A stretch of DNA of 64,000 nt, from contig JAODTK010000743.1 of assembly GCA_026419785.1 (NCBI GenBank), positions 61,001 to 125,000 of the forward strand, written 5' to 3'. Each line of letters begins with the position of its first letter. The stretch's first letter is position 1. This document shows, piece after piece, positions 1 through 64,000 of this stretch. The notes beneath the pieces are model-generated. The model had not been told where the DNA came from, ran no database searches, and saw only the letters and a program-made list of their open reading frames with translations. This DNA is from Sclerodactyla briareus (taxonomy: Eukaryota; Echinodermata; Holothuroidea; Dendrochirotida; Sclerodactylidae). A program made the translations under genes and the position numbers.

Positions 1-1773
1 AGAAAAGGTATCAGTCAACTTGCAGCGGTCACAAGAACCAGCTAAAACCAATTTGGATTTGTTTTATCAAGAAAAACAAACACACCATAGTCCCTCCCTA
101 CTTACTGACATTAGGTGTTACTCTATTTACTGGTAAGGGTATACATTTTAGGGGAGGCGTTCCAATCACCAAAAACTTGCACTATTTTTTAGTCAACGCG
201 AGCCGAGGAATGGATCTGAGAGGTCTGGCAAACACCAGCGCACTCCAATCTCATTCTGAAGAGATGGTAGTCCCTCTCTACTAATGCCAGTGCTGTGACA
301 CAGCGTAGCAGGTAAACTTTGCAATCTCAAGAATCTAGATCACTTCCTAAAACAATGAACTCAGTGAAATTTGAACACATGATTCTTATATTGTACTGAA
401 CACGGAGACCGTTGAATTCGGAAATGGCTAGTCATAATTAGAGCTAGTGATGATAGTTATAACAGGACAGGGATCACATGCTTCACATTTAACATCATGA
501 ACATTTTAAGCATTGAAATTACTATACCAATAATATAGAGTAATAACATACGCATCTTCATAATAGGGCATCACGATGTACACAATTTTGCTGATTAGTT
601 GGTTTCGAGTCTGACAAAAACTGTATGTGACACAAAGGGCTGTTCACACTTTTGCGATAAAAATGTCCTATGATAAGTTTATCGACGTGTGGGCGCCAGA
701 AATTGGTGCAAAGTTGAGTTGAGAATAGCACAAGTTTTTCCCCCTTTGTCGCCTCAGGCGGTGAAATAGCTTGGTCAGCAGACTATTCGAATATCAAGGA
801 GTGTAATTTCAAAGCTTGTGTCTTTTAGACTCATAAGAGACGTGAAATAGTGTTTCTCGGCCCATTTTGAAGCAGCAGCAAAGCAACAACAGTTATGGGA
901 ATTTACAGATAATTCCTAGTCGTTGAAGACATCACTGACTTTCCTTCCAGACATGAATTCCTCACGATTCATTTTGACCAGAACAGATTCACTCGATCAT
1001 GCGGAGCCAATGCCGTGAAGGCACTTAGCGCCAGCCACCTGCCGGTCCGATCACCAGGCCTTTCTCTGCGCAGGCCGGGCCAACCAGGCCTGAGCCTGTC
1101 CCTTTCCCCCAAAAAACTCTTCCAGTCGGTACCGGCGCAGCGTGTTTTTTCTGCCAACATGAGCTATGTGGATTAGGCCCCTGGCAACGCCCCTAACACG
1201 AAGGGTCCCGGAGACAGGAACACGGTGGGACGGGACATCCATTGGGAAGGCACCACGTCATATGCCCCAAGAAGTGCGTTGGCGAATCACTAATTAGGCA
1301 GCTGGACCTCACACATCTCCGCCAGCACTGGTACCTGTGTCAGACACCCAGTCGTGATCGTATCCAAAGATACGGCGAAGTGAGGTACTGGCCAGCCAAG
1401 GAAGCAATCAGTTTCCACCAGCCTAGTTCAACGTGAGCAACCACGCCTCACTAGAGGACGATTGAGCTGAAAACTGGAGCGTGGTTACTCTGCTCAAGCA
1501 AGCTGGCAAAAATAATGCCTATGCTCCACCTGTTACCCGCAAATTCCTCACTGACCTACAAGACATTATTAACTAGCATTGATCGAATTTTTAATTTACC
1601 CCCACCCCAACCCCCTCAACCCCAACCATAGCTAATTGCACGCAGTTGCCTTCCTCGTTTCTTTTCCCGTCTTTTTTGTTCCACGTCACGCCAAACGCAT
1701 TCCATAAAAGCCCATCTGCCGCAAGGTTTTAAAACAAGCCGCAAGTGTTATTATGGATTGCCAATTATGGGCA
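1..1773. other. No recognised gene; GC-rich patch 1010-1440
   Basis: No open frame here has a recognisable domain. The stretch 1010-1440 is clearly richer in G and C than its flanks and carries short open frames of about 60 codons on both strands. None matches a family I know. It could be a decayed mobile-element piece or a degenerate exon. Confidence 0.5.
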
Positions 1774-1837
1774 TCCAATAAATTATTGGACGTAAAGTTG
1801 AAAATATTTTCAACTTGAAGTCCGATAAATTATCGAA
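1774..1837. repeat. 64-bp imperfect inverted repeat (hairpin)
   Basis: Two arms of about 32 bases meet at a perfect 20-base palindrome, AGTTGAAAATATTTTCAACT (1796-1815). Outside it the arms remain about 80 percent complementary: AATAAATTATTGGAC on the left against GTCCGATAAATTATCGA on the right. The arms are AT-rich and end abruptly. It could form a cruciform or be the relic of a very short foldback element. Confidence 0.8.
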
Positions 1838-2439
1838 TTTTGTTGTATCGCACTAGTTTGAACACTCCTATTGAAAAAACACTTTTTACTCAAAGCCTCG
1901 CCCCATTTCCAACCCCCAGTTATGAATTATCATATAGTATTGTATCGAACAGAGGGTCACAGCCCTTGATATTCCAAATCATGGTGCGGAAAGATCAATC
2001 ACAGAGCTACCCTACCAAACTAGACTCTTCAATTTATAGGACAATAAAATAAGTTACTCCTTAATTGAAAGTATACTTTGCATACAATTTTATCGCACAG
2101 GACATTTAGGGATGTCGAAACACATTACACGACAGATTATGACATATTGCACTTCTAATGCATAACATTAAATACTGAAATAGTGCGTATACAAATGATC
2201 AAGGGACAAACACATGCTTGCAAGAACTTATTTAACTTAATGTTTTTTTATATAAAAAAAAAAAACTATAAAAAAAAAAAGATAAAAACCAAAAGGCTAG
2301 TGATTCCTTGATGCTTCTGTCAACCCATAGACAGACACACGACAAATGGGGGAGGAGATAGTACCAGCTCATATGGGCAAACATAACGTCTGACAATTTC
2401 TATCTTACCAACCAAATAATAGGGTTTCTTGTAACCTTG
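1838..2439. other. AT-rich intergenic stretch, nothing recognised
   Basis: AT-rich sequence with an oligo-A rich patch near 2255-2290. No coding region, RNA gene or repeat was recognised before the tandem array starts near 2440. Confidence 0.5.
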
Positions 2440-5400
2440 GTAAGAAAGCGACACACTAAAATTTCAAAGATTATTTTCAGACTTGAAACTATTGGAACCT
2501 TAGGACCTCGACCCGACCCCAAAACAATAGGGTTCATGTAGCCACATAAAAAAGATACACACTAATTTCAACCTGATCAGACCAACCATTCTGGATTTAT
2601 CTTGTTTACAGGTTTTCAGACTTTACCTCTGGTGACCTAGATACCTCTGAAAAAACCTTGGACCCCCAAAACAATAGGGTTCAGTAACTAAATCATGGGG
2701 AAACACACATACCAAGTATGAGCTTCATCCACCGTTGTGGGGTTGAGTTTGAGTTATGTGTTGACAAGCCAAAATTGCCAAAATATCAATTTTCTATTCC
2801 CGACAAAGTCACCTCAACCTGAGAACCAGAAACAATAGGTTCCTGTACTTCCCCCTAAGACAGCTATACACCTGATTTAAAAGTGATAAACAACCATTCT
2901 GGACTTATCGTATTTACAAGGTTTTCAGACTTTCTTTAACTCACTGAGACCTCAGATGAACCTCTGACCTGACCAAAAACAATAGGGTTCATGTCTTATC
3001 ATGGGGAACCACATACCAAGTATGAGCTTCATCCATCCGGGTGGAGTTTGGTTATCGTGTTTACAAGCAAAAATTGGCCAAAAATATAGATTTTACAAAT
3101 GTTTATTTTCGACCAAAATTTCACTCCACCTGACCAAAAAAAACAGGGTTACTGTAATCCCCATATAACCTAAGTGGGGACGGGAGAGGGGGGGGCGAAG
3201 AAAGCTATACACCCAAATTTCAAAACTTGATCAGACCAACATTCTCGGCTTACTTGTTACAAAGTTTTCAGAATTTGACCTACTGGGTGACCTCGAGGAC
3301 CTCTGACCTGACCCAAAACATAGGGTTCATGTACTCTCTGGGAACACACATACAAGTCTGAGTCATCCATCGGGTGGGTTAGAGTTATCTTGTTTACAGC
3401 CCAAAATGGCCAAAACTATCAAATTTTCACAAAGATTCTACTTTCGGACCAAACTTCACCCCGACTGAAACCAAAAAAAACAATAGTGGTGTCCTGTACT
3501 CCCCATAAGAAAGCTATAAACCTACATTTCACTTGATCAGACCAACCATTTGGACTTATCATGTTTACAAGGTTTTCAGACTTTGACCTCTGGTGACCGT
3601 CAGATGGACCTCGGACTGACCCAAAAACAATAGGGTTCATGTACTCTCATCATGGGGAACACACATACCAAGTATGGCTTCATCCATCCGGGTGGGGTGA
3701 GTTAGTTTATCGTTTGTTTACAAGCCAAAATTGGCTCACAAAATATCAAATTTCAAAAATTTCTATTCCGACCAAAATTCACCCCGACCCTAAACCAAAA
3801 AACAATAGGGTTCCTGTACTCCCCATAAGCAAATATACACCTAATTTCAACTCTTGATCAGACCAACAATTCTGGACTTATGTTTACAAGGTTTTCAGAC
3901 TTTGACCTCCAGATGACTCTGACCGGACCCAAAAACAATAGGGTTCATTGTACTCATCATGGGGACACACACATACCAAAGTATGAGCTTCCATCCATCT
4001 GGGTGGGTCGAGTTATCGTGTTTACAAGCCAAAAATGGCAAAATATCATATTTTCTATTTCGACCAAAATTCACCCCGACCTGAACACCAAAAACAATAG
4101 GGTTCCTGTACTCCCCAGAAGAAGCTTATAACCTAATTTCAACTGGATCAGACCAAAATTCTGGGAATTATCTGTGTTTACAGAGGTTTCAGACTGTTGA
4201 CCTCTGGTGGACCTCAGATGACCTCTGACATGACCCCAAAAAAAGGGTTCATTTACTAATCATGGGAAAAAACACCACACAACAAGTATTTTTTGGAGGC
4301 TTTTTCATCCTCTGGGTGGGGTGGAGTTATCATGTTACAAGCCAAAATGGCCACAAATATCAAATTTTCACAAATTTCATCTTTTTTTTAATAATAAACA
4401 AACCAAAAACCAAACCAGAAACAATAGGGTTCCTTTACTCCCCATAAGAAGAAAGGATCAAACCTAATTTCAACTTGATCAGGACAACCATTCTGGAATT
4501 TCGTGTTACAAGGTTTTCAGACTTTGACCTCTGGTGCTCAGAGATCTCTGACCGGACCCAAAACGACTAGGGGTATGTACTCATCATGGGGAAAACACAC
4601 ATACCAAGTATGAGCTTCATCCATAAGGGTGGGGTCGAGTAGTTATCGTGTTACAAGCCAAAATTGCCAAAAATATCACATTTTCACAACTTGTATTTCC
4701 GACCAAAAAGTGGCACCCCGCCTGAACCCCAAAAAAAACAATAGGGTTCATGTACTCCCCAGAAGAAAGCTCTACACCGAATTTCACTTGATCAGCCCAA
4801 CCTTTCGGGACTTATCATGTTACAAGGTTTTCAGACTTTGACTCTGGGACCTCAGATGACCTCTGACATGACCCAAAAAATAGGGTCAGTACTCATCATG
4901 GGGAACACACATACCAAGTATGAGCTTCATCCATCCAGGGTGGGGGTCGAGGTATCGTGGTTACAAGCCCACAAAAATTGGCCAAAATATCAAATTTTCA
5001 CAAATTTTCTATTTCCGCCAAAATCACCCCGACCTGAACCAAAAACATTAGGGTTCCTGTACTACCATAAGAACTCCTATACCCACCTAATTTCAACTGA
5101 TCAGCCAACAATTCTGGACTTATCGTGTTTACAAGTTTTTCAGCTTTGACTCAGATACCTCTGACCTGACCCCAAAACAATAGGTTCAGGTACTCATAAT
5201 GGGGAACGTACACACATACCAAGTAGCGCGTCTTCAATCTGGGTGGGGTCGAGTATCGGGTGTACAAGCCAAAATGGCAAAAATATCAATTTTCTATTTC
5301 AGACCAAAAAATTCACCCCGAACGGAACCAAAAACATAGGGTGCCTGTACTCCATAGAAAGCTATAGCAACCTAATTTCAAATTGATCGGACCAACAATT

Positions 5401-5907
5401 CTAGACTTATCGTGGTACAAGGTTTTCAGACGGTTTGACCTCTGGTGACCTCAGAGGACCTCTGACCTGACCCAAAAAAAGGGTTCATGTACTAATCATG
5501 GGGAACCAACACACACAAGTTGAGCTGCATTCCCATCTGGGTGGGGTCGCGTGAGTTATCATGTTTACAAGCCCCAAAAAGTGCCAAAATATCAAATTTT
5601 CCACAAATTTCCATTTCTTACCAAAATTCACTCCGACCTGAACAAAAAAAATAAGGTTCCTGTACTCCCCATAAGAAGCTATACACCTAATTTTCAACGT
5701 GATCAGACCAACATTGGGACTATAGTGTTTACAAGGGTTTCAGACTTTGACCTCTGGTGACCTCAGATGACCCTGGACCTGACCCCAAAACAATAGGGGT
5801 CCTGTACTCATCATGGGGAACACAACTACCAAAGTATGAGCATGACCTATCAGACATGATCAAGTTAGAGTGTTTACAAGCTGGTGCGTGCACACACCAC
5901 ATATACC

Positions 5908-5952
5908 GCACACACACACACACACCGCACACACACACACACACACCACAAC
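5908..5952 (+). repeat. (CA)n microsatellite inside the end of copy A
   Basis: Two CA runs separated by CCGCA. The same position, between the last ~310-bp unit and the terminal hairpin, is CA-rich or (CATA)-rich in copies B, C and D. It is therefore part of the element and not a chance neighbour. Confidence 0.9.
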
Positions 5953-5960
5953 GTGACGGC

Positions 5961-5996
5961 ATAGCTCCTCGACTTCGTCAAGGAAGGAATAAAAAA
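5961..5996 (+). repeat. Terminal hairpin and A-rich tail of copy A
   Basis: TCCTCGAC-TTC-GTCAAGGA can pair as a short stem and is followed by AGGAATAAAAAATGA. Equivalent ends sit at 34671-34706, 57067-57098 (reverse strand) and, degenerate, 26278-26304. This marks the 3' boundary of the element. Confidence 0.75.
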
Positions 5997-6369
5997 TGAG
6001 GGTAGTTTTATATTAGAACTTAAAAAGTGATCAAATGAGGTATATGTCATGCGTGTTGTCCACCAGAATGGCAAACAAAACCAGTAGGGGGTCGTTGTCA
6101 TCTCTTTCGACGAGCGGAGAACATTGTCTGTTCTTAGTGGACAGGAAGAGACAAGTCAGAAAACTGGACACTAGTTGACTCCCCCTCGTCCTATAAACTT
6201 TACTAGCAGCCTCATGGAATGGATTCGAATGGATAGATGGATAGATCCTTTTACCAGTACTATATTGTTTGGGCAATTCGGAGTGAATTTTCAGATTGTC
6301 AAACAAAACACCATGTACTGATACAAAATTGCCTGTGGAGTATGGTCCGTTATTACGGATGATCCACTC

Positions 6370-6615
6370 AAGTCGTCTCTCTGTTCCGACCAGGGCTTAA
6401 CGGTCAACGCCGCATTAACAGTATGCTGCTCCATCTCTTCTGGAATAGCCTCCCCGAGAGTGTCAGTGTTAAAGCAGCTCCATCGGTCAATGCCTTCAAA
6501 TTGAGGCTAACGACACACATGTTCTCTTCGTTGTTATGTTGTTGTTGTCGTAGTCGCAATGAGACTTAGTTATGAATTGCGCTATACAAGAACGGTATGT
6601 TATTATTATTAGTAA
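6370..6615 (+). mobile_element. 3' end of a CR1/L2-like LINE
   Basis: With small frame corrections the plus strand reads like the end of a CR1/L2-type reverse transcriptase: a stretch resembling FWNSLPESVSVKAAPSVNAF, then KLRLTTHMF. After the stop comes GCGCTATACAAG and a (TTA)n tail at 6599-6612, the usual ending of these elements. Only about 80 codons remain and they are frameshifted, so it is a dead 5'-truncated copy. The clade call rests on the LPESV/FK.RL pattern and the tail. Confidence 0.75.
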
Positions 6616-6950
6616 GTCAGGTTCTAGTCAATCATGTTTAAATCATCTCTGTATTTGATCCTGCCAATAAAGTTGGTATTAAGTTTGATCAAGTTTCAAA
6701 CATGAGACCATTTGCAAGGCATCACTCATATTTGGGATTAAGATCATCCAGTATTGTAAGTATCAAATATGAGAATATCTCATGTTTATATCTGCCACAG
6801 TAGAAAACAATTGCACAGATAACGCGGATTCATATGAATTGCTGAAACAAGTTAAAAATGTTTCTTCTATGACGTGGCACCTTATTTCTGCTGGGGGCAA
6901 TCCATGGGTAGGCCTCATGCTTGCGACACATAGCCGCGACTGAAGACCTC

Positions 6951-8076
6951 TCACTGTGGCACAGCTGTGTGGGTTTTGGCAGTGTGGCTCTCATGCTTGT
7001 GCCCCTCCTCAAGGTGGCTCATCCAGGTGAAGGCCTTCTCACAGAATGGACAGCGGGACCCCCTTCCCATCGGGGATCTTCGATGCTGCGGCAGGTCGTG
7101 GACTGGCTGAAGGACTTGCCGCAGACGTCGCAGTGGTAGGGCTTCTCCCCGAATGGGACTTGATGTGTCCTGCTCAGCTGACTCGATGGCTTGAACAATC
7201 AGACAGAGACGCACTTGAAAGGTTTCACATTAGTGTGCACCCTCCGTGAATCTTCATTGCATCGACCCGGGGAAATGCGCGTCGGGCAATAACTACACTT
7301 AACGGTCTCAGACCCGAGTGCGTCCTCTCATGTTGCCTGAGGTCTTTCGGTTTGCAAAATGCCTTCGGGCAAGAGGTGCACTTATACGGTTGCCCACCGG
7401 TATGCTTGATCATCACATGGCTCTTAAGTGTACTGGGGTGTCTGAAAGCTTGTTGGCAGTACTTACAACAATATGGTTTCACTCCAGAGTGAACCCTTTG
7501 GTGCTCTCTCAGGCGATGCGGCTCGTAGAATGACTTGTCGCAGAAGTCGCACTGATGCGGCTTATCTCCTATGTGTATCCTCTCATGACGTTTCACATGA
7601 CCAAGCTCCTTGAAAGCTTTATCACAGTAGGTGCATGTGTAGGGCCTGGCGCCAGTATGGATCTTCCACTGGCGCTTCAGAGCACTTTCACGATCAAACT
7701 TTTTCTCACAGAATTCCAATTGTGGCACTTTGGGCGAAATCTAGCTTTCTTCTTTGGGGTTTCATTATCATTGCTTGGTTCCTGCATAACCACAGTGCCG
7801 TCGGATGACACATAAAATTGACTGTTTGCTACTTCTGCAAAATCGCCAGTGTCTGATGGGACACTTTGTGCATTAGAGCAACTCATCACACTGTCAGGCT
7901 TGGGGTTCGACAAACCTTGGAGGAGGAACAGATTGTCACATGAGAACTTGCTTCAACCTCTGAGTGACCGCTCCCTTCCAGCATCACATGTGATGAGACT
8001 GGGAGACCATTCAGTTGACTCTGCTGAGAGCTGATGCTACACCTCGGTGACTCTTTCCCAGCAATGTCAGACGACT
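6951..8076 (-). CDS. C2H2 zinc-finger protein, last exon (frameshifted)
   Basis: Last exon of a probable DNA-binding nuclear protein. From 8076 downward it encodes an acidic, Ser-rich region, then about nine C2H2 fingers. The first five are in one frame (7728-7310), with linkers such as HTGARPY, HIGDKPH and HSGVKPY and the form C-x2-C-x12-H-x3-H. Fingers six to nine (7310-6960) need repeated frame changes. The last finger, CPFCEKAFTWMSHLEEGHKH, is followed by the stop at 6951-6953. Frame breaks are visible near 7911, 7722, 7303, 7275, 7249 and 7205, most of them explained by one missing base. At 7722 a missing base also removes the second finger-forming Cys. The 5' edge has a strong acceptor, a pyrimidine-rich tract ending in TTGCAG. 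This is either a pseudogenising gene or a live gene with assembly deletions. No specific orthologue is recognised. Confidence 0.85.
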
Positions 8077-8789
8077 CTGCAATGACAGAAGAGACAGAAG
8101 GTATACAAGGATGTTGCACTGTGAAATTGTGTTGTAGCTAGGTGATATCACATACATGCACTCGATATTCAAATTGCTTGTTTTCCACATCCAAATTGCA
8201 GTTTCTTGCCCCTGGATTGCTTAATCCTGTGCATTTGATATGCTTGATCTGTAATTTTGTTAATTCTAGTTTTTGCAGGATGTTGGATAAGTCACAGGTA
8301 TACTGTAAGGCTACATGCCTAGATTGTTAACATGCAAGCTGATAGTAGAATTATTGGGTAATCACCCTTAACCTGAGATCACCAAGCAATTTCTTGATTA
8401 TTCTATTGTACCCAACACAGCGGCCATTTTGATAGCTATTTCAGTCGCCATCTTGGTTTCTTGAAAACGGTAACAGTGCCAACTGTTATGATAAGTTCTC
8501 TAAATCACTGGAATTGAGAAACCAAATGCTGTGTGTGTTTTCCGGCAATTATGTTCAGAGAGAAACTGTCACCTAATGATTCAACAGCCGGAGCCTCCAC
8601 TGATTGATGGTGTAAATCACCGCCTCCATCTCGAGGAGGTTGACGTGCCACAACCGCTCCAACTGTCACTCCACCCGACACTACCAGGTCGCTCAGCCGT
8701 AGAAAATTGCTCAGACTGGATCCGTGCTGCCATACCTGTGAGCGCCAGAAAGCCCTCCGGCATTGGAAATACCCAGCCTTGGGCTAGAT

Positions 8790-9600
8790 CAAGGATGCTC
8801 CCAAGGTAGGTGATCCGCTGCGCTGGCTCAAGCGAGGAATTCTTGGGGTTGATAAGCCACCCAAGACTCTCGAGCAGGGAAACAATGTAGGCTTTGCCAG
8901 GCCTTCTGCCCTTGTGACCCCACTACGGGTCGATCGTCGAGGTAGGCGAAGAGCACTAAGCCCCTTCACTGCAGGAATGCTAAATTGAACCGCATTACCT
9001 GTATCACCGGCGAGAAAATCTGCGGAGCCGTTGACTGACCAAACGGTAGGTACCAGAAATGGTAATCGACCCCTTGGTACGTGAATTTGAGGTAGTTGTG
9101 GTGCCTCTACTAAATCCGAAGGTGGAGATATGCATCTCGCAGGTCTATGGTAGTCGCCCACACACCCGCAGTTAGCAGTTAGCCTCAGCGTTCCCATTCA
9201 GAATGGGTTTTCTGCCTGACGAACCGCTTGTTCAGCAGCTCAAGGTTGAGAATCTACTGCAACTTGCCGGTCTTTTTCAGAGCCAGGAAAAACAAGACCT
9301 GAACAAGCTGCGCTCAGTGACCCACAGCACTATCTTGGTGACCCTTCTCCTTCTCCAGGAGGGCTTGCAGCTCCTGCTCCAGCACTTCGCATGTCGGTAG
9401 GGTCCAGACGATCAGCAATTGACAGTGGCGCCACAAACTTGAACCGTTACCCCTCATGAACAGTTTGCAACACCCACGGACCTGTGTCCTGCTGGGTCAA
9501 AGTTCCCACATACCCTTAAAGCTTCTCCCCATCAGCAGGAAAAACCTGGCAGGGTGGGCTCTCTTGGGGCCAGTGGTACGTACGGATCCACTGCCGCGAA
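8790..9600 (-). pseudogene. Decayed DIRS-like retrotransposon (reverse transcriptase)
   Basis: The minus strand carries reverse transcriptase motifs broken by stops and frameshifts: PWVLQTVHEG (near 9475), TIDLRDAYLHL (9120-9153, first catalytic Asp), YLKFTYQGVDYHF and YLPFGQSTAP (near 9045), and FAYLDD (8931-8950, the YxDD active site). The order, and the PWVLxTV lead-in with a YLDD box, fit DIRS-type tyrosine-recombinase retrotransposons better than Gypsy, though Gypsy cannot be excluded. No recombinase, RNase H or terminal repeats were found. At least four in-frame stops make it inactive. It lies within the last intron of the zinc-finger gene, in the same orientation. Confidence 0.78.
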
Positions 9601-10061
9601 GGCTCCCCCAGCCACTACAGGCCGCAATTTGAATTTTTAGAGTGTTAACAGTGCCAAATATTGCAAATAAGTCTTAATGGTCAGTGAGAACCAGGCATCA
9701 GACAGATTTATACCCACTGTTGCACATATATCTTTTATGTTTTCTGCATATTTGTAATTTTCTTTCATTTTGGTCGCCATTTCGAATATGAAAATGGCCG
9801 CCACAGCACAATGGTGATGCCTTATGCTGACTGGACACCTTGACCGAGAAAACATTGGTATAAAGACCAGATATATGACTATGTGAGCCCTGAACCATGT
9901 TATATGGGTGAAAACAGTTCCAAATGGCAACCATTTTGAGAAATGGCAGAAATACAGAATCGATCCTAATATTTCCAATAGTAACATGTAAAATGTTGTT
10001 CAGACGGGTCTCCTGAACAAAATGATACTACTCACGGAGAGTCTTGTTGAACAATATTTTT

Positions 10062-10165
10062 TGGTTCTTCCAAGTTGTACTCGTGTCATCTCCAGCCAGT
10101 GTTTACTACTGGCATTAAACCTATTATAATTCACTTGCAAACACTAAGTCTACATACATATGTCA
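10062..10165. repeat. Dispersed repeat, partner at 41679-41775
   Basis: The string CCAAGTTGTACTCG is followed by a weakly conserved ~80 bp, including TGGTGTTTA.AGCTGG and GGTTATAATTCA, at both sites in the same orientation. It is an old interspersed repeat. The 41.7-kb copy lies about 170 bp before the hammerhead-like sequence, so the two may belong to one element. Confidence 0.65.
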
Positions 10166-10196
10166 CATGAAATATGAAATACAGGTGTAGACTCAC

Positions 10197-10309
10197 CCTT
10201 GTTTGTTCTGGGGTGCCAAGTGGCAGGTTCGACCAATATACCTCAGTGGGTAGTTCTTGCTGGGGTACATGTACATCAATCTCAACTTCTATCTCAATAA
10301 TTTCAGGAA
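10197..10309 (-). CDS. Zinc-finger gene, internal exon
   Basis: 113 bp between a good acceptor (TTTTTTTGCAG) and donor (AGG|GTGAGT) on the minus strand. Read in the phase set by the preceding exon, it is fully open and encodes 37 residues, including the acidic run PEIIEIEVEIDVHVPQQELP and ending GTPEQTR. It adds an acidic, finger-free region. It ends in phase 0, whereas the next recognisable exon (upper edge 8076) needs phase 1. A missed small exon or a single-base assembly loss is implied. Confidence 0.72.
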
Positions 10310-10657
10310 CTGCAAAAAAACAAGAAAATAGGTACAGGTATCGCTGTACTACAGTAAGATGTAATCTCAGTAGATAGAGTGAATATTACATGTATGTCTT
10401 CAGAAAATTATGCATTCATATTCACATACATGTATTTGTTTTTCACCAACTCTTTAACTGGACATGAAGCTTTACATATATTTGTCATATACAAAAAAGA
10501 AGAGTGGAAGGAAGTGGTCTAAAAAAATAAATGGAAGGCTGATCAAGTGGTCCACTCTCCCTTGAGCAAAGTCTTCATGAAATCATCAGGAATCAATGCA
10601 AACAAACTGGACATATGGTAAACAACATGGAATGATCTATTTTATAATACACAAGGC

Positions 10658-10692
10658 GATCGCCCCCAGTGTTCTCGCCTGGTTGGGCGATC
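10658..10692. repeat. Short inverted repeat GATCGCCC / GGGCGATC
   Basis: Perfect 8-bp arms around a 19-base loop, at the start of an intronic stretch that leads to the A-run and the 130-bp repeats. It may be one boundary of that repeat. No function is assigned. Confidence 0.5.
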
Positions 10693-10898
10693 AGTGTTCA
10701 AAACTAAGTCACCATGCAAACAATTACAAGGCATTCCATGTGTCGCTTAAAGATTTGGGTATTAGCATTTAACAGAAACAACCTAATAATAATCAGTGAC
10801 CAATTTCAAATTCGAAAGGACTGATTATTGACAAAGGAGTAAAATTTTTGTGGAAATGTGACTGAAATTGCCTAAATCATGCCAATTTAGGAAATTTA

Positions 10899-10901
<3 letters not shown>

Positions 10902-10933
<32 letters not shown>
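10902..10933 (+). repeat. Poly-A run (32 bases)
   Basis: An uninterrupted A-run just before the ~130-bp tandem repeat, within an intron of the zinc-finger gene. It could be the tail of a retroposed copy on the plus strand, but no body was recognised upstream. Confidence 0.8.
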
Positions 10934-10936
<3 letters not shown>

Positions 10937-10949
10937 GGCACACTTCAAA

Positions 10950-11235
10950 ATTACGCATAAATTATGCAATTTGGACCTGTTGGATGACCTCCAATGACCT
11001 GAATCCATGATAAAAATAATTGAACTCAAGGTAAACCCCATACCCACCAGGTTTCATGAAAATCCAAGCAACTTAAAGATTTCGCATAAATTATGCAAAT
11101 TAGGTATGTTGAATGACCTCCCTTGACCCTGAATCTTTGTTAAAACGTTTTGGGACTGGAGGTAGACCATATTCACCCAAGTTTCGTGGGAATCCGACAA
11201 AATTTTGAATTTCACATAAATTATGCAAATTAGAC
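10950..11235 (+). repeat. ~130-bp tandem repeat with GCATAAATTATGC core
   Basis: Three starts of one unit: the 13-base near-palindrome lies at 10955-10967, 11084-11096 and 11214-11226 (ACATAAATTATGC in the last). Each is followed by AAATTAG or a variant, then GTTGAATGACCTCC and AATCCAAGC/AATCCGAC-like blocks. Spacing is 129-130 bp. Each core continues into ATGCAAAT, which matches the octamer bound by POU factors, but this is common in AT-rich DNA and no regulatory role is claimed. Confidence 0.85.
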
Positions 11236-11728
11236 GACTTAATTACCATATTTTACGCTGAAAATCTAATCATTCATCTACCTCATATCCCGCATCTATA
11301 TGCCAAACCAAGTCACCTTTGATCGAACCAATTCCTTTGATCGAAGCATATAGCAGAGGCAATAATGACAATATCTAAAATGGTGCGAGGATTTCCCTAC
11401 ATGTATATGCCCACTGTTTCTTCCCACCAGCTTATATGCAGTGCTATTCAGAGACCTTTACCTTGAGCCCAAATGTGTTCGAAGAACAGCAGCAGGAAGG
11501 CTGATCTGGCAGGAAGCATGCAAAATTATATAATCCAATTGTGTATGGGTACAAGAACAGGGTAGTTAGTGCTGCTTGCATGAGTCTGTGCATGAGTAGG
11601 CTAATACAAGAGGATTAGTATTAAAAAACTAGTATTGTCAGTGAAATGTTTGGGAGGCATTCATATTACAGGTAGAGTATACAGTACACATTAACACAGT
11701 GAAGAGTGTAACCAGAGCATTACAGTAC

Positions 11729-11806
11729 CTTCTAAATTTTCTTCTGAGGACTCATCCATCTTAACAAGGCTGACCGGAGGCACAGTCTTTGATGTCACTG
11801 GAAAAC
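11729..11806 (-). CDS. Zinc-finger gene, internal exon
   Basis: 78 bp between acceptor TTAATGCAG and donor GAAG|GTACTG on the minus strand. Only one frame is open. It completes a Gly codon with the last base of the 12173-12260 exon, then reads FPVTSKTVPPVSLVKMDESS and EENLE, leaving one base for the next exon. The phase matches on both sides (1 in, 1 out). The product is an acidic, Ser/Pro-rich linker, as expected upstream of a finger array. Confidence 0.75.
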
Positions 11807-12172
11807 CTGCATTAAATAAGACATGGTTAACTTGCAGTGAATGACACACAACTCATTAATAACCCTAAAACTTGGCGTGTTAGGGAGTTGCATAACACAA
11901 GCTGCTCGCTTGTATGGAGGTCAGGCAATGTGAAGCAATGGGTGGATGCGGTTACATATAAGTGCCTTCAAAGCATTTGCTTCTAAGAATGAGTAAAAAG
12001 TAACTCAGCCATGAAGCGGTCACATCTGTAGCAAGTTTTTCTTTGGTAATCAGGCATCAGTGGGGTTCTACTCTGGCTGCAGAGACAGTCACAAGTTGGA
12101 CCATACCTTTACACTGAAAAAGCCTCAACTAATAAACGAAAATCTGATCAATTTAGTTTAACAGGTTCTTAC

Positions 12173-12260
12173 CGTTTTCTGGAACACCACTAGCCCTATT
12201 TGCAGCGGAGTCTTCACTGTCGTCTTGAGGCACTTCCAGTCCATGCTCTGTCTTGATCCT
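12173..12260 (-). CDS. Zinc-finger gene, internal exon with SUMO-type motif
   Basis: 88 bp between acceptor CTATTCATAG and a canonical donor AACG|GTAAGAA on the minus strand. It encodes RIKTEHGLEVPQDDSEDSAA and a short rest, ending one base into a codon that the next exon completes. IKTE matches the psi-K-x-E SUMO attachment consensus followed by an acidic patch, common in zinc-finger transcription factors. The gene's start codon and earlier exons were not identified. Confidence 0.75.
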
Positions 12261-12669
12261 CTATGAATAGGGTATGGAAACGAAAGTTAATTAATTATAA
12301 GCCCTGTAGGTTCTACCTGTAGGTAGGTTCTACTGTGCTTAATCTTCTGTGATTTGGGGTAGGGGGGGGGGGCAAACATGTCAGCAAGGATGTAAACTTC
12401 AATGCCTGAACTCTTTATCATAGGAAAACATTCCTTAAATATCAATGAATACATTAAGAGTTCAAGCTACATTATGGCCAATTGTAATCGTTGGAGTAAA
12501 TCGGAACAACTTTTTGGTGCTGGATGCAAAAATAATCAAGTTCAAACTAGTGGGTGGCATAGTTTCTTTTATCTAGGCTATGTACGTGATTGGACTATGT
12601 GACCAGGCTTTTACGTTGAATGCCAATGATTTAAAAGACCCTGAAGATCTCCAGTGTTCACCAACTTAC

Positions 12670-12730
12670 TTGCTTCACCATCTGAGGCACACAAGTTCCT
12701 CCCCACCCTTAGGAAAAAGGGGAGGGAAAT
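12670..12730 (-). other. Possible upstream exon of the zinc-finger gene
   Basis: On the minus strand, TGATTTGCAG acceptor and GCAA|GTAAGT donor bracket 61 bp with one open frame (20 codons, phase-1 end). The splice sites are good. However, the phase does not match the 12173-12260 exon (which needs phase 0) and the peptide is not distinctive. Listed as a candidate only. Confidence 0.25.
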
Positions 12731-13929
12731 CTGCAAATCAGAGGAATCTCAGAATAAACTGCCATTCCCATTCTTCTTTCGAGATCAATTTTGTTCAAAG
12801 ACTGGCTACCCTTTCATTTTTCCTGTACACAAGTCACAACTCACAATCCCAATTCCCTTCACATCCTACCAATGTGCATTTTATGTCATCCTCAAAATAT
12901 ATGCCAAAGATTCTCAACTGCTGCAACATCATGAGGGGGAGGGGGGGTGGATTCAGTCTTTCTACTGTACATCTAAGATTCTCTGTCCTGAGTGCACACA
13001 AGGCATTCTGACTGTCATCTACAAGAAGCTACAAACAGCAACAAAACATTGCAGTATATATACAAAATGGCTGATATCGCTCAGATACAGAGAAAGTACC
13101 AGTACAGTTAATACTCGATAGTTGGCTCCAGGGCATGGTCATGCATAGTCACTGACTGGCTGACTGTGAACTACAGTACACTAGCCCATTGAAGGTCAGT
13201 GGAAGTACAAGACATGACTTTGAAGATTAGAACCTTCTAATTAGGGTAGCCGCCTACAATATCGAGAAAATCAATTCCCAAAACTGAATTTCCGTTGGTA
13301 AGAAGAAGACAGTTGAAGATGAGATGAAACTACCAATAGAAACGTCACAATGACATCACAGTGGAAGGAAATACTTGCTCATGCAAAGTCAATGCAAAAT
13401 TACTATTTCAAACTTGTTATACGTGGACCAGCATGTGAATCTGAAGTGAATTGCTATCATTCTCAAGAATATAGATGCTAGCATCTCTTAAGAGAGAATG
13501 AACCAGCACTCTTACGGAGGAGTAGTAAAAATCAGCACTTACTATGCAAACTCAAGGGCAACATTCAGTTGGTTCCCCTTGTGACATCACAAATGACGGT
13601 AGTAAACACAAAAAAGAAAGAGTTTAAAACTGGAATTGGAGATGCAGGGTTAGTAGCGGACCACCCCCGCTTTCCATTCATGCTAGTTTAAGAGCAATCG
13701 ATGCAATCTAAAAATGTGGGTTTTCACTCCACTGATTTTATGGGCAACAAACTAAAAAAACGAAGCACAATGGTCTGTAGCTCAAACTGCACAAATGGTA
13801 CCAAGATGAATGTAGCCTACAATAATGTTATGACTGTTGAAGATGTTTGTTCAAACAATGCCTATTGTGCCCCTTTATGACTTTGCCCATGTCTTTCATA
13901 TGGCCCAAAGATGTCTTAGCAGTATAATA
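12731..13929. other. No recognised gene
   Basis: Two overlapping plus-strand open frames of about 150 codons (12580-13121) lie here and across the candidate exon. They have no domain, no start context and low complexity in parts. I regard them as chance. No other structure was seen before the next tandem array. Confidence 0.5.
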
Positions 13930-15180
13930 GATGTTATACATAATGGGCCGCAGGGCCAACAGTGACACCTATGGGTGCCAATGGGTCCTAAATCCTGGGC
14001 AATTGAAGGTACAACTATTAGACCATCATTATAATGAGCCTCAGCAACTGTGACACAGAATTGTAGGAGTCTAGGAGATACAAGATTATGCAGTTTTTCA
14101 TATATTGTGCCCTGGGCTCAAAATTCCCAAAACACTTACAAGGCCCTCTACCCTAGGACCGCTACAGTAACTTTTGAGATCAGGTACAGTAGATGTTAGA
14201 CGATCACGATGACCGAATGCCAGCACTGTGTAACAAAAATTGTAGAGGAGGAAGCATTTGCGTAATTCACCATGATGGGCCTAGGGCTCACAGGGCCTTG
14301 GGACCCAAAATCGTGTGGCACCATGAAGGTATGGCAATTGGACCCCCATTATGACTGAATTATGAGCACTGTGCAACAAAATTTGCAGGAGATACAAAAT
14401 TTTGCAGTATTTCATATGAGGAGCCCTAGGGCCCAAACTGGGCCTTGAGCCCAAATTCACTGAACACCCCCCAATGGCCCTCTACCCAAGGGACCATTAC
14501 TTGTAACTCTGATGATCATTCAATTCAATCTCGTGGGAGGGGATGCATTTCAAGTCCCATGTGTGAAATTTCATAAAATGGGCCCACATGCCGAGTGGGA
14601 CCTTAGATTAAAAAAACCCTGAGCACCCAGAGGACGGCGGTTGTTAGACATTGAATGTCAGCGATGTGCACTGAAATTCGTAAGAGTAGAAGCATTTGCA
14701 TAATTCCACCATGACGGGATCCAGGGCCCACACTGGGCCTGGGGTCCAAAATCATGGGACCCTGAAGGTACAGCTAGTGGACCACCATTATGCATTAACA
14801 TCAGCACCGTGCAACAAATTTGTAGATAGAGATACAAGATTTTGCGGTGGTATTTATATAAGGACCTTGGGCCCAATGGCCTGAGCCAAAATTCCTGAAA
14901 CACCCCCTTATGGCCCTCCAACAAGGACATTACATGTAACTTGAAGAGCATCGATTGAATCTTGTGAAGGAGATGCATCCAACACTATTGTGTGAAATGG
15001 AAATTTCATAAAATGGGCCATCGGCCAAGTGGGACCTTGGATTGAAAATTCCGGAACCACCACGAAGGTACCGCTGTTTAGGACCATCATTATGATGAAA
15101 CATCAGCACTGTGCACCAAATTTGTAGGAGGAGATACATTTTGAAAATGTTACACATAATAGCCTATACGGCCCCTGGAA
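13930..15180 (+). repeat. Degenerate tandem array, ~440-bp higher-order period
   Basis: Related blocks recur: CAGCACTGTGCAACAAAATT followed by GTAGGAGGAGATACA at about 14042, 14221, 14364, 14659, 14802 and 15103. Between them lie GGGCC-rich blocks (CTAGGGCCCAAACTGGGCCTTG) and CATTATGA blocks. The pair spacing 143/295/143/301 gives a higher-order period near 440 bp. Divergence between copies is high, so the array is old. It ends next to the (GATA)n tract. Confidence 0.8.
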
Positions 15181-15285
15181 TGACTTTGACCTTGACCTTC
15201 AACAAAGTCAAACATTGTGTCCATCCATCATGTAAATCCATCACAGAGTGACTGTTTGGGGGCAAAAGGCAATTGTTAACACCTG

Positions 15286-15364
<79 letters not shown>

Positions 15365-15387
15365 TAGATAGATAGATAGATAGATAT
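15286..15387 (+). repeat. (GATA)n microsatellite
   Basis: About 25 tetranucleotide repeats with one GATTA interruption at 15361-15366. On the reverse strand it is TATC, the same motif as the tract at 29.55-29.79 kb. Confidence 0.97.
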
Positions 15388-17339
15388 AATAGAGGGACAT
15401 GCAGATTCCAATAGATCAACCAGATAGCTGGTTGGAGCTAAAAACTAATAAAAAAAGAAGTTTCCCTTAAATTTGAAAGAAATGGTTTAAATAGGGATTC
15501 AAGACTACATATTCTAGCGTATTTTAGTTGACGAGTGAATAACTTCCTAAATAGCATGAATCAATCACAAGGGTAAGAGGGAAATTCCAGAAATGGGGTG
15601 GTTTTTTTACCCCGGCAACAAATCACCCTTTTTGGGGTAAAAAAAAAAACATGCTGTGGTGAAAAGTCCAAATTCTCAAAAATCAACATCGTCAACAAAC
15701 GAATGAGAATGAAAAACAATAATAGAACAATCGATAAAATGTGTCAATTTGGGCTTAAGCAACAGGGTTTTCAGATACGAAAATTTGTGTTCGATTCTCA
15801 CAACTAGTCTTAGAGAGAGGGGGGCGTGTTTTTTTACCCTAACTACATCTTTTTTTTTTTAACCATCCTTCTATAATTACACATGTACACATTCACTGTC
15901 TCGTACAGCAGAAACCAAAGCTTGACTGTGATGATACACTCAACTTTTTATTACGGTCATAATTACATCCCAAATTCTGGTTCTTGAGAAAAATGTTTGC
16001 CAACAATAAAAAAAGCATGAAAAAACTTAAGAAGTGGCATAGGCACATTAGCATTAGGGAACTTATTTATTCTTGACATTCTGTAAATATACAACCTGCG
16101 GATTATTCCAGTATTAAGGATTTTTGTACTCTTCCAGCATCAATTCCGGATATAATAAGCCAAAAAGATCTCTTAAAGTTTTGTTTAGTGAGCGGGGTTC
16201 AGGAAGGACATAGTCCTCATGATTGTTGCGGACGACCGTGAAATCCATAACCCATAAACTGCATTGAACAAGCCAGAAAATTACTACATATTTCGCCCAC
16301 AATTTTTGAAGGAAAATCGAGGGCATACACTACTAGGACATAACAGCATTTTCCGAAGGCTTTGTAGAAAGAAGTGCCACCAGTGATGGGGGACACACAA
16401 GAAGTTAATGGAGGAGGTACTATATAATGTCATCACACCACTCCCCCAGGTCCCTAGAAAATGGATTTTCCCCACTCATTGCCTATTAATATGACTTAGG
16501 AAACAGTGAGTGTTAACACAGAGGTCGGCATGATTGTTAGAATGTATACAAGATTACCTGGGGGGTATGAGATTAGTGTTAGTAATTAGGGGTGGGATTA
16601 GGATTAGTGAGATTGGGGACACTGTAGGTTTGGATGTTGGTAACGATTAAAAAAATTGGGTGATTCATTATATAAATTGGAATTCTGACCCCAACCCCAC
16701 CCCTAGGCCTTATCGTCAACTCCCAATCCCATACATCCAAGAAACACATGGTATGCCCATCATGCCCCGAGGTTGCTGTCGCATATAATTAACGGAGTGG
16801 TGTCGCATATTCTGCACGGGACTGAGAAATCAGAATTTCTGCAATTTCATGTGGAGTCAAAACAACGATCTTGAGCAAAATATCAGGGTTTGGTGGCATT
16901 CCACCCACAGCTCAGTGAAATATTGTTGATTTTTTGGTTGCTCACTGACTGCTAACACAAGGGGCCTGTATGAGAGTAGTTTCGACTGTGCCTATACAAC
17001 GACAAACAAAAATACAGGAAGAGCTCAAAGAAACCCAATTCTAGATGAGTATTTGTCTATGAGTATGACCCAAAGGACTGACTGAATTGCCCAAACCTAA
17101 ACAATAAAATAAAATACTATAAAACTATTAGGAAAAAATATTGCCAACAAACCAGGGCACAAAAATCAGGAACCAACTATTGTGTAGTCAGTGATAAAAT
17201 GTGGTAGCCTAATGCTGTAAGTGTAATGCCACTTGAAGTTAGTTTTATACGGAAGAACAGAACAATGTGGGTGTTGTTTTTATTTTTTTTTAAATATTTT
17301 CCCATGTCCAACCCTATTTCACCACGGTAAATTATGGTG
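15388..17339. other. No recognised gene
   Basis: AT-rich sequence with short homopolymers and a GGGGTAAAA/TTTTACCCC inverted pair around 15600-15640. Open frames of 60-70 codons were inspected and show no domain. Confidence 0.5.
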
Positions 17340-17720
17340 CGGTAAGATACCAACAATGAGTAGGCCTACCACTGACTAAGCAGTACCAAGTACCAGATCC
17401 AACAAGTTGGGCAAAGCTACTAGTCCGATAGCCTAGCCTAGAGTCCTACTCAAATAAGCTAGGCCTATGACCCAGTTGCGCGGCGAAAATGTAATTAACC
17501 GTGAAGAGAAACTAGGCTAGGCGTTGGTCAACGTTTCCAATATCGGGTATCAACCCTGTTGTTACTTCGCTATCGCATTCACTCAGAAACATTGTCCGTA
17601 TCTCTCACCATTTACCCCACAGGTAAGTGACAGTATATTCGAGGTCACTTCAGTGTTAGCGTTTAAAGTCGGTCTCTGCTACGTTTCCTGAATCGCATCT
17701 CGGGCCTAGGCCTATGATGA
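17340..17720. other. TAGGCCTA-rich stretch with a perfect 5' splice consensus
   Basis: Several TAGGCCTA/CCTAGCCTAG/CTAGGCTAGG strings occur in 400 bp. CAG|GTAAGT at 17620-17628 (plus strand) is the exact 9-base donor consensus. A plus-strand non-coding first exon ending at 17622 is conceivable, but no downstream acceptor or coding exon could be paired with it. Confidence 0.3.
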
Positions 17721-18723
17721 ATATGTGCTTGCAAACTTAATTTCTGGGAATATAAAATATTATTCGTGCTAATGATACGTTGTAATCCTTCTCACGCAAT
17801 AACTTAGGTCCTTTAATGATAAAAAAAACCGGAGGAAATATAGCTGCTATTCACATTCACTGAGCGGTTCAGTAGCTCAAAAAGCAGTCATTAAATAACA
17901 AACTGCAAAAACCGTGTTTCCATCAAAGGTCATCAGTGTTGCTGATCTCACACGAAGTGAGGTATATTTAGGCTACTGTACTGTAAGTTCGCACGTGCGT
18001 AGTTCTAGTGAACTCTCAAATTAGAGGTGGAAACCTCAGCTACGTAATATTTGAATCGGGAAGGCTATATTTATCCGCAAAGGGGACTCGTTGGTATGCT
18101 TAGCAATCGAAATCACGTTCACTCCGGTTCCATCGGTTATATTATTATTATTAATTAGAATTTTCCAGCCCCTTGCACGGGTGACAGTGCCTGGCTGATC
18201 GGCCCGGTCCCTGACTTAAAAATCAAGCCGCTTCACCCCAAGGGAGCATCTCCTTTGACCAGTTGGTATTGACCTTGAAGGGTATCATTGTACTGGGACG
18301 GATTTTTTGAACCGAAACTCGAACAGCGACGGTGGAAAGGCTAATACTTGACAAAATGAATGTCTGGAGGATTAGTATGGGTTCATATATTTTTCTCAGA
18401 AAATTCCACGGGACAACGTAAAATACTGAGCATTCGACAACGAAAATATTTCACCGATCCACTTTTCAAACTCCGAACGGACTTCATATAAACTTTGAGT
18501 CGTCGTTTTCAGTCGAAATTGAACATATTTTGATCATTGAAACGTTTATTTAGATCTATATTTGCCAGTCGATCCGATTCGACAGAAATGAGAGAAGCGA
18601 TATTCAGTAATTTCCGTTTCGATAAAATAACTCCCCAGTCCGCAGTAGAAACCACACGAAATGTGGCACCTGTCGTTAAGAGGGTCATTACTATGTCACG
18701 CGGTTCAGGGGCGATTTGTAATG
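17721..18723. other. No recognised gene; possible LINE tail near 18140
   Basis: A short (ATT)n at 18140-18155 is followed by AATTAGAATTTTCCAGCCCC. On the minus strand this would be a 3' end with an AAT tail, as seen for LINEs elsewhere in the window. No reverse transcriptase sequence is recognisable upstream of it. Confidence 0.35.
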
Positions 18724-18785
18724 GTATTATGATTATTATTATTATAGCATTATTATTAATTATTATTATTATAGTATTATATATT

Positions 18786-18822
<37 letters not shown>

Positions 18823-18868
18823 CATATTATTATTATTATTATTAGTATTATATTATTATTATTATTAT
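18724..18868 (+). repeat. (ATT)n microsatellite, interrupted
   Basis: Imperfect TTA/ATT repeats with GTA, ATA and CAT interruptions over about 145 bp. The open frame through it (18537-18845) is repeat-driven, with an isoleucine-rich product. Confidence 0.95.
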
Positions 18869-21800
18869 TGACACGTACTCTAATCTCCCACGAGGCCCTC
18901 ATACAGAGATAAAAGAGCAATAGCAGCACGAATACTGTACGAGAAAGATAAAGGAGAAGTCTAACGTTTCGTATTTGTATTGGATGTTATCATCATTCCC
19001 GAGCAGCCAAGTATGAGAAAATTCGGTTCTGCCCCCTACATAGAGCTTTTTTGGGAGGACGTTGATTTTAGGGGAAACCGGATTGGGTAATCACTCTAAA
19101 TATGGGGATCTTTAGTGACTTGTCAGACACGGGTGGGATGTTAAAATGCACATCGATCTGCTTTCCTACAGATACTTAGTCAATTTCCATACCCACTGAA
19201 CATTATTTTCACGGCCGTCAGCTTATTGCCAAGGCTAACGAATTGGTGTTCTCGCATAATCCCTTTTCTGGATGATATTTTATACGGGATCATGTCGTCT
19301 TTTTCCTCGACTTCCTTCGTATCAGGTGATTCCATCTAGCTACAATTTATAATTCCATTCACTCATTCACGCAACTGTTCGGTTGGGGAAATGAGGACAA
19401 AGCCATAGTTTGTCAACCTCTGTTAAGCAGTGTTAAAACTCACCTGGTTGTCAAGGGTAAATACTCAATTTTCCAAGGGGGATGTGAACTTTTGGAACCG
19501 ACGAGATGTTCTGTCTGAGACCGACTTTTTTGATTGACTTTTTTTGTACTTTTCCCAGTTTTTTTTCGGCGACCGCACGTGGTAACGTTCACGCGAGGGG
19601 GAGGACGGAGGGTGGGGGGGGGGGGTTGTTTTACGACCGACTTTTGCCGCTACAGGACCGAATTTTCAATATCTCAGGGGTTCCCCCCCCATATTTACGC
19701 CCCCCTGGTGTAGGAATTCCGTGCTATGTGGAATCCTTATTTCACGAAAGATAAGCTGCTATTGAGAACGTTCATAGGAGGTCTGGCTACGGAATAGTTC
19801 CTGTCTCGAGATTGAAGAAAGTTTCGATGTATTTTGTCTGACTTCCATAGAGCTAATAAGGTAATTCGCTGATTAGATTTGGGTTTTCAAAATTGTTCAT
19901 GTTCCTTTCTTTCGACTAGTTCTTCGAATTTTCTAATGTTACCATAGTGGCCATTGTCTCAAACTGCGTGATAACGTTGTAGATAGACATTCTGGGGTAT
20001 TTCATTCGCGAAAGTGATTAATGAGTGGATAGCCTCCCTGCCAATGTTGTTTCGTCGTAAGGGGCCAGTTATGCGAGACATGTTTATTCTGCAACTAATT
20101 GCATGTATGGATATTTGCACGAAATACAAGAGTCCAGTGTCAACCAAACATAACACCGGATAACGGCAAACAGAAAGGGCGTAGCTCATGGGAGCGGTGT
20201 CTCATCCCATCCTGCGAACAAACCGTCATGAACAGGGCGAAATAGCAAATTCGCAGGACGGAGACGTTCGTCCGCTGGGCGAAGCAACTGTAGATTGACA
20301 GTGAGAATCAACTATACGCAGGGCAAACAAGATGACTCAGATCATCAGTTACTTGACCTTTGGTAGCCCACTTCGTGCCAACTGCGCCCCCCGCCCTCCT
20401 CACGTGACAACGAACAGTCCCCTCAATGTTCCTTTGAGTTACTCCAGTGACGACGAACTTTTGTTACAATGGGCGTTGCAATTTGCGGGCGTTGCATGCA
20501 ATACCCACTTGTAAAAGTCGGGTACCGGTGCATTGTAACGGAAGGTAGGCACCCCTGCGTTGGCTGCCAGGTGTCGTAGGTCGTGAGCGAGCGTGCATCC
20601 GGTTCTTGCCAGGTTAAGGTATTCACCAGGTTATAAATGACCAGCGGGATTAAGTCGCTGATCTTTGAGGAGGCGCTGCTTGATCCAAGCCTATATAACC
20701 CGAATCTAACCTTAGCCGACTTTGGTGTCAAAAGTTTGCGTTTGATATGTTCGACTATTGTACCTGAGCTGTTGTTGCACCAACCGTGATTTGAAAAGAA
20801 AAACACAGCTTACTAAGGATAATACTTTAATTATTTGTCAATATATTAGGATGTGATATAATTAGTATAATATGCTGGCATGTGTCATTAATGTATAACT
20901 CAGTTTTCCTCCGTTTTCCCTCAATTTGCAGGCTTTTTTTAATTACAAGTCCCTCAGGCCCAGCTTAGGCTATGCTATGGGACTTCCGTAGGTGAGCCCT
21001 ACCAATACGCCGAGAGTCACGTACGTGAATTTGGATTCCACATTGTCATTGAGTAACCTAGCGTGAGTTGCGGCCCTTTTACTGTTCTGTATCCGTACGA
21101 TTCTAAACAAAGCCTCTTCTAATTATGACTGCTGGGCTCTCTATTGCGTGTAAGTTGTGCAGACGTAGCCTATACAGACTTTGAAGGTTGATACTATAAG
21201 GGTCCTAGTTCCTCTTACGAAGCGTAACGATTTTTTTCCTCTTCAATTTCCATTTTCCCAACAGATCATGGTGACACAATTGACCATGAGACGACCATAA
21301 TATATTTTCAGGCAATCGGTCTGAATATCAGATTCACAACAGAGCAGCAATATTCATTTCCAAGGCTCCCCCAATCTTATGAGGGGGGAGACACAATTCT
21401 AGTCGTGGCTGGCATGATGCGATCAAACGCTGCAAAGACTTTTTCCCCTTGAGTGTGGTCAGTTCGAATGTTTCATCACGCCCCCTCTAGCTACCGGGTT
21501 ACAGCTTCTTCATTTCCCATAACTTTCAAATTCCACCATTATAATATTCACCTGCAAGTCACATACATGTAGTGCTTGTAAAATTAATGTTTAGATCACG
21601 TTGATCAATTACGGGGCACCATGACCTGGTACGAGAGCTACTAATGACGTCAACAATAGGACGCTAACGTAACGTCAAAATTAATTTAGACTAGAGATGA
21701 CGCACCAGATGGTGTCGGGGGGGCGCTGTGACGGTGATTTGTCCTGGTGTCCGGATTGGCATCATTATTTCCCACAATACGCTAGCTAGTAGGGCTTTTG

Positions 21801-22515
21801 TCTCGCCCAATTCTATGCGTGGAATTATCCATCAACTATTCAATTCGTGAGGCATATTTCTAATGATTTGGATTCGAATTTTGACAAAATAGTTTGGAAG
21901 AACATACATACTTCCAGAATGCTACCCTTCTTCTGAATTACAACCCGGATTTGAAGGAATTTAAGGAAAATTCTCAGAACAAAAACGTCTAGCCTAGCGT
22001 GATGCGAAAGATAAATATAACCGCAGGGCACCTCGGTTGGAGTTAGGGGCGAACAGTAAACGCGAACAAAAGCTAGCGAATTGTAGCAGCGACTGGAAAC
22101 AGAATTGTGTACGGAAGCCTATAACGGCCAATGGGGACCGCAATCTTCCCTATATAGGTATTACCTTATTCTGACTCCCCGTGGCCACTGTAACAAAAAT
22201 CAACGTTATAATTCAAACACTACATTCCTTGTAGTTCGATGAAATTGATGGTATCACCCGTGGCCAACCGATACGTATTGGGAAGGCAAGGCCAGGAGTA
22301 ACTACCAATGGAATTTGGTAATCGTGCACAATACCGGGTAGTGATCATTGATTAACATCACAAAGTTCCTAAAAATCGGTATATATTTTATATCCTCAGG
22401 TGACATGAAAATGCTATGAAAAAATCGATATTAACGTTGCACTTTCGAGACGCAACCCCTGCTACAACGGATATGGCTTCCTGCGCTAAATTCTACAAGG
22501 TGACAATATGAGAGA
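18869..22515. other. No recognised gene
   Basis: Mixed composition with a G-run near 19612. The longest open frame (20423-20806, minus, 127 codons) has no domain and no splice-site support. No RNA gene or mobile element was recognised. Confidence 0.45.
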
Positions 22516-22816
22516 CTTAATACTCCCCCCCCCCCCCCCTTCTTCTCATCTATACATGTTTCTGGAGCAGTATTACTCTGTTATTCCCAATATTTTGAAG
22601 TTCACCCTTGCTATGCCTAATTCGGGTGTGCTGAACCGCGATCGATTTTTCAAATACCTTCCCGTTCTGTATTATAGAAAGTAGGCGTATTTGAGATACA
22701 CGGCGTAAATCGCGGGGGATGCGGGATTTATCCCTCCCCCACTTGTTTTTTTTTTTTTTTTTTTTTGTTAGGTAGGGATGGCCCCTTACAAAAACAACAC
22801 CCCCCCCCCCCCCCAG
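22516..22816. repeat. Cluster of homopolymer runs (C, T, C)
   Basis: A C-run near 22526-22539, a T-run at 22746-22766 and a C-run near 22800-22814. Such runs are frequent in this window and are likely sites of length error in assembly. Confidence 0.85.
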
Positions 22817-24540
22817 TTTTGTCCGTCCCCCAATATTTTTTTGACAATGATATTAATTCATAATTAAACCAATTCTCCACTTATATTAACAACAAAATAA
22901 TTTGTATAAGTTGAGCGACCAACTGGAGAAGAGCTGAGCCTCAGTAACTCTTTACCCAACAGCCATAAAAACTGTCATTTACCTGACAGTCCTAAACTAT
23001 ACCCATCGATTCGATTTTTCCCTGCGCGCGAGGCACCACAAACTACTAACGCACCAGAAACTGGCTGGCCGAAACATTATATCGGGCTCGAGACGACACG
23101 AAATGTGTTTGGACGATTTTAAGACTGGAGCTTCATCACACGCCCATGCGCCTATGTAACTGATCGTCCATCCTTATTTGGATGTTTGTCTGTGACTGAC
23201 TGTCGGTGAGGTCTGCCATCATTAACATAACAGGTTAGTTGTCTTACATATTCGTTCTTGCGGTCATTTTAACACTGATCACATGTTATGTAGCTCTCAA
23301 AGATGCAACAATTCTCTTTACCAATCCACAAATCGTAAAATTAATTTATCACGCCCCGCCACACTGATGAGATATCACCCACCACCCGGTGCAACTCGTT
23401 CAATGCGGTCTAAGCACTACCGAAGGACGCGATCGACTCGGTTCAGCCCACTCGGGTCTCGGCCGACTAGAGTCGAGTGCTCCGAGGTAAAAATATAAGG
23501 TCCCCAACTTTTTGACCCTTCGGTTTCCGATATACAGTATTAAAGTTCCGGTGTGAGGACCGATGTGCTTAGAACGAGACTCCCGGGAAAAACGGGCTGG
23601 CAATATTTGGCAATCGATGACCTCGGTATGCCGCGTCGGAGCTCGGCCCTCCGTGGAGATGGGGGAGGGGGTAACTTGTTGGCCCGTAAAGTGGGCGAGA
23701 CAGGTGCGACGCTCCTACCGGCGCCGGGGATTCTGGCTAAGAGAAGAAGAGTCAAACCCAATTCGATGATGTGACGGCCCGTCGCCGTCCGGGGTGTAAT
23801 TGGATGAGTGACCGAGTCTGTCGGCAAATTGGCAAGGAGGGGAAATAAAGGCCGTTAAACGTTTGGCATTTATTTTTTCATGAGTTTGACAGTTCTTTGA
23901 CCGTTCGTTTCTGGTCCTATATTCCAGAGATACATTAAATTTTTTGCGGCAATTTTGTGAAAGCACACAAAGAAAAAAAATCCCAGAACCTTAACAAGTG
24001 AAACAGTAGGTTGTTAGGCGAGGAAATCTGTGAGCGGCATCGCTTGAGCACAAGGCGAGAGTAGAGGGCACCCCCCGTTTTTTCAATCGAAAATTCGGAT
24101 CAGGAACTACTAAAAGTATTGGAAGGGTTCCGCGTACGTGGTGAGGGGGTCGAGTCATAATGAACGCCCAATTTACTGGAAATATTGCACCAGATTGCAT
24201 CTGAGGACCGTTCAGAAGTACAAAATTCAAAAGGGATGGGGGACATCCCCTCCCCCATATTCATCACCTTGCCAGATCTTGTCGGCCAAAAACATAATCT
24301 CACACCCCCTAATTATTTCAACCCTCCGCTACGCCCCGCAACGTCGGGTGGGGCATGTCCTAAGGGTTATGTTTTGGAGGGTGGGGGTATTCTTGGGAAT
24401 GCCAGGCGGGAGAGGGACTGGTGGGAGATGTCACAGGGGGAGTTCCTAGGGATCATCCGGGGGTCGTCTGGGTGGGAGGTTGATGTCCTGGTGGAGATGT
24501 CTGCGAAGGGGTGAGAGTGGGGAGATATCCTGGGGATGTT
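22817..24540. other. No recognised gene; GC-richer, CpG-containing
   Basis: The stretch 23380-23800 is richer in CpG, with open frames on both strands (up to 95 codons), none with a known domain. 24300-24560 is purine-rich and G-rich on the plus strand (GGTGGGAGATG-like imperfect repeats) and ends in a G-run at about 24545-24558. Confidence 0.4.
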
Positions 24541-24899
24541 GTAGGGGGGGGGGGGGGATTGTCGAGGGGGAATTAGCCGGTTAACATTCTGTCAAGCCCT
24601 AAGAGGCAGGCACAAGACAATGATTACTCGCGTACCTGGTGATAGAAACGGATCAGTACATTGCAACAGCTTCATATAATAAATTACCAAATGACTAAAT
24701 TGCCAAATGTTGTTATCTAATTCTCGATAGGTGCCGTCTGGACTTCTGGACTTTTTGGGAACGATACAACCTTGCCCTGGGTTCAGCTTGAAGAGTGTCG
24801 GGATATGAGGTCAAAAGCGTTTAAAAACGTTAGCCATGGAATGTCACCGGTATTATTGATTTAGAAAACTGTGTTGGATAGCGAAAACGAGAAAACCTA

Positions 24900-26310
24900 A
24901 AGGCTCTATTGTGATTTCTCGACTGCCTTGATGGTCTTATGACCTCAGGTGACCTTTGCCCTTGAATCGCAAGGACAAGAGGGACTGGATCAACATGGAT
25001 TCCCACTACCAAGTATGAGCTGATCCATCCAAGTGGGAATCAAGTTATTGTGTTCACGAGCAAAAATTGGGCGGAAGAATATCACAGTTGAAAGTTTCCT
25101 TATTTTTCACTCGAACTGACCCCAAATATAAACTGAAACAAAAGGGGTTGCTTGTACTCACACAAGCAGCTGCATACGAAATGTCAGTTGATCGGACCAA
25201 GCGTTCTGGATTTACTGTTTCACAAGTTTTCGGACAGTGGACTCTGATGACCCCAGAGAGCTTAGACGTGATCCAATACAGATATGTTCCATTGTCTACC
25301 AAGGAAGAGCTAGATCACATCCAGGTGGGTCGAGTTATCGGGTTCACTAGCTTAAAACTGAAGTATCAACTTTCCCCACTTTCCCCATTTGGTCAATCTA
25401 CACAATATAAAAATAGGGCTTTTGTACTCCCCGTAAGAAAACTGCAAATCAAACTGTGGCGTGCCGCGACGAGCGTTTCAAACTTATCGTGTTCATAATA
25501 TTTTTCAGACTTCGACGATGTGGCCCTAGACGACCTTTGATTGGCCCTCGGAAAACAATAGGGAGCTTGCACCTTTTTCAAGGGGAACCATATGTCAAGT
25601 ATGAGCGTGATCAACAGGTGGGGTCTCAAGTCGTACGTTGTGTTCACACGTTGGGAGTAGGCCAGCAATCCATTTCACATTTTCTTTTTTCCAAAGTAAC
25701 GATGAACGATAGGGTTGTTGTAACCCCCCCCCAAAAAAAAAAAATGCATTAATGATTTCAGTGGATGGACAAGCATTTATTACCGTAATTATCTTGTTCA
25801 CAAGAATCCTCCAGACGTCGACCTATTTTGACCTCAAATGAACTTTGCCCGGCTCAAGAAACGATCGGGTTTATAAACCATGGTGACTTCACAGTTCGAG
25901 TTTGATTATCCAGGTGGGTTTTGAAGTTGCTCCGGTTCCACAAGCCAAAATTTACCAAAATATCAATTTTACTCAATGCGCCCAATAGAAAAGCTGCATA
26001 CCAAAATTCGGCGTGATCGAACTGAGCCACTCTGGAATGATCGTGATTCACAAGGTATTGATACCTTACACAAGTTGACCTCAGATGACCCTTGACCTGA
26101 CCCGAAAAACAACATGATCAATTGTATCATTATATGAAACACACTACGAATGTGAGTTCATTATCAAGGTGGGGTCGAGTTGACTTGTGTTCACAAATTC
26201 CGGGCATCAACATACAACATACTAATTAATACATACAAATACATATACATAACATTAACATACATACCAAAAAACCGGATACCTTGGACTTCACTAGGGA
26301 CCAGAAGGGT
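24900..26310 (+). repeat. Old, diverged copy (D) of the ~310-bp-unit element
   Basis: Landmarks of the unit are recognisable with many substitutions: TGACCTCAGGTGACCTTTGCCC, CCAAGTATGAGCTGATCCATCC, AAGTTATTGTGTTCACGAGC, CTTGTACTC and GACCTCAGATGACCCTTGACC. About four units are visible. The end at 26200-26304 has a CATA-rich tract and GGATACCTTGGACTTCACTAGG, a degenerate form of the terminal hairpin. Unlike copy A, the differences are substitutions, so this insertion is older. Confidence 0.82.
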
Positions 26311-27094
26311 CGTCCAAAGGGGCAATATTCGAAATTTATCCAGCCCTAAAGTGTGATTGGAACGACGTTATTAAGCATACGTCGTTTTGCTCCGCATGAC
26401 CTTATACTTTATTGTTCGCCAATTTCAATCGGATGGACCGGACACCCGGACAATATCCACGTCACACCGCCGACAGTCAAATAAGCCATTACTGGAATTT
26501 GGTTTGTTCATTAGAGTATCCATCAGGTTGGTAGCATACTTACGCCCTTTTTTAAACCGATTTGTCAACCAAAAGTAGTGGGCTTATGTGGTGGGGGGCG
26601 AGCCACTTCGGTGTAATGTGAATGATCTGTTTAAAAAAAAATTCATATGAAAGTTGGACCCCAATTAGGGCGCACTACAGAAATGTGATATATAAATACC
26701 GATGTAATTGATCAATGACCATGGAAATATTGTTGCTGATGAAGTTCAACCAAATACCCCGTCCTGACTTTTATTCACCACGACGAATTCCATTTTTAAG
26801 TTTTTTTTTCAAACAAAAGTCCGTTTTTTTTTTAAACGAAAATTCCGCTGTTAGTTCATGTGATGTTTACATTTACTCCAAGAACTACCCACAGAGTGCA
26901 ATGCCTCAAAAATATACGCCGGTCCATATAGGCCTAGTCCATTTCACAACCTACTGCGTACGGAGTTTAGAGCCACGTTCTGAGGAAGGATAAAAGCAAA
27001 CTCAGCAGCCGAGTGCTCCCAAATGCATTGTGTGGACAATGTGGATGATAAATAGTTGTTTATTATAACACTATAGCGTACGAAAGCTAGCCAC
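26311..27094. other. No recognised gene
   Basis: No domain-bearing frame. T- and A-runs occur near 26800-26830. Confidence 0.45.
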
Positions 27095-27099
27095 GTACC

Positions 27100-27172
27100 A
27101 CAGACGACGTTGTGGCTAGAGCATCAGACGAGCAGATGGCAGGCTGAGCCGCGCGGCGTTCAATTCCCGATA
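27100..27172 (+). other. Possible tRNA-derived (SINE-like) fragment
   Basis: GTTGTGGCTAGAGCATCAGAC resembles a tRNA 5' half with a shortened D-arm (A-box-like TGGCTAGAGC). GCGTTCAATTCCC about 30 bases on resembles a B box (GGTTCAATTCC). No complete cloverleaf can be drawn, so this is at best a tRNA-like SINE head or pseudo-tRNA. Confidence 0.3.
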
Positions 27173-29552
27173 ACCGATAACTAAACTAAACAGTGTAATA
27201 ACAATGGTGCATGTGGGTGGATTAGTTAAATTAGTAGGGCAAACATGGCAATGAAACACAAAAACTCGTGTGAACGATTAAAAGCTCCAACACACTAGTA
27301 GCAAACCAGAGAATCGTTGAAACTAACCATATTTTCTATCGGGCATCAGCCTCCAGTCGTTCAGCCGATGACGTACACTGCTTCGAAAGGTATTCCCTGA
27401 TTAGCAGTGGTATTGTATTTTATGTAGCTATTGTATTTCTTGTTATGGTTGGGGATTGGACTAGAGATCAGGGTCAATGTAGCCAACACGGAAGGAAATT
27501 ATTCCAAGAGCTGAAAGGCAAGTATATGAGGGGCGTTACTCGTTGTGATTCATCGGGGTGGAGTGAGCGGAAACGACTAATTGCCACGCTAGCATTCTCA
27601 CAGCCAATTAATGTACGATTCCGGGTAACCTGGAAATCCATTTGAGGAAGTAAGTAAAGGGAGTATAATATATCCAAACCTTATTCGATCGATTCGGTTC
27701 TGTTATTGCCAAAGTACAGGGACTCAAGGGTGGATGTGCTCGGCCAATAACCAATAACGGTGGCAGGTTCTTGTATGGTCGGAACACGTCAAATTGACAA
27801 AGTCATTAGGCATTGACAGATCGGCTGAACATTTTGTCAGCTACGACATCTTCTCCATTTAAAGACCTCTGTTTTCCATACATGAGAAGTTTGTTGAACT
27901 TCGGCAATCAATAAGGGGAATCAGTACATGACGACAATTCCACCGATTAACATGAATAAGGGATAAACTTATGTCTATATACTGTGAATCATATCGTTAC
28001 GATATACCAGGGGAATGAACGACATCCGATCACCACAGAAAATTAGGGATTCCACCTGCACCTGCGTACATTCGGCAAGATATCATCACATCATCAAAAT
28101 ATCGGATGCCAGTTCACTATACATAACGCAAATATAACTAGCATTATGTGATAGGACAACGGAATCTATATGAACACTGAATGGTATCTTACAGTTGAAA
28201 TGAAAACACATAAATGCCGACATTAGATTCTGTTGTTCTTCATTTTATTTTTGTTACATAGTGCATTTAAGAGGTAACATCTCTCGCAACTCCCCAGCGG
28301 ATAATAAACGGTGCCATCCCTATGATCGTCTGTAACGTATGTTAAATAACGGCCGTGACGATGTACCGTGTGGAGTGGACATATCGTAGTGTATGAGGAG
28401 GATCTTCATTTCGTGTAAGTAATGCAAACGTTACCGTCGTTTTTTTCACCAGTTTGTTATCAGTCGTTAATGCCTTTTGGAGCTAAGTCTCACAACACAG
28501 GGCGAATAATAGACTGTGCCGTTTACATGAAGTCACGGCACAAACTCGTCTCACAGATGTGAAAAAGAATCCCATAGGCATGTCCTAGTGACGATCTACC
28601 GTATCGTTAGCGCCTGGAAAACGTCGCTCTGTTCCCAGGTGCTATCACGCCGGTACGCTCCTTTCAGCTGATGTGAACAAACAAAAGTATTTAATATAAC
28701 AAATGCTACCTTGAAAAAAAAAAGTTATAGGAAGAAATCTACTGTACTCAAGGTAGTAAAACGTATTGTGTTACTAGGAACATAGCTCTTCCTCTTTCAA
28801 GGAATATAGCATGTGCGGCTCTGCGCATTTTATTCTTTAGTTAACATTCTATAAAACCGAGATTCTTCGAATAAAGGAAGGGCCCCTTGAAGTGGTTGAG
28901 TTGATGAAGACTAACTGAAATTTTACACATCCAAAGTGGCGTTGTCACGGGATTTGCCTTAGAAAGTACCGGTTCGACACGTATTACTGTGTTAAGAGAC
29001 CTACCGACCGTGCTGGACTGTATAACACAGTGTACTGCTATTCGAGATACATTTCCAAACTTTTTCTTCTTTTATTAGCTCCCCACGTTTAGCTTTTCTG
29101 CTAAACTCAATATTAAGCAATTCGAGGTACCGGAGAAACGGCCTCTCCTCACCCTAAAAATCAAACAAAAAAACTCATTTACTATAATGCCAACCTCAGA
29201 CCGCCTGATGGTCGTCACTGAAACAGAATTGTTCAGCTTAGACGTGTTAGCATGGTACCAATTTACACAAGCGTAAAGTGACGGATTGAAGAAAATGCCC
29301 TAAACTGAAGCCTTGTGAAATTATTGAAAGTCAACAAGTTGAAAATGGTTAAAATTGATAGTAAGCCAATGTATCCGCGGCAAAACGGAATCGCGATGGG
29401 ACAGAACATTAACTAAATGAGTTACTACTGTTTAGTTGCGTCATATCGTACGAGGTTTCGAAAGGAAAACAAATCTATGTTGGATTAAGCTGACAATTTA
29501 TGGATGCAAGAAATCGTATGTTTCGAAATTTGACTGGACGGAATTCTCCACC
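27173..29552. other. No recognised gene
   Basis: Unique-looking sequence without recognisable domains, repeats or RNA genes. Open frames are at most about 70 codons. Confidence 0.45.
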
Positions 29553-29788
29553 CATCCATCTATCCACCCATCTATCTATCTATCTATCTATCTATCTTCT
29601 ATCTATCTATCTACTATCTATCATCTATCTATCTATCATCTATCTATCTGTCCGTCGGTCGGTACCGTCGCCTCCGTCTATCTATTATCGTCTATCTATC
29701 TTGATCTATCTATCTATCTATCTATCTAGCTATCTATCTATCTATCTATCTAATCTATCTATCTATCTATCTATCTATCTATATATAT
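29553..29788 (+). repeat. (TATC)n microsatellite, interrupted
   Basis: Long CTAT/TATC tract with interruptions around 29595-29640 and a break at 29650-29700 (CCGTCGGTCGGTACCG). It is the reverse complement of the motif at 15.3 kb. The Ile/Tyr/Ser-rich frames here are repeat artefacts. Confidence 0.96.
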
Positions 29789-32700
29789 CGTATCGAATCT
29801 CGATTCACCATACGGTACGTTCAAAGCTGTTCAAAAGAAGAGGGGATTAGAACAGTAAAACCTGCGAAAACTCAAAATTGTGACGACAATGTCGCGGGTC
29901 TGAGGTAATGAGGAGAACCCCAAATCGGAGGAGATCCTCCCCCCCCCCCCACATCGGACTTCACGCGTATGAAAAAAGGCGATCAAAATCCAGAATTCCC
30001 ACGAGGGTTAGTCACTGTTCCCCCGCCCTCTGGAGACGCAAATGTATACAGTGAGCCATGGCTTGTATTGATAATGACATCGTTCAACGAATTATTGCGC
30101 AGGTATACCGCAGATTCTGTTTTTTGCCGACGTCCTTCATTAACACTACACTATTCCCTACTCTACTGGAGACAATGTTTATGAACATGCTAATCTTTTA
30201 CTGAAGTTAGCACATCGTTTACTCATTTAACTCATTCTCGTGGTTGGTTTATGTTATACAATACCTTCTTTCCAAGCCGTATTCAGAGTAGCCGTCCTAG
30301 TATCTGAATGTTGCATTATTTACATTTGCATTTGCAAGGTGGCTTCATACCATCTTTTTCAGCCCTGACCACTCATGAACATAATTGACATTGAGGCTAA
30401 AACATTAAAAAATGTCTATAGTGTCCATCTAACCACAAGTATGAAATAGCTGGACATTGTAACGTTGACTGTGATTGTAAGCCAAATTCAGCGAAATCAT
30501 TTTTTAGCCCCGCCTCGAATAAGCAGAGAAAGTAGCCTACACATGTTCGCTTTCGCCAATCACCTATAGTAGTTCTGGGTAAAAACGAGCCTACAGTTGC
30601 TGAGGTTTTGTAATGGAATGTGTATGAAAGTAGTGTAAAGTAAAAATAAAAAAAAAAGTGATCAGTATAGACGTAAAATATATATTAAACATAAAATCCA
30701 TTTGACCGAAATCCTAACTGTTTTTCCCTATTCAAGATATTGTACACCATTTACGTGTTTTAATTTGTTCAACAAAGAGATATAAACAGTCAGACAAAGG
30801 CACGCGAGCGTAACGTTAATTACACTGATCATTGCGATGATAGGCGTACACGACCGAATCTGACGCAAGTGAACGATCTAGAATCACTGATATTAACTCC
30901 ATCGTATTGTTCTCCCAACTCCCTGTCCGGCTCCATTGGGTACACGAGCCATCGCAAGATGTTTTTCCTTCTTCTCCGTTTTCGCGTTTAATGACAGACG
31001 CATAATCTGACTCCAGCGTAAACTCAACCCCCACTCTTTGTCAACTCTTTTTTCAACCGGATTCAGCATTCCCACAACAATGTATTTTACCTTTCTATAA
31101 ACGCATTCTCCTGGTGCGATTATAAGAATGTCGCCGATCAATTCTTTGTGGCGGTTCGGTTCCCTCGGTGAGAGATACTCCGTTGCGGAGTCTTGTATCT
31201 CCGCGATTGCTGTTCCTTGAGCGATTCTTTTCTCTCTGGCGTGGTGCCGCTGCCATCTGGTATTTGCGATGGCCTGCACCCTGGAGGAGATTTTGGTTTC
31301 TTCTTTCTGTGTCATTTTACTTCTGGATCTGCGGCGATCTCCTCGGTATAGACCAGAACGCGCCTCCCCCAGCTCACCACTTGTGCGGATTGCCGTTTCT
31401 CTTTCTATATAGAAAGCGTGATAGTAGGTATGCAGCCACTCGTATAGTGATCTGTGAAACCACTATAATCCAGTGCCATTCGTGCTTCCAGAATCGTGCC
31501 TATGGTGAGAGCTGTCCACCTCGCAGTAGGTTCTTTCCTGGGCGGAATCCTTTGAGGTAAAATCTATCCCAGTCGTGTGTGTCAAGCCAATTTTTGACAT
31601 TGGATGCAATCTGGTCCCCCCGTACGGGCAATGACCTCCTTAACAATGTTATATGCGATACCTGGACGTTCCGGGTAAGCGCCTGGCAGCTGAGAGCTTC
31701 TTGATATCGTCCATTTGCGACACTCTACGCGCGGGGAGGCCATCACGCTCTTGACCCTCTGTTCATATCCTCCGTCCGAGGTTGTACCAGTTCGTACACC
31801 ATTTTAGAGCCTTTAGTGGAGCTTTCGTTTTGCTAGTGGGAGTTGTATCTCTGGCGACCATGGTGGGTACATGACGCATGCCCTTGTCCCATTTTCCGAG
31901 AGTGATCTATCTCTGCAACAAGATCTTCCGGCTATTGCATTTGTCAGATAAACCCAAGCGTCTGTGGATGATGCCATTCCCGTCACGTCTTTCCATCCAT
32001 CGTGTCTCCTCATCGCACGAGTGCATTGAGCATAGTCATCCTCTGAAAGCGTCAACTTCATCACTCACAAGATTATATTACCACACTTATTCTTTCATAT
32101 CAAATCGTCCTCTGTTGAGGCTTGAGTTTCACTTACCTCGGACGAACATTAGTTGCTGTTGCTATTTCCCCATTGGGCCAGAGTGGGCCAATGCCCCTAC
32201 GCTCGAATCTCTTGCTCTCGTCAGAGAAGCAATTCCCCTAATTCGATATCGCCATCTATATCCAGCTCCCCTTGCTGCAGGCCCCAACGATCGTGCGATC
32301 GAAGCGTTCCAAGCGTGTCGATGTAACGTGGCCTTATCCTCGAACGATTTTGGGCTGTCGGAATTTGAAGAACACCGGGGAGTCTAGATAGCAACAGAGA
32401 CCTACTACCACGACCATGAGGCAAGGAAAGGAGCACGAGTGTTATGAGAAGGCAGCAATACCGCCACGCTGCTATTGGTGTCTTTTGGTCTATAATCGGG
32501 ATGAACTTCCCCGGTTTCCACCCAGGACCTCCTTGCTTGCACGTCGATTTCGTCATGCTTCTTCGTGGTTGGTCGTGTAGTTCCGTTCTCGATTAATTCG
32601 AAGAATGATGTTACAGACTCGAACTCGTAACTACTCCGCGTTGCTCGTGTGCATTTCTTTGCGCGACCCGCCAGTACCATGGTGACGACTCAGTCGATTG

Positions 32701-33279
32701 CTAATGGATGCCTTTACAAGACACAGCCAATGAAGCAGGGCTCGTCATTTTGAGTCGCTCGAAGCCGTAATGATGTAGTATCTGGAAGATAGGAAAATCT
32801 CATTAGGGGAAATTCATATGGTGTGTTTCCTAGTAATGCTAGAACGGAATAAGTACGACTTTGAATAGAGCGGTGACCAATGTGATGTTGGTGATAGGAT
32901 AGGGTGTCTGAGAAGATCCTGTCGATGAGGAGAAATGGGAGAGAATATGAAGGTGAAGAAGCTGTTGTGTATGAAAGGAGGCGATAGTAGTCGATTATTA
33001 CCGCGGGAATGATTTTGACACGATGCTAGTGATGTTAAAGATGACGATGCTGTTACAGATGGCAACGGTTATGCTGCTGGTGGGGATAAGTTGGTATTAG
33101 CGATGATGCTGAAGATGCCGATATCGATATTCATGATTACGATAATGATACTGAATGGTGAAATACGAATGCGTGGGATGGATGTTATCGTTGACAACCA
33201 GAAAGCCAGTGGCTTATATTCCCTGACTTCTCATCATGAACCTTTCACTTAACGTTGGTTTAACCCAGATTAGGGGATT
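29789..33279. other. No recognised gene; possible decayed coding at 30.8-32.7 kb
   Basis: Between 30.8 and 32.7 kb, overlapping open frames of 90-170 codons occur on both strands, denser than elsewhere. On the minus strand, frames at 32680-32405, 32556-32221, 32064-31813 and 31315-30893 follow each other, as a frameshifted gene would. No domain is recognised. 33.0-33.2 kb is rich in GATGATGTT-like imperfect triplets. Confidence 0.3.
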
Positions 33280-34712
33280 GTGAAACTCACTATGGGACAC
33301 CCACCATATAGCTCAATCCACTCTGCATACAGTGTCAGTATCATCCTTCATCATTCAGGTGAGGTTGCTCTTCACAAGCGGAAATTATCTATCTATCTAT
33401 AAAAAAAAAAAAAAATTCTCACAATTTCCATTTTTTCCCAAAATACCCTTGTCCACAAATAAACCATATGTGGCTTGTAACCCCCTATAAGAAAGCGAAA
33501 CACAAATTTCAACTTAAGTGTACCAAGCGTCAGGACTTAAGCCTCTTCAAATATTTTTGGACTTTAACCTCTAATGAGACCTCAGATGACCTTTGACCTG
33601 ACCCAAAAACATGAAACATGCACACATTATGGGGACCGCGAAACAAGAGGGTACTCGTTCCATCCATGAGAGAGCTACACCACCAAATTTCAACTCGATT
33701 GGACAAAGCTTTCTGGACTTATCCTCATCACAAATATTTCGGACTTTGACCTTTAATGACCTCAGATGACCTTTGACCTGACCCCAAAACAACAGGGATC
33801 ATGAACCCATTATGGGGACCCCACATACCGAGTATGAGCTTATCCATCTAGGTGGGGTCAAGTTATGCTCTGACAAGCTGAAATTGCCCAAAATATCAAG
33901 TTCTCGTAATTTCCCATTTATCCCCCAAATGACCCCTGGTCTGCACTAAAAACAATACGGTGCTTGTACTTCCCATAAGAAAGCTACACACAAAAGCAAC
34001 TTGATTGGAAGAAGAGTCCTTGGACTTTCACAAGATTTTAGACATTGACCTCTAATGACGCCTCAGGATGATCCTTGAACCTACCCAAAAGCAAAAAAGA
34101 GCTCATAAACCTATTAGGGGGAACCCGCATATGAGTCTCCCTATCCAGCTGGGTGGTGGGGCCAAGTTAAAGTCAAGTTAAAGTATGACTCTTCCACAAG
34201 CTAAAATTGCCCAAAATATCAATTTTTTCCACAAACTCCCCACGTTTTTTTTTCCCCCAAGAAAACGCTGTCGCCAAACCGAAAATAAACGGGTGCTTGT
34301 ACTCCCCACAGGGAGCTACACCTCAAATTTCAACTTGATTGGACTAAGCGCTCTGGACTTATCCTCATCACAAATATTTCGGACTTTGACCTTTAATGAC
34401 CTCAGATGACCTTTGACCTGACCCCAAAACAACAGGGATCATGAACCCATTATGGGGACCCCACATACCAAGTATGAGCTTCATCCATCTAGGTGGGGTC
34501 AAGTTATGCTCTGACAAGCTGAAATTGCCCAAAATATCAATTTTTCCCCAATTTCCCCACCTTTTCCCCCAAAATGACCGTCAAGTTATGCTATTCACAA
34601 GCCAGGCGTCACATACACACATACACACACAAACATTCATACACACACTACCACAGTGTCCATGACTGCGTAGATTCCCTGACTTCAGTCAAGGAGTAAA
34701 AAAATGATGATG
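33280..34712 (+). repeat. Copy B of the ~310-bp-unit element, with intact end
   Basis: About four units with the same landmarks (GACCTCAGATGACCTTTGACC, CATTATGGGGACCCCACATACC, AAGTATGAGCTTCATCCATC, AGGTGGGGTCAAGTTATGC). Two adjacent units (33715-33845 and 34370-34500) are nearly identical. The array runs through ACAAGCCAGGCGTCACATACACAC into a CA-rich tract and the terminal hairpin. The start near 33280 shows no terminal repeat. Confidence 0.9.
34671..34706 (+). repeat. Terminal hairpin of copy B
   Basis: TAGATTCCCTGACTTCAGTC followed by AAGGAGTAAAAAAATG. CCTGACT pairs with AGTCAAGG with one bulge. This is the best-preserved version of the shared end. Confidence 0.8.
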
Positions 34713-35099
34713 ATTATGATGATGAATAGCTATTACAGAGGAGGAGCTTCATCAGTGAATTTACGCTGTTTCGCAAGAAGGCCAGGCGAACACGAAATAC
34801 AGAAACACGTCGTACCAAAATGCGTAGCCTAGTCTATGAAAAAAAGAAACGACATTATATCAGGGTGATAATGATGTGAGACAGGTGGAAAATAGATTAT
34901 AGTAGGATAATAGTTGTGGGTGATACTCGTTTTGGTGGCGCTGAAGCGGCTGCTGGATGATGGTAACAAATTATAATGGAAGACGATACTTATGGTGGTA
35001 TTTGATGTTTGTGTTCTGATGCGCTAAGCGCATGAAAGAGGTGCTAATGATAGTAAGGAAAAGGTGATTGTCGTTTTTTATGGGAGCAAGACGGGCAAA

Positions 35100-36030
35100 G
35101 ATTTAGACAGACGAGGCCCGCTCATGATAAAAAGCATTCAAAAAGCGGGAGAGGAGAGTTCTGAGACGAAATGAGAAATAGAGCGGCTGTAGGAATGGCA
35201 AAACGTGATCGGTATATGCTGAGTTATCCGGAGGGGATGTAGGGTGGGGCATAATAGAGCTCCCACGGAATAGCAATGTCCCGAAAATGCATCGATAGAA
35301 GGGAGGAGAGGGGGGGGACCGCGCACATTCTACGGCGCGCAAGACTTCGCAGAGAAGGAAGTCAAATAGTCATTTCCAAGGGCCTGACAGCCTTGGATTG
35401 TATATTAGCCAGTTTTCCATGGCTGTCGTGGGGCTCCTCGCCCCAAAACGTGGGGAACAGTACTCAGCTTACGGGCGACGAATCTGTGAGTTTAGAGCCG
35501 CAAGAGATGCGGGTAAAGACAGTTTATGAGAGGCCCGACAAATATCTTTTGTAGCAATATTTCCACCAGCTGAGATCAGGAGTCAGACGCATGCCTGGAA
35601 GAGTCCGAGAATCCCAGGTCGGAATCCAAAAAGAATGCTGGGAACAGTTTCGTCACGCTTTCGAGAGACGATGAGCTGTTCAGGCTTTCAGGAATTGAAC
35701 TTCACCATAGATCGCACTCCATTTGGTAAAATAGAGAGGTTGCGGTGAGAGGGTCAGCACGGGCTGCGCACGGTGCGCCCAATCTGAAGAATCCAGTTGA
35801 CAGGCACAGTTGCCATCAGCAAAGAGGTGGGAGGCGGCATTGAGAAGGTCATTGATGAAGAGAAGAAGAAACAAGGTTGGAGAGAAGGCAGATTCTTGGG
35901 GCATCCTGCACTGATCGGATGTGAACTGAGAATTACAATTCATCGACAACGAACAACACTCAATCGATCAGAGGGAAAGTCAGAGATCCAGCAGATCAGA
36001 GAAGGATGGAGACCCAATTTAGGTATTGCT
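35100..36030 (-). pseudogene. Jockey-like LINE reverse transcriptase, decayed
   Basis: From 36030 downward the minus strand shows, across several frames, a LLCWISDFPSDR-like stretch, CRMPQESAFSPTLFLLLFIN (counterpart of GVPQGSVLSPTLFLLFIND), NDLLNAASH and FADGN (the FADD box, damaged). Farther on come EYCSPRFGA and SKAVRPL, then LARRRMCAV, FYRCIFG and a C-terminal FRLRT. This order is that of Jockey-type LINEs of animals. Frameshifts and stops make it inactive. No poly-A tail or 5' end was located. Confidence 0.8.
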
Positions 36031-36302
36031 GAGGATTATTTTGAATAATGATGGAGTGATGCTGATTGGATGCGGCATTAATAAATGACGACAATGCTGT
36101 GCAAGATCCTGCTGTCGCGTAACTGTTGATACAGCGCTGAAAATACTTACGTTGAGAGTGATGAGAGTGTTAGTTTGGGATGAAGAAGGGTTGATGAAAC
36201 TGTGTCGCCACTGCTATTGTTGATGTTGCGATGATTGATGATCATGTAATATGATATCATTATTATTATTGAATATAAATAAAATTTCCAATTAAGGATC
36301 AC

Positions 36303-36374
36303 CGGGGGCACCCAGTACAGTTCGGTTCGTAAAGTAGCTCTCTCCTGGCATTCGATGGTCACGTTGTCTTCTGC
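36303..36374 (-). CDS. Candidate exon: first half of an immunoglobulin domain
   Basis: Acceptor AAACTTTTCAG on the minus strand is followed by 72 bp encoding AEDNVTIECQERATLRTELY then WVPP. This has the look of an Ig B strand (VTIEC), a short loop and a C strand (YW). The frame is phase 0, as left by the Ig exon at 43875-44276. The putative donor CCG|GTGATC is weak and the frame stays open beyond it, so the lower edge is uncertain. The second half (D-x-G-x-Y-x-C) was not found nearby. Confidence 0.45.
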
Positions 36375-38059
36375 CTGAAAAGTTTTTTGGTGAGTGTGTT
36401 GACCACTCCTACAATATTATTGAAATTTTGAAATCAGGAGAATGAAAAGGAATGGGGAAAATCAGAAGTCGTAAAAGAAAGGAATCACTGTTTCCATTTG
36501 ATCGGTTCTGTGTCTAATATGTCAGTCACGTAATTTCATTCCAAGCACAAAACATATGGAAAGCCGGATTGATCTGAGGATGCTCCCCAATCATTCGAAT
36601 TATGTTTCTACTGGGGACAAGACAAAGATGATACCAGCAAACAAAGGCAAATGTTAAGATACTGGACTTGATTTTTGTTGTGAATTATGTCATGTTGTTC
36701 GTTGTTGGGATGTTCAAAATCAATGGTCAAATAAGCACACAGTCACTAGACTAAAACTGTGATTCGATGTGGGGGCACGCCCGTTCACTCGCTCATTCCT
36801 CTCTGGTCGACTTGAACATATGTGAAGGCCTTTTGATCAGGTTAACAGAGAGGTCGATGTTATTGAAATTGTAAATTGGCCAGAACGCATGCAATCAGCG
36901 GCTCACATGTGGATAATCTGTATCGATCACGGGCTGCATTAACAGAATAGCGGATGTAACTGCAGGAACATCCAATCCATCTCTTCATTGGCGCGTGTCC
37001 TAACCTGATTACATCATCCGTTACCACAAAATATAGCCTACGGCGGTTCGTTCTAAAACCAACAAGTGACGTACATGGAGAAGGTGTTGGGGTCAAACGC
37101 TCAGGCAACGCCTATTGCGTGGGACCGATTGCAGAACTGCAGATATACGCTTGATGCGTGTACCCGTTGCAGTACCTGCAGATAGTGCTTGGTTAGTTGA
37201 TAATGAACACTTCGAATTGTACCTTATCTCTTCGGAAAGTTCACCGGGGCATGCAGGCGTGAGGGAGCCCCCGTCGTCCCCAACCGAACTTTTTTGAACT
37301 TTGTATGAGGATGAGTATAAGGAGACCGTGAACCTCTAACATGCGAACGTCCGCTGCTGCGCTACACTCAAAAATTGAAAGGACAAAAAAATTGACACGG
37401 ACCTCTAAATGGACATTTACCGCCTTGAAAGAGGGACCTTAGCGGCAACGATCTATCGAACGCAACATGAGATGACGATGAGGGACCTCGAAACTGGCTA
37501 ACTCTCTACCACTACGCCATATTCAGTGGTATTCAGTGGCGTCGTGTCCATTATGGCCCAGGGGGCCGCCCCCTTTTTTGTCAGGGGTGTCAAACATTTT
37601 CTCATAATTTGAATTAAAATGTCTTCTTCTTCGAAATCGAGAGTGACTATATAGTCTTGTTCCTTTGATCATCGTTGTGGAATTGCCCCCAAACACCTAA
37701 ACTCAAACATATATCGAGAAAAGTTATTCCATTGCCTTCGAATATGTCCTGTCCCTGACTCGCGGCATGTTTTGATATCAAGTATATTACGCCACAACCG
37801 ACCAACTTGAGGTCATTAACCTCAACATTTCTTACCGCCGAGAAATGGCGAAAATGCTCGAAAGTTGCGTAATTACACTCTGGATCCCGTATATTTTAAG
37901 TTGTTTGGGTTCTATTCAATGGAAACATGTTCCACAACAGTACACACATAGCCTCTCTCGTAGGTTTACCAAATGCGGTCCGTGGTCAAAATCGGCCCGC
38001 CAGATGAGGCATCCGACAAAAATGCAAAAAAATAATAAAATTTTGTTTTAATAATTTAT
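36375..38059. other. No recognised gene
   Basis: If the two Ig exons belong together, this is intron. No other exon with a convincing domain was found. An 82-codon minus frame at 36860-37108 has no recognisable motif. Confidence 0.4.
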
Positions 38060-38736
38060 TTATAATATACAAATGTCATCTGGCTCTCATCATTTGGCTC
38101 TAAGAACACCCACTTTGGAATTTGTTGCATAAGAACAGCTAAGGTGAAATTCCCTTTCCATTTGTGGTCAGTTGTTTTTTTGTTTCACATACAATGTCTA
38201 TCCTGGCACTCACCATTTGGCATCTTAAACTTACTTCAATAGATTTGGTACGCTGCTCTGAACCAGTTATGTGCCCCGCTGCTTCGCAATATAGGCTCCA
38301 ATACATTCGACAGAAACTAGGGAGGCTAAGGTGAAATTCATTCCTAATTTGTAAAATTAACTTTAATTTTCATTGAATGGCCTCATGAAATCACCTTTTG
38401 GCATTTAATAATATTAATTTCAAAAACATTGCTGCGCTGCGCGGTAACCAATTATGCCGCTCCTCAATTATAGGTCCAAGTTCGCATGAACATAGGGAGG
38501 CAAAGGTGAAATTCATACTAATGTTTCAAGTTTATTTTTGAATTATCACATAAAATAGCCATCTGGAGATCACCATTTGGCATTGAGAGGACGTAAATTT
38601 CGAAAAATTCCGCTACGCTTCGCGGCAAACCAATGGTGCCGCTTCGATGGATGGTATGAAGCTGCTTGAACGTACGGTGGCTAAGATGAAATTCATTTTA
38701 ATTTGCTGGCATGAATAATGGCCATCTGGGGCCACA
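38060..38736 (+). repeat. ~180-bp tandem repeat, four copies
   Basis: GCTAAGGTGAAATTC-type landmarks lie near 38133, 38327, 38500 and 38679 (spacings 194, 173, 179). Each is preceded by TGCCGCT-like and followed by ATTTTAATT, then CATCTGG..TCACCATTTGGCAT and a GCTGCGCTGCGCGGTAACCA or GCTACGCTTCGCGGCAAACC block. The copies are strongly diverged. A further weaker relative lies at 39110-39300. Confidence 0.8.
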
Positions 38737-39094
38737 TGGTCTTGTGTTAAGACGATTATCTAATTCTATTCTATACTCGTTCGAGTGAATGTTACCTTAT
38801 CTGCAATAAAAAAAAGGACTTTGATTGTCAACAACAGCTCTGTGAATATAATCGTCTGTCCAATTCGTCTGGGTGTGTGTGCTCTATCTGTTCTGTGATT
38901 GGCTCCCTCCAATATTGGAAGCAACTGTCGTATAAGAGGCCCGCTGGGGGCCCAGGAAATCTGGGACAAGGACGTTGTACGGTTGTGAACCATTGTAGGT
39001 TACTGCGGGCGCACCTCATAGAAGTGAAATTGCTTACTCGGCAAGGAAAGCGCATATCGGGCAGGATTGTCAACAACGTCTTAACACAAGACTA
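38737..39094. mobile_element. Small TIR element (MITE-like), 358 bp
   Basis: Both ends carry an 18-bp inverted repeat, TGGTCTTGTGTTAAGACG at 38737-38754 and its complement, with one difference, at 39077-39094. Each repeat is itself a small hairpin (GTCTT...AAGAC). Flanks GGGCCACA and GGGCACAC resemble an 8-bp target duplication with one indel. There is no coding capacity. A 13-bp direct repeat (GATTGTCAACAAC) lies at 38823 and 39065 inside. It begins where the 180-bp array stops. Confidence 0.6.
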
Positions 39095-39109
39095 GGGCAC
39101 ACCGTACAT

Positions 39110-39492
39110 TTGAGATGACAATGATTTGAAGTTTTCACTAAGCTTTGCGCCGCTCAGCTTTCATATGATATAATCGTATCGTGTTGGTTTTTTTTTTTTT
39201 TTCATTTCAAATTCAGTCATTTTAATTATTGTTATGAAAAATTTGGCAACGGCAATCAATGGTGTCGCGCAGCTTAAATAGATCGCGACATGAAGTCAGT
39301 GGCACACTAATTTATTTCACATAATTTCCTGGCCCATCGGAAACCCATAATTTGGAACCCCTGGTAAATCCTCTGTGATGCATAAACTAAAGAGGTTTAA
39401 AAGAAGTGAATTGTAGCCAGATGCCTATCAACTGAAATCGGAGGTGTTAAAAGAAGTGAATTGTAGCTAGAAGCCATCAACTGAATATTCGG
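39110..39492 (+). repeat. Degenerate 180-bp relative and a 49-bp direct duplication
   Basis: 39110-39300 keeps traces of the 180-bp unit (GCGCCGCTCAG, GGTGTCGCGCAGCTTAA). At 39391-39492 a segment containing TTAAAAGAAGTGAATTGTAG is repeated once at 49 bp, continuing to CATCAACTGAA. Confidence 0.7.
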
Positions 39493-41678
39493 AATATTCC
39501 CGTATTATAAAAATTGGCACGTCTTGTAAATGTTGGGGCGGTTGCTTTACTTCCCATAAGTCGACACGGAAGTGGGAAAGTGTTTTCCCCTGCTATCTGA
39601 CGAACATTTGTATGTATGTTGCGCGACAACCCGTGGTGGCGCTCGGCGTAGATATCATCACCTGCTGATGGGCCCCCCAAAAATTATTTGACACGAGCAC
39701 CTGGTGGTATAGGAGGAATTGACATAGATACCTCTAACATGCGAACGCCCCACTACTGAATAGACCCAGGGAACTGTCAACTGCGAACGCTCAACCACTA
39801 CACTCTCAGACAAGAAGGAATGCCCCATTCTATAGTCGTGTACTCCTTTGAACTGATACTAATATACAATATAAATAAAATATAAAATAATGATACCCCC
39901 AGTACATGAAGCATTAACACTTAATGGCTGTCATTCCTCTGTTGACAGCTGAAGTGAGCTGCCACCCCGCCGTTAGAATAAATAATTAGCAATGATTGGT
40001 TCGGTCGTGATTCACTCCAATATTGGAAAAGGCACACCCCCTGATGCGAAGAGGAAAACAGGTAGGTAGGAGGACATGTTGCTTGCAACTGAAGAGGTAA
40101 AGGTCGTCTGCACTCTAACGGAGACCTATCTGAATACCCTACACATTATTTAGCAATGTAAACATCTTTATCACCAATTACTGTAGATGCGTGTTACTAA
40201 CAGGAAGTTGTATGTACCGTGCCATCCGTCGCATTGTCGTTTGTCCTCGTCGTCCTTTCTATACTTTCTCGTTGACTAGAGTATTACCGGTTCCAGGAGA
40301 CACGTGGTTTGGCAAGACAGGGCATGTATCTCTTGCTCGTCGTACGAGCAGCCTTGTTTCAGTTTTCATTGAATTTACGGTGAGCACGGTTGAATTGGAA
40401 CAATTTTACCCCGCTGGTCAGGAATATGATGTTATTCGTTCAATGGTAGCATTTTAGGTTCAGGACTCTGCAAAATTGCTTCAGGTTTCGAGTTCGGTAT
40501 TGGAAGCGAGGAAGACTATTTAAAGAGGCCGTGTCGTTCGGTAGCAACCAGAAGAAAGCGGCGACGAATTTTCTATGACGTGACGACGGAAAACCGTCTC
40601 AATGCAATTCCATCGAGATCACGGTTCATCCCACTATGATAAGTCGATATGATAGTGGCCCTAATTTCGATGTACCGTGGCACGATTATTCGTCGTGACG
40701 TCACGACAAGCTGCACTGGCCATGAGTTGGCTAGGTGATGTGAAACGACAAAGCCACTTCAAGCAACTTTCTCTATTCTAGCAATTTGATTGGTCAATTA
40801 AGCCTGATATGTGAAGATACAGTGTCTTCGCCAGGGTGGCTAGGGCTGCAGTCAGTGAGTAGCAGCCTACTCAGGAGTTGGTTTGAAGGCATGACTCTTA
40901 AAAAAAAGTCGATGGTAGCATTCGTACCTGTATTCCACTTTTCACTACAGTGTACATAGTCACAATTTAGGGGAGTCTATAGTTACTGTCGGCAGCTACA
41001 TTTTTCCACTGCGGCCTTCTTGTTGACATTGACCATATTTTCCAGTTGCAGTTGCAGGGCACAATATGCCTCTTTTGCTCGTTCGTTTGCGAGTTTGTTT
41101 TTCCGTATACAGCAATACCACCGCTAGTCTAAAAATAACATCCATTGTTTCCTATCCTTGCTATCCTACAACTCAGAGTCAGGTCATAGATCACAGTTAT
41201 GATGCCCTATCAGTTACTAGCAGCACTAGTACGTACCTGGCACTCGGAGGTGATAAGAGGCTCCTTGACCTTGCCCTGAGAGCATTAGACAAGGTTGTTT
41301 GACAGCCAACCTATGGTCGGATATTTTAGTTCCATCGTACTGCCTGTCATACTTCCTGTGAGACTGCGGTTTACCGCGCCCTTAAGATACATATCTAACA
41401 GATGGACCAATGCGTACACAAACCACTACATTCCACAGGCTACCCCTGAAGCGGTCCTAGGATAGACGGAGATTGCTAAGGCTCGCTGCTTGGGTTGATA
41501 TTGGGGATAATAAATAGATACGAGTGCCTTTGTTGCAGAATTAAAATCGGGATGGGGAGGTTGACAAATCCCGAGGTCTAGCTATTATAGGTCTGTCTGA
41601 AATATTCCCCACAATTATCGATCTTCGCCTACCATTCATCGAGATACGTAAGTATCTTTACGCTGTTTCTCGTTTATC
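39493..41678. other. No recognised gene
   Basis: No domain-bearing frames or repeats recognised. Short open frames of up to 88 codons were judged to be chance. Confidence 0.45.
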
Positions 41679-41775
41679 GTTCTCCCAAGTTGTACTCGAG
41701 TGTCGCTAGCTGGTGTTTAGAGCTGGAAATAATACTGGTTATAATTCATTAACATACTGAACTTACATAGATAGG
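41679..41775. repeat. Dispersed repeat, partner at 10062-10165
   Basis: Same core (CCAAGTTGTACTCG, TGGTGTTTAGAGCTGG, GGTTATAATTCATTA) and same orientation as the intronic copy at 10.1 kb. Confidence 0.65.
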
Positions 41776-41940
41776 TACGTGTATTCTGAATCATGAATAT
41801 ACAAGCACGTGTGGACGTGTGGAGTCGTGTGATCACGGTAGAAACGAGATTGAATATGCACTTTAAGATTCACAGACATTGCACCTTCACGTTATGTTTG
41901 GCTGGTCAGGTTTCACCAGGGTGATTCGCACGTGTCAGTC

Positions 41941-41999
41941 GCGATCCATACTCTGTTGAGCTATACTGATGAGCTTCAAAAGAGCGGAGCTGAACGGTC
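41941..41999 (+). ncRNA. Hammerhead-ribozyme-like core, copy 1 (degenerate)
   Basis: CTGATGA (41966-41972) is followed by a 4-bp stem GCTT-CAAAA-GAGC (41973-41985), then GGAG where the hammerhead needs GAAA, and GTC at 41997-41999. CUGAUGA, stem II, GAAA, stem III and a UH cleavage site is the order of a type I hammerhead. Here the first two parts and a possible cleavage triplet are present but the second core strand is mutated. Stem I pairing is weak. It is homologous to copy 2 over about 50 bp, including the upstream GCGATCCATACTCTGTTGAG. Confidence 0.45.
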
Positions 42000-42839
42000 T
42001 TGAATTCCTGCTTCACGTTCAATTACCAATCAAACTATGGAGACAACTCGAACCCGAGAGACATTTCATTGTGGGAGGACTGTTCCGACAGGTGGTTACT
42101 TATTTGCTAGTGGTATTTGTATTGTAGCAATTATACTGTTGGTAGGTAGAGGATTAAGATCAAGGATCGGGGGTATAGTGTGCCAACCGCCGATTTTTCC
42201 CGAGACAGTGTGCATCGACCCATTGTGACCCAACTAGCCAGCTACCAGAATGCTACTCTTCAATATGGAAGTTGGATTAGACTATGAGCACCTGTAGTGG
42301 CAACTCGTGATATAGACAGACAGATGATCGGCTAGGACAGCTATACCGTGGTCTGTATCTGTTATGGCAGTTATGTTCAAATGGCCAATTGGCCCAAACC
42401 GGCACAATTATCTAATTTGTTGGTAAAATGATGATATATGATTGGACAGGAAAAAAATTAAACGTTAGTGCATAATGTTGTTCATGTTCTCAGGACGAAT
42501 GTTGATTTACATTGCCCGTAATAACTGGTATATAATGTTCCTGTGATATTATCAGTTCCCAGATTGCGTTGTTATGCCTATTCGTCGGGCACAGGCTGCG
42601 CCCGCCTATATACAAACATCCTGACAGCGCTGAGAATCGGTAATTTGTGGTGTATTGATACTGTGTATAACGCTCTTATTCCACGAATTAACTCATGCGA
42701 GTTAACCCATGCGAAAGGAAGAGGTATCCGAATTTCTACGGAAATTCACTCAATGTTGATTCTGTGTATGAAATGTCAGTGATGGTCAACAACGATGATA
42801 ACGGTTGGACCATTACTACTGGTCGCTGATTTCAAGGAT
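42000..42839. other. Stretch between the two hammerhead-like copies
   Basis: About 900 bp with no recognised gene. A 63-codon frame at 42037-42228 contains a hydrophobic segment, but nothing else supports it. At 42689 TTAACTC-ATGC-GAGTTAA forms a small perfect hairpin. Confidence 0.4.
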
Positions 42840-42888
42840 TTTTCTTCTTCTTCTTCTTCTTCTTCTTCTTATTATTATTATCATTATT
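42840..42888 (+). repeat. (TTC)n(ATT)n microsatellite
   Basis: About 10 TTC repeats run into four ATT repeats, directly upstream of hammerhead-like copy 2. LINE ends elsewhere in the window also adjoin ATT tracts. Confidence 0.95.
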
Positions 42889-42946
42889 GCGATTCACACT
42901 CTGAGCTACACTGATTAGCTCTAAAAGAGCGAAACAGGACTGCCTG
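42889..42946 (+). ncRNA. Hammerhead-ribozyme-like core, copy 2 (degenerate)
   Basis: CTGATTA (42911-42917, one change from CTGATGA), perfect stem II GCTC-TAAAA-GAGC (42918-42930), GAAA (42931-42934), then CAGG-ACTG-CCTG (42935-42946), which can form a 4-bp stem III. The base after stem III is C where the consensus has U, so the cleavage triplet is missing. Copies 1 and 2 have lost different core bases, so a common ancestor could have had a full core. Both lie in the same orientation about 945 bp apart. Confidence 0.5.
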
Positions 42947-42954
42947 CAGATTGA

Positions 42955-43006
42955 GTGGTAGTGGTAGTAGTAGTGGTAGTGGTGGTAGTAGTAGTAGTTA
43001 GTAGTT
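42955..43006 (+). repeat. (GTA/GTG)n microsatellite
   Basis: Imperfect GTAGTAGTGGTAGTGG repeats immediately downstream of copy 2 of the hammerhead-like sequence. Confidence 0.93.
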
Positions 43007-43874
43007 ATAACCAGTTCAATTAATAATTGAGAAAAGAGGGCGTCCATCTCTCATCACTATTTTCCCATTCAATTCGAGAGGTTATAGCATTGCTTTGTGT
43101 AAACTTCATTATGTCGTGGAGACGTTTGGCGCATCAGCTGTCTCCACTTTGACAACCCTGTGACGATTGAGAACACATTATCGGTACGAGGGAGCCTGAT
43201 GAACATAACTTCTCCGGAAATAGGACAGTAGTTGATCGCTGCATTGAATCTGGAAATAGTATGACAATGTATCACCGAGCAGGTGAAACTAAAAATAGAC
43301 TAAAACCTTGGCTCAGCAAAACCAACGTTCGATTGATTGATTGATTGAGAACGGATCATAGTAGCCTATGTGCTAAATTGGACGTCAGAATTCTGGAGAA
43401 TATGCATACTACTATGCACTGCATTCATTGCCGTGTTTACATTTCCCACAAACAAATCGCGCAATCACTCAAGAGTACCCGAGTCATTCCCGCTCCCGCA
43501 GGCGTAATGGGAACACATCCTAATCTCCGTGATTCGCCTTTGCGGCTGACACCATAGACACTTGTACCCCAGTACGCGATAGGCACCATTTAACCACATA
43601 TGCACATGCTCGCATCAAAAGTGTACGTTACTCAACAGCTAGATTAATGGGACATTTACTATTGTATTTCAGCTACCGAGGCTGAGGCTGTGATTTTTCA
43701 AGCACTGTGAACCATAAATACGTCTGCGTCGTACTGTGCCTTCAGATAAATAACAGTGCAATATCTTCCAGCCTGCCGGTGGACCGCCTCAAATGGCTGA
43801 CACGAACCGTCGTAAAAAAAAGTAAGACTCAATCTGAAACCAGCCACGTCACTTCAGCTTAGGATAACACTTAC
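43007..43874. other. No recognised gene
   Basis: Contains (GATT)4 near 43327. If the Ig exons are one gene this is part of an intron. Confidence 0.4.
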
Positions 43875-44276
43875 CGTCGCCTCATTTCTGACCGTGACAC
43901 TCATCTCGCAGACTCCGTTGAGGTCGAACTTAGCCACTGTTCTCGCCGGTATACGCCGCTCGTAGTTGTCGCACTGACATACGTAGCAGCCAGCATCGTC
44001 CTCTCTGAAGGCCAGTATATCCAGGACATTAATTCCATCTCTCGAATAGTGGCAGAGGTTGGCGTTGTTGGTGCTCAGCCCGCAACTACCCTCTATGATG
44101 TCCTCGTAGTAGCCCTCCGTGGGGCCTTCTTTCCGCCACACCCCTCTGTTACACTCCGTGAATATCGGACAGGGTAAGGTCCAATTCATGCCAAAGGTAA
44201 CGTTCGTCTCGACAGCATCCCGCCGTCGGTGGATGCGGAACATAACCCGTTGAACCGAGTGGACGAACAAAGTTGG
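43875..44276 (-). CDS. Immunoglobulin-domain exon
   Basis: 402 bp, open throughout (134 codons), between acceptor TTTTCATCTTCAG and canonical donor GACG|GTAAGTG on the minus strand. The product has one Ig-like domain: NVTFGMNWTLPCPI (B-strand Cys; two N-glycosylation sequons NVT and NWT), VWRKEG (core Trp), a Cys-containing middle, and AFREDDAGCYVCQCDN (the D-x-G-x-Y-x-C signature of V/I-set domains). Extra Cys residues suggest a second disulfide. After the domain come VAKFDLNG and VCEMSVTVRNEAT. It is probably part of a secreted or membrane Ig-superfamily receptor. No signal peptide or membrane segment was found, and the gene is not identified. The intact frame contrasts with the broken zinc-finger exon. 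Confidence 0.82.
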
Positions 44277-47200
44277 CTGAAGATGAAAAGTGATACCAAA
44301 TACCGGATCATCGCGACTTAGGAACAGACAAAATCCGTTTATATCGAATATCGGCTTTCATGCACATAATATTAACTAGTTGGCGATAGTTCAGCGCAGG
44401 CCTGGGGCAGGTAGAATTGCTCAGTGAAATTCCACAGACGGCAATAACGGTATGTCACATGAAACAGTCTCATATCCTCAGCTTTTTGGTATAGAGTATA
44501 GAGTCGATATTGGCATTTCGGCGACGTGCGGTAGCATGTCGGACGTGAACATCTGGTGACAATTCTGAAATGCCTGTAGCTGCTTCTAGTGCACCTTGTT
44601 TACGCCGAGTATCTACGATGCAGGCTGCAACGGCCTCGAGGTGCGTCTTCGGAAGGTTTGGTAGGTCTCTCTCGAAACTACATCACACGAATACTAGTGA
44701 AGTGCATGGGGTTCTCCGTTAATAACACTGAGATGTGATACGTACGACAACACGCTTCGTCACAACCTGCCAACCATGCAGTACAATCGACGTTTCCTTC
44801 AAGCTCAAAACAATGCCTGTATATGTGACCTTTGCGACAATCATGGCTACTGTATCTTCCGAGGGGCACGTTTTGACTTCCAGCTTGCGGAGAAATGGGC
44901 AGTAAGTACCGGAAATCCCCAATCATTTATATGGAGACCTTGATTGGGCATCTATATCCCAGGGATTAACAGCGCAATTGTCTCCATATGTGACTGGCTG
45001 GCCAGGTGCTTCGCAAAAGAAATCGGGAAACATCCTATTGGATTATTTTCCCTTTCCTATCTACGAGTGCCTCTGTCTTGTCAACTGCACAAGGACGAAA
45101 AGTTTGCCAAATGCAGGGCTCAGGAGGAAATGCTACAGGATATTACGTTCACCTGTTTACACAATTCTGCAGACACACCCGATACAATCGAAAATGCAGA
45201 TCTCAAAATTGTTCGTCAGATTTCCGATTAATGTACATCATATCTCTCTTCGTTATCGACTGGCCCGGGCATATTCTCGTTCCTGTCCAGGGCGGCCTGT
45301 ACCCCGGGCATCCTGGATAGTGGAGTGTTTAGTGTAGGTTGTATACACATACTGAGACTCAAGATATGCGCAGATTTTCTCCGAAATGGATGATTGAAAA
45401 TAGTAATGTTTCCCATCAGCAAACGTACGGAGTGGGGGAAGCAGTTATATACGGAAACGCCATGTTGGGGATTTCAGTCATCATCGAAGAACTGAGCTAT
45501 GGCCAAGTATTCACAGCGATGGTGGTACGCAACGACGATCGACACTGTTAAGTCTCAAACGATTCATTCTTAGAGTTTTATTGGGGCGTGAACCGCTTTG
45601 AATCTGAATTGCCCGAGTTATGTGCAGTTACAGCCCATCTCCATTGAAGTGCTTCCTGAACGGCTGTTCGTATTGTGTAGATTTGATAGCGTCCCTCGTT
45701 GGGAAGTTCGATATTGGAGTTTGGCTGTTTGAGACATATCCGGTTGAATGCTACATGGGGCTAGGTGGTTATCATGCTCGTTCACCAATCACAGAAAAGA
45801 GGATTAGGAAATTGGGGTATAATGATATGAATCACAAATTCTTTTAGCCGATGAGAAACTAATCATTGCGTCGAGGTTTGCATGGTTTGGTATCTACGGG
45901 TAATCCCCCTCCCCGTGATTCATGTTGGTGCTCAAAATCCTACCACTGGTTCGCGAAGAAAAAATGTTGGGCCGACTGCTGGTCCAATGAATAAGGACCA
46001 ACCAAGCTGGAAGGGATTGTCGACTTCGTGGTTGACTAGAAAAAAACTGGGAGCTCTGGCCACCGAAAGCTCTAATCCGCGACCGCCAATTACTGATATG
46101 ACCGTTTTGGCCTATCACAGGCTATTAGTAGTCAATGTTCAAACGATTGTTGAGAGACTCAGACAAGCCGTGTCATATTTATTTGTATACTCAATAGCCT
46201 ACAGATACTAAAGTAGCCTGTAGTGAGTATGAATATAACGGGAAACCAATATAGTTATGAGGAAGCTGTCAAGAGTCAACATTGGAGCGCCCTCTAATAT
46301 CAAGGATTGTCAAGGTGGTTCGTTCTCGAGCAATATATATATAATTTGCGGACTGACGGATTGTTTATCTGCATTACATATGTGCTACGTTCTATACGGG
46401 GATGGCAAAAGTAGTGAAGGGCCTTCGGGGTTCGAGGATCCCAATGTCCTTGTTATCAAAAATGTAATAGAGGAATTACTCAATAGACAAAGAATAGGCC
46501 TAGCTTCGGAAACCTTAAAACAGCTCTAGATCATATCGTTGAAATGTCACCAAAAATGTTCAGTAAGTTTTCTCAGCATTTACCGTAATTTTAGAAGAGA
46601 AGAAATGGTTGATTGTATACTCGTTAACGTTTGAATTCAACATGTATTCTCATGTATTTTTTTCGTATAGTGGTCAGTGTAATCTCCTAAGGAAGTGAAG
46701 AGCCTCGGGCCACCCAGCTGAAGTCCACGTCATTGGAATTCGCTTCACTTTAAATATTCTTCCTTAACAACCTTTACATAAGCATAGGGATGACACTAGG
46801 TAAGCAATTCGAGCAACATTTTGCTATCCTCTGTTCAGAAGTCCCTCATGAACAAAGTTAATGTCGCAACCAACAATCAAGTCACATACCCACTTTTTAT
46901 TCCTATGAAACTGATAACGACATTCGTGGAATATCCTATTGCCACTCTCCTCATTGCACAAACGTTTACATTTGTAGGAATAGGGTACACTCCGTCATCG
47001 TATTGGGAGTCAGTTGAAGTGAAAACTCAAATGTTCAAGATTGCCTGAGATAAATTCGAAGCTAGCATAGGTGAAAATAGTGGGTTCAATAGCTCCAAAT
47101 CTCAAGTATGGAGTTCCAACCTCCTTCCGTGTTTGTGTTATCTAGATCATCAACTGTTGAGTCCGATGACGTCACGACCCAAACGAATGTCGCCCTTGTA

Positions 47201-47446
47201 TTACACAGTAATTGCTGATGTTTTCCCCCTTCACATGAAAAGTGCACGTACTTTTTTCTTCGAAATCAATGAATGCTCAAATTATATCTTTCAAGAAAGG
47301 TTGTGCATCCTCATTCGAATCAGGTTCGCCATGCTCGTGTAAATTTTGCATCGGCTTCGCGTTGAGCAGGTATTTTTCTCTCTCCCCCGTGATGCCCTAA
47401 GACCTTGCATAACAACACGGTTGTCTCATGTTCACTGTCTTATCGA
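44277..47446. other. No recognised gene
   Basis: Many overlapping frames of 70-120 codons on both strands at 44.7-45.4 kb and 45.9-46.2 kb. A Cys-rich minus frame near 44890-44750 with splice-like borders was considered, but its phase does not fit the Ig exon. No domain is recognised. Confidence 0.4.
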
Positions 47447-48150
47447 ATGAGAGTCAGTTTGGGGAAGGATGAGAGTCAGTTTGGGGGATGGAGAGAGTCA
47501 GTTTGGGGGAGGATGGAGAGTCAGTTTGAGGGATGGATGAGAGTCAGGTTGAGGGATGGATGAGAGTCAGTTGGGGGATGGATGAGAGTCAGTTGGGGAA
47601 TGGATGAGAGTCAGGTTGAGGGATGGATGAGAGTCAGTTTGAGAGATGGATGAGAGTCAGTTTGAGGGATGGATGATAGTCAGTTTGGGGGATGGATGAG
47701 AGTCAGTTTGAGGATGGATGAGAGTCAGTTTGAGGGATGGATGAGAGTCAGTTTGGGGGATGGATGAAAGTCAGTTTGGGGGATGGATGAGAGTCAGTTT
47801 GGGGGATGGATGAGAGTCAGTTTGAGGATGGATGAGAGTCAGTTTGGGGGATGGATGAGAGTCAGTTGGGGGATGGATGAAAGTCAGTTTGAGGGATGGA
47901 GAGAGTCAGTTTGAGGGATGGATGAGAGTCAGTTTGAGGGATGGATGAGAGTCAGTTGAGGGATGGATGAGAGTCAGTTTGAGGGATGGATGAGAGGTCA
48001 GTTTGAGGGATGGATGAGAGTCAGTTGAGGGATGGATGAGAGTCAGTTTGGGGGATGGATGAGAGTCAGTTTGAGGGATGGATGAGAGTCAGTTGAGGGA
48101 TGGATGAGAGTCAGTTTGGGGAATGGATGAGAGTCAGTTTGGGGAATGGA
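47447..48150 (+). repeat. 23-bp minisatellite, about 31 copies
   Basis: The unit is GAGTCAGTTTGAGGGATGGA plus TGA, with a common TTGGGG variant. Copies vary by one- or two-base deletions (lengths 21-24). Because 23 is not a multiple of three and every frame meets TGA, the repeat is not coding. Confidence 0.97.
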
Positions 48151-48429
48151 TGATTCTCCAGTACCAATCAGAAGGAATCCAATCTTCCAAGTGATGTTCT
48201 GCACTCCCACTGACCTTTGGTGTAGGTTCAGTCATGCATGCTCTACATATGGAAGCCCACAAGGGACGGTGTGGATATGTGTGGATGATCCGAATATAGG
48301 GGTGAACACACAAACTGACGAAATCACGGGGTGCAGGTGCATGTGCAGTGTCGGTTTCAAGTGGCAATTCATTGACAATTCTAGTGTTTATGATAAAAAA
48401 AAAAATGCGGGGGGGGGGGGGGCATCAGT
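48151..48429 (+). other. Unassigned; Cys-rich frame
   Basis: A plus-strand frame contains seven Cys within about 50 residues (ending GCRCMCSVGF), then a G-run. Cysteine spacing does not match a domain I can name and there is no clear acceptor. Probably chance. Confidence 0.2.
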
Positions 48430-48800
48430 TGAATCGTAATCCGGCGAATATGACCTCGCAAGGGAACGTTATTATAGCCTAAAGAGTCGATATGAGGCAA
48501 TCAAATAACGCGGGGCAGCTTCGGGCTCGAGCCATTGACAAAAACGCGACTTTGCGGCCTAGGCTACTGAACCCCCACTATAGAGCGCAATACAGGGCGC
48601 GGGGCAGAAGGTCGTTTCGTTTTAAGTTGCAGGCGGGCGGAGGAGGGGAGCGGGCAGTTGAAATTCTCCGAGATGGACGGAAACACACTGGTACAGTCGA
48701 TTTCTCGTATCCTATCTGCGGAAATCATTGGAAAAATCGCCGTCGTGGGTGCCCGAGCTCTGAAGAGGCAATCTGCTACGAACTCGTGACATAGATCATT
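48430..48800 (+). promoter_or_regulatory. CpG-rich block, possible promoter/first exon
   Basis: CpG density rises sharply (GGGCGCGGGGCAGAAGG, GGCGGGCGGAGG). An ATG at 48673 in good context (GAGATGG) opens 38 codons, starting MDGNTLVQSISRILSAEIIG. Long frames are also open on the opposite strand, so coding is unproven. No TATA box or defined donor was found. Confidence 0.25.
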
Positions 48801-49875
48801 CGACATGGCTCGACGAGGGCAAATGTCACACTCGGAGCAGTTCCATCCGATTGTTGAAAGAAGTTCCACCCCTACTTCAAAATGAAGAAACAAAATCGGC
48901 CTGAAACGCGTTATATAGCTACTCGGGGGCTACTGTGGCCGCCAAGTCGGATGTTTCCAATTTCATTTTCTAACATGATCGACAGAAATCGACCCCTTGT
49001 GAGGGTTTGAACCCGTTGGCGGCATTTTTGACCATCCGAGCGTTTCGCTGCAGCGATAGGGGGCATAACCCCCAGTGGGGGAAGTGGAAAGGGGGATATG
49101 ATACAAACGAATTGTCCGCCTTCAGACACGAAAACTACGCTAACAGTACGAGATATAGAAAACGGATTAAGGCATCGTGTCCCTCGCGACAAACCAACCC
49201 CTGACTATGGGTGCCTTCCGCGTATCCCAGATGTCGCCCTAAATTCGCCACTTCCATATTTGGCCACTTATGCATGTCCAAGCTGTATCAGTCTATCCTA
49301 CTCCGAATTTGATGCTGATTCAAAATCGAATGGCCCCGTGGCCACACCCCTTCCTTCCCTGAGGTATGTCACCTACGATGCGCACTCTCCCGCTGGGTAT
49401 GGGCACTGACCAGATAGGTGGAAGTTTACGTAGTCTACCCCGCTTTTTTCAGGACTTTGCATGGGCGATTCGCGAACGGTCTGATCGACTCGGCGTCATC
49501 TCCAATGGAATTTGCGTTCCCCAATTTATCCGACATTTTATTTTGGCATCCTTAGAAGATTTGATCAATTCATTTTTCACGTAGTCAAATTCACAGACAT
49601 TTATATCACCCACCTACTGAAATTGCACTGAAATGCCACCGAAACTTCCACCGAAATTGTCACTGAAATTTCCACCGATTAGGCCAGATACGAAACTGTA
49701 GATGTTGAAGTGAACGACACTCACATAAAGCCTCTACCGATCAAACTGTCAGTTAACGTAGCCCCTAAAATTCATTGCCCATCCACAAAATAAATACCAT
49801 ACCCTGTCTCTTGGCCTCTGGAATACGACATACGTAGTACGTTCATGCCACGGGAAATCGGCTGAGATTCCTCAA

Positions 49876-49876
<1 letters not shown>
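48801..49876. other. No recognised gene
   Basis: No domain-bearing frames. A short run of CACCGAAA/CACTGAAA-type degenerate repeats lies at 49630-49680 (CCACCGAAACTTCCACCGAA). Confidence 0.4.

Positions 49877-49934
<58 letters not shown>
49877..49934 (+). repeat. (AAT)n microsatellite, 3' tail of the adjacent LINE
   Basis: About 19 AAT repeats. On the minus strand it is (ATT)n and directly follows GGCGCGATATAAACACCAC, the usual 3' end of CR1/L2-like LINEs, so it is the element's tail. Confidence 0.93.
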
Positions 49935-49935
<1 letters not shown>

Positions 49936-51440
49936 TGGTGTTTATATCGCGCCTTCGCAAAGCCTAAAAGCGCTCAAAAAGAGGGAAAAGTCAACAGTTA
50001 CGGAAGAGGAAAGTTTTCAGCTTCTTCTTGAAGGAGTCAACAATGGTGGCGAGCCGAAGGTCGTCTGATAGGCTATTCCAAAGAGATGGTCCTGCCGTGA
50101 CAAAAGCCTTGTTACCATAAGTATTAAAGGCGTTCTTTTTGATGATCTAAGTTGCGAGAGGACGAACGCAGAGTGCGTGTAGGGCATACGGCTATCAGGT
50201 CGCAGGTTCTGTAGGCCGATATCCTTGGAGATCTTAAACATGATGAGTAGAAGTTTGACCGAGATACGGGCGGTGACAGGAGCGGGGGGGGGGGGGGGCG
50301 GGGGCAGTGAAATCCATCAATACGGGGTGATATGATGTCTTGGAGGTGTCCTGGTGACAATTCTGGCTGCCGCATTCTGAATGTTTTGCAGTTTCTTTAG
50401 TTTCGGACGCCGGAAGTCCAAAGAGTAGGTCATTGCAGAAATCGAGGCGGGATGAAACGAACGAGTGTGCAAAATCTTTCTGAGGAGGATTGGTCAAGGT
50501 ATTTTCTGACCTTCCCGATCTGGTGAACACCGAAACCGCCAGCTGACACACTTAAGCACATCGTTTTGAGGTCAAGCTTGCTGTCAAATAGAACACCAAA
50601 TTTTCTGGCGTCGGGGACTGGGTAAACCAAAGATCCGCTAACATGGAGTGGTGGAATGGGAGCAGAATTACAAAACTTAGAGGAGACATGAATCAGTTGA
50701 GTCTTCGCGGCGTTGACCATTCGCATGGTTAGCAGCTCCCAGGTCCATGAGTCGAAAACAGCACTCGAGTAGCTGAATGGCAGATGTGCGTTCGGCGCTG
50801 TAATGAAAGTATTTACAGTGATGGGTCGTGGGCGTGAACATGATGATGTAGCCTGGGGAGATGATAATGTCGCTGATTGGACTGGTATGAATGTGTATAA
50901 TGGAGCACCTAAGACAGAAACTTGTGGAACACCGCGATGTAGACTGTGCGAGTGTGAAACCGAGTTGCCAATGGCGACATGCTACGTCCCTGTGGACAAA
51001 TATGACTTGAACCAGCCCAGAGCAGACCCAACAATACCGTACTGGTCTGGAGGACGATGCCTAGAATACAGTGATCGATTGTGTCAAAGGCAGCAGTCAT
51101 ATCAAGAAAATAATAATTGAATCCGACGATTGTCAGAGGCACACAGAGATCATTATGACCTTAAGGAGAGCCGTTTCAATGACGTACGCAGGGCGATAGG
51201 CAGATTGGAGTGGTGAGTACAAGTTGTTACTGTTGAAGTGGTTCTGCAACTGTGCAGAGACACAGCGTTCAATGACTTTGGAGAGAAATGGTAACGAGCT
51301 GACCGGGCGGTAATTGTGAGTATGGTCCTTTTTTCTTCTCGCACTCAAAGCGGGATTCACTTTTTCTCCCGGTCTCAAACGCACACCAACACACAGTAGT
51401 ATATATTCCGTTCCACAATGCTGTTCATACTTAAACACTG
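49935..51440 (-). pseudogene. CR1/L2-like LINE, 3' part with reverse transcriptase
   Basis: From 51440 downward: NYRPVSSLPFLSKVIERCVS and LYSPLQSAYRP..ETALLKV (RT motifs 0-2), DMTAAFDTIDHCIL (motif A with the catalytic Asp, near 51090), a damaged PQG region near 50970, PDARKFGVLFDSKLDLK (near 50590), FVSSRLDFCNDLLFGLPAS (near 50440) and LRSSKR near the C-terminus. The element then ends in GCGCGATATAAACACCAC and the ATT tail. Frameshifts and stops are frequent and the FADD box is not intact. A G-run at about 50284-50298 interrupts it. The endonuclease and ORF1 are absent: a 5'-truncated, dead copy. Confidence 0.88.
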
Positions 51441-51479
51441 ACCATGGTTCACCTCAAACAAAATGCCAAAGGCTCCTAA

Positions 51480-51905
51480 TAAGTCTTGACATCCAAAATT
51501 GCATTCTCGACTACGTCTGTAAACGAGGTTTTGGCTTTTGATCCCCAAAACAATAAGGATCATGTACTCATCATGAGAAACACACATGCAAAGTGGGGTC
51601 CAGGTATCTGTGTACAAGTGGAATTGGGGCGAAGATATCAATGCTGTCAAAATATTCCTTTTTTCACCAAATGAACCAAGGTCTACCTCAATGAACCCAG
51701 GTCTTCATTAAAAAAATAATAGGGTTTCTTGTACTCCCGATAAGAAAGCTACACACCAGAGTTCATCACGACCAAACAGTAGGGGCCTGTATCGTGTCCA
51801 CAAAGTCATGGCCTTGTTGACTTCAGATGACCCACCAAAACCGCACAATATGGAATCATGTACTCCTCATGGCGAACAAGTATAGCAGCATGCTTTATAA
51901 ATCCA
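51480..51905 (+). repeat. Copy E (fragment) of the ~310-bp-unit element
   Basis: One and a half diverged units: ACAATAAGGATCATGTACTC, ATCATGAGAAACACACATGC, GTTTCTTGTACTCCCGATAA and TTCAGATGACCCACC. The terminal CA tract and hairpin are missing; the copy stops near 51905. Confidence 0.8.
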
Positions 51906-52287
51906 AGGGAGGTCAACAGGCGCGGGCGGCAGTAGACCGTCAGTAGATATGTCATTTTTTACGTGTCAGCCCAATTAGTCCGGTTGAATCCGTGGCGACT
52001 GATTACCGGGACCGTATCTACTTTTCACCTGTTTAGATTATTAATTCCAGGGTTATTTGCAATACGACGGCCAGGTGGATCTGTGCTAATGTCAACTCCA
52101 TAGACGTATGTTCTATTGAATGACACAGTACTTATATGAATCTTCATGAGAATTTCTAGAATCTTGTCGACGAAATCACATTGAAATGTTACCCCAAATG
52201 AGCTTCAGATTGCACTTAGAGAGCATCTAGAATCCTAAGCTTTCAGGGCCCTAACGCGGGGCCTGGACCCCACGAGACGCGCCCATG
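51906..52287. other. No recognised gene
   Basis: Unassigned sequence between the repeat fragment and a small hairpin. Confidence 0.4.
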
Positions 52288-52306
52288 AGATGCGCTGCGC
52301 GCATCT
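52288..52306. repeat. Perfect hairpin AGATGCGC-TGC-GCGCATCT
   Basis: 8-bp perfect stem with a 3-base loop, GC-rich, preceded by GACGCGCCCATG. It could be a terminator-like or protein-binding palindrome, or chance. Confidence 0.6.
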
Positions 52307-53552
52307 AGGGATTGGTGTCTGTATCGATTCTCAATTCACAGGCGCGAATAGCGCCGTCCCACATCCCTTGGGAGAAATCGGTACCCACGCCTGGTGCACA
52401 ATATTGGGCTGCATACTAGTGTCACAAACACTTACTATTCACTGGGATCGAGGAGACAACGTACATGGCCGGTGGGTGGGATCGCGAGTTTTAAGTATTT
52501 ATAAATACACCAAATTTACGAAAATATACCGTTTCATACTTTTATCTAGAATTGCTCATTCTACATCACGGATCCTGTCCCCTTCAGTAGGAAATTATTT
52601 CAGCTTGATCAGGCATTCGGGGCAGCTTCTGGGCTAATCCGATGTGGCGAGAAATAACTTCTCACAATCTTTTTCTCCAATAAATTTCTTCCAATATGTA
52701 CGCACACCAAAATCAATATTGTTTTGTAAGTACCCCCCCCCCCCCCGAGGAGGAAAGTATACACACTCAATTGATATTGTGATCTGGACAATTGATGCCG
52801 TATCCGTTGTGTGCAACGTGGTAGTCCGCTAGTGATCTCAGATGACCTTCAAATTCACCAAAACAATTGTTATTTTACTCATCATGAATGTATTAATGGT
52901 GTGGTGAATCATGGCTAATCCGAATAATGGCGGAGTTGGATGAAGGGGTCTTCAATTCCATACGCGCGAGTGTTACATTTTTGTCCATCAACGGTACCAA
53001 AAAATTGTAAAATTAGGATCACTCATTGCAAAATGGTCACTTAGTACTACGTTAAAGTGAGTTCAATACAGGAGCTAATGGGAACCATCATTGTGTGTCT
53101 TTCAGATCCAAAATGAAACAATCATTTCAGAATTATTTACTTGTGCTTCTTTACAAAATACACGAGAAATGCCGTCTCCTGCATCTGGGAGGTCTCTCAT
53201 ACCAAATTTTCTGGTACGCTCAGCGCCAACCCCTAGTGGTCGCTCGTTAGATGGTCATAAAATTTTGCATCGCAAATGCCCTTGGCACTCACCACTCCCT
53301 GACCTCGGCACCCCCAATTATCTACTGGAAATCCATGGTAGCCACTTAGCCAGTTGTTTCTAAATCTGCGTGGGAGAGAAAACTGAATTTTTCGCCAAGA
53401 CGAGGTTGAAAAATGAGGAATTGATTTCTACACAGGGGGTTATATTCAGGTGTGCTCTATTGCACCGAATTGCATTGAGAACTACTTTAATGATGGCAAT
53501 TCATTTTCTCAAAGATAATAAGACCAAGTGAAAAACGATAGGGAAGAGTGAA
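52307..53552. other. No recognised gene; fragment of the 310-bp unit at 52830-52890
   Basis: A C-run at about 52732-52746. GATCTCAGATGACCTTC followed by CAAAACAATTGTT and ACTCATCATG at 52830-52890 is a very short remnant of the ~310-bp unit. The rest is unassigned. Confidence 0.45.
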
Positions 53553-54330
53553 GAAAAGAAAAGAAAAGAAAATGGAAAATTTTTAAAATTTTGAATTTTG
53601 GTCAAAAGGAAAAAAAGAAAAGAAAAGAAAAGGGAAGAAGAGGAAAAGGAGCGAAAAGAAAAAAAAGAGAAGAAAAGAAAAGAAAAGAAAAGAAAAGAAA
53701 AGAAAAGAAAAGAAAAGAAAAGAAAAGAAAAGAAAAGAAAAGAAAAGAAAAGAAAAGAAAAGAAAAGAAAAGAAAAGAAAAGAAAAGAAAAGAAAAGAAA
53801 AGAAAAGAAAAGAAAAGAAAAGAAAAGAAAAGAAAAGAAAAGAAAAGAAAAGAAAAGAAAAGAAAAGAAAAGAAAAGAAAAGAAAAGAAAAGAAAAGAAA
53901 AGAAAAGAAAAGAAAAGAAAAGAAAAGAAAAGAAAAGAAAAGAAAAGAAAAGAAAAGAAAAGAAAAGAAAAGAAAAGAAAAGAAAAGAAAAGAAAAGAAA
54001 AGAAAAGAAAAGAAAAGAAAAGAAAAGAAAAGAAAAGAAAAGAAAAGAAAAGAAAAGAAAAGAAAAGAAAAGAAAAGAAAAGAAAAGAAAAGAAAAGAAA
54101 AGAAAAGAAAAGAAAAGAAAAGAAAAGAAAAGAAAAGAAAAGAAAAGAAAAGAAAAGAAAAGAAAAGAAAAGAAAAGAAAAGAAAAGAAAAGAAAAGAAA
54201 AGAAAAGAAAAGAAAAGAAAAGAAAAGAAAAGAAAAGAAAAGAAAAGAAAAGAAAAGAAAAGAAAAGAAAAGAAAAGAAAAGAAAAGAAAAGAAAAGAAA
54301 AGAAAAGAAAGAAGAGAAGAGAAAACCTCT
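53553..54330 (+). repeat. (AAAAG)n microsatellite, ~640 bp uninterrupted
   Basis: From about 53671 to 54310 the sequence is AAAAG repeated some 128 times without one visible change. It is flanked on the left by imperfect purine-rich sequence (53553-53670) and on the right by AAAGAAGAGAAGAG. One strand is all purine. Open frames of up to 319 codons on both strands are repeat artefacts, since the period of 5 opens every frame that lacks a stop. Confidence 0.99.
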
Positions 54331-54889
54331 TATATCTGTTTATGGAACCACGTGGTCTAACCCCGCTGTCGTTCAACCACTGTCGGCTTCACTGAATATA
54401 TTGAATACGGTCCCACTATCAGGCTGCACATCAGTGGGCCAATATGGCGCCAGCATTTCGCCGCCGGGAGGAGGGTCAAGCTCCCCGATGGCAGCTCGTA
54501 CCCTCAGAATTTGGGGCGTACACAGGAGTTTCGGGGGTGCATTCGTCTGATAAGTCATAAGTCCGGTACACGTCTTCGATTCCGTGTTATCAGGCGGGGG
54601 ACTCGTCGGACTGAAGACGTGATATACTTTCTGACAGAGACCTGTCGAAAAATGAAGCCTGTATCTCAGTTTTTGGAGTGAACATAATATTATAGTCCCC
54701 TACGTCCCGGCGCAGAACAAAATTGTTCGGGAAGTCGGGAAGTCGGGAAATCTTGTGATCACGATAACTACAGTATGCGCAAACCCTATTCAGCTGAAAG
54801 CTATCATACAGTCTACTTTCGTATTTCACTCTCATCGTGAACCGTTGCTCGAAGGGGAAATAGGTGGACGTTATTTTTCACCATTTGTT
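54331..54889. other. No recognised gene
   Basis: Unassigned sequence. The Pro/Gly/Ser-rich frame that reads out of the AAAAG tract has no domain. Confidence 0.4.
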
Positions 54890-55040
54890 GCTCGTGAACA
54901 CGATAACTCGACCCACCCGGATGGGTCGAGCCTAATCTTAGTATGTGGGTTCTTTCTAATGAATAAATTAACTTAGTTGTTCTGGGGTCAGGTCAAAGGT
55001 CATCTGAGGTCAACAGAGGTTATAGTCTGAAAACAGTGTG
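54890..55040 (-). repeat. Copy F (fragment) of the ~310-bp-unit element
   Basis: Reverse-strand landmarks: GAACACGATAACTCGACCC, GGATGGGTCGAGC and GGTCAAAGGTCATCTGAGGTC. About half a unit, with no terminal structure. Confidence 0.75.
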
Positions 55041-55344
55041 AATCGAAAAATTTAGTATGTTTAGGCTGTTGATATCTGACCCGCAGTCTGTATGTCGTTC
55101 CATTCCGCGGAACATTATAAACCTTTTGGTGTGTTACCTTATGTGTTGTTTGATTTGTTAGGCCCTTCGACCCGCGGGTATACCAGTACACAGAGGAGGA
55201 AGTCGCGAAATCACCCCTTAGGAGTTCTTGTTCTTTTTCGCATCAATATCAACAGTTATTTGATGAAAAATAGAGAGGGAGAGGCCATCATGACTTGACC
55301 CATAGAACACAAATTCATACTGGGCGCAACTGGTGCCCAGGCCG

Positions 55345-55580
55345 GTATGAGCCTAGACTTGCCCAAGTCTCTCGTGAACGTTTCATCCTATAGGCCTATC
55401 CTATTCTGCCTTAATCAGAGCCCGACTGTAGTACGCCCTCTATTTGAAACACACTCTGATCAGTTCGCAGCAGTCCGAGGGGCGACTGAATTGAGAGCAC
55501 CCGGTAGTTAGCGCCTGCCATCTTTGGATATGTTTATCAAGACCTACGCACGAGAGACTTGGGCAAGTCCAGTATGAGCC
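55345..55580. mobile_element. MITE, 218 bp, with 23-bp TIRs and 9-bp target duplication
   Basis: The element spans 55354-55571. The left end starts TAGACTTGCCCAAGTCTCTC (55354) and continues GTG. The right end is its complement with one mismatch (55549-55571); 21 bases are perfect. The element is flanked on both sides by GTATGAGCC (55345-55353 and 55572-55580), an exact 9-bp target-site duplication. The interior has no open frame of note. A 9-bp duplication is typical of Mutator-like (MULE) elements, though hAT and Merlin can give 8-9. Each TIR contains its own palindrome GACTTG-CC-CAAGTC. It inserted once the flanking GTATGAGCC was present, and the perfect duplication implies a fairly recent event. 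Confidence 0.9.
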
Positions 55581-56189
55581 AACTAGTCACCCAGACACGA
55601 CACCTCGCTCAGAGCTGAGCCATTAGTCACTGCACTTTCGAGGGTTTATATTAAACATTAGCCTGTATTTATAAGAATGCACAACAAACACCCTCCCTTC
55701 CTCTTTCACTATTACAGATTGTTAATCTTTTACCGTTGTCGAAGTGAGTCATCGCATAAGACGAGTAATGACCATTTATTTCATTGCTGCGCGTTATTGC
55801 CGAAAAGGAAAGAAGTTCCCTTTGAAGGAACGCAGACTTGACATCACAGAACTTGTAGCCAATGGCCTGAAAAGCTGATGAACATACCCGGAGCATGACC
55901 TACTGATCGGAAATCGTACTTTCATCGGGCGATGTACGATTTGCTGAAGTAGTTGGGACATCTAACATCATTGCTACCTGAAGGTCGGATTTGAGTCCCG
56001 CGTATAGTCCCCATCGAAGCATAAACATATCATCCGGTAGAGATCCCTTCCATCACTGTGATCGGAATCTTGAGCGTTTGGTCTTCGCCTTGGAGTGGAG
56101 CAGTGGTGTGGGAGTAGTACGTTGCTTACTCGACGCTCCACTAGAGATCCCATTTTGCGGAACTCGCGTGCTTCCAAATGCGCCCTCCC
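55581..56189. other. No recognised gene
   Basis: Unassigned, with no domain-bearing frame. Confidence 0.4.
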
Positions 56190-56450
56190 TACATAATAAT
56201 TATGATAATAAATTAATTTATATGGCGCTTAATGCAAATTTTCTAAGCGCTTTACAACCCGATAGCCTGCAAAGCAAGAATTACCTGTAAAATGTTCAGT
56301 TTTCAGCTGTCTCTCAAAAATGGCAACAGATGAAGATTACGACAGTCGATCGGAAGCTCGTTCCAGAGAACTGGAGCCGCAACAGAGAATGCGCTATCAC
56401 CATAGCGAGTCCTAGTTAATGGCCCATGAGCGACCTTTACAGGAATGTGC
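56190..56450 (-). mobile_element. 3' end of a second CR1/L2-like LINE
   Basis: The minus strand reads TRTRYGDSAFSVAAPVLWNE then LPIDCRNLHLL and FLRDS, the C-terminal pattern of CR1/L2 reverse transcriptases. It is followed by TGTAAAGCGCTTAGAAAATT, GGCGCCATATAAATTAATTT and ATTATCATAATTATTAT. Only the last 60 codons are present. Confidence 0.75.
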
Positions 56451-57060
56451 CGCATGTTGGAGGTTAGGTGAGACATTGGCGGTTGAGGGGGGGGGGGGGG
56501 GGTGGCGATCCCGGGTGCCCTGCCTTGTTGAACCTCATTACAGAACTAGCTCTTTAACTGGGGTGCCACAGCTAATGACACTCCTTATGACAGGTGCACA
56601 TCTTGTGCGTCCTACCACATCATTTTATTAGAATGAAATGATTGAATGATCGCATTCTCTCATTTTTCATTGTCAATTCGTGTGCGGCTGTACAATTCTA
56701 GGAGGGCCGATCATGGCGTTTCAAGATCAAAAAATCGGTTCAATTCGAACAGAAAACGACAGACTCAAAGTTGATATGAAATCCGTTCGGATTTTTGAAA
56801 AGTGGGATTGAGTACGATCGTTGGAATATTCTCGTTTTCGGCCTATGTTCCGTATCTTACGTTTCATGTGGACATTTAAAAAAACCAAACAAAAAAATGT
56901 ATCCCATACTATTCCCTCCAGACATTTTTGTCAGTTATTAGCAACTCCACTGTCGCTCTTTCGAGTTTCACGTTAAAAAAGTCTGTTCCAATATCCATTG
57001 AAACCACTTCAAAGTCAAATACCAGTTGGTCCAAGGAGATGTCCACTTGGGAAAAGCATC
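56451..57060. other. No recognised gene
   Basis: G-run at about 56486-56501. Otherwise unassigned. Confidence 0.4.
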
Positions 57061-57066
57061 TATCTT

Positions 57067-58045
57067 GATTTTTATTCTGACGAAGTCAATGAATCTAGTA
57101 GTCATGCCAGTGCGCCTGTGTAAATGTGTGTATGTGTGTGTGTATGATGTGACGCCCAGCTGTAAACACGATAACTGGACCCCATTTGGATGGATGAGGT
57201 TCATACTTGGTATGGTCCCCATGATTAGTACAAGAGTCCTATTGTTTTGAGGTCTGGTCAGAGTCATCTGAGGTCACCAGAGGTCAACGTCTGAAAACCT
57301 TGTGAACACGATAAGTCCAGAACTGTTGGTCGATCAAGTTGAAAATTGGTGCATAGCTTCCTTATGGGGAGTACAGGAACCCTATCGTTTTTGGTTCATG
57401 TCGGGGATGAATTTTTAATAAAAAATCAAGATTTGTGAAAAATTGATATATTGGCAAACTTTGGTCTTGTAAACACGTTAACTCGACCCCATCTGGATGG
57501 ATTAAGCTCATACTTGGTAAGTGTGTTCCCCATGATGCATAAATAACCCCTACTGTTTTGGGTCAGATCAACGGTCATCTGAGGTCACCAGAGGTCTGAA
57601 AATCTTATAAACACAATAGTCTAGAATGGTTGGTCCGATCAAGTTGAAATTTGGTGTATAGCTTTCTCGTGGGGAGTATAGGAACCCTATAGTTTTTGGT
57701 TTCAGGTCGGGGGTAAATTCTAACGAAAAATCAAAGATTTGTGAAAATTTGATATTTTGGCAACTTCTGCGATTTTAAACACGATAACTCGACCCACCTG
57801 AATAGATTAAGCTCATACTTGGTTTGTGTGTTCTCCATGATGAGTACATGAGACACTGTTGTTTTGTAGTCGGGTCAGAGGTTCTCTGAGATCACCAGAG
57901 GTCAAAGTCTGAAAACATGTGAACACGATAAGTTCAGAATGGGTTGTACGATCAAGTTGATATTTGTGTATAGCTTTCTTATGGGGAGTACAGGAAGCCT
58001 GTTGTTTTTTGGTTTAGGTCAGGTGTGAATTTCGTCCACATCTAC
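57067..58045 (-). repeat. Copy C of the ~310-bp-unit element, with intact end
   Basis: Reverse orientation: about three units (58045 to 57160), then the junction ACAGCTGGGCGTCACATCAT, a CA-rich tract (57150-57125) and the terminal hairpin ATTGACTTCGTCA with AGAATAAAAATC (57098-57067). The junction matches copy B (ACAAGCCAGGCGTCACAT), showing that the array joins the terminal module at the same point in independent insertions. It starts abruptly within a unit next to a LINE. Confidence 0.9.
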
Positions 58046-58099
58046 ATTCTCATTTAGAACTGCTCATTGGGACGAAATTTAGAAGCCGCTGTAGCCATG

Positions 58100-59215
58100 T
58101 GAAGATGTTGCTGGTATTTTCTTCACATTTTTTCCCATCTAGATTCGCAATTTTTCTCATGCATATTGCGTTGGTTCGGTATGGTGTTCCACATGGATCT
58201 GTATTGGGACCGACATTGTTCAATATCTATATAAAGCCTTTCAATCATGACGCCCTGAAAGCTGCAGGTAATCTTGAGTTTTGCATTGAAGATATTAGGA
58301 TCTTTATGCGTATGAACAAACTTAAGCTCAATGACGCAAAAACGACAGCGACTTTGTTTTCCTTCCCTCCAGGTATATGCCTGTTCCTGGTCCTATTCCG
58401 AAAATCCACATTGGTGATACCGTCATCACACCCTCTGTTTCTGCTAAGAACTGGGTGTTTACTTTGATTCTCAACTGAATATGAAATGAGGACATTTTTT
58501 CTGTTGCCAATCTGCAAACTGTCCATTTAAGGAACATTGGCCGTTCTAGGAAATTCCTTACGAAGTCTGCTACAGAATATCTGTCTATGCGTCCATCTCA
58601 TCTCGGTTGGATTATTGTAATAGCCTTCTGTTTGGTGTTCCCGATAGTCAAGTCAAACGCTTGCAAACTGTACAAAATTCTGCGACTCGCATTATCACTC
58701 GTGCAAGGAAATTCGACCATATCAGCCCGACCTTCAAGACTTGCACTGGCTCCCTATTTAAGAGTCAATCGAATTCAAATTGTTGCTCTTCGCTTATAAA
58801 GCATATTCCGACAACGTCAATAACTGTCTTGAGTATATTAGCGACAAATTGACCAAGTATATCCCTGGCCGTTCTCTTCGTTCCTCTACCCAGCTTCTAC
58901 TACGTGTGACCTCCTGTTAATCGTGCCAGCCATTGTGAAATATCTTTTTCTCATGCTGCTGCTCGTTTAATCAATGGCCTTCCTATTTCTGTAAGGTCAG
59001 CGGATAGTGTGAATTCTTTCAAATGAAGGCTTAAAACGCTTCTCTTCGTTAGGGCTTTCACACTTGAAGCTGTGTGGCTTCCTTTCGTGTTTCACTCTTT
59101 ACTGCTGTTTCTATTGTTCTTTTAGGGCTTCCGTTTTCTTCTTCTGGGAGGCGCATTGGTACTCTTTTGTGATATTGCGCTATATAATATTACACATATT
59201 AGTATTATTATTATA
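58100..59215 (+). pseudogene. CR1/L2-like LINE, 3' part with reverse transcriptase
   Basis: Plus strand: YGVPHGSVLGPTLFNIYI (RT motif B region, near 58170-58230), then a gap where the FADD box should be, IRIFMRMNKLKLNDAKTTAT (near 58300), RKFLTKSAT, SSRLDYCNSLLFGVPDSQVK (near 58600-58660), QNSATRIITRARK, LINGLP and F..RLKTLLF. It then reads to GATATTGCGCTATATAATAT and an ATTATTATTATA tail (59165-59215). Several frameshifts; the catalytic YxDD/FADD segment is deleted. Dead and 5'-truncated. Confidence 0.88.
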
Positions 59216-59377
59216 CTGATGCGGAATTGACTCTTCTTATACTAGTGAGGCCAGTATTATCACTTTTATGACCGTATTTGTATATTAATTTTTTTTATCC
59301 CACGCAGATCGCTGATGGCCGGATAGAATAGTGTATAAGTTTTGTCCCCTCCCTCCTGCGTTTAATGTCGCTGGTTG

Positions 59378-59397
59378 CCATAGCACAGTTGCTATGG
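59378..59397. repeat. Small hairpin CCATAGC-ACAGTT-GCTATGG
   Basis: Perfect 7-bp stem with a 6-base loop in otherwise unassigned sequence. A related ACCATAGTAACTGTTGCTAT lies near 62590. Confidence 0.6.
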
Positions 59398-60229
59398 TGG
59401 TTAAGAACTATCCACTGAGGAGTACCCGTTGGTGAGGTACCCAAGGGTGGTGATCCAGTAATGAGGTGCACTCAAGGTCCGTTAACGTGTGTGCGGGTTC
59501 ATGTTAGTATGTGTGAGCGTGTGTGTGCTTCTTCGTGCGTTTGCGTATCCGTCATTTTTATTGCTTCCATCTATCTCCACCTGAACATCCACAAAACACA
59601 TATTTTCCTCGAACTTCAAATTTTGTGGCAATATGAAACGACACAAATTTAAAAAATGTTGCCTATGCAGTCAACCAAAAATTACCAAAATTTGTGTTTT
59701 TTTTTGGGGGGGGGGGGGGAGAAATCATTTTGAGCCAAATTTTGAATTTTGAAAATGCGTTCTGTCCTCAGCATATTTAGAGATTGGAAAGATTGACTGG
59801 TTTCCAATGTTATAGATCAAAGCAATGGCAATCACACAGAGTGTTTTCCCGCATTTACACTGAAAATTTCCTCCTGAAATTTTTCATAAATTTGAAAATG
59901 TTTTTGGGGGAAAATGGCTGTTTTTTAATGTATTCTTATAATTTTCTGTCTATTTGCAACTCGCAAATTAGTAGCAAGTGGAAACGCCTGAATATTCCAC
60001 ATATGCTGATGAGATCCTGCAATTTCGTGGACTGCCCTCTTGTTAGCATTTTAATACCCTCTGTTTTTACAGTCGCCTTGGTCTGTGACCTCTTGGAGGC
60101 CCTCTCGGGTGTATATGTCTTGTCTTGTCTTGTCTTGTCTTGTCTGGTACTATGCAAACACAACTAGTGGTTATCACTGCATAGGGGGACAGCACACAAC
60201 CGGCACAAGCTTATTGAAGAGTCGGAGAT
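59398..60229. other. No recognised gene
   Basis: Contains a G-run (about 59706-59719). Open frames of up to 127 codons (59784-60167) run into a microsatellite and have no domain. Confidence 0.4.
60117..60145 (+). repeat. (TCTTG)n microsatellite
   Basis: Five to six copies of TCTTG. Confidence 0.93.
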
Positions 60230-61290
60230 GAAGATGATGAAGAATTACACCATCACCAGAAAACACCACAGGACTATTAATTTCCTGACACTGTGAGACT
60301 AGATGCATTCCAATCTGGAATTGTCTGGGCCACAATGACCACTTGAAGACGTCAGTATTAACAATAACATGTCTATAGTTTAAGTCCATAACTGAAGGTG
60401 ATCGTGTGAGATAGCTAGTCTTGTAACTCCCACAAAATCAGGACAACCGGTAAAGCCAATATGTCGTAATGGAATTATGAAACCGCTTGAGTCGTGCATT
60501 GCGTAGGCTGCAAGTAGGAAGGCCAAAAAAAACAGAGGTTGCAGGGCCCTGCAACCATGGTTGACGACGGTGATCTTGCCAAACAAATCTGGCAGCTTTG
60601 CGATGAACCATTTCCAGGCTTCTTAATGTAACAAGCTTGTATGGATCCCAAATCTGAGGAGCTATATTCCAACAGGGAAGTACCAGAGACTTATAAGCAA
60701 TGTCTTTCGTTGTAGGATCACAGTCATACAGATGTCTACGGAATAGATTAAGGATCTTGTAAGCTTTACCAAATAGTGTTTATATGAGTTGACCGAGAGC
60801 TTTGAAGTGATGGTTACTCCAAGATTTAGGGATTTCTCAACAGTTTCAAGGGAGTATCGTCGATTTACATAATTGGAACGGTACAACTTGCCTCTTGTTG
60901 GTGCAATCATTACTTGCATTTTGATGCATCAGATCGATCTGCCAAGTCTTACTCCATTGCGAAAATTATCCAGATCTTGGCTGGAGCATGTAACTGTCAT
61001 TGATGCCATTGCTGGTCCGGTAGATTATGCAGTCACAGCAAACATCTGATAGTGGATGCTATATAACAGTCGAATATCATTGAGGTAGAGAGAGAACAGC
61101 AATGGACCTAGGACGGTACCTTGTTGGGACACCTGATGCGGAACAATTCCAAAGATGACTTCACACCAATTATGACAACATGCTGGGTACGATGGTTCAA
61201 AAATGAATTGATCCAAGTGAGAATTTGACCATTAATGCCGTAATGTTGAAGATTATGAGCCAGTCGTTTGTGTGTATATCAACTGAGTAT
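60230..61290 (-). pseudogene. LINE reverse transcriptase (Jockey/CR1-group), decayed
   Basis: From 61290 downward on the minus strand: HNLQHYGINGQILTWI and FLNHRTQHVV, then QQGTVLGPLLFSLYLNDI (motif B, near 61130), a stop-broken stretch where FADD belongs, SLETVEKSLNLGVTITSKLS (near 60840), IWDPYKLVTLRSLEMVHRKA and ARFVW (near 60650), and SLWPRTIPDW-like C-terminal sequence near 60330. The WDP-K..LE.VQRRAARF pattern is shared by many animal LINEs. The family differs from the CR1/L2-like copies in this window. Not functional. Confidence 0.82.
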
Positions 61291-63539
61291 TTATAGCAAA
61301 CACATCGCAGGACGATTCTTCACCCCAGGCCATCACACTTATTGCGATTTTCTATCGTTCTACTGAACTTTCTACGATTTTTTCTTCAATTCTAGTCTGA
61401 ACAAGAAGAAGAAGGGGTATTTGTTGTAGCACCCTGTCATAATACTAGTGTACCATCGAACTGACTTCTCAAATCGAAAGTTTTTTTTTTAACAAACTAC
61501 GTTCCTAAGTGACGTCATGTCCAGGAACGATACAAATCGTACGATGAATCGTTCAGCCCAAGATAAATATAATATAGGTTTTATATGAATATGTGATATC
61601 ACAACGTACGGATAGCTATTGCAAGTCGGGATGGTTTAACAAAGAGCGCACCAAGACCCTCATCAATGCGGTAGGGTGTAGCCGTTACAATAAAGGGACT
61701 GATATTATTGTTGTTGATAGGTTACTATGCAGATCCCCGGGTTCGAGGAAGGAAATCAGAAACTCCAACAGGCAACGAGTTTTGCGACGATTTGCGTGAG
61801 TCATAGCAATTCTTGGGAGTAATTAGATATACGGATATCCTGAAGGGAACACATCTGCTTGCAATTGCTAGGTTGTGTTATATCATTCCATTCTATTCCC
61901 GGCTCTCCTAGTCCCAAACTAATGCAGGAACGTGATAATACCTTAGCAACACCGTAGACCGTACTTTTACTGTTAGATCAGCGGATTGCAATTTCAAATG
62001 CCAAGAACTCGTCAACCGTAGGTCCGATTTTCCGATCTCGGGTAGAGTGTTAACATAATTGCCACAAGTAATAATATCAGCTCAACACTGGAGTATTTTT
62101 TGATGAGAAAAGAGCACGCTGTCAATATTTTGAGGCTGAATTCTAACTCGGGCTCTCCTGTTCAAACGAAATGGGTCCTCGTGCACTGTTCGGTTGAAGA
62201 AATGGTTGGATAAAGTAACTCTAATCCCTAATACCAATCCCTAACCATAACAGAGGATATAATGGCTACTTCACAATGTCACCAGCCAAACACCCCCTGA
62301 GGCAGTACACGTCACTGGACTAAATTGCATGGACAATCTGGACGACTATCATGTGTAGTCAATACTGATCACGTGAACCACAAGTGTAGTACAAGAGTGC
62401 AATCCCGAGGTTTTCAAATCGGCAATTCCTGACAATTGAAACCTTCAGTCATCCTATCTACAATATCAGCACAAGTTGCAAGAAGTGAAAAATGATGTTT
62501 TTTACCCTCCAATTCCAAAATTTCCGAAAATATTCGCTAAAATTCACCTCATTGCTGATCACCCCAGCACCACTGGGAACTCTACAGATGTTACCATAGT
62601 AACTGTTGCTATCTCCTACAGGCCTTCGTGACCGATTAGATCACCGTACTCTGGGTTCATCAAACGTATTGCATGTGATGAATTTTGGCCGAAGTCCAAA
62701 ACATAGGTTGACGCAAGATTGGTTACCCTGCCGTAAGCCTCGACTGACTTCTTCGTTTGGCTTCCAGTTCTCTTTCTCATACATGTCCCATATGTTTTTG
62801 AAATGATATGGCCCGGCTTATACCGTGAGCTGTTCACTGCAAAGAACTGGTACTCTTTTTTTAGTCCAAGCGATCTTCCGATATTATGGTCACCTTATAC
62901 TGTTAGAGAACTGACTCGGCTTGGATTCGAGTCACTGATACTCAGTGACTAGACAAGGCCTTCATGACGACCTAATTTCGACAATGTGGCAAGTGCACTG
63001 GGCACACCTACAATGACGTCAACGAGTCATACTTTTATTCTAGTGCTCCGACTCGAGTTAAGAATACCAGCCTTGCAGGTGATAGAAAAAGTCTCCTTTC
63101 GAAAGACTCAAGCCAGGACTTCATAGGTGGGTATTCGGTAAGGGGCATTGGTGTGAACATCGCAATTTTGCGAAGAAGGACATTTTATGGAAAACCTATT
63201 TGATTCAGTGAATAGGTCATTGTTATCTAGCATCTAGCAAGTATGTATGGACTGTGAGTTGTTTCAATGACGACGATGAGCCACGCATTCCACCAGCCGA
63301 CATAGAACCCATCTACCCATTTACACAGCTATGTCCCCGAGAGCCATTCACAGCTCTTCCACACCTTTCCCGCGTTCATGGTGTTAGGCCGCATTCGGGC
63401 TTTTGGATCCTAGCCTCACTTTTCCAATACTTCTTATTGTTGAGTTTGAGTGGGTGAAACGAGTGTTTCATTTGGTGGATATGAGGTTGATGCCGGTGGA
63501 GGGTAATCGGAAAAAAGGGGTAAGGTGAATTGGCCTAAG
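61291..63539. other. No recognised gene
   Basis: Unassigned sequence. No domain-bearing frames, arrays or RNA genes seen. Open frames are at most about 75 codons. Confidence 0.45.
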
Positions 63540-64000
63540 TCGATCTGGGGTGAGCTAATTCGTCTTTGTTTGCGTGAACACCTTCAATTGGAATTTCATA
63601 ACGACACTTATGCACTCAGGCGGAACGATGATAACTTATTCAATGGTCTTCGGTGTCACACACTGCTCCTGCTCAACTTATATCAAGGAGAGTCAAACAG
63701 CGGCCAGACTTCGGAGGCTGCATAATCTGCGTTCACAGGGCAGAATTAGCAAACCCATCTGCAACCAAGCCCGGTCTTCTGCATATTTATCCAACCTGGC
63801 CCTGACTGATGATTTAATCCGATTCATCCTCAAATCCCGCATGCAACTGATGGAGTGCAATTCACTTGGTCACACATATTTCCCCGATACCTACCCAAAG
63901 TCGTGTCACTTTTGTGATAACCCCTGTGACAAAGTGTCTCATATCCTAAATGGGTGCATTGGTGTTTCGCAATATCTATGTTGCCAGATACGATAGGATA
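63540..64000 (+). pseudogene. C-terminal part of a LINE polyprotein, runs off the window
   Basis: The plus strand carries SQTAARLRRLHNL then ARSSAYLSNLALTDDLIRFI, LKSRMQLMECNSL and YPKSCHFCDNPCDKVSHILN followed by GC. The ending C-x2-C-x8-H-x4-C is the zinc-knuckle-like motif found after the reverse transcriptase in some non-LTR retrotransposons (R2-related and similar clades). 63574-63996 is open, so this copy may be less decayed than the other LINEs. Its upstream half (63525-63725) is in another frame, implying a frameshift near 63700. The clade is uncertain and the end lies beyond 64000. Confidence 0.6.

Follow-up and report, generated by a model that had tools for sequence, protein, structure and literature searches.

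HINEs are the partners of Helentrons; a HINE family is defined by subterminal inverted repeats (subTIRs) with at least 11 identical bp, and its targets are T-rich or TT, as set out in the part of the source drawn on here (PMC4067079). Eleven Cg_HINE elements of Crassostrea gigas, to judge from excerpts of their description, share the layout discussed below; their repeat units average 140-180 bp, they insert into T-rich targets without duplicating them, and the authors of that study were unable to relate any autonomous Helentron to these elements (PMC7492417). Arrays of this kind in bivalves have been linked to the Helitron superfamily (PMC5139131, in excerpt).

The stretch of DNA analysed here (the window) spans 64 kb of the 319-Mb, 3171-contig assembly of Sclerodactyla briareus. 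Its zinc-finger, immunoglobulin-like and reverse-transcriptase-like open frames point to an animal genome; a COX1 search intended to place the host phylum had no match. We conclude with high confidence that the repeats in it belong to a family of non-autonomous Helentron-type elements (HINEs) with a dimeric unit of ~311 bp, two fixed modules and a central satellite array. Read on the other strand, the element consists of a T-run, a subTIR, a complementary inverted repeat (IR), a (TG)n microsatellite, the array, a second subTIR, a palindrome and a T-run. Thus, subTIRs at both ends, a 5' complementary IR, a 3' palindrome, a microsatellite and a central array are all present, the copies lack target duplication beyond chance, and insertion is into A/T runs (seen in two of eight copies, those with empty sites); the copies seen encode nothing recognisable. 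This is one more family of an already described sort, recognised here by comparison with published layouts. The first-pass annotation, made from the letters alone, knew of no described family with such an architecture; HINEs (DINE-1, Pearl, Cg_HINE) have it, and the identification answers the question which described family does.

With the Cg_HINE elements, as partially consulted in PMC7492417, the family shares a subTIR of 11-12 bp, an IR and a microsatellite in one flank, a subTIR and a palindrome in the other, a central satellite-like array of constant orientation, a T-rich target, and the lack of both target duplication and a relatable autonomous element. The unit here is a ~311-bp dimer (145 + 166 bp), whereas Cg_HINE monomers average 140-180 bp, and the microsatellite is CA/TG, whereas that of Cg_HINE mostly has 4-nt motifs, the two being compared by description (PMC7492417, in part). 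HINE-Mo and Helentron-Mo of the mite Metaseiulus and DINE-1 of Drosophila, in the portion of PMC4067079 used, are alike in subTIRs, a 3' palindrome, the lack of target duplication, microsatellites or tandem repeats (in some copies) and a T-rich or TT target with a few boundary Ts. In the mite HINEs, distances from the 3' end are about 38-60 bp for the 3' subTIR and about 8-35 bp for the palindrome, in contrast to about 24 and 7 bp here, and unlike for Helentron-Mo/HINE-Mo, no autonomous partner with the same ends was found here (PMC4067079, same portion). Pearl, DTC84 and MgE of bivalves resemble the family, by description, in their modular build, short repeat arrays (about 160 bp in Pearl) and a microsatellite or palindrome near the array (PMC7492417 and PMC5139131, both in part). 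Among the 15 papers listed as containing the 11-mer GATTCCTTGAC or its complement, there is no transposon paper by title, and other literature listings returned nothing on this family.

The ~311-bp unit yields 36 BLAST matches in the window and none in ten dinucleotide-shuffled windows searched at the identical setting. It lies on the + strand at 2474-5881, 24935-26196, 33462-34575, 51543-51914 and 52826-52886, and on the - strand at about 54845-55068 and 57161-58022, so that all seven sites on both strands to which a ~310-bp unit had previously been assigned are confirmed. The unit is a dimer of 145- and 166-bp halves that are 60% identical, compared to a maximum of 55% in 100 shuffles. Mean identity to the unit consensus is 90% over 168 full units from 54 loci, a few of which might be counted twice, given that L006 and L056 as well as L028 and L035 overlap in the genome; copy B of the window represents a diverged subfamily with 17% substitutions in its two full units. 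Unit number varies among the arrays, which mostly start and stop at a constant place in the unit. The start in particular is non-random: in many loci (e.g. L005, L011, L014 and L016) the first unit carries a shared internal deletion at unit positions about 52-85, and this deleted unit is preceded by a constant stretch of ~130-150 bp that begins with AACCAGAAAGCCAAAAGGCTTAGTGATTCCTTGAC and holds the palindrome and the 11-mer of the hairpin. One exact 32-mer of the unit had no match in IMG/VR and the unit had none in phage records, collections in which animal repeats are not expected.

The end with the hairpin had been described as a fixed 3' end; in terms of a HINE it is the 5' module, which comprises the T-run, the 11-bp subTIR GATTCCTTGAC, the complementary IR and the TG/CA microsatellite. 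The hairpin reads GATTCCTcTGAC-TTC-GTCAAGGAATC, followed by about five As, and the shorter TGACTTC-GTCA hairpin noticed earlier is only its tip, the consensus stem being 11 bp long and having one bulge. The consensus hairpin GATTCCTTGAC-GAA-GTCAgAGGAATC folds as single-stranded DNA at -7.4 kcal/mol, a stability equalled by 2 of 200 shuffles, and the IR complementary to the 5' subTIR is present both in the consensus and in the right ends of the fetched loci. A query made of copy A's last unit and end served to fetch thirty loci (40 of 3976 candidates scored), and in 29 of these the junction, CA tract and hairpin are followed by unrelated sequence; the hairpin of L005 is broken by a G-run. In 35 of 40 right ends, GGCGTCAC and CGTGACTGCATA flank the CA tract. 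The flanking pair GGCGTCAC and CGTGACTGC makes up a short inverted repeat (e.g. in L002 upstream of 1817; 35 of 40 right ends) that could fold into a second stem.

With up to 3 mismatches, the 30-base hairpin end occurs at 837 places (387 + 450) in the 319-Mb genome, and a reversed-pattern control at none. From 100 listed places, 20 hairpin ends spread over contigs were picked by hand, with known loci left out and the array not viewed, and about 600 bp upstream of each was fetched; 17 of them are exact and three have one mismatch, so that they represent young copies. The ~311-bp unit is found within 600 bp upstream of all 20, and it stops at unit position 235-240 in 15 and elsewhere in five, among them L095, where it ends some 350 bp before the hairpin. 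The first-pass annotation had made its mobile-element reading depend on a constant 3' boundary among genome-wide copies and on the hairpin plus CA tract not being equally frequent without the unit; the reading holds because the unit lies upstream of 20 of 20 ends picked blind to the array, and the 837 matches are dispersed.

The opposite end, the HINE 3' module, had been overlooked. It comprises an inverted copy of the 11-bp repeat GATTCCTTGAC and then the palindrome AAGCCTTTTGGCTT about 7 bp from the end, and taken alone it folds weakly better than shuffles (13 of 200 equally stable). In copy A this end lies at about 2278-2311, where the palindrome is accompanied by the 11-bp subTIR GATTCCTTGAC that recurs in the opposite terminal hairpin; position 2440, earlier given as the start of this copy, already lies about 160 bp into the element. 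The window's best places for the left-end 35-mer are those of copies B (6 edits, ending at 33227), A (7 edits, 2311) and D (8 edits, 24923), all three immediately upstream of an array. A tie at 10 edits follows, between 51490, just before the 51.5-kb array, and a place inside the array of copy C. A left-end profile that includes copy A gives E values of 1.6e-4 for D and 0.02 for B. The starts, which had been thought to vary, therefore turn out to lie behind a second constant end just upstream of the arrays in A, B and D and, weakly, at the 51.5-kb array.

The same end recurs elsewhere in the genome, where a search with the constant left stretch produced at least 40 matches (40 of 1290 candidates scored). 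Of 60 loci, 40 show the left end and 41 the right end, counts that are selection-biased as each locus was fetched by one or the other end, and L034 repeats L017. The loci having been fetched in this manner, the useful number is that of the copies with both ends in the right order, 18 on 18 contigs, with lengths of 643 to 1686 bp; two of these are less sure, namely L019, at 8 edits, and L054, whose left end is not where it would be expected. The fetched loci are 3.3 kb long, so that copies as long as copy A (~3.7 kb) are not visible whole. The 11-mer GATTCCTTGAC is inverted at both ends, letter-identical in 5 of 17 copies and, in the rest, differing by no more than the 3 edits that the search tolerated. 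A common end opposite the hairpin, for which a check had been proposed under the name of 5' end, is this second constant end, the 3' end of the HINE, and the view that the repeats are a transposed element with an internal satellite, and not a local tandem expansion, is borne out by dispersed copies on both strands with two fixed ends.

Copy A, a whole element, occupies 2278..5996, about 3.7 kb, with the HINE running 5' to 3' on the - strand; in a dynamic-programming scan for the end consensus motifs, which provides all edit distances for the window, its left end is at 7 edits and its right end at 6, each among the window's three best places. Its profile matches are not independent, because the left-end profile was built with copy A and the candidates for the right end included its locus, L001. 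Along the window, the 3' terminus with the palindrome (2278..2300, - strand, consensus AAGCCTTTTGGCTT on that strand), which is eroded or misread, is followed by the 3' subTIR (2302..2312, - strand, consensus GATTCCTTGAC in + orientation) and a central array with about 11 copies of the ~311-bp unit (2409..5881; 145 + 166 bp dimers; TRF period 315, unit map and halves). Next come the CA/TG microsatellite of the 5' module (5891..5950, TRF) and the 5' terminus on the - strand (5964..5996), with the subTIR and complementary IR that form the hairpin and the terminal T-run, an A-run on the + strand. The hairpin of copy A itself is weak, with 14 of 200 shuffles equally stable in a fold of 5955-5999.

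Copy B (33196..34706, - strand), of the diverged subfamily, has both ends (left 6 edits, right 4; profile E 0.02 and 3.1e-17), of which the hairpin end folds unlike the consensus and the palindrome end is at chance level (39 of 200 shuffles). Copy D (24889..26306, - strand) is old, with both ends recognisable (left 8 edits, right 9; profile E 1.6e-4 and 4.3e-5); its right end is weak, since the level of 9 edits is also reached by four other places in the window, the profile E of 4.3e-5 notwithstanding. Accordingly, the CA tract and hairpin that had been ascribed to copies A through D are well supported in A, B and C (6, 4 and 5 edits to the 30-base consensus, the window's best three) and weak in D. 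Copy C (57068..58031, + strand) retains the 5' module and about 3 units (right-end profile E 5.4e-18; 2.8 copies by TRF); its palindrome end was not found, the expected place being occupied by a reverse-transcriptase-like open frame. This frame (GVPHGSVLGPTLFNIYIKPF; 58018-58467, identified by eye) adjoins the truncated side of copy C. Copy E (51455..51914, - strand) consists of a weak palindrome/subTIR end at about 51455-51490 (10 edits) and an array (edit scan and unit map), and no microsatellite end was found at this site. Array fragments, placed by the unit map, are present at 52826..52886 and, in the opposite orientation, at 54845..55068 (+ strand).

The boundaries of the element are sharp on both sides. 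On the left, the first two bases are A in 37 and 36 of 38 copies and the base just outside is A in 13 of 38, whereas on the right A1 to A5 are present in 38, 36, 35, 36 and 32 of 40 copies and the following base is A in 14 of 40. The sequence drops almost to background over a single base past AACCAG at one boundary and past GGAATCAAAAA at the other, A and T being in slight excess just outside. Target duplications, for which a search had also been proposed, are absent beyond chance at the 18 two-ended copies: the mean junction match is 0.94 bp compared to 0.95 bp in shuffled flanks, the longest is 4 bp, and 263 of 500 flank shuffles reach as high a value. For 8 of the 18 copies the flanks were joined and sought in the genome, and empty (paralogous) sites were detected for two, L041 at no fewer than 36 places and L061 at no fewer than 2 (40 scored matches); the other six flank pairs yielded none within the 40 matches scored, most of which belonged to L041. 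Alignment of 10 of the 36 sites for L041 and both sites for L061 gives ...GGGCAAAT-(A-rich)-GGATATCC or similar for the former and, for the latter, ...CTATTGTT-AAAAA-CTGGC... at one of the two places, with AAGAA at the other. The empty sites already hold the junction A-run, so the place of insertion is an A/T run, where nothing was lost and only As were duplicated. Elements also lie close to one another: in the left flank of L044, one element lies directly beside the hairpin end of a related HINE with a different loop, having inserted at the terminus of this sister element, and in L029 (1823, 2453) and L055 (1315, 1466) a hairpin end precedes, by about 150-600 bp, the palindrome end of a different element that has the same orientation.

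The first-pass annotation had left the choice between a Helitron-like and a retroposed element, and only the former alternative survives. Retroposition of a SINE/LINE-like element with a 3' hairpin, an A-rich tail and variable 5' truncation would agree with the short A-run at one end and with the variable starts as given in that annotation; however, the palindrome end matches the hairpin end in constancy, which makes 5'-truncated retroposition unlikely, the A-run is short (4-6 in 25 of 40, never above 7) rather than a long variable tail and is already present at the junction in the empty sites, and the 18 copies lack target duplication beyond chance. We consider a retroposed origin exceedingly improbable, and the SINE/LINE class was rejected as neither target duplications nor variable 5' truncation was found. 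A two-ended element can be mistaken for a one-ended, retroposed one when its palindrome end is noisy and eroded. The inverted repeats at both ends, the non-coding nature and the high copy number are also features of a cut-and-paste MITE with subterminal inverted repeats, the class in which DINE-1 and Pearl were formerly placed, but here the inverted repeats are internal and not terminal, the modules are asymmetric, with the IR and microsatellite on one side and the palindrome on the other, the target is an A/T run, and there is no target duplication beyond chance. This assignment is very unlikely, and it was set aside for want of terminal inverted repeats with target duplication.

Canonical Helitrons have a 5' TC end and a 3' CTRR end and insert between A and T. 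A non-autonomous derivative of such an element, not of a Helentron, might likewise show a hairpin near one end, internal tandem repeats and no target duplication; the ends observed, however, are TTTTTGATTCC and CTGGTT, not TC and CTRR, a pair of subTIRs and an IR are present, and insertion is into A/T runs. The chance that the family is of this kind appears minimal, and the canonical Helitron was rejected on the sequence of the ends.

For the preferred HINE assignment, the copies were probably moved by rolling-circle transposition in trans. The Rep-helicase-endonuclease of an autonomous Helentron would recognise the element ends in trans, and the copies would move as single strands through rolling-circle replication, with the 3' palindrome as a putative stop signal; the length of the array might be altered afterwards by slippage or unequal exchange. 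The autonomous partner that had been proposed as a target for search did not emerge: exon-by-exon searches of this noisy assembly detected no autonomous element with these ends, only decayed Rep/helicase remnants, none of them tied to these ends in the stretches scanned. Genome searches placed Helitron_like_N (PF14214) at two places only, PIF1 at one and Pif1_2B at two; DUF6570 had no match in the genome and none in the control genomes either, so that this zero is uninformative. One Rep remnant, on contig C2413 (G000:C2413:103101-108040; L032, L065), contains EFQQRGSPHAH (Pfam E 2.8e-11). A motif 2 of the S type, as in EFQQRGSPHAH, is diagnostic of Helentrons according to the part of PMC4067079 used. 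A HINE copy starts about 1.1 kb downstream of this remnant in the same orientation; no convincing HINE end was found within 8 kb upstream (best E 0.05), and about 8 kb downstream was scanned as well. HINE copies occur every few tens to hundreds of kb, so this proximity may be due to chance. Three helicase remnants examined have no such end within ~1.5 kb on either side (best E 0.02). We infer that a Helentron partner acting in trans has since been lost, has decayed or was missed in the noisy assembly. This well-delimited family, for which the two termini, empty sites and a minimum copy number are available, is an addition to the known cases of Helentrons spreading satellite repeats.

Unit positions 105-142 (about 5748-5785 of the window in the last unit of copy A) contain four TGACCT and one TGACCC. 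On the other strand these read as four AGGTCA and one GGGTCA, nuclear-receptor-like half-sites spaced by 4, 4 and 1 and overlapping. Four TGACCT per unit were reached in none of 2000 dinucleotide shuffles. The substitution rate in the half-site block is 0.034 compared to 0.060 elsewhere, and the block ranks 26th of 259 unit windows of equal length, so that conservation does not single it out. The cluster, the element's one unusual trait, is only a lead. That the element spreads candidate hormone-receptor binding arrays by rolling-circle transposition, the array being kept because it serves the element or host genes as promoter or enhancer, seems an unlikely extension of this observation.

The units of copy A show 1.22 indel events per substitution (8 units); the ratio is 0.19 in copy B and 0.22 in copy C, each from 2 units, and other loci of the young subfamily range from 0.26 to 1.12. 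The excess of small indels in copy A spans window positions 3198-5841. It resembles long-read error, and small differences in copy A were accordingly left uninterpreted; the pattern suggests residual error that is uneven over the assembly, rather than age, and such error probably helped to hide the palindrome end of this copy. Other features of the window include a 23-bp minisatellite of about 31 copies at 47447-48153 and an AAAAG array of about 145 copies at 53604-54325. An open frame with several C2H2 zinc fingers at 7225-7740, an immunoglobulin-like open frame and several reverse-transcriptase-like frames were identified by eye.
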